Below, piece by piece: positions 1-42,702 of a DNA stretch of 42,702 nucleotides (the stretch's first letter is position 1; every line of letters starts with the position of its first letter). This DNA comes from Chitinophagaceae bacterium. Lineage in GTDB: Bacteria; Bacteroidota; Bacteroidia; Chitinophagales; REEL01. Below the pieces are notes generated by a model. That model did no database searches and was not told the origin of the DNA. It was given only the letters and a program-made list of their open reading frames with translations. Position numbers and translations under genes: made by a program. The DNA lies in contig REEL01000128.1 of the NCBI GenBank assembly GCA_007695095.1, positions 1 to 42,702 on the forward strand, written 5' to 3'.

Positions 1-3000
1 AAATCAGTTAGTACAAGTGAAGCCTCTTCACCAAAACAAACTTCCGTATTATTAGTAACTATCACACCCGGAGAACGATTTATACTTAATGTAAGCGTAT
101 CATTAAACGGGTTTCCGTCATCCTGTAAATTGGCTATAAAAGTAAACTCATATAAGCCTTCAAGTGACATGTCTAACACACTTGTTATCTCTATACTTAA
201 AGTATCACCGACGACTAATGTCCCTGTATTTATAACTGTATTAAATGTTTGAGGAAGAATTCCATCAACAATTAATGTAATTTCTAAACTATCATCAGCA
301 AAATTTAAATCCTGCAACCCCTGGTTAGAGACCAACACCTGAGCTATCTCAGTAGATGTATAACACTGATCCGGCAGAGGAGCTAAAATAGTTTCCAGAG
401 CTATATCATTGTCCGGTGGTGTAAACTCATACGCTCCCGGATCCGGGTTCGCATCTCTGGTTTCTCCATCAATATCTAATGGTACAATTGAAGTTACAGC
501 CGGGTCACCTATACCGTCTATTGCCGGATTCGTAGGAATGAAAATTCCATTTGCCGCATTTGCAAAAGAAGGATCTTCCTCTACACTATTTCCATCCTGG
601 GTTGAAGCAGTTTGCCAAGAAGACAAATCAGCATAATTCGTTAATCCTAAACGACCTAATGTAATTTCAGATCCCGATCCTTCAATGTTAAAAACATTAT
701 TATCAGAAATAAATCCAGTTGTTGCCTGAGCAAACCAAAGCGCTCTGATAGTCCCTGTACCGGCATTTATAGCCTCAAATATATTGTTTTTAACCTCTAT
801 ATTGTCGGCAGCAGTACTGTGATAGTATAAATAATTTGCCGAGGTTTTATTATCATCTACCAATGAAATGGTATTATGATAAATGTTTGTGAAATCCGAT
901 GCAAGATGTCTGATTACATAAGAAATAGATGATGGATTATCTATATTGTAAATTAAATTATTTGCAATCAAATTAGGGTTTGAAGCAATTGCAGAGGAAG
1001 CATTTATATAAATACCATAAAAAGTTGTACTAGGTGCCTCTTCATAGATATCATAAATCTTATTGCTATTTATTTCAAATTGGCTTGAGTTGCTGACTCT
1101 TATTCCATAATAGATAGCACTTACTGTTCTGGTTGGCCTGGTAACTTCATTACCAAAAATAAGATGTGCTGCTAACTGATCCGTGTAGATTCCATATGCA
1201 TGAGCGTCCTGAAGGATATTATCTCTAATCACTATTCCCTGAGACTGTGCTAAACTCGAACCATTTAATCTAATATTATGATAACCACCGATAATTGTAT
1301 TGCCTTCAATTAATAAATTATTGGCATTTTCACCATTCGAAGTTGCTAATGTATTTGAATTAGAAGCAATAATACCTCCTACATTACTAACTAATGTATT
1401 GGTCTTGTCCAACAGAATAATATTATTGGTTAAGTTTATTGAATCTGCATTGTTGGTCAAATGTATACCCCAACCAAAATCGCTGCTTAGAGCATGTATA
1501 CCCAAATTATCTATAGTCAAATGTGAAGTTCCATCTAACTGAATTACATATCTGTCAGCTGAAACCTGATCCTCATAAGAGATAATAGACTCTTCCGGAT
1601 TAGCACTTGTAAATGTTATAGTATTTGTTGAAGAAGCTCCGGGTATAGCAGGAATAATTATTTGTTCATTATAAGTAGCTGAATCCACATTTATAACCAC
1701 AGGTCCTGAAACTCCGCAATTTACTAACTCCTCTACTGCTTCCGTAAATGAAATGAAGTCACCGTTGCCAAAAGCATTTATTGTATATGTTCCAGATAAA
1801 GGAGTTATACAAATAGTAGAGAAAGTTACCGGAGTAAAATTCCAATCTGACGTATCCGTAGCGCATATTACTCTCACATAAACATCATAATCAGCTAGGA
1901 AATCTAAAGCAGTAAGATTAAAAAACGTATCTGTGATGGCTGTAAAAGTAGCCGAGTCATTAAAAGTCTCGCCGGCATCTAATAATGCAACATCATAATT
2001 CACTGCTCCTGTTACCGGAGACCATACAGCTGTTGCTGAATTGGTAGATAAGTTGATGACAGCAATATTATCAGGTGTTATACATGCAGGAGCTTCTCTG
2101 ATTTCAAAATCATCAATCGCAACATCACCATTGAAACTACTACCTTTTCTCACTCTGAATCGAACTTGAATAGTATCACCTACGTAATTATCCAAAATAA
2201 TTTGGCTTGGGATATATGGAGCTGAACTGGATGTTTGTTGCTCTCCAACCAAAGTTTGTACAATATCCCAACCTGAACCGTTATTAATTGCCACACTAAA
2301 GGTATCAATATGATTACCATACATGTGGTAATAAAATCTTAATTCCGGAAGAGTAAGTGAAGTAAGGTCAATAGGCGGAGAAATAAAATCTGCTAAATCT
2401 CCCTCAGAACCATTTCCTGCTTCTGTAAATATATAGTTTCCACTACCTGTAGTGTTATCTCCTGAAGGACCTGTATTAATAGATCCTGTAGTACCTGTTC
2501 GAGTACCCCATGCAAAAACATTATTTTCAGAAGGGGTTCTAAACCAGCAACTATCTATTTCACTATTAATATTATTTGCACCGGTACCTGAAACCCAAAT
2601 ATTATCATCAAAAGTTTCAAGATAAGGAGCAGCAAATGGCGTACATATAGTTCTAAATCCAATTGGCCCAAGCCAATCAGAAGTATCACCTACTGCACAT
2701 ACCGATCTAATATAAAATTCATAATCTGTATTAGGGTCTAAGCCATCAACCGAAAATTCCGGTGTACCAAAAACATTAAAACGATCACCTAAGCCTAATG
2801 GAAAACCCTGAGGGCCTCCTTCAATCTGCCATTCTGTGGCCGGGCCTACTTCTGTCCAGCTACCTGACACATAATCAAAGGATAATTCTGTAATAGTTAT
2901 ATCTTCAGGCTCAAAACAAGTCGGAGATGGTTCAATAGTTAGAGTATAACCAACAGTCTGCGGAGCTGCCCATGTTGAAATAACAATATAATATGTATCA

Positions 3001-4196
3001 CCACTATCTACAGGGAAAAAGTCAATTATTCTGTCTGCTGTTGTACTTGAAGCGACACCATCAAGACAGGCTGTACCTATATCTGCGCAGTCTGCATAAA
3101 TAAAAATACCTGACCATGACCCTACAGGTGACATTGTAATATCAATATTGCCCGTAAAGTCTGCGGTATATGCATAAACAACATCATCACCATTTAAATA
3201 AGCACTAGTTGTTCCACAACCTGAAGAACCGGGTGAACCGCTGTAAACATCAAAATAATTCTCAGTATTATCAGTAGTTGTATATGGCAAAGAAGTAATC
3301 ATAATTGGATTGCTGCAATCAGCACCCGGACCAAAAGTTTCAAAAGATGTCTGTGCCGGGCTTCCCAATTCTAAACCACAAATAGCTGCAACGAACGCAT
3401 TATATACAACATTTGAATCAAGCCCTGACAATGCATAAAAATTGTCGGTAATGTTTAAAATAGTATCTAAATCACCGCTAGATGTATTTTCATATACCAA
3501 AACATAAAAATCTGCTCCCGGAACTGTATCCCAGTCAAATGTAACATCTGTTTGTCCTGTTTTGGTAGCCGTGAAATTTGAGGGGGTAAGGCAATTGGTA
3601 CCAACTAACATCACGTTATCTATGGCCCACCACCAGCCCCAGGATCCAACATATTTCCACCTGAAGCGCACATCACTTTCTCCTTTTAAAGAAGTTACGT
3701 CAAAACTTGCAGTAATTGGATCCGGATATCCGGTACTGGATGTTCTGGTAACCAAGTTATTCCAGGTAACTCCCCCATCTGTTGAATAATCCAGAGAGCC
3801 TGAAGATGATACATGTCTGTAACTTTCGGAAAAAGTCAGAAATACTTCTGCAGAAGTAGAAGTACTAAGATCTATAGAAGGCGATATCAATGATGCATCC
3901 TGATTGTTGCCTGAACCATAGAAATCACTATCTAAAATAGCAAAAGAAGTATCAAAATCTGCTCCTACCAATGTTCTGTTTCCGGGATTGTCAAACATCC
4001 AGGTTTGACCGGTAGTTCCACCGTCATTAATATTTTGCCAATCAGCAATGCTATCGCTTGCTATAGGATTAGAAAAGTCTTCACTAAAATAAATATTTTG
4101 CGCAGACAAGCTAAATCCGGTTAAAAGCATAATGCAAAAAGTAAATACTTTAAGGGCTGCTTTCTTCTTAAGTAAGGTTTTCATGTTCATAATCAT
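1..4196 (-). CDS. Giant modular secreted protein (MAM/FN3/beta-helix), C-terminus cut by window edge
   Basis: The frame is open for 1398 codons and runs off the left edge, so the C-terminus is missing. Three in-frame ATGs (4196, 4190, 4184) lie together. The N-terminus is a signal peptide: a Lys-rich start, a hydrophobic stretch and an LSAQN cleavage region. Domains by eye: a MAM/jelly-roll-like module (about 30-190), FN3-like (200-285), a pre-peptidase C-terminal-like module (about 290-415), FN3-like (423-515), a second MAM-like module (518-695), FN3-like (702-790), a right-handed beta-helix rich in short Asn/Ile repeats (about 800-1250), a CARDB-like domain (about 1260-1365) and the start of another Ig-like module. 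This architecture is typical of large Bacteroidota surface or secreted proteins exported by type IX secretion, whose sorting domain would be at the missing C-terminus. Adhesion or glycan binding is inference; no catalytic motif was seen. Confidence 0.85.
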   Translation of the reverse strand, partial: MIMNMKTLLKKKAALKVFTFCIMLLTGFSLSAQNIYFSEDFSNPIASDSIADWQNINDGGTTGQTWMFDNPGNRTLVGADFDTSFAILDSDFYGSGNNQDASLISPSIDLSTSTSAEVFLTFSESYRHVSSSGSLDYSTDGGVTWNNLVTRTSSTGYPDPITASFDVTSLKGESDVRFRWKYVGSWGWWWAIDNVMLVGTNCLTPSNFTATKTGQTDVTFDWDTVPGADFYVLVYENTSSGDLDTILNITDNFYALSGLDSNVVYNAFVAAICGLELGSPAQTSFETFGPGADCSNPIMITSLPYTTTDNTENYFDVYSGSPGSSGCGTTSAYLNGDDVVYAYTADFTGNIDITMSPVGSWSGIFIYADCADIGTACLDGVASSTTADRIIDFFPVDSGDTYYIVISTWAAPQTVGYTLTIEPSPTCFEPEDITITELSFDYVSGSWTEVGPATEWQIEGGPQGFPLGLGDRFNVFGTPEFSVDGLDPNTDYEFYIRSVCAVGDTSDWLGPIGFRTICTPFAAPYLETFDDNIWVSGTGANNINSEIDSCWFRTPSENNVFAWGTRTGTTGSINTGPSGDNTTGSGNYIFTEAGNGSEGDLADFISPPIDLTSLTLPELRFYYHMYGNHIDTFSVAINNGSGWDIVQTLVGEQQTSSSAPYIPSQIILDNYVGDTIQVRFRVRKGSSFNGDVAIDDFEIREAPACITPDNIAVINLSTNSATAVWSPVTGAVNYDVALLDAGETFNDSATFTAITDTFFNLTALDFLADYDVYVRVICATDTSDWNFTPVTFSTICITPLSGTYTINAFGNGDFISFTEAVEELVNCGVSGPVVINVDSATYNEQIIIPAIPGASSTNTITFTSANPEESIISYEDQVSADRYVIQLDGTSHLTIDNLGIHALSSDFGWGIHLTNNADSINLTNNIILLDKTNTLVSNVGGIIASNSNTLATSNGENANNLLIEGNTIIGGYHNIRLNGSSLAQSQGIVIRDNILQDAHAYGIYTDQLAAHLIFGNEVTRPTRTVSAIYYGIRVSNSSQFEINSNKIYDIYEEAPSTTFYGIYINASSAIASNPNLIANNLIYNIDNPSSISYVIRHLASDFTNIYHNTISLVDDNKTSANYLYYHSTAADNIEVKNNIFEAINAGTGTIRALWFAQATTGFISDNNVFNIEGSGSEITLGRLGLTNYADLSSWQTASTQDGNSVEEDPSFANAANGIFIPTNPAIDGIGDPAVTSIVPLDIDGETRDANPDPGAYEFTPPDNDIALETILAPLPDQCYTSTEIAQVLVSNQGLQDLNFADDSLEITLIVDGILPQTFNTVINTGTLVVGDTLSIEITSVLDMSLEGLYEFTFIANLQDDGNPFNDTLTLSINRSPGVIVTNNTEVCFGEEASLVLTD

Positions 4197-4542
4197 TTTT
4201 TTAATCTTGTAATTTCAAAATTAGAGTATTTTATTTTAAAAACAAATCTATTTCATATTTCTTTTTAGAATTTTAATACTTAGCCATTTAATGTGTTAGA
4301 AACTAATCACATGCATTAACTACTTACAGTCATATAAATAATAATAATTTGGAGCACAAAAACTAAAGCTGTCTCACTTACATTCTTATTTTGTACAAAT
4401 ATTTAATATTTATATAATTAATTAAATCAGATGTAAGAATTGGGGGAGTTTTCAACTTAGTTTAAATGCACTAACTTTTATCTGCCCTCCGGACATTAAC
4501 CCAAAAGAGACAATTAGAAACTTAACGATATTAAAGTTTATA
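4197..4542. other. 346-bp gap between the rho stop and the secreted-protein start
   Basis: AT-rich non-coding DNA between two minus-strand genes. No credible ORF, RNA gene or strong terminator hairpin is visible after rho. The only signal I can point to is the -7-like box at 4243-4250. Confidence 0.6.
4243..4250 (-). promoter_or_regulatory. Possible -7 box (TAGATTTG) for the secreted protein
   Basis: On the minus strand this reads TAGATTTG, matching the Bacteroidota -7 consensus TAnnTTTG, about 47 nt before the ATG cluster. No TTG-type -33 element sits at the usual distance, so a chance match is possible. Confidence 0.3.
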
Positions 4543-6282
4543 CTAACCGTTCATAGAGATTAAAAACTCATTATTTGATTTTGTTCCACGCATCCTTTGG
4601 AGAAGGAAATTCATTGCTTCTTCGGCATTCATGTCAGCCAAATGGTTTCTGAGAATCCACATTCTTTGAAGTACATCTTTATCCAACAATAAGTCATCTC
4701 GTCTGGTACTGGAAGAAATTAAATCAATTGCAGGGTAAACACGCTTATTAGAAAGTTTTCTATCCAATTGAAGCTCCATATTACCTGTTCCCTTAAATTC
4801 TTCAAAAATCACTTCATCCATTCGGCTTCCGGTATCTATAAGAGCCGTAGCTAAAATAGTTAAAGAACCACCATTTTCAATATTACGGGCTGCTCCAAAG
4901 AATTGCTTAGGCTTATGTAATGCATTTGCTTCCACACCACCGGATAACACTTTCCCTGAAGGAGGTGCAACGGTATTATGTGCTCTGGCTAGACGGGTAA
5001 TTGAATCCAGTAAAATAACTACATCATGACCACATTCAACCAGCCTTTTTGCTTTTTGTAAAACGATAGATGATACTTTTACGTGTCTGTCGGCAGGTTC
5101 ATCAAAAGTACTGGCGACAACTTCAGCTCTTACGCTTCTTTGCATGTCAGTAACTTCCTCCGGTCTTTCATCAATTAACAAAATAATCAGATAAGCTTCC
5201 GGGTGATTTTTAGCAATTGAATTTGCTATATCTTTTAATAAATGCGTTTTACCGGTTTTTGGCTGGGCAACAATTAATCCTCTTTGACCTTTTCCTACCG
5301 GAGTAAATAAATCAATTATGCGGGTAGAATAATTATTATCGTCATCGCCCAGATTAAATTTTTCCATTGGAAAAAGAGGCGTTAGATAGTCAAATGGAAC
5401 ACGGTCACGTACATTCTTAGGATCCTGACCGTTTATTTTATCTACTTTTAATAAAGCAAAGTATTTTTCGCCTTCCTTTGGAGGTCTAATAGTTCCAAAT
5501 ACTGTATCTCCGGTTTTTAGCCCGAAAAGTTTAATTTGAGAAGGTGAAACATAAACATCATCCGGTGAACTTAGGTAATTGTAATCAGAAGACCTCAAAA
5601 AACCATAACCATCCGGCATCATTTCAAGAACTCCTTCCCCATCTATAACACCTTCGAGATCTAAATTAATAACGGGGTCTTTTTTTTGCTGGGGTCGCTC
5701 CTGCTTTGGAGCCTGCTTATGTTGAGGAGGCTGATTTTGTTGATTGTCGCTTCTTTCGTTTCTATTATCTTTATTTGACTGATGAGGTTGATTTTGCTGA
5801 CCTTCACTTCGGGAATCTCTATCTCCCTTATTCGGCTGATTGCGATTTTCTCTTTTCGGTTGTTCCGGCTCTCTTTTTTCCTGTCTGTTAGAATCATCCC
5901 TCGATTGCTTCTCAGCTGATTTTTCAGAGAAATTCTTTTTCTCTTTATTAGGGTTAGCAGAAGCCTGTTGAGGGGTTTCTTTAAGCGGAGGTTTGTTATC
6001 TTCCTTCTTTGCAGGACGTCTGTTATCAGGTTGAGGCTTTGAATCTTCTTTTGGTAAGCGTGATCTTTTAGTTTGCTTTGGCTTTTCTGACTGAGAAGGT
6101 TTTGAAGAAGTTTTCGACTTTTCCTGTTCAGGTGCTGATTCAGGGTTTAAAGCCTGATGATCTAATATTTTATAGATTAGTTGTTGCTTGTTTAAGCGGC
6201 TGATGCCTTTAATCTCCATTTCTTCGGCAATTTCTTTTAAATCAGGCAATACCATTTCATTTAATCGCAAGATGTCATACAT
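4543..6282 (-). CDS. rho: Transcription termination factor Rho with long disordered insert
   Basis: ATP-dependent RNA helicase/translocase that ends transcription. The N-terminal Rho_N helical domain covers about residues 1-45. A low-complexity linker of about 155 residues (about 48-203) rich in Lys, Arg, Asn, Gln, Asp and Pro follows. The cold-shock-like RNA-binding domain (about 205-280, with the motif DGYGFLRS) and the RecA-type motor come next. Walker A reads PKTGKT near residue 342, Walker B ends VVILLDS, and the C-terminal SxRR region ([10 protein letters not shown]) is present. At 579 residues it is about 160 longer than E. coli Rho, and the linker accounts for the difference. Related inserts occur in other Bacteroidota; in Bacteroides thetaiotaomicron the Rho disordered region has been tied to phase separation. 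It is transcribed divergently from serS, with a probable long leader. Confidence 0.97.
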
Positions 6283-6480
6283 ATATTAGAATGTTTTGTT
6301 TGTAGATATTTTATATTATTTGTGGGTGTACTTTGTTTAATAGCAGGCTTATTCAAAACCCTATTTCGTTTTTCAAAAAATTTAATGTAATTCAAATTTT
6401 AAGCTTACATTTATTCGTACATACTGCATAAAGCTGTTTTCATTGATATACTTTTCAGACTGAGATTAATTTTGGAGCAA

Positions 6481-6497
6481 CTGTAAAGAGCTTACAG
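6481..6497. promoter_or_regulatory. Small hairpin at the 5' end of the predicted rho leader
   Basis: CTGTAA and TTACAG form a perfect 6-bp inverted repeat around a 5-nt loop. It lies just downstream of the predicted rho start site (near 6514, minus strand), so it would fold in the first part of a leader of about 230 nt. A role in rho autoregulation is inference. Confidence 0.3.
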
Positions 6498-6520
6498 CAT
6501 GTTTGTTGAATAGTACTTGA

Positions 6521-6548
6521 CAAAAGTAAATGTTTTTTTTCAATCAAA
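6521..6548 (-). promoter_or_regulatory. Predicted rho promoter
   Basis: On the minus strand TTTG (6548-6545), then 16 nt, then TACTTTTG (6528-6521) fits the Bacteroidota -33/-7 pattern. It would give rho a leader of about 230 nt. It lies back to back with the serS -7 box. Confidence 0.45.
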
Positions 6549-6551
6549 TGC

Positions 6552-6559
6552 TATCTTTG
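6552..6559 (+). promoter_or_regulatory. -7 box (TATCTTTG) for serS
   Basis: Matches TAnnTTTG and ends 16 nt before the serS ATG, which implies a leader of only about 10 nt. A TTG lies upstream at 6517 but too far to be a standard -33 element. Confidence 0.45.
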
Positions 6560-6575
6560 GAAAAAAATTTTATCA

Positions 6576-7844
6576 ATGCTAACATTACAAAAAATAAGAG
6601 AAGAAAAAGAAGAGATAATAAAGGGTCTGAAAAAAAGAAATTTATCAGTAGAAAATACAATTAATCAGATCCTTAAGCTTGATGAAGAAAGAAGAAGTGC
6701 ACAGCATGAACTGGATAGTATCTTGAATAATATCAAAACTCTTTCAAAAGAAATAGGTCAGTTATACGCTCAGGGTAAAGGAGAGGAAGCTGAGCAAAAG
6801 AAAACTGAAACTCAAAATAATAAAGAAACATCTAAAAGGATGCAGGAAAAAATGCAAAATGCCGAATCTCAAATTCAAGCATTGCTGATTGAAATACCCA
6901 ATGTTCCTCATGAAGATGTTAAGGCAGGAAAATCTGCTGAGGAAAATGAAATTATAAAAGATCAAAAAGATTTACCGGTTCTACCTGAGTGGGCAAAGCC
7001 ACACTGGGAGATAATGGAGAACTTAGATATTATGGACATGGCTGCAGGAACTAAAATAACCGGAGCCGGTTTTCCACTGTATAAAGGGAAAGGGGCAAAG
7101 TTACAAAGGTCTCTAATTCAGTTTTTTTTAGATAAAGCAACCGATGCCGGTTATCTTGAAGTTATTCCTCCATTATTAATAAATGAAGCTTCTGCTTATG
7201 CAACCGGGCAGCTACCGGACAAAGAAGGTCAGATGTATGAAATTCAAACCGAAAAGTTTTTTTTAATTCCTACTGCAGAGGTCCCAATTACAAATCTTTA
7301 CAGAGATGCATTAGTTGATCCAAAAGAATTACCGGTAAAATTAGTCGGTTATACTCCCTGCTTCAGAAGAGAAGCAGGCTCATATGGAAAAGATGTGAGA
7401 GGCTTAAACAGGGTTCATCAATTTGATAAAGTAGAAATTGTGCAAATTCAAAAGCCGGAAAACTCTTATAAGGCTTTAAAAGAAATGATTGATTATGTCG
7501 AGTCTCTTTTAACGGAACTTAATATCCCATACAGAATAGTTAGACTTTGTGGCGGTGATATGGGTTTCACCGCTGCCATGACCTATGATTTTGAAATTTA
7601 TGCCGCCGGACAAAAAAGGTGGCTTGAAGTTTCTTCAGTTTCGAATTTTGAAAGCTTTCAGAGTAACCGGTTAAAGTTGAGATATAAAGAGGAGGGTAAA
7701 ACTAAACTTTTGCATACATTAAATGGTAGTGCATTGGCATTAGCCAGATTAATGGCAGTTATAATTGAAAACAATCAGACACAAGATGGCGTGAACATAC
7801 CGGAGGTATTAAAGCCTTACACCAAATTTGATTCAATAACTTAG
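6576..7844 (+). CDS. serS: Serine--tRNA ligase
   Basis: Class II aminoacyl-tRNA synthetase charging tRNA-Ser in the cytoplasm. The first 100 or so residues form the charged, heptad-rich coiled-coil arm that contacts the tRNA long variable arm. The catalytic core follows: motif 2 in TPCFRREAGSYGKDVRG, the serine-pocket region VSSVSNFESFQSNRL, and motif 3 around LNGSALALARLMAVIIEN. The length of 422 residues is normal. The ATG is preceded closely by a -7 box. Its stop overlaps the convergent YbaB-family gene by 4 nt. Confidence 0.97.
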   Translation: MLTLQKIREEKEEIIKGLKKRNLSVENTINQILKLDEERRSAQHELDSILNNIKTLSKEIGQLYAQGKGEEAEQKKTETQNNKETSKRMQEKMQNAESQIQALLIEIPNVPHEDVKAGKSAEENEIIKDQKDLPVLPEWAKPHWEIMENLDIMDMAAGTKITGAGFPLYKGKGAKLQRSLIQFFLDKATDAGYLEVIPPLLINEASAYATGQLPDKEGQMYEIQTEKFFLIPTAEVPITNLYRDALVDPKELPVKLVGYTPCFRREAGSYGKDVRGLNRVHQFDKVEIVQIQKPENSYKALKEMIDYVESLLTELNIPYRIVRLCGGDMGFTAAMTYDFEIYAAGQKRWLEVSSVSNFESFQSNRLKLRYKEEGKTKLLHTLNGSALALARLMAVIIENNQTQDGVNIPEVLKPYTKFDSIT

Positions 7845-8167
7845 GACATATTATCCATAAGTCCCGGAGGTACTCCATCCGGAAAATATTGTTTAGCAAG
7901 ATTTCCCATTTCAGCTTCGTAGATTTTAGTTACCTGCTCAAAAGCTTTATTGGTGGCAGACATGATAAGGTCTTCCAGTTCTTCTTTATCCCATTCATTA
8001 AGAGTTCCTCCAATTTCTACTGATTCTACACGCTGGTTACCTTTAACACTAACTTTTATCTGTCCTCCGGCTGATTCACCTGCTACAGATATATTACTCA
8101 TTCTGCTTTTTAAAGCCTGCATTTCCTGTTGCATTTGCTGGATTTTTCCAAACATATCTCCAAACAT
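7841..8167 (-). CDS. YbaB/EbfC family nucleoid-associated protein
   Basis: A 108-residue protein with the YbaB/EbfC pattern: an N-terminal Gln/Met-rich helix (MFGKIQQMQQEMQ), a central beta region with the KVSVKGNQRVESVEIG core, and a C-terminal helix (LIMSATNKAFEQV). Family members are dimeric DNA-binding proteins, often encoded near dnaX/recR, which are not visible here. A second Met at residue 5 is an alternative start. Its 3' end overlaps the serS 3' end tail to tail by 4 nt. Confidence 0.9.
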   Translation of the reverse strand: MFGDMFGKIQQMQQEMQALKSRMSNISVAGESAGGQIKVSVKGNQRVESVEIGGTLNEWDKEELEDLIMSATNKAFEQVTKIYEAEMGNLAKQYFPDGVPPGLMDNMS

Positions 8168-8213
8168 ATCTTTTGATTTTAATTTACTGACTAAACTTTA
8201 TGAAATACCTCTG

Positions 8214-8221
8214 CAAAACTA
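8214..8221 (-). promoter_or_regulatory. Possible -7 box (TAGTTTTG) for the ybaB-like gene
   Basis: The minus strand reads TAGTTTTG, fitting TAnnTTTG, 47 nt upstream of the ATG. No clear -33 element. Confidence 0.35.
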
Positions 8222-8284
8222 TAGATTTATTTATTAAGTTTTGATTAGAGATTGGAATTCATTTACAAATTAGCATTTAGCTTC

Positions 8285-8322
8285 AAAAAAAAAGCCGGAG
8301 TAAAATTTTCACCCCGGCTTTT
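8285..8322 (-). terminator. Intrinsic terminator of nrdJ
   Basis: A 9-bp stem (AAAAGCCGG at 8290-8298 with CCGGCTTTT at 8314-8322) closes a 15-nt loop. On the minus strand it is followed by a run of nine U (A 8285-8293 on the plus strand, partly within the stem). It begins 25 nt after the nrdJ stop. The A/T tracts on both sides could let it work from the other side too, though no plus-strand gene ends close by. Confidence 0.8.
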
Positions 8323-8346
8323 AAAAATGGCATTAATCACAAATCA

Positions 8347-11300
8347 TTAGCTGCAGCCCATGCTATTTCCACAATTCAAACACTTATAGCAAGTGCCGTT
8401 TCTTATAGTTATATGGCCACATACATTACAAGACGGAGCATCTCCCATCATACTGCTCATATAATCCTGAGTTGCAGATGTTCCTGAATTTTTATCATTC
8501 TCTTCCGGTTCGTTCCTTGAAAAAGTGATTTTTAAAGGCTCCTGATCAGAAGATTTATTGGAAATGCTGTTAGATTTCAGTTCTTTGGATGGTTTTGGTT
8601 TTACTACTTCCGATTCCTGCACTTTCTCAATTTCCGTCTGCACATGAACCAAATCCTTTCTGTCTAAATATTCATACCCCAACATACGGAAAACAAAATC
8701 AATTACTGAGGTTGTGGTTTTAATATTCGGGTGTCCCTGAACATTACCACTTGGTTCAAAACGTGTGAATGCAAATTTATTTACAAACTCTTCTAAAGGA
8801 ACCCCATACTGCAAGCCTATAGAAACTGCTATTGCGAAACAATTTATAATCGAACGATAAGAGGCTCCCTCCTTATGCATATCAATAAAAATCTCTCCCA
8901 AAGTGCCGTCGCCGTAATCACCGGTTCTGACGAATACTGTATGATTATCTATCTTCACTTTTTGTGTAAAGCCTTTGCGTTTATTTGGTAACTTTTTACG
9001 TTCTACAATTTTAGAAAGCTCCCTTTTAAATGAAGTATCCGGTGATTCTATCATTTTATTTCTGGCAACCTCTAAAATCTGCTCAACGGTTAAAGTACTC
9101 AAGTCCAATGTTTCTTCAGATAAATTTATCTCTTCAGTATCAACTTTAGTTTTTGATTTCTTTTTATCTGATTTATTGGAAAGTGGCTGTGACATTTTAC
9201 AACCGTCTCTGTAAAGTGCATTTGCTTTTAGTCCTAAGGACCATGAAAGTTCGTAACATTCCTTAATCTCATCAACATTAGCCTCGTTTGGCAAGTTAAT
9301 GGTTTTAGAAATAGCACCTGAAATAAATGGTTGAACCTTGGCCATCATTTTTATATGGCCGTGAGGGTGTATATATCTAACTCCCTTTCTTCCGTTTCTG
9401 TTAGCGCAGTCAAATACCGGCAAATGCTCATCTTTCAGCTCCGGAGCTCCTTCAATAGTCATGGTTCCGCAAACATAATCATTTGCCTCTTCTATCTCGT
9501 CATCGCTGAATCCCAACTCATTTAGAAGAGAAAAGTCAGCCTGCATAAAATCTTCATCTAAAAAGCCCATTCTTCTCATGGTAGCGTCGCCCAAAGTGAA
9601 TCTGTTAAATACAAAACCAAGTTCGAAAGTAGAAGGCAGTTGAGTTTCGATTTTCTCTAACTCTTCTTCAGTAAAGCCTTTTGCTCGAAGTGTTTCGTAA
9701 TTAATATGTGGAGCACCTTCCAGTGTTGAGTGGCCTTTGGCATATTTTACTATTCTGTCTATTTCCTTTTCAGAATAACCCAGATTTCTCAATGCCTGTG
9801 GTATAGATTGATTAATTATCTTAAAGTAGCCTCCACCTGAAAGCTTCTTAAATTTCACTAATGCAAAGTCGGGCTCCACGCCTGTCGTATCACAATCCAT
9901 AACAAGACCAATAGTACCTGTTGGAGCAATTACTGTAGTTTGAGCATTTCTATAACCATACTTTTCACCTAATTGAATTGCTGCATCCCATGAATTAGTG
10001 GCTGCTTCCAGAAGATAATCCGGACAAAACTCAGGATCTATACCCTGCGGTTTCGTTTCAAGACCTTCATAGGCATCATGTGCGTTATATGCTGCAAAGC
10101 GATGATTACGCATTACTCTCAGCATGCTTTTTTTATTGTTCTTATATCTTGGAAAAGGCCCTAAATGAGCGGCCATTTCAGCTGAAGTAGCATATGATGT
10201 TCCGGTCATTATTGCACTTACAGCCCCTGCTATTGTACGACCTTTTTCACTATCATAAGGAATTCCGCTAACCATAAGCATTGAGCCGAGATTTGCAAAT
10301 CCAAGACCCAGTGTACGGTAATCGTATGATCTTTGCGCTACTTCTTTAGAAGGGAACTGAGCCATTAATACTGAAATTTCAAGTACTATTGTCCAAATTC
10401 TGCAAGTATGCTTAAATCCCTCTACGTCGAAATGCGTTTTCTCAACATCAAAAAGTTTTCTCAAATTAATTGAAGCCAGATTACATGCGGTATTATCCAG
10501 GAACATGTATTCTGAGCATGGGTTTGATGCCCTGATGGGGCCATCTTCCGGACAAGTATGCCATTCATTGATGGTTGTGTCATATTGCACTCCCGGGTCT
10601 GCACAACGCCATGCAGCATACGCAATTTGATCCCAAAGCTTTTGAGAATCTACTTTATCAATTACGGAGCCATCTGTTCTGGCTGTTAATTCCCAGTCTT
10701 TCTTCTCTTCCAATGCTTTGAAAAAGCTATTAGGTATTCTTACTGAATTATTTGAATTCTGGCCTGAAACTGTTTTGTAGGCTTCCCCTTCATAATCTGA
10801 AGGATACCCTGCTTCAATTAAGGCTGCTACTTTTTCTTCTTCTTTCACTTTCCAGTTGACAAACTCAACAATTTCCGGATGGTCTAAATCCAGGCAAACC
10901 ATTTTTGCTGCCCGGCGAGTTGTACCGCCTGATTTTATAGCACCTGCTGCTCTGTCACCAATTTTTAAAAAGGACATAAGCCCGGATGAATAACCTCCGC
11001 CTGAAAGTTTTTCATTTTCTCCTCTTATATTAGAGAAATTTGTTCCCACACCTGAACCATATTTGAAAATTCTGGCTTCACGAACCCATAGATTCATTAT
11101 CCCGCCTTCATTTACTAAATCGTCATCTACAGACAAAATAAAGCAAGCGTGAGGTTGTGGACGTTCATAAGCAGACGTGCTTTTTTCCAGTTTACCGGTA
11201 TCAGGATTTACAAAATAGTGCCCCTGAGGTTTACCGGTAATTCCATACGTTGAATACAAACCTGTATTAAACCACTGAGGAGAATTGGGTGCAGCATATT

Positions 11301-11685
11301 GACCCATTATAGTATATACTAATTCATCATAAAAGATTTCTGCGTCCTTATTAGAAGCAAAGTAATTATATTTATTACCCCACTCTTTCCAGCAGTCTGC
11401 CAAACGATGTGCCACCTGTTTAATAGAATTTTCAGAACCAAGCGATCCGTCTTTTTGCGGAACTCCGGCTTTTCGAAAATATTTCTGTGCAAGTATATCA
11501 GTTGCTACTTGTGACCAGGTTTTGGGAACTTCTACATTATTCATTTCAAAGACAGTTTCCCCGTTAGGGTTTCGGATAACTGATGCACGCATATCATACT
11601 CAAATAAGTCATATACGGATTTGCCTTCTTTAGTAAAATACCTACTGACGTTAAGGCCTTTTTTTGTTGTTTTAGAATTTTTCAT
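8347..11685 (-). CDS. nrdJ: Adenosylcobalamin-dependent (class II) ribonucleotide reductase
   Basis: Reduces ribonucleotides to deoxyribonucleotides using B12 radical chemistry, so it needs no oxygen. The core has the RNR barrel signatures SGGGYSSGLMSFLKIGD and the Asn-x-Cys-x-Glu radical/active-site motif (NPCSE, near residue 390), plus the NrdJ-typical STFELGFVFNRFTLGDATMRR. A TSCPD domain (about 910-1025) precedes a polar linker and a C-terminal zinc-ribbon tail with CNVC and CYKC pairs and a final NSMGCS that probably carries the redox cysteine. I start at the ATG at 11685 (about 1112 residues) rather than the upstream in-frame TTG at 11709. The first residues (MKNSKTTKKG) and the promoter spacing suit the ATG. 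The gene is monocistronic, with its own promoter and terminator. Confidence 0.95.
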   Translation of the reverse strand: MKNSKTTKKGLNVSRYFTKEGKSVYDLFEYDMRASVIRNPNGETVFEMNNVEVPKTWSQVATDILAQKYFRKAGVPQKDGSLGSENSIKQVAHRLADCWKEWGNKYNYFASNKDAEIFYDELVYTIMGQYAAPNSPQWFNTGLYSTYGITGKPQGHYFVNPDTGKLEKSTSAYERPQPHACFILSVDDDLVNEGGIMNLWVREARIFKYGSGVGTNFSNIRGENEKLSGGGYSSGLMSFLKIGDRAAGAIKSGGTTRRAAKMVCLDLDHPEIVEFVNWKVKEEEKVAALIEAGYPSDYEGEAYKTVSGQNSNNSVRIPNSFFKALEEKKDWELTARTDGSVIDKVDSQKLWDQIAYAAWRCADPGVQYDTTINEWHTCPEDGPIRASNPCSEYMFLDNTACNLASINLRKLFDVEKTHFDVEGFKHTCRIWTIVLEISVLMAQFPSKEVAQRSYDYRTLGLGFANLGSMLMVSGIPYDSEKGRTIAGAVSAIMTGTSYATSAEMAAHLGPFPRYKNNKKSMLRVMRNHRFAAYNAHDAYEGLETKPQGIDPEFCPDYLLEAATNSWDAAIQLGEKYGYRNAQTTVIAPTGTIGLVMDCDTTGVEPDFALVKFKKLSGGGYFKIINQSIPQALRNLGYSEKEIDRIVKYAKGHSTLEGAPHINYETLRAKGFTEEELEKIETQLPSTFELGFVFNRFTLGDATMRRMGFLDEDFMQADFSLLNELGFSDDEIEEANDYVCGTMTIEGAPELKDEHLPVFDCANRNGRKGVRYIHPHGHIKMMAKVQPFISGAISKTINLPNEANVDEIKECYELSWSLGLKANALYRDGCKMSQPLSNKSDKKKSKTKVDTEEINLSEETLDLSTLTVEQILEVARNKMIESPDTSFKRELSKIVERKKLPNKRKGFTQKVKIDNHTVFVRTGDYGDGTLGEIFIDMHKEGASYRSIINCFAIAVSIGLQYGVPLEEFVNKFAFTRFEPSGNVQGHPNIKTTTSVIDFVFRMLGYEYLDRKDLVHVQTEIEKVQESEVVKPKPSKELKSNSISNKSSDQEPLKITFSRNEPEENDKNSGTSATQDYMSSMMGDAPSCNVCGHITIRNGTCYKCLNCGNSMGCS

Positions 11686-11719
11686 AAAATGTGTTTTAGG
11701 GTGTATCAAAGACAGAAAA

Positions 11720-11750
11720 CAAACTTACCTCTATATTCAGATTATTCCAA
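11720..11750 (-). promoter_or_regulatory. nrdJ promoter with -33 and -7 elements
   Basis: On the minus strand TTG (11750-11748), 20 nt, TAAGTTTG (11727-11720) is one of the two best consensus matches in the window. It leaves a 5' leader of about 30 nt before the ATG at 11685. Confidence 0.55.
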
Positions 11751-11820
11751 CTCAATTTTTCCACAAGATTTTGTTTATAACTCAATCTATTGATTTGCAT
11801 ACAGATATGCATTGTTACAT

Positions 11821-12849
11821 TTATGCCTCTGTCCATATCTTTGTGCCTTCGGTGCAGTTTTTACATATATCGATTTCCGATCTACTTTTCCACAATTTCG
11901 CCCTGAATTGTTTATAATTTTCATTTTTCCAGATAGTTTGAAAATTATTTTCAGTAATATTTCCCATTGTATGAGATGCATCTTTATCAAAACAACAAGG
12001 TATTACTCTTCCATCCCATGTAAAAACACATGCATGCCATAATTTCCAACAATTATTGTCTAATTTATTCTTCAATTGGTAGGTTCCGTCCGGCATTTTT
12101 CTATAGCGTGAATATTTTTCGTTAGCAGGTATCAAAGGATGCCCATTCTGATAGTTATATATCTGAGCTGTTTTAAATTTCACTTCATCTACACCGTTTT
12201 CTTTTCCTAATTTTTTTACTTCCTCTATCTGATGTTCGTTAGGTCCTACTACTAAAAACTGAAAGATCACATAGGGTTTCTTGCTTTTTAATTTTTTCTT
12301 CCAGTAAATTAGATTGCGGGTACCTTGCAGTACCTTATCCAACTTTCCGCCAATTCTGTAGGATGAGTAAGTATCCTGAGAGGTTCCATCAATAGAAATA
12401 ATCAATCTGTCCAATCCGGATTCAACCGTTTTTTTAGCATTTTCTGCATTTAAAAAATGTGCGTTAGTAGATGTTGCTGTATAGATACCGGCTTTATCTG
12501 CCTGTTTGACCATGTCCAGAAATGCCGGATTCAAATAGGGTTCCCCTTGAAAATAAAAGGTAAGATACCATGCATGGGATTTACTTTCTTCAATAATTTT
12601 ATCAAAAACATCCCGCTGAAGCATACCGGTTGGTCTGGTAAATGCACGTAAGCCACTTGGACATTCCGGGCATCTTAAGTTGCAGGAGGTAGTCGGTTCA
12701 ATTGCAATACTAAAAGGTAAACCGGACATTAAAGGTTTTCTTAGCAGTTTTGAAATATGGTATGATATATAAATTTTAAGTACGTTACTTATTTTCTTAA
12801 AACTTGATTTCCTTAAAAAATTTTTGAAATCATTAAACTTAGCTTTCAT
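11821..12849 (-). CDS. Radical SAM protein with SPASM domain
   Basis: Radical SAM enzyme of unknown substrate. CNLRCPEC near residues 60-67 is the CxxxCxxC site for the SAM-binding [4Fe-4S] cluster. FQGEPYLNP (the GGEP-like motif) and LIISIDG follow. The C-terminal half has Cys clusters typical of SPASM domains (WHACVFTWDGRVIPCC, then DICKNC) that bind auxiliary Fe-S clusters. About 342 residues from the ATG at 12849; a longer in-frame start at 12876 would deepen the overlap with aat from 11 to 38 nt. SPASM proteins of this size modify peptides or small molecules, but no precursor peptide gene is visible beside it. Overlap with aat suggests co-transcription. Confidence 0.85.
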   Translation of the reverse strand: MKAKFNDFKNFLRKSSFKKISNVLKIYISYHISKLLRKPLMSGLPFSIAIEPTTSCNLRCPECPSGLRAFTRPTGMLQRDVFDKIIEESKSHAWYLTFYFQGEPYLNPAFLDMVKQADKAGIYTATSTNAHFLNAENAKKTVESGLDRLIISIDGTSQDTYSSYRIGGKLDKVLQGTRNLIYWKKKLKSKKPYVIFQFLVVGPNEHQIEEVKKLGKENGVDEVKFKTAQIYNYQNGHPLIPANEKYSRYRKMPDGTYQLKNKLDNNCWKLWHACVFTWDGRVIPCCFDKDASHTMGNITENNFQTIWKNENYKQFRAKLWKSRSEIDICKNCTEGTKIWTEA

Positions 12850-13537
12850 ATTTTGGCATTTTCTTCCACTCATCAAGCATCACTTCTTCTTTTAAAGCAT
12901 TTTTTAACATCTTTAAGTATTCCTCACGGCTGACGCCCACTGCTCCAAGACTTTTTAAATGGGGACTGTAAAGTTGGCAATCTATATAATCATAACCTAA
13001 TTTTCTAAGAATTCTTGTCATATAAGCAAAAGCTACTTTTGATGCATCTGTTTGCAGATGAAACATCGACTCGCCTGAGAAAAACTTACCTACTGAAACA
13101 CCGAATAAACCACCCACTAATTTATTTTCTACATATACTTCTAAGCTGTGAGCACGGCCTATTTCATGTAAGTCTATAAAAACCTTTTTAAATCTGGGAG
13201 ATAACCATGTTCCATTTTGTGATTTTCGCGGTATATCAGCACAGTGAAAAAGCACTTTATCAAAATGCCGGTTTACAGACATCTGAAACTTATTCTTGTT
13301 CAAAGTACGTTTTAAGCTTTTTGAAAAAGGTTCTGTTTCTGTTGTTAAATCAAAAACCATTCTTACAGGCGGACAATACCAATAAAAAGCACTGTCAATT
13401 TCAAACCAGGGGAAAAAGCCTGCTGAATATCCCTTAAGCATCAAATCTATATCGAGATTTGGAGAAATACCCGCCAGGCCCTCTTCATCTGTATTAAAAG
13501 GATTAGGAAATGGTTTGTTGTTTAATATTAACTGCAT
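12839..13537 (-). CDS. aat: Leucyl/phenylalanyl-tRNA--protein transferase
   Basis: Adds Leu or Phe from aminoacyl-tRNA to proteins with N-terminal Arg or Lys, marking them for ClpS/ClpAP degradation (N-degron pathway). Family signatures: GYSAGFFPWF near the N-terminus, the WYCPP(V)R stretch, and the core GGLFGVSVGKFFSGESMF followed by DASKVA. 232 residues is the usual size. It heads a probable two-gene unit with the radical SAM gene, whose start lies 11 nt inside its 3' end. No clear -7 box was found in the 212-bp divergent gap before hldD. Confidence 0.95.
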   Translation of the reverse strand: MQLILNNKPFPNPFNTDEEGLAGISPNLDIDLMLKGYSAGFFPWFEIDSAFYWYCPPVRMVFDLTTETEPFSKSLKRTLNKNKFQMSVNRHFDKVLFHCADIPRKSQNGTWLSPRFKKVFIDLHEIGRAHSLEVYVENKLVGGLFGVSVGKFFSGESMFHLQTDASKVAFAYMTRILRKLGYDYIDCQLYSPHLKSLGAVGVSREEYLKMLKNALKEEVMLDEWKKMPKYES

Positions 13538-13725
13538 GTATCGACTTTAATAATGCTATTTATAAACTACCATAAAGGTATCATTAGTTTCAAAATAGAG
13601 CTATTTAATCTAAATTTAATGATAAATATTTAAATATCATATAAAATTTCTATTCTCAATTGAGTCAGGATTATTTTTTTAGGTAATAAAATACACCCGG
13701 CAGTGAAGCAGTGTTATATTCTTCT

Positions 13726-13733
13726 TATTTTTG
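13726..13733 (+). promoter_or_regulatory. -7 box (TATTTTTG) for hldD
   Basis: Matches TAnnTTTG, ending 16 nt before the hldD ATG. No matching -33 element seen. Confidence 0.4.
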
Positions 13734-13749
13734 AGACTAAACGAATAAA

Positions 13750-14715
13750 ATGATATTAATTACAGGAGCAGCCGGATTTATAGGTAGTTACCTGAGTGGG
13801 TTTTTGAATCGGCAGGGACATAAAGACATAATATTATGTGATGATTTCAAAGTAATCGGCAAAAAGTCAAATTGGCAACATAAATCTTATTTAGAGTTGG
13901 TTCAACGCGACTTACTATTTGAATACATTCAAAAAAATCATGCTGATATAGATGTTATATATCACCTGGGCGCCCGTACAGATACGGCAGAAAAAAATAA
14001 AGAAGTTTTTGATAAACTGAATTTAAATTTTTCAAAAAAGCTATGGGATTTATGTGTTAAACATCAAATTCCTCTGATATATGCTTCCTCTGCTGCCACA
14101 TATGGAAATGGAGAATATAGTTATTCAGATGAGCATTCATTGATACCGAAATTAAAACCTCTCAATCCATACGGAGAAAGCAAACAGGATTTTGACAATT
14201 GGGTTTTGAGCCAAAAGAACTTGCCTCCCTTTTGGGCAGGTTTAAAATTTTTCAATGTTTACGGCCCAAATGAATATCATAAAGGTCGTATGGCATCAGT
14301 CATTTTTCATGCTTTTCATCAAATTCAACAAGAGGGGAAATTAAAACTTTTCCGCTCACATAAAGATAATTTTGCAGACGGAGAACAAAAAAGAGACTTT
14401 ATCTATGTAAAAGATATAGCAGAAATATGTTACTTCCTCTATAAAAACCGGCTGCAAAGTGGTATATACAACGCAGGAAGCGGAAAAGCAAGAAGCTTTT
14501 TAGATCTGGCCAATGCTGTTTTTTCATCGATGAATATCAAAGCTAATATTGAATTTATTGATATTCCGGCCGATATAAGAGACACTTACCAATATTTTAC
14601 TGAAGCTGATATGTCAAAGCTTTTAAAAAACAATTACCCAAAATCATTCACTTCTCTGGAAGATGGGGTACATGAATATGTGAATGCATATCTTATAAAT
14701 AAAACGACTTTTTAA
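13750..14715 (+). CDS. hldD: ADP-L-glycero-D-manno-heptose 6-epimerase
   Basis: Cytoplasmic NAD(P)-dependent epimerase in the last step of ADP-heptose synthesis for the LPS core. The extended SDR fold starts with GAAGFIGSYL (nucleotide binding). The catalytic pair is in NPYGESK (Tyr141, Lys145). Lys178, in EYHKGRMASV, falls at the same number as the second catalytic-site Lys of E. coli HldD. The HldD-specific KFFNVYGPNEYHKG and KRDFIYVKDIAE stretches separate it from generic UDP-sugar epimerases. 321 residues is normal. No other LPS genes are adjacent. It is transcribed away from aat with its own -7 box. Confidence 0.93.
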   Translation: MILITGAAGFIGSYLSGFLNRQGHKDIILCDDFKVIGKKSNWQHKSYLELVQRDLLFEYIQKNHADIDVIYHLGARTDTAEKNKEVFDKLNLNFSKKLWDLCVKHQIPLIYASSAATYGNGEYSYSDEHSLIPKLKPLNPYGESKQDFDNWVLSQKNLPPFWAGLKFFNVYGPNEYHKGRMASVIFHAFHQIQQEGKLKLFRSHKDNFADGEQKRDFIYVKDIAEICYFLYKNRLQSGIYNAGSGKARSFLDLANAVFSSMNIKANIEFIDIPADIRDTYQYFTEADMSKLLKNNYPKSFTSLEDGVHEYVNAYLINKTTF

Positions 14716-14802
14716 AAAAGAGTTCTGTTTATTAAAGTTGAAGATAGAAAATACAATTCCAGGCAAAACATACGTTAAAAGTTTTAATAAAACATATTTT
14801 GA

Positions 14803-15027
14803 ATGTCAATCCGGTTTAAAAATTTCTTATCAATAATTTTGCTCAGTATATTTTTGATTTTTAGTACTTCATGCAGCAAAAAAAACTGCATTGAAAATCC
14901 GAAAGATGATTGTCTTTGTCCGATGATATATGATCCGGTTTGCGGTTGCAATCAAAAAACATACGGAAACAGTTGTGAGGCAGGTTGTGCCGGTATAACG
15001 GACTTTACTAAAGGTGAATGTGATTAA
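14803..15027 (+). CDS. Small lipoprotein with Kazal-type protease-inhibitor domain
   Basis: 74 residues. A hydrophobic signal ends in FSTSC, so Cys24 is the probable lipidation site and the mature protein is only 51 residues. Almost all of that is one Kazal-like module with six or more cysteines spaced as in CLCPMIYDPVCGCN, TYGNSCEAGC and a final GEC. Kazal domains inhibit serine proteases. In bacteria small Kazal lipoproteins are known as annotations, mostly without tested targets. Which face of the outer membrane it sits on cannot be read here. It is 87 nt after hldD with no clear promoter, so co-transcription is possible. The inhibitor role is inferred from fold only. Confidence 0.85.
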   Translation: MSIRFKNFLSIILLSIFLIFSTSCSKKNCIENPKDDCLCPMIYDPVCGCNQKTYGNSCEAGCAGITDFTKGECD

Positions 15028-15052
15028 AAATCAGTTATATTGGACAGGCAAC

Positions 15053-16663
15053 TTATTCTTCACACTCACGAATTATCTTAAACTTTTTAGTGATTGGTTC
15101 AATATTTTCATAAATCACCTGCCAGGCATCTGAACCATGTTGCAGATAAAGTGAAAGGAATGCTTCTTTACGCTCCATTAATGAACCTGAGGGGAAAAGT
15201 TTTTCCTTAATATTTTCAACTTGATTGACCAATGTTTCATTGTGTCTCTTTTCTGCACGAATAATTTTGCTTTCCAGATTCTTAAAACTATTAATTGATT
15301 TAGTTTTTTCAGATTCAACCGATTTTTCCAGATTTTTATCAATTTGCAAGGCTTTTTTCAAAACTTCATTATAAAGTTGGCTCAACCCTTCAATTTCAGT
15401 GTTTAAATTAAGTTCATTGGCAGATTTTTCCAAAATTTTACTTTTGACAATTTTATCTGTAGAGCGAAATAAATCTAAATCATCTATTTTCAGTTTATGC
15501 AATTTATTATTTCTGTATTTATCTATCCATAATAAACTAGCTCGGGGCATTAATACAGGGAAGCCGGCATTTGCAGCGTCAAATATTTCTTTCAATTCAA
15601 GCCAATAAGCTATTTCAGAGGGGCCGCCTATAAAAACGGCATCCGGTAAAACTGTTGACTGGTATAATGGTCTTAGAAAAACATTGGGGCTGAATTTTTC
15701 CGGAAATTCTCTGAGAACTTCCAGCCATTCTTCTTCATTTTTTTCAATTTTATCATCTACAGCCTCTATTATTGAAGATGTCTTGCCTTCTCTGCTAAGT
15801 CTTTGACGTTTACCATTTTCAAAATAAAAAAGGTTAATATCTCTGGGTTTTGCCTGAATTTTATGGTTTGCCGGCCAGTTTTTCAGACTTTTTAAAACAC
15901 ATTTCTGTGAAAAAGAATCCTTAATTTCCTTTTCCCAAATTGGTACCATTAAGGATTTTAAACTTTTATTATCCGGCCTCAAAATAACCAAGCCTAAATG
16001 AGCAAAAAAATGATGTATCCATTTGAAAGTAAACTTTCCAAATGTCTTACTTTCAGCATGAGTTTTGTCAAAAATTCCCAGAACTTTTTCAGCCTCAGGG
16101 CTTCCTTCAATTATGCCTGAAAGTTGATTTCTTAATTCCTCAAAACCCTTTAATGAAAGTCGACCGACAGGTCCTTCGGCTTCGCGCTCCCATTTTACAC
16201 GCTTACCATATAGATCTACTCCCGAAATTTCTTCAAAATCGTGGTCTTCACTACCCATTACATAAACCGGAACATAAGTGTAGCCGAATGATTTTTCATT
16301 TAATGTGTCGGCTAATTTCACCGCATGAATTATTTTCAATGCTACATACAAGGGTCCTCCTAAAACTACCGGCTGGTGAGCAGCAGTAATTGTTAAGGTT
16401 TTCTCACTCTTAAGTTTTTCAAGGTTTTGCTGTAGTTTTTCCGGACAATTTACAGACTTATATTGGGCGTTTAGAACTTCATTCAATATCTTTCGGGAGA
16501 TATATTTTGAAAGTGTATTCTCAGATGCCTGCCGAATACCATCAAAATCCGCATTAAACGAAGTAAACTTTTTCCAGATTTCTTCTTTAGCCAGATAGCT
16601 GATCAGGGTATTTGAGAAGGAATTTGTATCACTAAAGTTTATGTCGGACGGTTTGAATTTCAT
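15053..16663 (-). CDS. bshC: Bacillithiol biosynthesis cysteine-adding enzyme BshC
   Basis: Joins cysteine to glucosaminyl-malate, the last step of bacillithiol synthesis, the low-molecular-weight thiol of Bacillota and Bacteroidota. Family marks: TITAAHQPVVLGGPLYVALKI near residue 94, then VPVYVMGSEDHDFEEIS, and later IGGPSEIAYWLELKEIF. A long charged coiled-coil (about 420-500) matches the family's helical insertion. 536 residues is typical. bshA and bshB are not in the window. It follows rimO by 90 nt, with two palindromes between them. Confidence 0.93.
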   Translation of the reverse strand: MKFKPSDINFSDTNSFSNTLISYLAKEEIWKKFTSFNADFDGIRQASENTLSKYISRKILNEVLNAQYKSVNCPEKLQQNLEKLKSEKTLTITAAHQPVVLGGPLYVALKIIHAVKLADTLNEKSFGYTYVPVYVMGSEDHDFEEISGVDLYGKRVKWEREAEGPVGRLSLKGFEELRNQLSGIIEGSPEAEKVLGIFDKTHAESKTFGKFTFKWIHHFFAHLGLVILRPDNKSLKSLMVPIWEKEIKDSFSQKCVLKSLKNWPANHKIQAKPRDINLFYFENGKRQRLSREGKTSSIIEAVDDKIEKNEEEWLEVLREFPEKFSPNVFLRPLYQSTVLPDAVFIGGPSEIAYWLELKEIFDAANAGFPVLMPRASLLWIDKYRNNKLHKLKIDDLDLFRSTDKIVKSKILEKSANELNLNTEIEGLSQLYNEVLKKALQIDKNLEKSVESEKTKSINSFKNLESKIIRAEKRHNETLVNQVENIKEKLFPSGSLMERKEAFLSLYLQHGSDAWQVIYENIEPITKKFKIIRECEE

Positions 16664-16679
16664 GGTTTATAGAGTTTAT

Positions 16680-16718
16680 TGTTGCGGCAACAGATAAAAA
16701 AATAAATAGTTGCAACTA
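16680..16718. promoter_or_regulatory. Pair of GTTGC/GCAAC palindromes between rimO and bshC
   Basis: TGTTGC-G-GCAACA (16680-16692) and TAGTTGCAACTA (16707-16718) are two perfect palindromes sharing the same half-site, 14 nt apart, starting 16 nt upstream of the bshC ATG. They could be operator half-sites or alternative RNA hairpins near the bshC start. There is no U-tract, so a simple terminator is unlikely. Confidence 0.4.
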
Positions 16719-16753
16719 TCACCAATATTAATAAATTCACTGAAATCAGAAAT

Positions 16754-18073
16754 TTATTTTGTCAGGGGCACAGCGTACAAGTCAAATTCACCTGCATTAG
16801 TAATTTCAACGTCTACAAAAGAACCCGGAGACAAATACTCGTTTTCTGCAGTAATTAAAACTTCATTATCCACTTCCGGAGAATCTATTGCTGTTCGTCC
16901 TACAAAATAACCGGACTCTTTTTTATCAATTAAGACTTTTACGACTTTGCCAATAAAGTCAGTGTTCTTTTTAAAAGAAATCTCCTGTTGAATTTCCATT
17001 AAATCTGCACAACGCTGCTGTTTTACTTCATGAGGGACATCGTCTTTAAGATGATCTCCTGCAAATGTATTTTCCTCATGAGAATAAGCGAACACCCCTA
17101 ATCTGTCAAATTTCTGTTCTTTCACAAAATCTTTCAACTCTTCAAAATCAGCTTCTGTTTCACCGGGAAATCCAACCAGCATAGTTGTTCTGATAGCTAT
17201 GCCCGGCACTTTTTCTCTGGCTGTTCTTAATAGAGCTTCAATTTCCTCTTTGGTAATCTGCCTTTTCATGTTATTTAAAACATTATTTGAAATATGTTGC
17301 AAAGGCATATCGAGGTAATTACAAACTTTTGGGCTTTCATTCATCGCGTCAAAAATTTCTACCGGAAATTTTGAGGGATAAGCATAATGTAACTTAATCC
17401 ATTCTATACCTTCTACTTCAGATAAAGCTAAGAGCAATTCATTAAGCGCTCTTTTCTTATATATATCAAGTCCGTAATAGGTTAATTCCTGAGCAATCAA
17501 CATCAACTCCACGACTCCTTTAGCTGCAAGCTTTTTAGCTTCGTTTACCAATTCTTCAATAGGTTTGGAAATATGTTTTCCTCTCATTAAAGGTATGGCA
17601 CAAAATGCGCAAGTCCGGTTACAGCCCTCTGAAATCTTCAGGTAGGCATAATGTGCCGGTGAGGTAAGTAGTCTTTCGCCAACCAATTCGTGCTTGTAGT
17701 CGGCTTTAAATTGCTTTAGCAGCCGAGGTAATTCTCTAGTGCCGAAATAAGCGTCAACTTCCGGAATTTCTTTTTCAAGGTCGCTTTTATATCTTTGAGA
17801 TAAACAGCCCGTTACGTAAACTTTATCTACCAGACCTTTCACTTTTGCATCGGCATATTGGAGTATAGTACTTACAGACTCTTCTTTTGCATTATCAATA
17901 AAACCACAAGTGTTTATGATTACAATTCGTCTTTCATTTTCATTATCTTCATGAGCCACATCAACGTCAGCAGCTTTTAGCTGTGCCATTAAGACTTCGG
18001 AATCAACAAGATTTTTAGAACAACCTAAAGTAATTACATTTACTTTATTTCGTCCTTTGGGTTTCGTCTTCAA
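16754..18073 (-). CDS. rimO: Ribosomal protein S12 methylthiotransferase RimO
   Basis: Radical SAM enzyme adding a methylthio group to the conserved Asp of ribosomal protein S12. The N-terminal UPF0004 domain has its three cluster cysteines in ITLGCSKN (Cys18), INTCGFI and VTGCLSQR. The radical SAM site is CNRTCAFC near residue 150. A TRAM domain closes the protein. GTRELPRLL and LMRGKHISKP favour RimO over MiaB. The start is a TTG 6 nt after the ftsY stop; no upstream in-frame ATG exists, and the next Met is beyond Cys18. The ftsY-rimO order is common in Bacteroidota. Confidence 0.95.
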   Translation of the reverse strand: MKTKPKGRNKVNVITLGCSKNLVDSEVLMAQLKAADVDVAHEDNENERRIVIINTCGFIDNAKEESVSTILQYADAKVKGLVDKVYVTGCLSQRYKSDLEKEIPEVDAYFGTRELPRLLKQFKADYKHELVGERLLTSPAHYAYLKISEGCNRTCAFCAIPLMRGKHISKPIEELVNEAKKLAAKGVVELMLIAQELTYYGLDIYKKRALNELLLALSEVEGIEWIKLHYAYPSKFPVEIFDAMNESPKVCNYLDMPLQHISNNVLNNMKRQITKEEIEALLRTAREKVPGIAIRTTMLVGFPGETEADFEELKDFVKEQKFDRLGVFAYSHEENTFAGDHLKDDVPHEVKQQRCADLMEIQQEISFKKNTDFIGKVVKVLIDKKESGYFVGRTAIDSPEVDNEVLITAENEYLSPGSFVDVEITNAGEFDLYAVPLTK

Positions 18074-18079
18074 TATAAA

Positions 18080-19033
18080 TTAATTTTTAAACAGAGAATC
18101 AACAAAAGCTTCGGGGTTAAATACCTGCAGGTCTTCTACCTTTTCTCCTACTCCTATAAATTTAACCGGAATTTTAAACTGATCGGCAATACCAATTACA
18201 ACTCCGCCTTTAGCAGTTCCGTCCAGTTTAGTTAACGCAATTGCAGTTACCTTAGTTGCTTTAGTAAATTGCTTAGCCTGTTCAATTGCATTTTGCCCTG
18301 TTGAAGCATCCAGTACAAGCATCACTTCATGCGGACCATCGGGTATAATTTTTTCAACCACCCTTCTTATTTTGGTCAGCTCATTCATGAGATTTACCTT
18401 GTTATGAAGTCGACCGGCAGTATCAATAATCGCCACATCAAAATCTTCTTTTTGTGCTCTTTCAGCCGTTTCATAGGCTACTGCTGCCGGGTCGGCTCCC
18501 ATAGTTTTCATTACAATCGGGACATCCACTCTCTTAGACCAAACCTCTAATTGCTCAATAGCCGCAGCTCTAAAAGTATCAGCGGCTCCCAGTAAAACTT
18601 TTTTACCGTTATTTTTAAATTGGTTAGACAATTTTCCGATGGTCGTTGTTTTTCCAACACCATTAACTCCAACTACAAGTATTACGTAGGGCTTGGGGGC
18701 GCCGGCAGGAAAATAGTCAGCTGAAATAGGCTGATGATTTTCGGTAAGCAGCTTGGTAACTTCTTCCTTTAAAATGATGTTGAGTTCATCCACACCCAAA
18801 TATTTATCTTTGGCAACCCGTGCTTCAATTCTATCTATAATTTTGATGGTTGTATCTATGCCTACATCTGAGGCAATCAATATTTCTTCCAAATTATCCA
18901 GTACATCTTCATCTACTTTAGACTTACCGGCAACTGCTTTAGTAAGTTTGGAAAAAAAACTGCTTTTTGTCTTTTCTAAACCCTTATCGAGCTTTTCCTT
19001 TTTTTCTTTTGAGAAAAAGTCAAATAATCCCAT
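18080..19033 (-). CDS. ftsY: Signal recognition particle receptor FtsY
   Basis: SRP receptor GTPase that docks ribosome-SRP complexes at the inner membrane. A short charged N-terminus leads into the helical N domain, then the G domain with GVNGVGKTTTIGKL (P-loop), DTFRAAA, DTAGRLHNK and TKLDGTAKGG. 317 residues, without the long acidic A domain of E. coli FtsY. A terminator-like hairpin lies 37-67 nt upstream of the ATG, so transcription from the rpmB operon may be cut back before ftsY. Confidence 0.96.
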   Translation of the reverse strand: MGLFDFFSKEKKEKLDKGLEKTKSSFFSKLTKAVAGKSKVDEDVLDNLEEILIASDVGIDTTIKIIDRIEARVAKDKYLGVDELNIILKEEVTKLLTENHQPISADYFPAGAPKPYVILVVGVNGVGKTTTIGKLSNQFKNNGKKVLLGAADTFRAAAIEQLEVWSKRVDVPIVMKTMGADPAAVAYETAERAQKEDFDVAIIDTAGRLHNKVNLMNELTKIRRVVEKIIPDGPHEVMLVLDASTGQNAIEQAKQFTKATKVTAIALTKLDGTAKGGVVIGIADQFKIPVKFIGVGEKVEDLQVFNPEAFVDSLFKN

Positions 19034-19069
19034 AATAATACATTTATTAACTTAATGATTGAGGAAAAC

Positions 19070-19100
19070 AAAAAAAGCTTCTCTTGAAAAAAGAGAAGCT
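19070..19100 (-). terminator. Terminator or attenuator between the DUF4295 gene and ftsY
   Basis: A perfect 10-bp stem (AGCTTCTCTT at 19076-19085 with AAGAGAAGCT at 19091-19100) closes a 5-nt loop and is followed on the minus strand by at least six U. It lies 33 nt after the DUF4295 stop and 37 nt before the ftsY ATG, inside an otherwise continuous gene run. Confidence 0.8.
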
Positions 19101-19133
19101 CCATAGTTTATTTACCTATCCAAAAAAGGGTAT

Positions 19134-19286
19134 TTAAGATAAAGATTCTTTAACATTATCCTTATGAACAATCTTGGATTTGAAAGAATATGAGCCGGAT
19201 TTACTCTTAACGGCACGTATTACTTTAACCATATCTTTACTTCCCGCAACACGGTCAGTTCTAGCGTTTTTACTTACTTTAGCCAT
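19134..19286 (-). CDS. DUF4295 family small basic protein
   Basis: A 50-residue basic protein beginning MAKVSKNARTDRV and ending NVKESLS. It fits the DUF4295 family, a small Bacteroidota protein usually encoded right after rpmG. Its gene starts 2 nt after the rpmG stop, so translation is probably coupled. High Lys/Arg content and position point to a ribosome-associated role, which is inference. Confidence 0.85.
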   Translation of the reverse strand: MAKVSKNARTDRVAGSKDMVKVIRAVKSKSGSYSFKSKIVHKDNVKESLS

Positions 19287-19288
19287 AA

Positions 19289-19477
19289 TTATTTAATTTC
19301 TTTGTGAATAGTATACTTCTTTAAAACCGGATTATACTTTTTAAGTTCCAATCTTTCCGGATGATTTTTCTTGTTCTTTGTTGATATATAGCGAGAAGTT
19401 CCCGACATACCTGAATCTTTATGCTCTGTGCACTCAAGTATAATTTGTTGCCTTCCACCTTTTGATTTCTTTGCCAT
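19289..19477 (-). CDS. rpmG: 50S ribosomal protein L33
   Basis: 62 residues starting [20 protein letters not shown], with [21 protein letters not shown], the L33 core. Only a single Cys remains, so it is the zinc-free type rather than the four-Cys type. It lies 18 nt after rpmB and 2 nt before the DUF4295 gene, in the usual Bacteroidota order. Confidence 0.95.
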
Positions 19478-19495
19478 GGCCTGTTGATTTAATTG

Positions 19496-19738
19496 TTACT
19501 TTATAGAAATTTTACCTTCTTTCTCGAGTTTTTTAAGATAGTTATAGATGCCATACTTATCAATCGTACGCATAGTCTTAGTACAAATCTTAAGGGTTAT
19601 ATACTCATCTAATTCCGGAATGAAATACGTCTTTTTTTGAAGGTTCGGATAAAACCTTCTTTTAGACTTCACATTGGAATGCGAAACCTTATGCCCAACC
19701 AAGGGTCTTTTACCGGATAAATCACATATTCTTGACAT
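19496..19738 (-). CDS. rpmB: 50S ribosomal protein L28
   Basis: 80 residues with the L28 signature CDLSGKRPLVGHKVSHSN and RRFYPNLQKKTYF. First gene of the rpmB-rpmG-DUF4295 unit, with a probable promoter about 30-55 nt upstream. Confidence 0.95.
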   Translation of the reverse strand: MSRICDLSGKRPLVGHKVSHSNVKSKRRFYPNLQKKTYFIPELDEYITLKICTKTMRTIDKYGIYNYLKKLEKEGKISIK

Positions 19739-19766
19739 CTTAATACTTTTTTTTCAATAAGGACTG

Positions 19767-19794
19767 CAAAGTTCGATAAAAATATTTATTCAAA
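19767..19794 (-). promoter_or_regulatory. Near-consensus promoter for rpmB
   Basis: On the minus strand TTTG (19794-19791), 16 nt, GAACTTTG (19774-19767): the -7 box has GA instead of TA at its first positions, but the spacing is right. It begins about 30 nt before the rpmB ATG. Confidence 0.35.
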
Positions 19795-19810
19795 CAAGCT
19801 TTTTTAGATT

Positions 19811-21730
19811 TTATTCTAAGCCTTTTGTGATTTCAAATTCGGTTCTTCTATTAAGCTGATGTTCGGCCTCAGAACAAGGCACACCTTCTGCACAATCATT
19901 CACCAATTTTCTTTCTCCAAAACCCCGGAAGGTCAGCCTTTCTCTATCGATACCCTTTTTAATCAGATAATCCACCGCTGATCGTGCTCTGTTATTTGAT
20001 AATACCATGTTATAGGCGTCAGTACCCCGGCTGTCGGTGTGAGATTGCAACTCAATATGAATTTCAGGGTATTCCTTTAAAATCTCAACAAGTTTATCTA
20101 ATACCAAAGCTGCATCCGGTCGGATATTATATCTGTCAAAATCATAGTAAATGTTTCTCAGCTGAAAAACTTCGCCGGCTATCAATCGACCCATACTTAT
20201 AACTTTCTGTAAGTTTGTTGAAGTATCAATATCTACAGTAGAAATCGTTAGCTCATCATCAGCTGTATAGCCACTTTTACGGGTTGTAATTTCATATTCT
20301 TTATCCGCTTTAAGCCTGAATGAAACTATACCTTCTTCGCCTGTTAATTTTTCAACTATATCACCGGTTTCTTTATTAATAAGATTCACCAGGACAGAAT
20401 CTATCGGCAATTCAGTTAAACGGTTTAAAACTAAAATTTCAATATAAATTTCTATTAGTTTATTGAAGCGATAAATGTCATCGTCTCCTTTTCCACCCTG
20501 CCTGTTTGAAGAAAAATATCCCCACTTTTTGTCTTCGCTTTTTATAATTCCAAAGTCATCACCGGAAGAATTTATCGGTGGTCCCAGATTTGTCACCTCC
20601 CAACTTCCATCACCATTTGGAACTGCTCTGTATATATCCAGTCCGCCCAAACCTACTCTACCATCTGATGCAAAATACAATGTTCCGTCAGGATGAATAA
20701 AAGGAAATACCTCATCGCCTTCTGTATTTAAACTTTCACCCAAATTTTCAGGCTCTCCCCATTCTCCATCTTCATTTTTATGAACCACGTATAAATCTCC
20801 CCCTCCAAAACCACCCGGCATGTCAGATGAAAAATACATAGTTTTACCGTCTTCTGTTAAAGTAGGATGCGCTGTTGAATATTCCACATCACCAAAAACA
20901 GGCCCCTGCACTTCCCACTTTCCATCTTTCAGGATAGCGTGAAAAACTTCGAGTTTCATAATTCCTTCCTGACTGACTCTGGTACGTCTGCCCTGATAAA
21001 AATTACGAGTGAAATACATTTCAGTATAATCTTTTGTAAATGTTAAAGGCCCTTCATGATAGCGCTGATTCACTTCACCTGTCAATAATTCCGGTTCTGA
21101 ATACCCTCCCTCTCTAAGTCTTCTTGTTAAATATAAATCTAAAAAAGCCTGATCAGTCCAGCTATCAGCTCTTCTCTTTGAAGGAGTCGGTGCTCTTGAT
21201 GACGGAAAAACCAGACCATTTTCTTGATAAAATGCCGGACTAAACTCGGCAGATTCTGTATTTATACCAATATTTTCAACCTCGAAACCTATGGAATCAC
21301 TAATTAAATCTAAAATCTCTCCCATACCATCGTAGAGTCGCTGCCCCCTTGTGTCTTCGGGATTTAAATCTGCGTATCTACCGTAATAAATCCGTGCCTT
21401 TTCATAATTCTGATTAGAGCGCAAGGCCTGTGCATAATGAAAGTAATAAATGGGTTCAATATTTTCAAACTGAATAGCCTTTGCATACCATTTCTCTGCA
21501 TTTTCAGGATCGTTAGTTAAACGGTAGCTATCTCCTAAACGCTTTACAGCGCGCTCATTTGAGGGATCGTTTTCTAACACAGTCTGATAACGCTCTATAG
21601 CACTGCTAAACCTAAACTTTTCAAAATCCCTGTCAGCCCTTCGCATTACCCTGTTTTGAGAAAAACTTTCGAGTACCGGGACTGTAATTAAAATTAATAG
21701 TAAAATCTTAATAAAAATCAACTTAGACAT
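19811..21730 (-). CDS. PorE-like OmpA family protein (TPR, beta-propeller, CRD, OmpA)
   Basis: 639 residues: a signal peptide (hydrophobic to about 25, ending SFSQN); TPR-like helices (about 28-130); WD40/PD40-type propeller repeats (about 165-430, with recurrent TMYFSSD, LYFASDG and GYFSSNRQGG blades); a carboxypeptidase-regulatory-like beta domain (about 440-515); and a C-terminal OmpA peptidoglycan-binding domain (about 525-639; SHTDSRGTDAYN, NRARSAVDYL, NRRTEFEI). That order matches PorE, a periplasmic type IX secretion component. No lipobox is present, and Bacteroidota often have several such paralogs, so PorE itself is not proven. It would act in the periplasm, tethered to peptidoglycan. 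The giant secreted protein at the left edge would be a plausible client. Confidence 0.85.
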   Translation of the reverse strand: MSKLIFIKILLLILITVPVLESFSQNRVMRRADRDFEKFRFSSAIERYQTVLENDPSNERAVKRLGDSYRLTNDPENAEKWYAKAIQFENIEPIYYFHYAQALRSNQNYEKARIYYGRYADLNPEDTRGQRLYDGMGEILDLISDSIGFEVENIGINTESAEFSPAFYQENGLVFPSSRAPTPSKRRADSWTDQAFLDLYLTRRLREGGYSEPELLTGEVNQRYHEGPLTFTKDYTEMYFTRNFYQGRRTRVSQEGIMKLEVFHAILKDGKWEVQGPVFGDVEYSTAHPTLTEDGKTMYFSSDMPGGFGGGDLYVVHKNEDGEWGEPENLGESLNTEGDEVFPFIHPDGTLYFASDGRVGLGGLDIYRAVPNGDGSWEVTNLGPPINSSGDDFGIIKSEDKKWGYFSSNRQGGKGDDDIYRFNKLIEIYIEILVLNRLTELPIDSVLVNLINKETGDIVEKLTGEEGIVSFRLKADKEYEITTRKSGYTADDELTISTVDIDTSTNLQKVISMGRLIAGEVFQLRNIYYDFDRYNIRPDAALVLDKLVEILKEYPEIHIELQSHTDSRGTDAYNMVLSNNRARSAVDYLIKKGIDRERLTFRGFGERKLVNDCAEGVPCSEAEHQLNRRTEFEITKGLE

Positions 21731-21764
21731 ATAAATTCTATTTTGGGTATAAAAACCATTTTGA

Positions 21765-21772
21765 CAAAATTA
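21765..21772 (-). promoter_or_regulatory. -7 box (TAATTTTG) for the OmpA-family gene
   Basis: The minus strand reads TAATTTTG, 35 nt before the ATG. No clear -33. Confidence 0.4.
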
Positions 21773-21887
21773 TAACAAAAAAGACTAATTTAAGCCCCTA
21801 TTACATTTTTTTGAATAACTTCCTTATACGTAACAAATTTACAGCGGTTACTTAGGGAAACATAAAACTGATACGTAATTTCTTTGT

Positions 21888-21895
21888 TACCTTTG
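21888..21895 (+). promoter_or_regulatory. -7 box (TACCTTTG) for proline dehydrogenase
   Basis: Matches TAnnTTTG, 17 nt before the ATG. The divergent box for the OmpA gene is about 115 bp away. Confidence 0.45.
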
Positions 21896-21911
21896 TGAAT
21901 CAAGTAATAGC

Positions 21912-23102
21912 ATGAATAAAAACACAAATAATCATCCCCAATTTGACCCTGATAATCTGGAGGGTGCTTTCGGACATTTATCAAACAAAGATATAAAAAC
22001 AAGAGACAGAATCTTTAGTCTTTTTAACAGTAAATTTTTAGTAAAATTTGGAACTTCAGCAGTCTATAAAGCTTCCAGGCTAGGGCTTCCCGTATCATTC
22101 TTTGTACCTAAAAAACTGTATCGTTTGTTTGTTGGAGGTGAAAATTTAAAGCAATGTGCCCCTTTGGTAATTAGGCTGCAAAAAGATAAAGTATTTACTA
22201 TTTTGGATTATGCAGTTGAAGCAAAATCAGGTGAAAGAGAATATGATAAAACTTTAAATGAGAATTTAGATGCCCTGGCCTTCGGGAAAAAATACCCGGG
22301 ACTTAAAGTAATTAGTGCTAAAATAAGTGGTCTTGCAGAGAATGCTCTTTTAGAATCTATTCAAAAAGGTGAAGATCTTACTGAAAATCAAAAAGATAAA
22401 CTCAAAAAAGTAAGACAAAGACTGGATAAGCTGGCTCTATCCGCCTCCGAAAACAATACCGGCATTTTTTTTGATGCAGAAGAAAGCTGGGTTCAGAATC
22501 CAATGGATATGCTGGTTGATGAGTTGATGGAAAAGTATAATAAAGAGAAAGTTGTGGTATTCAATACTTATCAACTATACCGAAAGGACAGACTTGATTT
22601 TTTGAAAAAATCATTTCAAAATGCGAAGGAAAAAAACTTTCTGCTGGGAGCTAAAATTGTCCGTGGAGCCTATATAGAGAAAGAAAATGAACGCGCTATA
22701 AAAATGGGCTATCCATCACCTATTCATCAAAGCAAGTCTGATACAGATAATGACTACGATGCTGCAATAGACTTTTGTCTCCAAAACTTAAAAGATATTT
22801 CCGTTTGTGTAGCAACTCACAATGAAAATAGCTGTAAACTGGCATTAGACTTAGCTCAAAAATATAATATTGACCTTAATCATCCTCATTTGTTCTTCTC
22901 ACAGCTCTTTGGTATGGGAGATCATCTAACTTACAATTTGGCAAATGCCGGCTGTAATGCAACTAAATACATACCCTACGGGCCCATAAAAGAGGCTATT
23001 CCTTATTTAATGAGACGAATACAGGAAAATTCTTCTGTAGAAGGTCAAATGGGACGTGAATTAGGATTATTAAAAAAGGAAATTAAACGAAGAAATATTT
23101 AA
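21912..23102 (+). CDS. Proline dehydrogenase (monofunctional)
   Basis: FAD enzyme oxidising proline to pyrroline-5-carboxylate, membrane-associated and feeding the quinone pool. 396 residues, PRODH domain only (no P5C dehydrogenase fusion). Visible marks: FFDAEESW (sheet and FAD-site strand), NTYQLYRKDRLD, GAKIVRGAYIEKE (FAD/proline-site Arg and Gly), VATHNENS, and the late YIPYGPIKEAIPYLMRRIQEN containing the paired arginines (RR) that bind the proline carboxylate. Bacteroidota commonly have this stand-alone form of about 390 residues. Its stop overlaps the convergent RND gene by 4 nt. Confidence 0.94.
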   Translation: MNKNTNNHPQFDPDNLEGAFGHLSNKDIKTRDRIFSLFNSKFLVKFGTSAVYKASRLGLPVSFFVPKKLYRLFVGGENLKQCAPLVIRLQKDKVFTILDYAVEAKSGEREYDKTLNENLDALAFGKKYPGLKVISAKISGLAENALLESIQKGEDLTENQKDKLKKVRQRLDKLALSASENNTGIFFDAEESWVQNPMDMLVDELMEKYNKEKVVVFNTYQLYRKDRLDFLKKSFQNAKEKNFLLGAKIVRGAYIEKENERAIKMGYPSPIHQSKSDTDNDYDAAIDFCLQNLKDISVCVATHNENSCKLALDLAQKYNIDLNHPHLFFSQLFGMGDHLTYNLANAGCNATKYIPYGPIKEAIPYLMRRIQENSSVEGQMGRELGLLKKEIKRRNI

Positions 23103-25348
23103 CTTTTATCTTTAATAAACTTTCTCAACAAAACAGGTACGATAAACAAATCGGCTATAAATGCTATTGCCAATGTGATGCTGATTAAAAGTCCGACTTT
23201 AAAAGTGCTGTCATAGTCAGAAGTTGTCAAAACCATAAATCCCATAAATAAAATAATAGTTGTTAATCCAACGGCTTTCCCGGTCACCCTCATCATGTTT
23301 TGAACTGCTCTGTGGACAGGCATTCCGCTTGCTAAGTTTAATTTAAACCGACTCAAAAAGTGGATAGTATCATCCACGGCAATTCCAAAAGCAATAGCAA
23401 AAATGATGGAAGTTGGAGCATCTAATACCACACCTGCAAATCCCATAAAAGCAGCTGTAAGTATTAAAGGAAAAACATTAGGAATCAATGATATCAATAC
23501 CATTTTAAAACTTCTGAATAAAAAAGCCATCAACACGCTTACAACCAGAAAAGCTAAACCAAGACCGGAGAGCAAACTTTTTATGAGATATTGATTATTA
23601 TTATCAAAAAGCACCCCATTACCGGTAAACCTGTATGACAGCAGCTCTATATCAATGTTTTCGTTAAACCAATTGTCAAATTGCTGCATAAGCTCCTTTG
23701 CTTTATAAGAACCTACATCCTCCATTTTTCCGCTTAATCGGGCAATATCCCTGTCTTTTGTCTGAACAACTCCCAGCCCTTTAGGAAAATTAGCCGCTAA
23801 TCGTTTATATCTTTCAAAGGTATTTTCGTCGCCGGGTAAATGAAAAAAACTGTTTCTGTCCCCATTATGGGCTCTGTGCAAGCTTTTATAAATATCTACC
23901 GGTGAGATAATCCCCGAAAAGTCCGGATGAGCCCTTAAATAACGGGTAACCTTCTCGATTTCAAGAGCCGTTCTATAATCATCTGTTTTTTTACCCTCTG
24001 CCGGTATTAAAGCCAGTTCAAGCGGTCGAAAACCTCCCAATTTTTCTTCATAAAACTCAAAATCATCTGTAATACGCTCATTAGCCGGTAAATCGCTTTT
24101 TAATCTCGCATCCGTAGATATAGTACTTATACCGTAAAAGCCAATAAGCAATAATATTAAACCTACTCCCAGTATTTTCTTTTCATGACTTATGGATATT
24201 CCATTCACTCTGAGTGCTAAAGCTTCCAGTCTGCGAATCAATCGCCACCTGCTTTTCATTTTTTTGTCATTTAACAGCAGCAGACAGGATGTTGAAAAAG
24301 TTATAGTAACCAAAAAAGCTATAAAAACACCCAATGCCGCCAATAAACCAAAATTACGAATGGGTTCAATCTGGGAAGATTGAAGAGATAAAAAACCTAT
24401 AGATGTGGTAATACTGGTCAGCAATAATGCAGTTCCAATTTCTTTTAAAATCCTTTTTACAATTACTTTTCTGTCATCACCTTTATAAACTCCGTCGGTG
24501 TATGCAGAAAGTATGTGCACCATATCAGACATTCCTACAATAAGCATGATTATTGGGAAAAGGGTGCTCATAAAATCCAACGGAACTCTGAAAAACCCAA
24601 GAATTCCCATAAAAATCACTAATGCAATAATTACTGAGGTGAATGCTATAATTGTTAGTCGAATACTTCGGAAAATCAAGTAGAGTGCCAGCAAAACAAT
24701 AACTGCAGAAATCAAAATATACTTTTGCATCTCTTCCAGTTGTTTTCTCACAAAAACAGTTTGAATATTAGCTCTGCCGGCTACGTGCCATTTTAGATGA
24801 GGGGCTTTTTTTTCTAATAAAGCAAACAAGCTGTCGTTCAGGTTTTCTGCTTGCTCCTGGGTTAAAAATTGCTCTGTTTCCAACACAATATTTAAGGTTG
24901 TTGCGTCTTCAGAGATTAGTTTTCCGTTAACAATCGGGTCTCCAGCAATTTTTAAACTATCTGATGAATAGCGTTCCGGCCGGTCTATATTTAATGCTGA
25001 TATAGACGTTAATCCTAAAGGAGTTTGCAGTGGTCGTTGAATCGTATGAAGGCTAATTACACTTAAGACATGCGGTAATGTTTTTAACTCTTCTGTAATT
25101 AATTTCGTTTCCTGCAGAAATTCCTGATTATAAAGCCCTTCTTCGCGGTTGAAAGCTACAAAAAGTACATTATCATCCGGTTCAAATTGTTCTCTGAAAT
25201 CTCTATAAAAAGCATAGTCAGTATCTGTTGACGGAAAAAAGGCTTCGAAATCATAAACAACATTTATCCGTAAAGCATAAAACCCAGCTACGACACTAAT
25301 CAGTAAATAAATAAAAACAATCCACTTCCGCCCTTTGTATATAAGCAT
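23099..25348 (-). CDS. RND superfamily (MMPL-type) exporter
   Basis: 749 residues with the two-fold RND plan: TM1 near residues 10-28, a periplasmic loop, a five-TM block (about 195-365) with GMSDMVHILSAYTDG (the proton-relay Asp region), TM7 near 390-410, a second loop, and a second five-TM block (about 590-745) with AFGIAVDDTIHFLSRF. The Asp-containing GMSD/AVDD motifs are the usual MMPL energy-coupling sites. At 749 residues it is the short MMPL/HpnN-like type, not an AcrB-type drug pump (about 1040), and no membrane-fusion or TolC-type partner is nearby. Lipid or hydrophobic-substrate transport is the usual guess, unproven here. Confidence 0.88.
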   Translation of the reverse strand: MLIYKGRKWIVFIYLLISVVAGFYALRINVVYDFEAFFPSTDTDYAFYRDFREQFEPDDNVLFVAFNREEGLYNQEFLQETKLITEELKTLPHVLSVISLHTIQRPLQTPLGLTSISALNIDRPERYSSDSLKIAGDPIVNGKLISEDATTLNIVLETEQFLTQEQAENLNDSLFALLEKKAPHLKWHVAGRANIQTVFVRKQLEEMQKYILISAVIVLLALYLIFRSIRLTIIAFTSVIIALVIFMGILGFFRVPLDFMSTLFPIIMLIVGMSDMVHILSAYTDGVYKGDDRKVIVKRILKEIGTALLLTSITTSIGFLSLQSSQIEPIRNFGLLAALGVFIAFLVTITFSTSCLLLLNDKKMKSRWRLIRRLEALALRVNGISISHEKKILGVGLILLLIGFYGISTISTDARLKSDLPANERITDDFEFYEEKLGGFRPLELALIPAEGKKTDDYRTALEIEKVTRYLRAHPDFSGIISPVDIYKSLHRAHNGDRNSFFHLPGDENTFERYKRLAANFPKGLGVVQTKDRDIARLSGKMEDVGSYKAKELMQQFDNWFNENIDIELLSYRFTGNGVLFDNNNQYLIKSLLSGLGLAFLVVSVLMAFLFRSFKMVLISLIPNVFPLILTAAFMGFAGVVLDAPTSIIFAIAFGIAVDDTIHFLSRFKLNLASGMPVHRAVQNMMRVTGKAVGLTTIILFMGFMVLTTSDYDSTFKVGLLISITLAIAFIADLFIVPVLLRKFIKDKS

Positions 25349-25443
25349 ATAAAGTATTCGACTTCTTAATCGATTTTAAGATTTGAGTAAAATAAATTTT
25401 TGTAAAACTACATTAGTTAACTATTTCTACGCCTGAATGTTCT

Positions 25444-25451
25444 TAAATTTG
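25444..25451 (+). promoter_or_regulatory. -7 box (TAAATTTG) for mfd
   Basis: Matches TAnnTTTG and ends 10 nt before the TTG start of mfd, which implies a very short leader. Confidence 0.4.
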
Positions 25452-25461
25452 CAAATAGATT

Positions 25462-28400
25462 TTGGAAAATTTACAAAACATAAAACAGCTGCTCGAAAAG
25501 AGTGACCACTGGCAACAAACTGCAAAGCTTTTGACCGGTAGCGACTCGAATGCCTGTTACTTCAAAAATCTGTTTCCCTCAGCATCAGCCTTTTTTACCG
25601 GAATTTTTGTTGAAAAGTTAAACAGGGTGCATGTTTTCGTACTTCCGGAAAAGGAAGAAGCAGCTTATTTTTTCAATGATTTAAAAGCGATAGTTGAAAA
25701 AGATATTTGTTTTTTTCTGCCGGATTCTTTCAAAAGACCCGGGCAATTCCTGCAGGTAGATAAGGAAAATGTTGTGTTGCGAACAGAAACTATTCATAAG
25801 CTTTTAGACAGAAAAGAAAACCAACCACTGTGTCTGGTAACCTATTCAGAAGCATTCTTTGAAAAAACCATACAGCAAAATACCTATTCAAAGTTTAAAA
25901 TTGAAATTGACAAACACAAAACCTTGGACAGTGATCATTTACTGGAGCAACTGGGTAATTTTGGTTTTGAAATAGTTGATTTTGTTTACGAACCCGGACA
26001 GGCCAGCATGCGGGGTGGAATCATCGACATTTTTTCTTATGCAAATGATTACCCCTACCGAATTGAATTATTTGGAGATGAAGTTGAGTCTATAAGAGTT
26101 TTTGATCCCGGCACCCAACTTTCTGTAAAATCACTGCAATCCCTTTCAATAGTTCCGGACATTCAAGAAAAAAGTACGGCGCAGGAAAAAATAGCACTGC
26201 CTGATATTTTCCCAAATGACACTATAGTCTGGTTAAAAGATTGGGATCTGATTAATGAACGTATAAAAAATGCTTTTGAACGTTTTCATGAAGAGGTATT
26301 ATCACAGGAGGGCAAGCACAAAGAAGACAAACATCACTTTTTCAGAAATGCTGTTTTTCACAATTTTGAAAATATAGTTTCCCTGATAAGCAAGCTTGAA
26401 CAATTCAAAATTATAGAGTTTGGAGCTAAGGCACACTTTAATACTTCTCATGAAGTAGACTTTAAAATTGAACCTCAGCCCGGATTTAATAAAAACTTTG
26501 ACTTACTAATTGAAGATTTAAAAAAAAGAAAGTCGGCCGGCTATGAGATCTATCTTTTCTGTGAAAACAAAAGACAAATTGAGCGATTTTATGCCATATT
26601 TGAAGACTTAAAAGCTGATATCATTTTTCATCCTATTCCTTTTGCTATTCACAAGGGCTTCATTCATCATGGCTTAAAAATATGCTGCTATACAGACCAT
26701 GAAATTTTCCAGCGCTTCCACAAACACAATATAAAACGAGGTTTTGACAAAAACAAAGCCTTATTATTAAAGACCATAAAAGAGTTGCAACCGGGAGATT
26801 ATGTAACTCATATTGATCATGGTGTGGGTGTTTTTTCCGGCTTACAAAAAATAGATGTTAACGGCAAAATGCAAGAAGCCGTAAGAATAACTTACAAAGA
26901 CAATGATTTACTTTTTGTAAATATTAACTCCCTGCATAAAATTGCTAAATTCAGCAGCAAGGAAGGGACGAAACCAAAAATAAATAAATTAGGGTCCGAT
27001 GCCTGGGATAAAGTAAAGCGAAAAGCAAAAAAACGCATTCAGGATATCGCTCAGGAATTAATTAAACTTTACGCAAAAAGAAGAGCTTCAAAAGGATATT
27101 CCTTTTCAAAAGACACCTATCTTCAAAATGAACTGGAAGCTAGTTTTATATATGAAGACACCCCTGATCAGGAAAAATCGACAGAGGATATAAAGAAAGA
27201 TATGGAAGCAAGCTATCCAATGGACCGGTTAATTTGCGGAGATGTCGGATTCGGAAAAACTGAACTGGCTGTCAGAGCTGCTTTTAAAGCTGTAACGGAT
27301 AGCAAACAGGTTGCTATATTGGTTCCGACAACCATTTTAAGTATGCAGCACTATAAAACATTTAAAGAGCGATTATCGGAATTTCCCTGTAACATCAGTT
27401 ATTTAAACCGGTTTAGGTCAGCTAAAGAGAAAAGTGAAATTTTAAATAAAGTTAAAGAAGGGCAAGTTGACATATTAATTGGAACGCATGCTATTCTGAG
27501 CAAAAAAATTGATTTCAAAGACCTCGGCTTACTTATTATTGATGAAGAGCAAAAGTTTGGTGTAAAAGCTAAGGAAAGACTTCGTCAACTCAAGTTTCAG
27601 GTAGACACACTTACCTTAACAGCTACCCCTATTCCGAGAACCTTACAATTTTCTCTGATGGGTGCCAGAGATTTGTCAGTGATTCAGACTCCCCCGCCTA
27701 ATCGTCAACCGGTAGAAACACAGTTACATGTTTTCAGTGAAGATGTTATTCGGGATGCAATAACTCATGAGGTTTATCGTGGCGGGCAGGTATTTTTTGT
27801 ACACAATCGGGTAAAAGATATACAAGAAGTTGCTGCAATGCTTAAAAAGCTCTGTCCTGATGTGGATTTTGCCGTTGCACACGGGCAATTAGATGGTGAC
27901 AAACTGGAAAAAGTGATGCTTGACTTTATGGATCATAAATTTGATGTGCTTGTCTCAACAAATATTGTAGAATCCGGTCTGGATATTCCCAATGCAAATA
28001 CGATTATAATAAATAATGCACATTGGTTTGGATTAAGTGATTTGCACCAGTTGAGAGGTCGGGTGGGGCGCTCTAACAGAAAAGCATTTTGTTACTTATT
28101 TTCTCCTCCGGTTTCGGGATTACCCACAGATTCCAGAAAACGCCTACAGACTATTGAACAATACTCTGAATTAGGCAGTGGCATGAATATTTCCATGAGA
28201 GACCTTGACATAAGAGGCGCCGGAAATATACTGGGTGGTGAGCAAAGTGGGTTTATTTCTGAAATTGGTTTTGATATGTATCAAAAAATTCTGGATGAAG
28301 CAATAGACGAACTAAAAGAAAAAGAATTCAAAGAGCTATATGCCGAAGAACTGAAAAATAAGAAAGTTTTTGCAAGAGATTGTCAGATTGATACCGATCT

Positions 28401-28848
28401 TGAAATAATGATACCCGACAGCTATATTCCAAATATCAATGAAAGGCTGAGTATTTATACTCAAATAAATAGCTTGAAAGACCGGGAAGCAATGAATAAA
28501 ATGATGGAAACACTGGAAGATAGATTCGGACGCTTACCGGAAATGGTTAAAGAAATTTTCAAAGCTGTTGAACTCAGAAGGGAAGCCAAAGAATTAGGTT
28601 TTGAAAGATTAAGTATAAAAAACAAAAAGCTAAAAGCCTGGTTTGTTGAAAATCAAGATTCATATTTTTATCAGAGTGAAATTTTTGGAAATATATTGCA
28701 ATGGGTTCAGCAAAATGCAGCAAATTGTACCTTAAAACAAACTAGTCAACATCTTATACTAAGTTACCAACCTGTTCAAAACATAAATCACTGTTTACAA
28801 ATACTCAGAAAAATGAAAGATGATGTGTTAACAGAAAAAATCAGTTGA
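25462..28848 (+). CDS. mfd: Transcription-repair coupling factor
   Basis: SF2 translocase that dislodges RNA polymerase stalled at DNA damage and recruits UvrA. Order: UvrB-like N-terminal region with RGGIIDIFSY (about residues 180-190); CarD-like RNA-polymerase interaction domain (about 440-520, PGDYVTHIDHGVGVF); helicase with GDVGFGKTE (Walker A, about 593), DEEQKFGVK (DEEQ box), TATPIPRTLQFSLMGARDLS, and GRVGR in motif VI; and a C-terminal TRCF domain (about 985-1085). 1128 residues is normal. The start is TTG, since no ATG gives a complete N-terminus. Confidence 0.97.
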   Translation: MENLQNIKQLLEKSDHWQQTAKLLTGSDSNACYFKNLFPSASAFFTGIFVEKLNRVHVFVLPEKEEAAYFFNDLKAIVEKDICFFLPDSFKRPGQFLQVDKENVVLRTETIHKLLDRKENQPLCLVTYSEAFFEKTIQQNTYSKFKIEIDKHKTLDSDHLLEQLGNFGFEIVDFVYEPGQASMRGGIIDIFSYANDYPYRIELFGDEVESIRVFDPGTQLSVKSLQSLSIVPDIQEKSTAQEKIALPDIFPNDTIVWLKDWDLINERIKNAFERFHEEVLSQEGKHKEDKHHFFRNAVFHNFENIVSLISKLEQFKIIEFGAKAHFNTSHEVDFKIEPQPGFNKNFDLLIEDLKKRKSAGYEIYLFCENKRQIERFYAIFEDLKADIIFHPIPFAIHKGFIHHGLKICCYTDHEIFQRFHKHNIKRGFDKNKALLLKTIKELQPGDYVTHIDHGVGVFSGLQKIDVNGKMQEAVRITYKDNDLLFVNINSLHKIAKFSSKEGTKPKINKLGSDAWDKVKRKAKKRIQDIAQELIKLYAKRRASKGYSFSKDTYLQNELEASFIYEDTPDQEKSTEDIKKDMEASYPMDRLICGDVGFGKTELAVRAAFKAVTDSKQVAILVPTTILSMQHYKTFKERLSEFPCNISYLNRFRSAKEKSEILNKVKEGQVDILIGTHAILSKKIDFKDLGLLIIDEEQKFGVKAKERLRQLKFQVDTLTLTATPIPRTLQFSLMGARDLSVIQTPPPNRQPVETQLHVFSEDVIRDAITHEVYRGGQVFFVHNRVKDIQEVAAMLKKLCPDVDFAVAHGQLDGDKLEKVMLDFMDHKFDVLVSTNIVESGLDIPNANTIIINNAHWFGLSDLHQLRGRVGRSNRKAFCYLFSPPVSGLPTDSRKRLQTIEQYSELGSGMNISMRDLDIRGAGNILGGEQSGFISEIGFDMYQKILDEAIDELKEKEFKELYAEELKNKKVFARDCQIDTDLEIMIPDSYIPNINERLSIYTQINSLKDREAMNKMMETLEDRFGRLPEMVKEIFKAVELRREAKELGFERLSIKNKKLKAWFVENQDSYFYQSEIFGNILQWVQQNAANCTLKQTSQHLILSYQPVQNINHCLQILRKMKDDVLTEKIS

Positions 28849-28861
28849 TTCTGATTTTTTT
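28835..28861 (+). terminator. AT-rich hairpin overlapping the mfd stop
   Basis: A perfect 10-bp stem (AAAAAATCAG, loop TTGATT, CTGATTTTTT) with the mfd TGA in the loop region, ending in a 7-T run. Low GC makes it a weak terminator at best. Confidence 0.35.
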
Positions 28862-28906
28862 GTGAAGTTTGCTGAGGTCTCTATATTTTTACATAAAACA
28901 GCATAT

Positions 28907-29185
28907 ATGTCAACATCTTCATTTGAAATCAACGTTTACGGAAAAGTACAGGGCGTCTTTTTTCGCGCTTACACTTTAGAAACAGCCGAAAAACTATCTT
29001 TAAAAGGCTTTGTCAAAAACATGAATGACGGCAGTGTTTATATATTCGTACAAGGTAAATTATCAAAGATTGAGGAGTTGATTGAATGGTGTAAAAAGGG
29101 CTCTCCAAATGCTGAAGTAAGTAATGTAATATCTAATGAGGTTAAATCTTCTGAACAATTTACCGATTTTACTATCAGACACTAA
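28907..29185 (+). CDS. Acylphosphatase
   Basis: Small cytoplasmic enzyme hydrolysing carboxyl-phosphate bonds. The start at ATG 28907 gives 92 residues, the family norm; the frame is open upstream to 28862, but that would add an atypical N-terminus. Signature: GKVQGVFFRAYT, with the catalytic Arg in the phosphate loop, and GFVKNMNDGSVYIFVQG, with the catalytic Asn. It follows mfd by 58 nt. Confidence 0.95.
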   Translation: MSTSSFEINVYGKVQGVFFRAYTLETAEKLSLKGFVKNMNDGSVYIFVQGKLSKIEELIEWCKKGSPNAEVSNVISNEVKSSEQFTDFTIRH

Positions 29186-29429
29186 TTTGTTATAGAATCT
29201 AACAAGCTTAACAAGTATTTTTACATCTGCCAACACTTTTTTTATTTAATAGCTGTATTCATTTGTACACATAGCTATCAGGCTAAAATTTCTTTTTTAC
29301 GCCCACATTTTAATATGTTGGCTTTCAAACTTTAAAACTTATTATTTTATTTTCTATAAAAAAGAAAGCGGACATAACTTCACCACAACTTTAATAAATT
29401 TACTATTTTAGTATAAATATATTTTATCT

Positions 29430-31229
29430 ATGAGTGATATCTATTCTTATTTTTCCATTTTAAATTCTATAAAAGATGCTTTAATAGTTCGAGACCTCGC
29501 AGGAACTATTCGTTTTTCCAATAAATCAGCTGACCGTTTATTTGGGCATAAAGCCGGAAGTCTGTCCGGTAAAAATATTGAAATTTTAATCCCTGAATCA
29601 AAAATTAATGAAGAAAAAAGATTAGTTGAAAGTATATTATGGGGTGAAGATATAGACAATTACGAAACTGTATATATTGGTGCAAAGAAAAAAATAATAA
29701 ATGTATCTGTCAGTCTTTCCCCATTTAAAGATGAAGTTGGTAAAATTTTAGGCATTACGACAGTACTAAGAAATATTGGTGACAAGATTAAAGACGAGGA
29801 GAAGTTTCAGTCATTGCTTGAATCAGCACCTGATGCAATGGTGATAGTTAATAAGTTTGGTCAAATGGTATTTGTAAATACACAAACAGAAAAAATGTTT
29901 GGTTATGTCCGTTCAGAATTGTTGGGCAAGGAGGTGGAAAGTCTAATACCCAAACGATTTACAAATAAACATGGAGGACATAGAAAAAACTTTTTTAAGA
30001 GTCCAAAGGTAAGGGAAATGGGTGCCGGCCTCGAATTATTCGGAATGCGAAAAGATGGCTCTGAGTTTCCGGTTGAAATAAGTTTAAGTCCACTTAAATT
30101 AGAAAATGGAGTATTTGTGTCGGCAGCAATCCGGGATATAACTTTCAGAAAAAAAATCGAAGCCAAATTTAAAGGGCTGTTGGAATCGGCACCTGATGCT
30201 ATGGTAATAGTAAATAAAAAAGGAGAAATTCAGTTGGTAAACGCACAAACTGAAAAGCTTTTTGACTATAAACGGGAAGAAATTATTGGAAAAAAGGTTG
30301 AAATTTTAATTCCTGAAAGATTTAGTAAGGTACACCCTACCCACAGAAAACTTTTTTTTACAGAACCACATACACGTGCAATGGGAGCAGGACTGGAACT
30401 TTACGGAAAAAAGAAAGACGGTACTGAATTTCCGGTTGAAATAAGCTTAAGTCCTATTGAAACAGAAGACGGGCTGCTGGTTTCATCTGCCATAAGAGAT
30501 ATAACTGACCAAAGAAATGCAGCAATTGCTCTAAAAGATTATGCTGACAAACTGGAAATTTCAAACAGAGAACTCGAACAGTTCGCTTATGTAGCTTCTC
30601 ATGATTTGCAGGAGCCTTTACGCAGTATAACCAATTATGTACGTTTACTGGAAATTAATACTAAAGAAAGTCTCCGGGAAGAAACTATACATTTTCTGAA
30701 AGTAATTACAAATTCTGCTGAAAGGATGAAAGTGCTTATCCGGGAATTATTAAATTTTTCCAGAATAGGCAGAGACAGGACTGTAACTGAAGTAGACTGT
30801 AATTTACTTTTAAAAGAAGTTCTTTCTGATATGCACTACATGATAGAAAACAGCGGGGCAAAAATAAAAGCTGAAAAACTGCCGGTTCTAAATGCAAATG
30901 AAATTGAAATAAAGCAATTATTTCAAAACCTAATCAGTAATGCCATTAAATTCAAAAAAAGCGATACTGTTCCCGAAATTCATATTGAGTCTAAAGAAAG
31001 TGAAGATTTGTATGAGTTTTCGGTGAAAGACAACGGTATTGGAATAAAAGAAGAACATATGCATAAGCTGTTTTTTATTTTCCAAAGATTACACAACGAA
31101 AAAGAATTTCCGGGAACAGGAATAGGCTTAGCAACTTGCAAAAAAATTGTTGAATTAAATGAAGGTAAAATATGGATAAAATCTGAACCCGGTAAAGGTT
31201 CTGTTTTTTGTTTTACTTTTCCAAAATAA
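29430..31229 (+). CDS. PAS-PAS-PAS sensor histidine kinase, soluble
   Basis: 599 residues with no transmembrane segment, so a cytoplasmic sensor. PAS1 (about 8-118), then PAS2 (125-240) and PAS3 (246-360), each followed by a short PAC segment. Then HisKA with phosphoacceptor His391 in [14 protein letters not shown], and HATPase_c with an N-box (NLISNAIKF, near 500), G1 (DNGIGIKEE) and G2 (GTGIGLATC). The HDLQEPLR H-box is shared with phytochrome-type kinases. The signal sensed is unknown; no obvious heme or flavin motif was recognised. It is paired with the receiver 18 nt downstream. PAS2 and PAS3 are a tandem duplication. Confidence 0.93.
29802..30506 (+). repeat. Tandem PAS-domain duplication inside the histidine kinase
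   Basis: Residues 125-245 and 246-359 align without large gaps at a 121-residue period; by hand about two thirds of positions are identical. [21 protein letters not shown] and [10 protein letters not shown] are unchanged. PAS1 is much more distant. Confidence 0.9.
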
Positions 31230-31247
31230 ATTAAAATAAAAAAATAT

Positions 31248-31664
31248 ATGAAAGAACTCAACTGTATTTTATTAATAGATGATAACCCTGATGACAACTT
31301 TTATCACACCTATGTCATTAATGAAGCTAAAGCTGCGAAACAAGTAAAAGCTGCGCTTACCGGTGAAGAAGCACTTGTCTATTTTGAAAAAACTGAAACA
31401 GATCCTGAAAACTATCCCTATCCTGATTTAGTATTTCTTGATATTAATATGCCCGGGATGAATGGTTTTGAGTTTCTCGAAGTAGCCAAAGAAAGAAAAA
31501 TTATTACTGAGACAAAGCCTGTTGTAGTAATTATGCTATCCAGTTCATTAAATCCTTTTGATGAAACTAAAACAAAAAAAGATTTTTTTAATGAAGTGAA
31601 GGAATTTCAAAACAAACCCCTTACTATAGAAATGCTTGAAGAGATAATGAACAAATATTTTTAA
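31248..31664 (+). CDS. Single-domain response regulator (Rcp1-like receiver)
   Basis: 138 residues, receiver domain only. Acidic pocket DDNPDD near residue 12, phosphoacceptor Asp65 in FLDINMPG, a conserved Ser in MLSSSLN, and Lys in NKPLT. The form resembles Rcp1-type receivers that pair with phytochrome-like kinases sharing the HDLQEPLR H-box. There is no output domain, so it probably acts by protein contact or as a phosphorelay intermediate. It follows the kinase by 18 nt and almost certainly forms its partner. Confidence 0.93.
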   Translation: MKELNCILLIDDNPDDNFYHTYVINEAKAAKQVKAALTGEEALVYFEKTETDPENYPYPDLVFLDINMPGMNGFEFLEVAKERKIITETKPVVVIMLSSSLNPFDETKTKKDFFNEVKEFQNKPLTIEMLEEIMNKYF

Positions 31665-31720
31665 AATTCTTTTAAGAGGGTTTTAATTTTTTGTAGTATA
31701 GCCGGAAAATAACATTAAAG

Positions 31721-32989
31721 ATGACAACCTTATCCGCAGATGAAGCCATAAAAAAGATACAATCCGGACAACGCGTATTCGTTCAGGGAAGCGCAGCAAC
31801 TCCATTACATTTACTTAAATCTCTGGAAAAAAGAGCAGAAGAGTTGAATAGCGTAGAATTGGTAAACATCAGTATGTTAGGTGATATTGGAATTAATAAA
31901 CCTGAATATTCAAAAAGCTTTTATTTTAACTCGCTATTTGTCTCGGCTCCTATCAGGAAAAATGTAAATGAATCAAATGGTGATTACATACCGGTATTTC
32001 TCAGTGAAATTCATTTGCTTTTTGACAGGAATGTTTTACCGCTCGATGTCGCATTAATTCATGTATCTCCTCCTGATCATCATGGTTATTGTTCATTGGG
32101 TGTTTCTGTTGATATTACGCGTTCAGCGCTCAGAAATGCCAAACATGTAATTGCTCAGGTCAATCCTCAAATGCCCCGCACTCATGGCGATGGAATGATT
32201 CATGTGAGCAGGATAGATACTTTTGTGGAAGTTGACGAAGCACTACCTGAAGTAAATTACAGTGATGCTGTTACAGATTGTGAACGGACGATTGGCAAAA
32301 ATGTAGCTTCATTAATAGATGATTATGCAACACTGCAAATGGGTATTGGCACGATTCCCGATGCTGTTCTAGACTGCCTTAGCGGTCATAAAGAAATTGG
32401 TATCCATACAGAAATGTTTTCAGACGGTGTAGTTGACCTGATGCAAAAAGGTGTGATTACTAATAAATACAAGAAGAAACACCGCAACAAAACAGCCACT
32501 GCATTTGCTATTGGCACAAGAAAATTATACGATTTTGTAGATGATAATCCGGCTTTTTCTTTTTTAGAAGCCGGTTATGTAAATGACGGAAAAGTCATAC
32601 GCTCAAATCCAAATGTAGTAGCAATTAACAGCGCCATAGAAATTGATATTACCGGACAAGTTTGTGCCGATTCAATTGGAACTAAACAATATTCCGGAGT
32701 TGGCGGACAAATGGATTTTATTCGCGGGGCAGCCCTTTCTGAAAACGGAAAACCAATTATTGCTATGAGTTCTACTACGGGAAAAGGCATTTCAAAAATT
32801 ACACCTTTCTTGAAACAGGGAGCAGGTGTGGTCACTACCCGTTCACATGTACACTATGTTGTTACAGAATATGGAATTGCCAATCTATTTGGAAAAAACC
32901 TGAGTCAGCGGGCGAAAGAACTTATCCGGATTGCTCACCCTGACCACCGGGAAGAGTTGGAAAAAGCGGCTTTCGAAAGATTTAAGTAA
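31721..32989 (+). CDS. Acetyl-CoA hydrolase/CoA-transferase family protein
   Basis: 422 residues of the Cat1/4-hydroxybutyrate CoA-transferase family. N-terminal CoA-transferase half (about 1-190, with VFVQGSAATPLHLL and HVSPPDHHGYCSLGVSVD) and C-terminal half (about 215-415, with QMGIGTIPDAVL, GIHTEMFSDGVVDL and GVGGQMDFIRGA). The Glu in HTEM lies in the conserved active-site region that forms the glutamyl-CoA intermediate. It moves CoA between acetate and another acyl group or hydrolyses acetyl-CoA; which substrate cannot be read here. It is 56 nt after the response regulator, so read-through is possible, but a functional link is not implied. Confidence 0.9.
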   Translation: MTTLSADEAIKKIQSGQRVFVQGSAATPLHLLKSLEKRAEELNSVELVNISMLGDIGINKPEYSKSFYFNSLFVSAPIRKNVNESNGDYIPVFLSEIHLLFDRNVLPLDVALIHVSPPDHHGYCSLGVSVDITRSALRNAKHVIAQVNPQMPRTHGDGMIHVSRIDTFVEVDEALPEVNYSDAVTDCERTIGKNVASLIDDYATLQMGIGTIPDAVLDCLSGHKEIGIHTEMFSDGVVDLMQKGVITNKYKKKHRNKTATAFAIGTRKLYDFVDDNPAFSFLEAGYVNDGKVIRSNPNVVAINSAIEIDITGQVCADSIGTKQYSGVGGQMDFIRGAALSENGKPIIAMSSTTGKGISKITPFLKQGAGVVTTRSHVHYVVTEYGIANLFGKNLSQRAKELIRIAHPDHREELEKAAFERFK

Positions 32990-33030
32990 ATATAAGATGC
33001 TGATATTAGGCATTCAGATGTATTAAAAGT

Positions 33031-33798
33031 ATGAAGAATAAAGAGACAATGATTGGCATTATGGGCGCAATGCCTGAAGAAATAGAAGGTATAGCGGCTT
33101 TGTTAAAGGATAAAAGAGAAGAAACTCATGGCATGAGAACCTATTATTCAGGTAGCATAAACGGAACTTCTGCCGTAGTTGTCTTTTCAAGGTGGGGTAA
33201 AGTAGCTGCCGCCACTACGGTTTCAACATTAATGCACAAATACAATATCACACAATTGATTTTTACCGGTGTTGCCGGTGCCATTTCAGCCGAATTGAAT
33301 ATTGGTGACATTGTGATAGGGAAAAGGCTCATACAGCATGATATGGATGGCAGGCCGTTGATGAAACAGTTTGAAATCCCCTTGTTGGGGAAAACGTATT
33401 TTGAATGCGAAAAAAATGAACTTAATCAGGCGCTCAAAGCTGCAAAGGAGTTAACTGAAACCAAAAAAATAAATGCTATTTTTAGTGAAGAGACACGAAC
33501 CGCTTTTAAAATTACGCAGCCACGCGTATTTACCGGAGACATTGCCAGTGGTGATCAGTTTTTCTCTGACAATACTCAAAAGGAAAATTTAATTAAAGCT
33601 TTGCCGGGCGTTTTATGTGTAGAAATGGAGGGCGCAGCAGTTGCTCAGGTATGTTATGAATATTCTGTCCCTTTCAGCATCATCAGGGTAATATCAGATA
33701 CGGCAGATGATAGGTCTCATGTTGACTTCCCCGAGTTTATCAAATCAGTTTCAAGTAAATATACGGTGGAGCTGATCAAAAATATTTTTGTTCAATAA
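33031..33798 (+). CDS. mtnN: 5'-Methylthioadenosine/S-adenosylhomocysteine nucleosidase
   Basis: Cleaves MTA and SAH to adenine plus a thioribose or ribosyl-homocysteine, recycling methionine and relieving SAH inhibition. Marks: GIMGAMPEEIEGI at the N-terminus with the general-acid Glu, FTGVAGAI, VEMEGAAVAQVCYEY, and the final IRVISDTADD with the catalytic Asp. 255 residues, slightly longer than E. coli Pfs (232). The extra length is in the central loop (about 130-170). Confidence 0.93.
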   Translation: MKNKETMIGIMGAMPEEIEGIAALLKDKREETHGMRTYYSGSINGTSAVVVFSRWGKVAAATTVSTLMHKYNITQLIFTGVAGAISAELNIGDIVIGKRLIQHDMDGRPLMKQFEIPLLGKTYFECEKNELNQALKAAKELTETKKINAIFSEETRTAFKITQPRVFTGDIASGDQFFSDNTQKENLIKALPGVLCVEMEGAAVAQVCYEYSVPFSIIRVISDTADDRSHVDFPEFIKSVSSKYTVELIKNIFVQ

Positions 33799-33847
33799 AA
33801 AATGCATCATACCTTAGGCCGTACCTTTTATTTACTAAATAGTTTTA

Positions 33848-34297
33848 ATGGAAAAGAATCAACTCAAGCTAAATTTCAAACAGATAGAACACAATTCAGT
33901 TGACTATTGGAAAGCTGTTGAATTGCGGGATAAAGTGTTAAGAAAACCGCTTGGGCTTGAGTTTTCTGAAAAAGAGTTGATGGAAGAACACACTCAAATA
34001 CATTATGCTGCTTTTTATCAGAATGAATTGATTGCTTGCCTTTCGCTTGTGCCTTTAGATCACAGCAGGATTAAAATGCGTCAGGTTTGTACTCATCCGG
34101 ATTTCAGTGGAAAAGGAGTTGGGCGGCAACTGGCAAAATTTACAGAGCAGAAATTATCCGAATTGGGCTATAAAACCATTGAATGTAATGCACGCAAAAC
34201 AGCCGTTTCTTTTTATGAAAAAATGAATTACAAAGTGATAAGCGATGTATTTTATGAAGTAGGTATTGAACATTTTAAAATGGAGAAAAGCCTTTAG
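33848..34297 (+). CDS. GNAT family N-acetyltransferase
   Basis: 149 residues with the GNAT fold. The acetyl-CoA site is RQVCTHPDFSGKGVGRQL (beta-4 plus the Q/RxxGxG/A loop), followed by IECNARKTAVSFYEKMNYK (beta-5 to helix 4). The sequence resembles ElaA/YitH-like small acetyltransferases, but the acceptor is unknown. Last gene of the plus-strand run that starts at the kinase. Confidence 0.9.
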   Translation: MEKNQLKLNFKQIEHNSVDYWKAVELRDKVLRKPLGLEFSEKELMEEHTQIHYAAFYQNELIACLSLVPLDHSRIKMRQVCTHPDFSGKGVGRQLAKFTEQKLSELGYKTIECNARKTAVSFYEKMNYKVISDVFYEVGIEHFKMEKSL

Positions 34298-34310
34298 GCT
34301 GCTTTCTCAA

Positions 34311-34410
34311 GACCCAAGGATAAAGTAGGCAGGAGGCAGCGGCAGTAGGCAGGGACGTACAACGTACAAAGACCCAAGTCCCAAATTTCAAGAGACCAAG
34401 ATCCAAGAAT
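34311..34410. repeat. Low-complexity GGCAG / ACGTACA / CCAAG repeats
   Basis: Four GGCAG units occur within about 25 nt, then ACGTACA twice in tandem (34355-34368), then repeated GACCCAAG, GACCAAG and ATCCAAG words. This type of degenerate short-period sequence is common between Bacteroidota genes. Not coding. Confidence 0.6.
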
Positions 34411-34471
34411 TCAAAAATTTAAGGTTGACAATTTTATTAACCCGTCCATAAAAGGGAAAACCTAAAAAATT

Positions 34472-34655
34472 ACCGTCATTATGAGCGCGACTACTGTAAA
34501 TATTGGATTTTGTACATGCTCCTGAGTCGCGTGTAATAATCTCCTGAATAGAAAGAGCCTATTGAAATCTGTTTGACCCCCCTGCCCCCAATCAGGAGAT
34601 TGTCACACTTCAAGCCCACCCGCACAGCTCCCCTTTTGAAGCTACCAATGACGGT
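34472..34655. repeat. 184-bp palindromic element (MITE/REP-like)
   Basis: The outer ends ACCGTCATT (34472-34480) and AATGACGGT (34647-34655) are perfect 9-bp inverted repeats. Further in, AATCTCCTGA (34538-34547) pairs with TCAGGAGATT (34592-34601). The left arm also contains its own pair, CGCGACT (34486) with AGTCGCG (34525). The ends and AATCTC word resemble the widespread CGTCATTGCGAG...CAATCTC family of intergenic palindromes. No ORF of its own. Confidence 0.6.
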
Positions 34656-34854
34656 GGGGTGTGAGGCTGTTCTCTGTCCATTTTCTTCTCAAAGTCTAAG
34701 CGTTCCGGTTTTATTGTTTTATTGAACAATCCCTCAAGGCCCGATTTACGGCACAAAAGGCTTTTGTATCGATATAGATGATAAACTCTTTGCAGAAAGA
34801 TCATAATGAAACTCCCTCGCAGAAGGGATGCGGCCTTTATTCCGCACTTGGGGT

Positions 34855-34938
34855 ACCCGCTGCTTGAATCTTGCGTAAAAAATTTTACTGTCCGACGCAA
34901 GGAGTTTAAAATTTTTAGCAAGTGAAAGCACAGCGGGT
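34855..34938. repeat. 84-bp nested inverted repeat
   Basis: ACCCGCTG (34855-34862) pairs with CAGCGGGT (34931-34938). Inside, CTTGCGT (34870) pairs with ACGCAAG (34895), and the longer CTTGCGTAAAAAATTTT (34870-34886) is an imperfect inverse of AAAATTTTTAGCAAG (34908-34922). Alternative foldings are possible, as in a structured RNA or transposon end. No gene overlaps it that I trust. Confidence 0.5.
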
Positions 34939-35424
34939 CAAGGAGGAATTCAGCCGCGATTTTTTTGTTAACCATTTTTTCTAAAAAAAAGGGTTAGAAA
35001 GGGTTTTATGATAAAAAATGTAGTGGTAGCTCCATGACACAGGTTGCCTCTTTGAGGAATAGTAAAAAACCTCGAAACTATTGATAAGGAAACAGAAATA
35101 GTTAGAAAAGAAGCCTCCAAATAGCCGGGTTTAAAAACTTAATGGAACTTTATCCATTTCAGTCTGCAAGTATTATTACTCCTGAAGCGTTTCAAAAAAT
35201 ATTGGAACAGTAAAAAATAGGTAATTCACCAAACACAATTAGAAAGCTGCTCTAAAAGTAAAAAATCTTCTCCTAAGTCTAATAATTCGTTCCCAAGTTA
35301 TATTTAACAAGCCCTTTATTCTCAAAAAAGCACAAAAACTAAAAAAATTGCATTGTGATAACCTGACAAAATTCACACTCCCCATTTCATAACATACATC
35401 AATGCAGAGATAGAACATACACTG

Positions 35425-35432
35425 TATTTTTG
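35425..35432 (+). promoter_or_regulatory. -7 box (TATTTTTG) for the pirin cluster
   Basis: Matches TAnnTTTG, 21 nt before the first pirin ATG. It probably drives all three genes. Confidence 0.45.
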
Positions 35433-35453
35433 TAGTAATTAAAATAAATAGTT

Positions 35454-36332
35454 ATGGCAACAAAAAAAACAGAAGTAGTTTTATCGCCCCGCGAGCCGCA
35501 TTTCGTAGGTGACGGATTTCGGGTGCACAATTTTATTCCAAGCGGTCAAAGAGTTGACATGAAACGCATGGATCCTTTTATCATGCTGGACTATAATTCA
35601 AAGTATTATTTCCCGCCGGCAGATAAGCCGAGAGGTGTGGGTGTACATCCGCACAAAGGCTTTGAAACCGTAACAATTGCCTACAAAGGTAAAGTAGCAC
35701 ATCACGACAGCAGTGGCGGCGGTGGAGTAATTAGCGAAGGCGGTGTACAGTGGATGACTGCCGGATCCGGGATTTTGCACAAGGAATATCATGAGGAAAA
35801 TTTCAGCAAGGAAGGCGGCGATTTTCAGATGGTACAGTTGTGGGTGAACCTGCCTGCAAAAGACAAAAATACAAAACCAAAGTATCAGGGATTTGCCAAG
35901 GAGCAGATTGAAAAATACAATTTGGCTAATGGTGCCGGTGTAGTTGAAATCATTGCAGGGGAGTATCACGGAATCAAAGGCGCAGCAAGCACTTTCACAC
36001 CTATTCATCTGTTGAATGCACGCCTGAACAAAGGAGGAAAAGCAACTTTTAGTTTTCCGGCAAATTACAATACATCCTTACTGGTGATAGAAGGTAGTAT
36101 AGTGGTAAATGACACTGAAGACGTTCCGGTTAATCATTTTGTATTGTTTGAAAACAGTGGTGAAACCTTTGAAGTGGAAGCTAAAGAAGATGCAGTATTA
36201 CTCGTTTTGAGCGGCGAACCAATTAATGAACCCATTGCAGCTCACGGCCCTTTTGTGATGAATACTTATCAGGAAATTGCACAGGCCATAGAAGATTTTA
36301 ATATGGGTAAATTTGGTTATCTTGAGGAGTGA
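35454..36332 (+). CDS. Pirin family protein (first copy)
   Basis: 292-residue bicupin. Metal ligands at the pirin positions: His65 and His67 in VHPHKGFET, His109 and Glu111 in GILHKEYHE (compare His56/58/101, Glu103 of human pirin). C-terminal cupin from about 170. Pirins are iron proteins; some bacterial and human ones have quercetinase activity, others act as regulators. The substrate here is unknown. The Gly-rich loop HHDSSGGGG is fuller than in the second copy. First gene of a three-gene cluster. Confidence 0.92.
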   Translation: MATKKTEVVLSPREPHFVGDGFRVHNFIPSGQRVDMKRMDPFIMLDYNSKYYFPPADKPRGVGVHPHKGFETVTIAYKGKVAHHDSSGGGGVISEGGVQWMTAGSGILHKEYHEENFSKEGGDFQMVQLWVNLPAKDKNTKPKYQGFAKEQIEKYNLANGAGVVEIIAGEYHGIKGAASTFTPIHLLNARLNKGGKATFSFPANYNTSLLVIEGSIVVNDTEDVPVNHFVLFENSGETFEVEAKEDAVLLVLSGEPINEPIAAHGPFVMNTYQEIAQAIEDFNMGKFGYLEE

Positions 36333-36345
36333 TTTTTTTTAGGCT

Positions 36346-36366
36346 GGAAGCAGGAAGCAGGAAGTA
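36346..36366 (+). repeat. Three tandem 7-bp units (GGAAGCA) in the pirin-DUF5996 gap
   Basis: GGAAGCA, GGAAGCA and GGAAGTA in direct tandem, 14 nt after the pirin stop. Similar in style to the GGCAG low-complexity tract at 34.3 kb. Confidence 0.6.
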
Positions 36367-36427
36367 TCTTCACACTTTCTTTTTTGAAGTGCTATCCATA
36401 ATTTTGATATTAATTTAATCTAAAATC

Positions 36428-37357
36428 ATGCAAAACAATATTAAACTACCGAAATTATCTTACAAAGGCTTTGAAAAAAGCAAATTAACGCTCCACCTGT
36501 TTTTTCAAATTATAGGGAAAACAAGATTAAGTTATTCACACAGAAAGAATCACTGGTGGTATGTTACCTTATATGCTGACAGCAGGGGTTTTACTACAGG
36601 ACCTGTATTTACAGAAGATGGCTTGAATACATTTACTATCTCTTTAAATATTCATACTCATCAGATAGAAATTTTTAAAAGCACAGGCGAAAACATGTTT
36701 ATTGAATTAACCGAAGGAATGACTATTGCTGATTTTTACAATCAATATAAAGCTTTTTTGAATCAACTCGATATACAGTTTGATATACATGATAAGCCTT
36801 ATGACATGCCTGTAACTAAAAAATTTAGTGAGATTACTGAATACAAGCATTATAACAAGGAATACTCTAAAGATTTGTGGAAGGCTTTTTTATGGATTGA
36901 TGGTGTATTTAAGGAGTTCAGTGGCCGGTTTTATGGCAAAACCTGTCCGGTTCATTTATACTGGCACTCTATGGATCTCGCTGTTACACGATTTTCCGGA
37001 AAAGAAGCACCTAAAATGCCGGAATCGGCAAGACTTTCTGATAAAGACGCATACTCACATGAATGTATCAGTTTTGGTTTTTGGGCAGGAGATGACAATA
37101 TGCAAGAGCCTGCATTTTATTCATATACTTATCCATCGCCGGAAGGTATAGAAAAGCAAAACCTTTTACCCGAAAAAGCTGAATGGATTGACAGTAACGG
37201 AAGTCCAATGGCAATTCTGCGATATAGTGATTTATTAAAATCTTCAAACCCAAGAGTTGATTTATTGGATTTTCTGGAATCAGCCTATCAGGCAGGAGCT
37301 TCTCTTGCAGATTGGCCGGTGAAAAAGTTAACAGTTCCACCATTGTCAGCACTTTAA
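36428..37357 (+). CDS. DUF5996 family protein
   Basis: 309 residues. It matches the DUF5996 pattern by eye: KNHWWYVTLYADSRGFTTGP in the N-terminal beta region, a central helical part (WKAFLWIDGVFKEF), then CPVHLYWHSMDLAVTRFSG, a SHECISFGFWAGD segment and a late PAFYSYTYPSP with an acidic DSNGSPMAILRYSD. No function is known for the family. No signal peptide or TM segment, so cytosolic. It sits between two pirin genes, 16 nt before the second, suggesting co-expression. Confidence 0.8.
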   Translation: MQNNIKLPKLSYKGFEKSKLTLHLFFQIIGKTRLSYSHRKNHWWYVTLYADSRGFTTGPVFTEDGLNTFTISLNIHTHQIEIFKSTGENMFIELTEGMTIADFYNQYKAFLNQLDIQFDIHDKPYDMPVTKKFSEITEYKHYNKEYSKDLWKAFLWIDGVFKEFSGRFYGKTCPVHLYWHSMDLAVTRFSGKEAPKMPESARLSDKDAYSHECISFGFWAGDDNMQEPAFYSYTYPSPEGIEKQNLLPEKAEWIDSNGSPMAILRYSDLLKSSNPRVDLLDFLESAYQAGASLADWPVKKLTVPPLSAL

Positions 37358-37373
37358 AATTAAATCTAACAAC

Positions 37374-38252
37374 ATGTCAAACATTTCACTCATTATAGAA
37401 GAACGGGCTGCGGATATCGGCAATTTCATGGTTGGCAGGTTATTGCCTTTCCGTCAGAAACGAGCAGTAGGTCCTTTTGTTTTCATTGACCACATGGGGC
37501 CGGCAGAACTGAAGGATTTTGAAAATCTGGATGTCCCGCCGCATCCGCATGTCGGGCTTTCAACACTCACGTATCTTTTTGAAGGAGCCATGATGCATCG
37601 CGACAGCATCGGGTCTGTTGTGGAGATTCAACCCGGTGCCGTAAACTGGATGACAGCCGGAAAAGGCGTAGTACATTCCGAGCGGACACCGGAATCACTC
37701 AGGAAAACAGAAAAACGATTACACGGACTGCAAATCTGGGTTGCATTACCTAAAGAGTTGGAAGAATCAGATCCCACATTTTCACATATTCCTGCTCAGT
37801 ATATTCCGCATTGGGAAAAAGATGGTGTTCAAATCAAATTGATAGCAGGAGAGGCTTTTGGCAAAAAATCCCCTGTACCGGTACACAGTGCTTTATATTT
37901 TATTGAAATCAAAAGTAAAGCTGCTCAAGCGCTGAATCTCGGTGACGGCTTGTTTGGAGAAAGTGCCTTGTACATTCTTGAAGGCAGTATAAAAAGTGAT
38001 GGGCATGCATACGGGCCAAAACAAATACTGGTAGCAAAAGACAGTAAGTTGTGTGCTTTTGAAATCAGCGAAAATTCAACGGTTTATATTTTCGGTGGAG
38101 AACCTTTTCCCGAAGAGCGGTTTATTAACTGGAATTTTGTTTCCTCCAACAAAGAACGCTTAAAACAAGCGATTGAAGACTGGAAGGAGCAGCGTTTTCC
38201 GAAAGTCCCCGGAGAAACAGATTTTGTACCTTATCCTGTAATGAAAGTATGA
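37374..38252 (+). CDS. Pirin family protein (second copy)
   Basis: 292 residues. Ligands His57, His59 (PPHPHVGLST), His101 and Glu103 (GVVHSERTP) fall almost exactly at human pirin numbering. The start ATG is 16 nt after the DUF5996 stop. It is only distantly similar to the first pirin (shared NWMTAG/QWMTAG and GPFV stretches), so the two are not a recent duplication. GEPFPEERFINWNFVSS near the C-terminus is the usual end of bacterial YhhW-like pirins. Confidence 0.92.
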   Translation: MSNISLIIEERAADIGNFMVGRLLPFRQKRAVGPFVFIDHMGPAELKDFENLDVPPHPHVGLSTLTYLFEGAMMHRDSIGSVVEIQPGAVNWMTAGKGVVHSERTPESLRKTEKRLHGLQIWVALPKELEESDPTFSHIPAQYIPHWEKDGVQIKLIAGEAFGKKSPVPVHSALYFIEIKSKAAQALNLGDGLFGESALYILEGSIKSDGHAYGPKQILVAKDSKLCAFEISENSTVYIFGGEPFPEERFINWNFVSSNKERLKQAIEDWKEQRFPKVPGETDFVPYPVMKV

Positions 38253-38270
38253 TACGAAAAAGAAAAATGG

Positions 38271-38321
38271 CTTTAGTCGGAATGAAATAAATAGAATAAA
38301 TTCTTTTAGGTTTGACTAAAG
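38271..38321. repeat. Inverted repeat (CTTTAGTC...GACTAAAG)
   Basis: 8-bp perfect arms at 38271-38278 and 38314-38321 with a smaller GAAT/ATTC pair inside. It resembles degenerate intergenic repeats with TGGCTTTAGCC-like ends. It starts 18 nt after the pirin stop and has no U-tract, so I do not call a terminator. Confidence 0.4.
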
Positions 38322-38417
38322 GACAGGTAATCTAAACCGGCAGAAAGTGATTAACGGCTTTTCAACAACCTATAAAGTTTCACCACTTTTTAAAAGTATC
38401 GTGCACAAAAGCATGAA

Positions 38418-38472
38418 TTTTTCCGGTATAATGGAAAAATTAGTACAAATATTTCCGATATAATGGAAATAT
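38418..38472. promoter_or_regulatory. Tandem operator-like hairpins (TTTCCGnTATAATGGAAA), no adjacent target gene
   Basis: Two units share TTTCCG, an ATAAT core and GGAAA: 38418-38439 (arms TTTTTCC/GGAAAAA) and 38449-38472 (arms ATATTTCC/GGAAATAT). Their centres are about 32 bp apart, close to three helical turns. This looks like XRE-family repressor operators with the promoter inside, but no gene starts downstream on the plus strand before the window's next minus-strand gene ends at 38541. Confidence 0.5.
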
Positions 38473-38540
38473 TAGGGGTTTTTTAGAGAAAGCGGCAGTG
38501 AGTATTTTGCTTTTAAATTTAGGGATTTTGAAAAACATCC

Positions 38541-38843
38541 TCAGGCTACATTTTTATTTTCGAACACATTAATTTTATCTAATTCATTTTTTTTCTCCGC
38601 TTTTTCTTCTTCAATGTCATAATCATCTTGTAATCCAAGCCAAAACTTTGCTGAATTGCCAAAATATTTGCTCAGCCGAAGGGCAGTGTCCGCTGTAATT
38701 CTTCGTTTACCCTTAATAATTTCTGAAATTCTTGTTTGTGGTATATTCAATTCTTTCGAAAGCCGGTACGCTGTAATTTCAAGCGGTTCAAGAAATTCAT
38801 AGTAAAGGACTTCTCCCGGATGTACGTTTGCTAACTTTTTCAT
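38541..38843 (-). CDS. higA: HigA family antitoxin (XRE HTH)
   Basis: 100 residues. It begins with the HigA signature NVHPGEVLYYEFLEPLEIT; the XRE helix-turn-helix covers about 22-75 (AYRLSKELNIPQTRISEIIKGKRRIT). Then FWLGLQDDYDIEEEK, and a Lys/Asn-rich tail. Neutralises HigB and represses its own operon. It starts 12 nt after the higB stop. Confidence 0.93.
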   Translation of the reverse strand: MKKLANVHPGEVLYYEFLEPLEITAYRLSKELNIPQTRISEIIKGKRRITADTALRLSKYFGNSAKFWLGLQDDYDIEEEKAEKKNELDKINVFENKNVA

Positions 38844-38855
38844 TTTTTAATTCTT

Positions 38856-39137
38856 TTAATGATAATCAGTTATTTCAACTTCTTTTGCATTTCCATTATC
38901 CCATTTAAAAATGATTCTCCATTGTTTACTAATACGAATGCTATAAAAATCTTTTAGATTACCTGTAAGTTTTTCCAGTCGGTTAGACGGTGGAATGCGC
39001 AAGTCAACAATATTCTGTGAATTGTTCAACATTCTCAATTTCCGCCTTCCTACATTTTGAATATTAACCGGTATTTTTTTTACGCGGTATCCATTCCAAA
39101 TGTTCTCTGTTTTCTTGGAACCAAAAGAAATAATCAT
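38856..39137 (-). CDS. higB: HigB family toxin (RelE/ParE superfamily)
   Basis: 93 residues from ATG 39137, the family's usual size; the frame is open 9 codons further upstream but that would start inside the operator. Motifs: SFGSKKTENIWNG near the start, a central LRIPPSNRLEKLTG, then DFYSIRISKQWRIIFKW and the final VEITDYH. A ribosome-dependent mRNA endonuclease that is neutralised by HigA. Toxin-first order is the typical higBA layout. Confidence 0.92.
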   Translation of the reverse strand: MIISFGSKKTENIWNGYRVKKIPVNIQNVGRRKLRMLNNSQNIVDLRIPPSNRLEKLTGNLKDFYSIRISKQWRIIFKWDNGNAKEVEITDYH

Positions 39138-39148
39138 AATACTGTATC

Positions 39149-39169
39149 GCGTTACTAACGCCAAAGATA
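39149..39169 (-). promoter_or_regulatory. higBA operator palindrome and -7 box
   Basis: GCGTTA-C-TAACGC (39149-39161) is a perfect 6-bp-arm palindrome that directly abuts the -7 box TATCTTTG (39169-39162, minus strand) and lies 11 nt before the higB ATG. A bound repressor there would block the start site. HigA binding is inferred from position. Confidence 0.5.
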
Positions 39170-39186
39170 AGTAAAATATTTTAAAA

Positions 39187-39708
39187 TTAAGATACTTTTT
39201 CGCCTCCGGAGCTACTAATAATTTGATAGGTTTTTAAAAAGACAATCATAGTAGCTAAAACAATTGCCATTCTCAGGTAGTTTGCTGTCTGCCAAAGTTC
39301 ACCGGTTATTCCCAATTGTTCTACAGGTATGTCTTCAAGCGGATCTAAAAACAAAACAAAGTTTTTGGGTAAAAAGTAAGTTAAGGTAAATACTTCTGTC
39401 AAAACAACTCCGGCAAGGGCAATCAACATCCACTTGTTAGCAGATTTTGGCCTGTTTCTCAATAAAATAATTGAAGTGATTAAACTTAAAACAGTTAAAG
39501 GCACCAGTGTCTGAAAGAAAAATCCCGGATGTGTTACATGGAAAAACTCCCTATAAGCAATCAGCGAGTTGGGAATGTCAGCAGACCAGTTTGGCACTTC
39601 AGCAATAATCTGATAAATATTGCCTCCCATAACTGCACTAAAAGCCATCAGTGATATTGAAAAGAGGATAAACCCGATTTTAAAGCGAGTAGATTTTGAA
39701 TTACTCAT
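39187..39708 (-). CDS. Four-TM membrane protein, DUF1772-like
   Basis: 173 residues with four hydrophobic segments (about 10-30, 60-85, 92-112, 148-168) and a loop rich in aromatic residues (about 30-58, FFHVTHPGFFF). It weakly resembles DUF1772-type membrane proteins. It lies 66 nt downstream of the AraC-type regulator on the same strand, and may be its target or share its transcript. Function not recognised. Confidence 0.7.
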   Translation of the reverse strand: MSNSKSTRFKIGFILFSISLMAFSAVMGGNIYQIIAEVPNWSADIPNSLIAYREFFHVTHPGFFFQTLVPLTVLSLITSIILLRNRPKSANKWMLIALAGVVLTEVFTLTYFLPKNFVLFLDPLEDIPVEQLGITGELWQTANYLRMAIVLATMIVFLKTYQIISSSGGEKVS

Positions 39709-39774
39709 ATATTTTGCTTTTTAATTTTAACAAACAATACAAAAAAAAAATATTCTGCCCTTTAAAAATTGTAT

Positions 39775-40584
39775 TTAACGGACATATTCAAAAAGATGAC
39801 CTGCAACATTACTTTTCTTGCTTTGGTAGGCTTTGGGTGTAATTGATGTAAATCTTTTAAAAGTCTTAATAAAATGCGATTGATCTGAAAATTCGCAGGC
39901 ATAGGCAATCCGGGTAAGTGATAAATTTGAGTAATGAATGAGATCTAATGCTTTTCGATACTTCAAATAAAGCAGTGTATTTTCAGTATTCATTCCGGTT
40001 AGTCCGTAAAAAATCCGTGACAAATGACGTGGCGAATAACAGAGCCAATCTGACAAAGTCGGCACATCTAAAGTTTTATTTACCTGCATGCAGAGCAATT
40101 CATTAATTGCAAGTTCAAAATCAGTCAAAGAACTTAGGCGCTTGAACAGCCAGTCAGAAAAATAAATTGTTCTTTCCTGAAAAGTTTCTTTCTCTGCAAG
40201 TTGATGCCATAAAGTATTAAATGCAGGGTCTACCAGAGTCAGGTCAATACATTGCCTTGCAAATTCTCCGGCAGGTACCTGAAACAGGCTTCTTGTTGCT
40301 GTTGCTTGCAACACTACTCCAAACAAAGATTGACTATCCGGTAAATCAAGGGTTATCGGACAAGTGTGATAGCCTTGAATAAAGCATTTTGGAATTTTAA
40401 AAGTTTCATTATAAAGTTGAGAATTGAATGCTACTTCAGATGAAAAGTTAAATACAATTTCAACTATCCCTTTTGGTACGATAACCTCTTTACTAAGACC
40501 GGTGTTCTTTCGGTTTATCTCCCAAAACAATTGCACCGCATTTTTAAGCGGTTTTTCACGTGGTATGTATACTTGATCTTCCAT
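39775..40584 (-). CDS. AraC family transcriptional regulator
   Basis: The ATG at 40584 gives 269 residues. The N-terminal half (1-150) has the Bacteroidota AraC sensor pattern (LFWEINRK, VPKGIVEIVFNF, FIQGYHTCPI), similar to DUF6597-type domains. The C-terminal half (about 165-260) carries two HTH motifs (TLSDWLCYSPRHLSRIFYGLTG and SLTRIAYACEFSDQSHFIKTFKRFTSITPKAY, the AraC signature). Ligand unknown. A promoter is seen upstream. Confidence 0.9.
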   Translation of the reverse strand: MEDQVYIPREKPLKNAVQLFWEINRKNTGLSKEVIVPKGIVEIVFNFSSEVAFNSQLYNETFKIPKCFIQGYHTCPITLDLPDSQSLFGVVLQATATRSLFQVPAGEFARQCIDLTLVDPAFNTLWHQLAEKETFQERTIYFSDWLFKRLSSLTDFELAINELLCMQVNKTLDVPTLSDWLCYSPRHLSRIFYGLTGMNTENTLLYLKYRKALDLIHYSNLSLTRIAYACEFSDQSHFIKTFKRFTSITPKAYQSKKSNVAGHLFEYVR

Positions 40585-40663
40585 TATCAAATAATTGTAC
40601 AGAAACTTTCATCAATTGATGTAAATTTTCTGATTTAGCATCATCATATTCCATAATACACAC

Positions 40664-40693
40664 CAAATATAAAATAAAAACACATATATTCAA
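40664..40693 (-). promoter_or_regulatory. Promoter for the AraC-type regulator
   Basis: The minus strand shows TTTTG around 40695-40691, with TATATTTG (40671-40664) 19 nt later, a good -33/-7 match. Leader of about 80 nt before the ATG. Confidence 0.45.
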
Positions 40694-40774
40694 AAAGCAA
40701 ATCTTATTTTTGGCATAAAATTTACTTTATTTATTTCTCAAAATCTATGCATTACACATAATTTTTAGTTCGTT

Positions 40775-41419
40775 TCACTTCAACTTTTTATGCTTTATCT
40801 CATATTTTCGAGACCAAAAGATAATTAACGGAACCAAAATAGCAGTTGGCAATAACCAGGCAATCACTCCGGGTAAAAATGTATTGTTTACGACCAAAAA
40901 AGCAGTGATAGTTGCGATGTAACTTCCAATCATTCTCTGAAAGTGCGTTACTAACCAATAATTTTTTACACCTGCTTTGCCCTTAAAATTTAAATAATCC
41001 TGATAAACAAAAACTAAACTAATAACTCCAAATACCAAAAATACAATTCCAAAAAAGTTAGATTTGAAAACAAGGTAGAAGCCAAAAGCAATGAAAGCTG
41101 CACCGAATAAAAGCATTATAAAAGTCAGCAGCCAATCAATGTGTTTTACATCCGTAATTTTCTTCTTTTTCAAATATCTTTTACCGCTCAAAAGCATATA
41201 TGCTGTAAAAACACCCACTATAAACAGAAAGTAGTTTGGACGTAAATACGTCATTATAAAAGCCGAAAAAACCGTTAATATCATTGCATAGAAAAAAATA
41301 TTCCCAATAGATTTATGTCTTTTATCACCTTTTTTGATTAGCAAAATAAACAGACCGATCACCAAACTTATGCCTCCAAAAAAAATGTGGGCAATCATTA
41401 TAATATTAAATAGTGTCAT
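40775..41419 (-). CDS. Multi-TM membrane protein, DUF2306-like
   Basis: 214 residues with about six hydrophobic segments. An early His (MIAHIFFGG), then KGDKRHKSIGNIFFYAMIL, and a later VTHFQRMIGSYIATITAF with a conserved His, resemble DUF2306-type membrane proteins, some of which bind heme-like cofactors by prediction only. The C-terminus is basic. A -7 box lies 58 nt upstream. It is the gene before the AraC regulator in the minus direction. Confidence 0.65.
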   Translation of the reverse strand: MTLFNIIMIAHIFFGGISLVIGLFILLIKKGDKRHKSIGNIFFYAMILTVFSAFIMTYLRPNYFLFIVGVFTAYMLLSGKRYLKKKKITDVKHIDWLLTFIMLLFGAAFIAFGFYLVFKSNFFGIVFLVFGVISLVFVYQDYLNFKGKAGVKNYWLVTHFQRMIGSYIATITAFLVVNNTFLPGVIAWLLPTAILVPLIIFWSRKYEIKHKKLK

Positions 41420-41476
41420 GGATAGTTTGGTTGAAAGATTGAATTCTTTTATAAAATCAGTTCATCTAATAGATTT

Positions 41477-41484
41477 CAAATATA
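41477..41484 (-). promoter_or_regulatory. -7 box (TATATTTG) for the DUF2306-like gene
   Basis: The minus strand reads TATATTTG, identical to the box of the neighbouring AraC gene, 58 nt upstream of the ATG. No matching -33. Confidence 0.35.
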
Positions 41485-41663
41485 ATATTATTTTTTAAAT
41501 TATATACCGCTATTTTTAAAGAGCTTGAATTCCGGTTGTTTTATAAAAAATCCTTTACTAAATTTGGTTATTACAGCTCCAAATATTCAGATGGACGGGA
41601 AGTAGGAATAATCTATATAAATAGAAACTTATTTACTATGTGTAAAGCTATTCAAAGTAAAAA

Positions 41664-42194
41664 TTATCTAAAGTCTTTCATTAACTCTTTCATATCTTCT
41701 ATAGGATAAGCATAGCGTTCTTTTTCTTGCTTACCTGCACTCATTGGGGTGTTATTAATGTGATGGTTAATCAGCTTTAATGGTTTGCCTTGTGAAGGCG
41801 GATGTGTATCATGTAATTTGAAAATATATACATATTCATTCATTGTCCCTATTGCTTTTTTATCATTGTTTGTTTTAGTTAATGTTAGGGGCAACAATTT
41901 TTGAAAAACCACCAATGCATCATCCGGTTTAATAATTTTATCAAATTGTAATTGTTCAATTAAACGATTCACAAATAAGCTTTCAAAATCTTTCAAATCA
42001 GCCTTTTTGATATCCTGAATGATTAAGCAGTAATAGGATTTGTTATTCACGAAAATCAGATTTTTCCTACGGTTCAGGAAAAACAAATGCGCATTCCAGT
42101 CTCCCCATGGGTTTTCTTCGGGTGAATCAATCACTTTAATGTTCTTGGGACCGATAAAATCTTTGAGTTTATGCGAGCAGTATATTGTTGTCAT
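41664..42194 (-). CDS. DUF6933-like protein
   Basis: 176 residues. The N-terminal region (TTIYCSHKLKDFIG, then NPWGDWNAHLFFLNRRKNLI) matches the DUF6933 pattern, with a Trp/Asn-rich turn and a run of basic residues. The C-terminal part (about 115-176) is polar, includes HDTHPPSQGKPLKL, and may be a separate tail. No TM segment or signal peptide. Function unknown. Neighbouring RAYT and repeats suggest a mobile neighbourhood. Confidence 0.7.
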   Translation of the reverse strand: MTTIYCSHKLKDFIGPKNIKVIDSPEENPWGDWNAHLFFLNRRKNLIFVNNKSYYCLIIQDIKKADLKDFESLFVNRLIEQLQFDKIIKPDDALVVFQKLLPLTLTKTNNDKKAIGTMNEYVYIFKLHDTHPPSQGKPLKLINHHINNTPMSAGKQEKERYAYPIEDMKELMKDFR

Positions 42195-42357
42195 TTGATG
42201 ATGATTTTAGTGTTCAGATTCATCAGGTTTATTTAACGATTTTTGTCTCAATACATTTTTTCTAAAGAAAAGCCAAAATAATATTTTTTTTAGAAAACAC
42301 AGCCAAAGAATGAATTGATATTCATCATTCAGTCCTATTTCATTCCTATCTTTTTAT

Positions 42358-42702
42358 TTATTTGCTATTTTGATTAGAAGGGTTAAATCTATCCTCTGCC
42401 CAATTAGCGGGGTTGTTTTTTATGTATTGTGCAATACGATAATAGGATGTTTTATCGCGAATAATGTGGTCATGAAATCGGGATTGCCATGCGAAATCAG
42501 GTTCAATAATTCTCGCTTGTATTGCTACGGCCGATTTGAATCCACGAACAATGGATGCCAAATTTTTTGATTGTGGACCAAATTGATTTTTTGCCGGATT
42601 CGATGATGCGGGGAACGCGTGGGATTGTGTAGAGACGCAATGCATTGCGTCTCTACAATGTGATTCACGTTGTTGTTTTTTCCCGCCGTGGTTGGTCTTA
42701 TT
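42358..42702 (-). CDS. REP-associated tyrosine transposase (RAYT), C-terminal part, runs off right edge
   Basis: The frame is open from the right edge to the TAA at 42358 (114 codons visible). The C-terminal pattern NQFGPQSKNLASIVRGFKSAV, WQSRFHDHIIRD and YIKNNPANWAEDRF is that of IS200-like Y1 transposases associated with REP palindromes; the Tyr in AQYIKNNP is the predicted catalytic residue. The HUH motif would lie upstream, outside the window. A perfect 30-bp palindrome at 42628-42657 lies in frame and encodes RDAMHCVST-like residues. An internal ATG at 42645 lies inside the palindrome and is not a good start. Whether the gene is intact cannot be seen. Confidence 0.85.
   Translation of the reverse strand, partial: NKTNHGGKKQQRESHCRDAMHCVSTQSHAFPASSNPAKNQFGPQSKNLASIVRGFKSAVAIQARIIEPDFAWQSRFHDHIIRDKTSYYRIAQYIKNNPANWAEDRFNPSNQNSK
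42628..42657. repeat. Perfect 30-bp REP-like palindrome inside the RAYT frame
   Basis: The left half is TGTAGAGACGCAATG and the right half is its exact reverse complement. This GTAGAGACGC-type palindrome is a dispersed repeat I recognise from Bacteroidota and cyanobacteria. Its length is a multiple of three, so it keeps the transposase frame open. Confidence 0.85.

Follow-up and report, generated by a model that had tools for sequence, protein, structure and literature searches.

REP palindromes inside the genes of RAYT (TnpAREP) transposases have been described before. In the parts of Quentin, Siguier, Chandler and Fichant (2018; PMC6006769) drawn on here, TnpAREP subclass 2.4 is abundant in Cyanobacteria and Bacteroidetes, and its REPs are found inside the TnpAREP genes with the reading frame undisturbed. 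These intragenic REPs generally lie between HuH and Y, where they form a peripheral extension, and double-foot REPs are described too. The portions of Di Nocera (2013; PMC3733652) used here cover GTAG REPs and REPtrons, and also REPs inside genes of other kinds. Set against these accounts, the locus analyzed below is a degraded example of the published phenomenon of intragenic REPs.

The window (the whole stretch of DNA analyzed, 42,702 nucleotides) ends in a minus-strand frame of 114 codons (42361-42702, with its stop codon at 42358-42360) that stays open to the contig edge. Codons 16-25 of this frame, reading C-R-D-A-M-H-C-V-S-T, are exactly a perfect 30-bp palindrome, TGTAGAGACGCAATG/CATTGCGTCTCTACA, with 15-nt arms that are 100% complementary and no loop. 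The features of the region are as follows.

42628 to 42657, minus strand: double-foot REP palindrome GTAGAGACG-CAATGCATTG-CGTCTCTAC, 28 bp plus one extra base pair at the ends, giving the ten in-frame codons CRDAMHCVST.
42361 to 42681, minus strand: C-terminal remnant of a RAYT (TnpAREP), from its NF047646 match, its identity to the paralogue C81b and the conserved columns of alignment A1.
42424 to 42426, minus strand: codon of the putative catalytic tyrosine in Q-Y-I-K-N-N-P, matched to Y115 in 4ER8, the E. coli TnpAREP, by alignment via the paralogue C27.
42682 to 42702, minus strand: a different dispersed repeat, ACCAACCACGGCGGGAAA, occupying the expected start of the HuH-coding half and running to the contig end.

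The palindrome has the properties of a GTAG (double-foot) REP, namely a 5' foot GTAG, a 3' foot CTAC and many copies in the genome. No second copy of this REP was found in the window, where the contig end is only 45 bp away, and the whole 42.7 kb held no second palindrome with arms of at least 12. Genome-wide counts were made by pattern searches for GTAGAGACG-N10-CGTCTCTAC with up to 3 mismatches, which returned 24 sites versus 1 for the reversed control. About 10 of the 24 sites fall in RAYT genes or their remnants, including a degraded one at C173:35391 (C-labels denote contigs or copies of the window's own genome, and L-labels the surveyed loci, C27 being L015, C101 being L047 and C81 being L011). 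None of the remaining sites lies inside a convincing gene; those on C32, C42, C100, C118, C122 and C161 are in short stop-to-stop frames with no recognisable genes and were not counted as intragenic. The cores of the family differ in where they occur: GATTAATC is mostly outside genes, TTGCATGCAA is another kind of core, ACGGCCGT is found only in C27, and within this genome AATGCATT is found only in the window and in C81b. The original prediction of a perfect palindrome lying in frame within a RAYT-like frame is borne out in coordinates, arms and reading phase, and the palindrome is indeed a REP of the type on which RAYTs act. As for the copies of the palindrome that the prediction proposed to map, the exact sequence recurs at just one other place in the genome, the frameshifted paralogue C81b; it is the wider family that is dispersed and frequent in RAYT genes and remnants.

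The frame around the REP resembles the C-terminal half of a RAYT, and the similarity to NF047646 covers just that half (E 8.5e-8, below the curated cut-off; profile positions 68-131 of 146, frame residues 44-98). A Pfam search of the window fragment gave no match. The remnant contains the REP loop, with the REP standing ahead of helix C (SIVRGFKSAV), then WQSRFHDHIIR and the Tyr motif, and it retains the conserved Q, R, I, Y, N, P, W and D columns of alignment A1. The putative catalytic tyrosine is residue 93 of 114 within a Y-I-x-x-N-P motif, and its alignment column, Y211, is invariant. DNA homology to the paralogue C81b begins at 42681 (query base 22) and is 93% identical onward. RAYT homology stops at that same position, and the HuH motif was not found in the window copy. 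The repeat that takes its place, ACCAACCACGGCGGGAAA, has four exact copies in the genome (the window's included) and three near copies; two of its copies follow the RAYT copies of C81, at a distance of ~165 bp on the downstream side. A palindromic repeat, GGTTGGTG...CACCAACCACGGCGGGAAA, was also seen adjoining several RAYT remnants, at 42682-42702 in the window (the contig end) and at C81:25324-25341 and 26784-26801.

Because the HuH motif is absent and another repeat stands at the contig end, we refer to the window copy as a remnant and not as a member gene. As read from its sequence, the gene is probably not intact and the copy is most likely a 5'-truncated RAYT remnant, with some doubt left by the 42681/42682 junction, which an assembly error at the contig-edge repeat could have produced. 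An intact RAYT in the window was considered and is not supported, the 5' part being another repeat. With the HuH half absent, it is unproven that this copy would have been functional when the REP arrived. The earlier description of the frame as a RAYT gene thus fits the C-terminal half, while 42682-42702 belongs to another repeat, leaving a RAYT fragment as far as is visible; the decayed pseudogene that was named as the outcome counting against it is most likely, in part, what is found.

Membership of the RAYT family is settled by fold comparison. An AlphaFold model of the surveyed homologue L057 (own alignment, 32 rows) has core blocks mostly at pLDDT 80-98, with confident beta3 (82-89) and helix C (141-163), and residues 95-133 are below 50 except for a short stretch. 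The REP-encoded residues fall inside this low-confidence segment, so the insertion loop is predicted to be disordered. Foldseek placed the model closest, among solved structures, to 4ER8, in which a RAYT is in complex with a REP hairpin, followed by the IS608 and ISDra2 transposases; phmmer against PDB sequences gave a marginal match to 4ER8 (E 0.52). The variable, often REP-derived, in-frame insertion between beta3 (HuH) and alphaC that characterizes subclass 2.4 is present. From loop architecture and REP type, the window copy would be a remnant of a TnpAREP subclass 2.4 RAYT.

The closest paralogues of the window copy in the same genome are fragments or frameshifted. C81a starts exactly where the palindrome does and is broken by a stop and a frameshift; in C81b, which is also frameshifted, the only REP of the window's core is the internal one; C154 retains the HuH motif and becomes degenerate from the start of helix C onward; C66 and C163 are cut off by the ends of their contigs, the latter open for 161 aa. 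C27 (L015:990-1670, minus strand) is a complete 228-aa RAYT with the HuH motif MPNHLH. Two palindromes of core ACGGCCGT lie in frame in it, the first in the main loop and the second in an N-terminal turn between strands, and both have paired changes in the two arms (GTAC...GTAC; GATACG...CGTATC). A RAYT of another type, C101:3119-3598, forms an ordinary REPtron: no REP lies inside the gene, and a different one, TGTCCGTAGC...GCTACGGACA (TGTCCGTAGCGAGGGCGCTACGGACA), stands on either side of it. A ParE/RelE-like toxin frame (L011:1942-2456, minus strand), with a small gene upstream of it, was noted by eye between the RAYT remnants on C81.

The insertion was then followed across RAYT homologues, in a sample made up of named relatives (one genome scan), a phylum sample (profile searches) and fetched loci. 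The named relatives of this genome's RAYTs point to Bacteroidota as its probable phylum. Palindromes with arms of at least 11 and up to 1 mismatch were counted. At least one was present in the alignable part of 87 of 156 distinct full-length RAYT frames, a share (56%) that is not an unbiased prevalence, since some loci were picked for scoring best against a profile derived from similar genes. The total came to 107 palindromes, whereas 20 codon shuffles gave 2.95 on average and at most 8. The positions of the 99 in the alignable part are strongly concentrated: 91 fall in the loop that follows the HuH strand, 4 in the N-terminal turn and 4 elsewhere. This loop, which links the HuH strand (beta3) to helix C, is a standing insertion site across the subclass. 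Translation goes through the GTAG foot in phase 0 (V) in 48 cases and in phase 1 (R) in 13, with 0 in the remaining phase, which is the one that would read TAG. On the original question of whether the ten codons are an insertion, inserts of this kind lie in frame relative to orthologues without them, as in L064 (198 aa), which lacks the in-frame insert of its near relative L058 (236 aa). L065, L060 and L069 have an identical palindrome within the gene and just outside it. Two further forms of the region were observed. A Daejeonella sp. RAYT (L060:2623-3828) holds three in-frame REPs, and ~10 further copies stand in regular arrays (~50 bp spacing) to its left and right. In L141, L178 and L061, short tandem peptide repeats (ELHSPENAN, NNAVAP, GHGHGH) enlarge the loop that follows the HuH motif, so tandem duplication takes place there as well.

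REP cores tend to follow RAYT phylogeny. On a quick RAYT tree built with the loop columns removed (64 genes, 14 recurrent core types), core type changes 28 times, compared with 46.8 for shuffled labels (minimum 42 of 300). The association is weaker when close relatives are thinned out, with 26 changes versus 35.0 (minimum 29) among 48 genes at <75% identity. The window's clade, marked by NQFGPQSKNL, has mostly xATG-type cores, including AATGCATT in L223, L192 and L259; in L226, L257 and L263 the core is GATGCATC or closely similar to it. Core TTGCATGCAA goes with the ISPKSxSIS clade (L215, L233, L269 and this genome's C163).

Two members of the window's clade in its own genome, C81a and C154, nevertheless carry the TTGCATGCAA core of the other clade. 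In both of these paralogues the whole ten-base core is exchanged, symmetrically, and the adjoining coding sequence is ~91-94% identical. Between C154 and the window, 10/10 core bases differ versus 0/18 arm bases; the flanks differ at 8/85 positions on the right and 2/20 on the left, and lengths next to the REP differ by 3 and 6 nt. Judging from this pattern, ordinary point mutation would be a poor explanation of the swap. Conversion between arm-sharing REPs would do, as would excision followed by re-insertion, or an independent insertion that hit the same point. A more speculative and rather doubtful extension is that the internal REP is a mutable record of specificity, with RAYT clades overwriting the cores in each other's genes (C154, C81a) and so competing by substrate conversion, and with loss of the cognate core accompanying gene death.

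Our preferred reading, to which we give a probability of roughly 0.8, is that the locus is a remnant of a subclass 2.4 RAYT with its own REP type in the usual loop, inserted or converted there and kept by tolerance. RAYTs would nick single-stranded DNA at REP hairpins with GTAG feet and join it there, and REP copies may insert or convert into many places. An insertion that leaves the frame intact and lies in the disordered peripheral loop of a RAYT gene would be harmless and persist, reading frame and stop codons acting as the filter, and may in turn be replaced by another REP core. What the analysis shows is the in-frame REP, its common site, a loop predicted to be disordered, the link between core and clade, and the swapped cores. 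That RAYT catalysis did the inserting we infer from the nuclease activity of E. coli TnpAREP (PMC6006769) together with the core association, and we likewise infer that retention reflects mainly tolerance and physical linkage, not regulatory function. A benefit of the internal REP to the transposase, or autoregulation, is unproven.

Autoregulation would nonetheless account for several of the same facts. If the mRNA or the single-stranded gene formed a hairpin bound by the RAYT protein, the REP could limit expression of its own gene and be retained as useful. The predicted RNA hairpin of the region is strong (-33.3 kcal/mol versus -17.0 in shuffles, z -5.8), internal palindromes are highly prevalent in the subclass, and the C27 copies keep their arm pairing through symmetric changes. 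A folding score is, however, unable to demonstrate regulation, ~44% of the surveyed genes have no strict palindrome (L064 next to L058, for example), many palindrome copies have decayed in place, and the inserts are limited to a tolerant loop. These observations make a regulatory role unlikely.

Selection could instead act on the encoded amino acids, with the peptide serving as a specificity tag or interaction loop. Identical peptides do recur in one clade, the in-frame palindrome and RDAMHCVST peptide of the window being repeated in L223, a full-length RAYT of another genome. Yet the two reading phases in use yield unrelated peptides (VET... or RD...), and the loop is predicted to be disordered and varies widely in length and sequence, so we regard a function of the peptide as highly improbable. 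Chance as the source of the palindrome is ruled out by the same match in L223, by the 24 family sites and by shuffles, in which 0 occurrences of its 22-bp centre are expected. Finally, REPs and Rickettsia palindromic elements are known in many unrelated genes, according to the parts of PMC3733652 used here, and a general selfish in-frame element of that kind might have hit a RAYT by accident. The in-gene sites found in this genome are nevertheless RAYT genes or remnants, a single loop holds nearly all RAYT-gene palindromes across the phylum, and the core tends to fit the RAYT clade; an accidental hit is thus very unlikely.

RAYT genes that contain their own substrate offer a built-in record of the REP that matches each transposase clade, and comparing cores between near-identical genes makes the way in which RAYTs spread REPs testable. 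The general phenomenon is already known, and what this case contributes is mainly quantification and one instance of a core swap: relative to the published account as drawn on here, the additions are the phase bias in numbers, the test of core against clade and the swapped core.

Compared with the systems in these same sources, the locus is closest to TnpAREP subclass 2.4 (PMC6006769), with which it shares the RAYT core, the double-foot GTAG...CTAC REP and the in-frame insertion in the beta3-alphaC loop between HuH and Y; it differs in that the window copy is without the HuH half and the core in two paralogues is that of another RAYT clade. The fold and catalytic layout, as judged from the L057 model, are those of E. 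coli TnpAREP 4ER8, although that protein belongs to subclass 2.2, for which intragenic REPs are not described, and is ~15% identical to the model. As with GTAG REPs and REPtrons (PMC3733652), the palindromes are GTAG-footed, dispersed in the genome and linked to RAYTs, but REPtron REPs flank the RAYT gene, whereas here the REP is inside it. Rickettsia palindromic elements (RPE-4, RPE-6 and RPE-1, cited in PMC3733652) likewise place a palindrome in frame within coding sequence; they sit in many unrelated genes, whereas the host gene here is that of the presumed mobilising enzyme.
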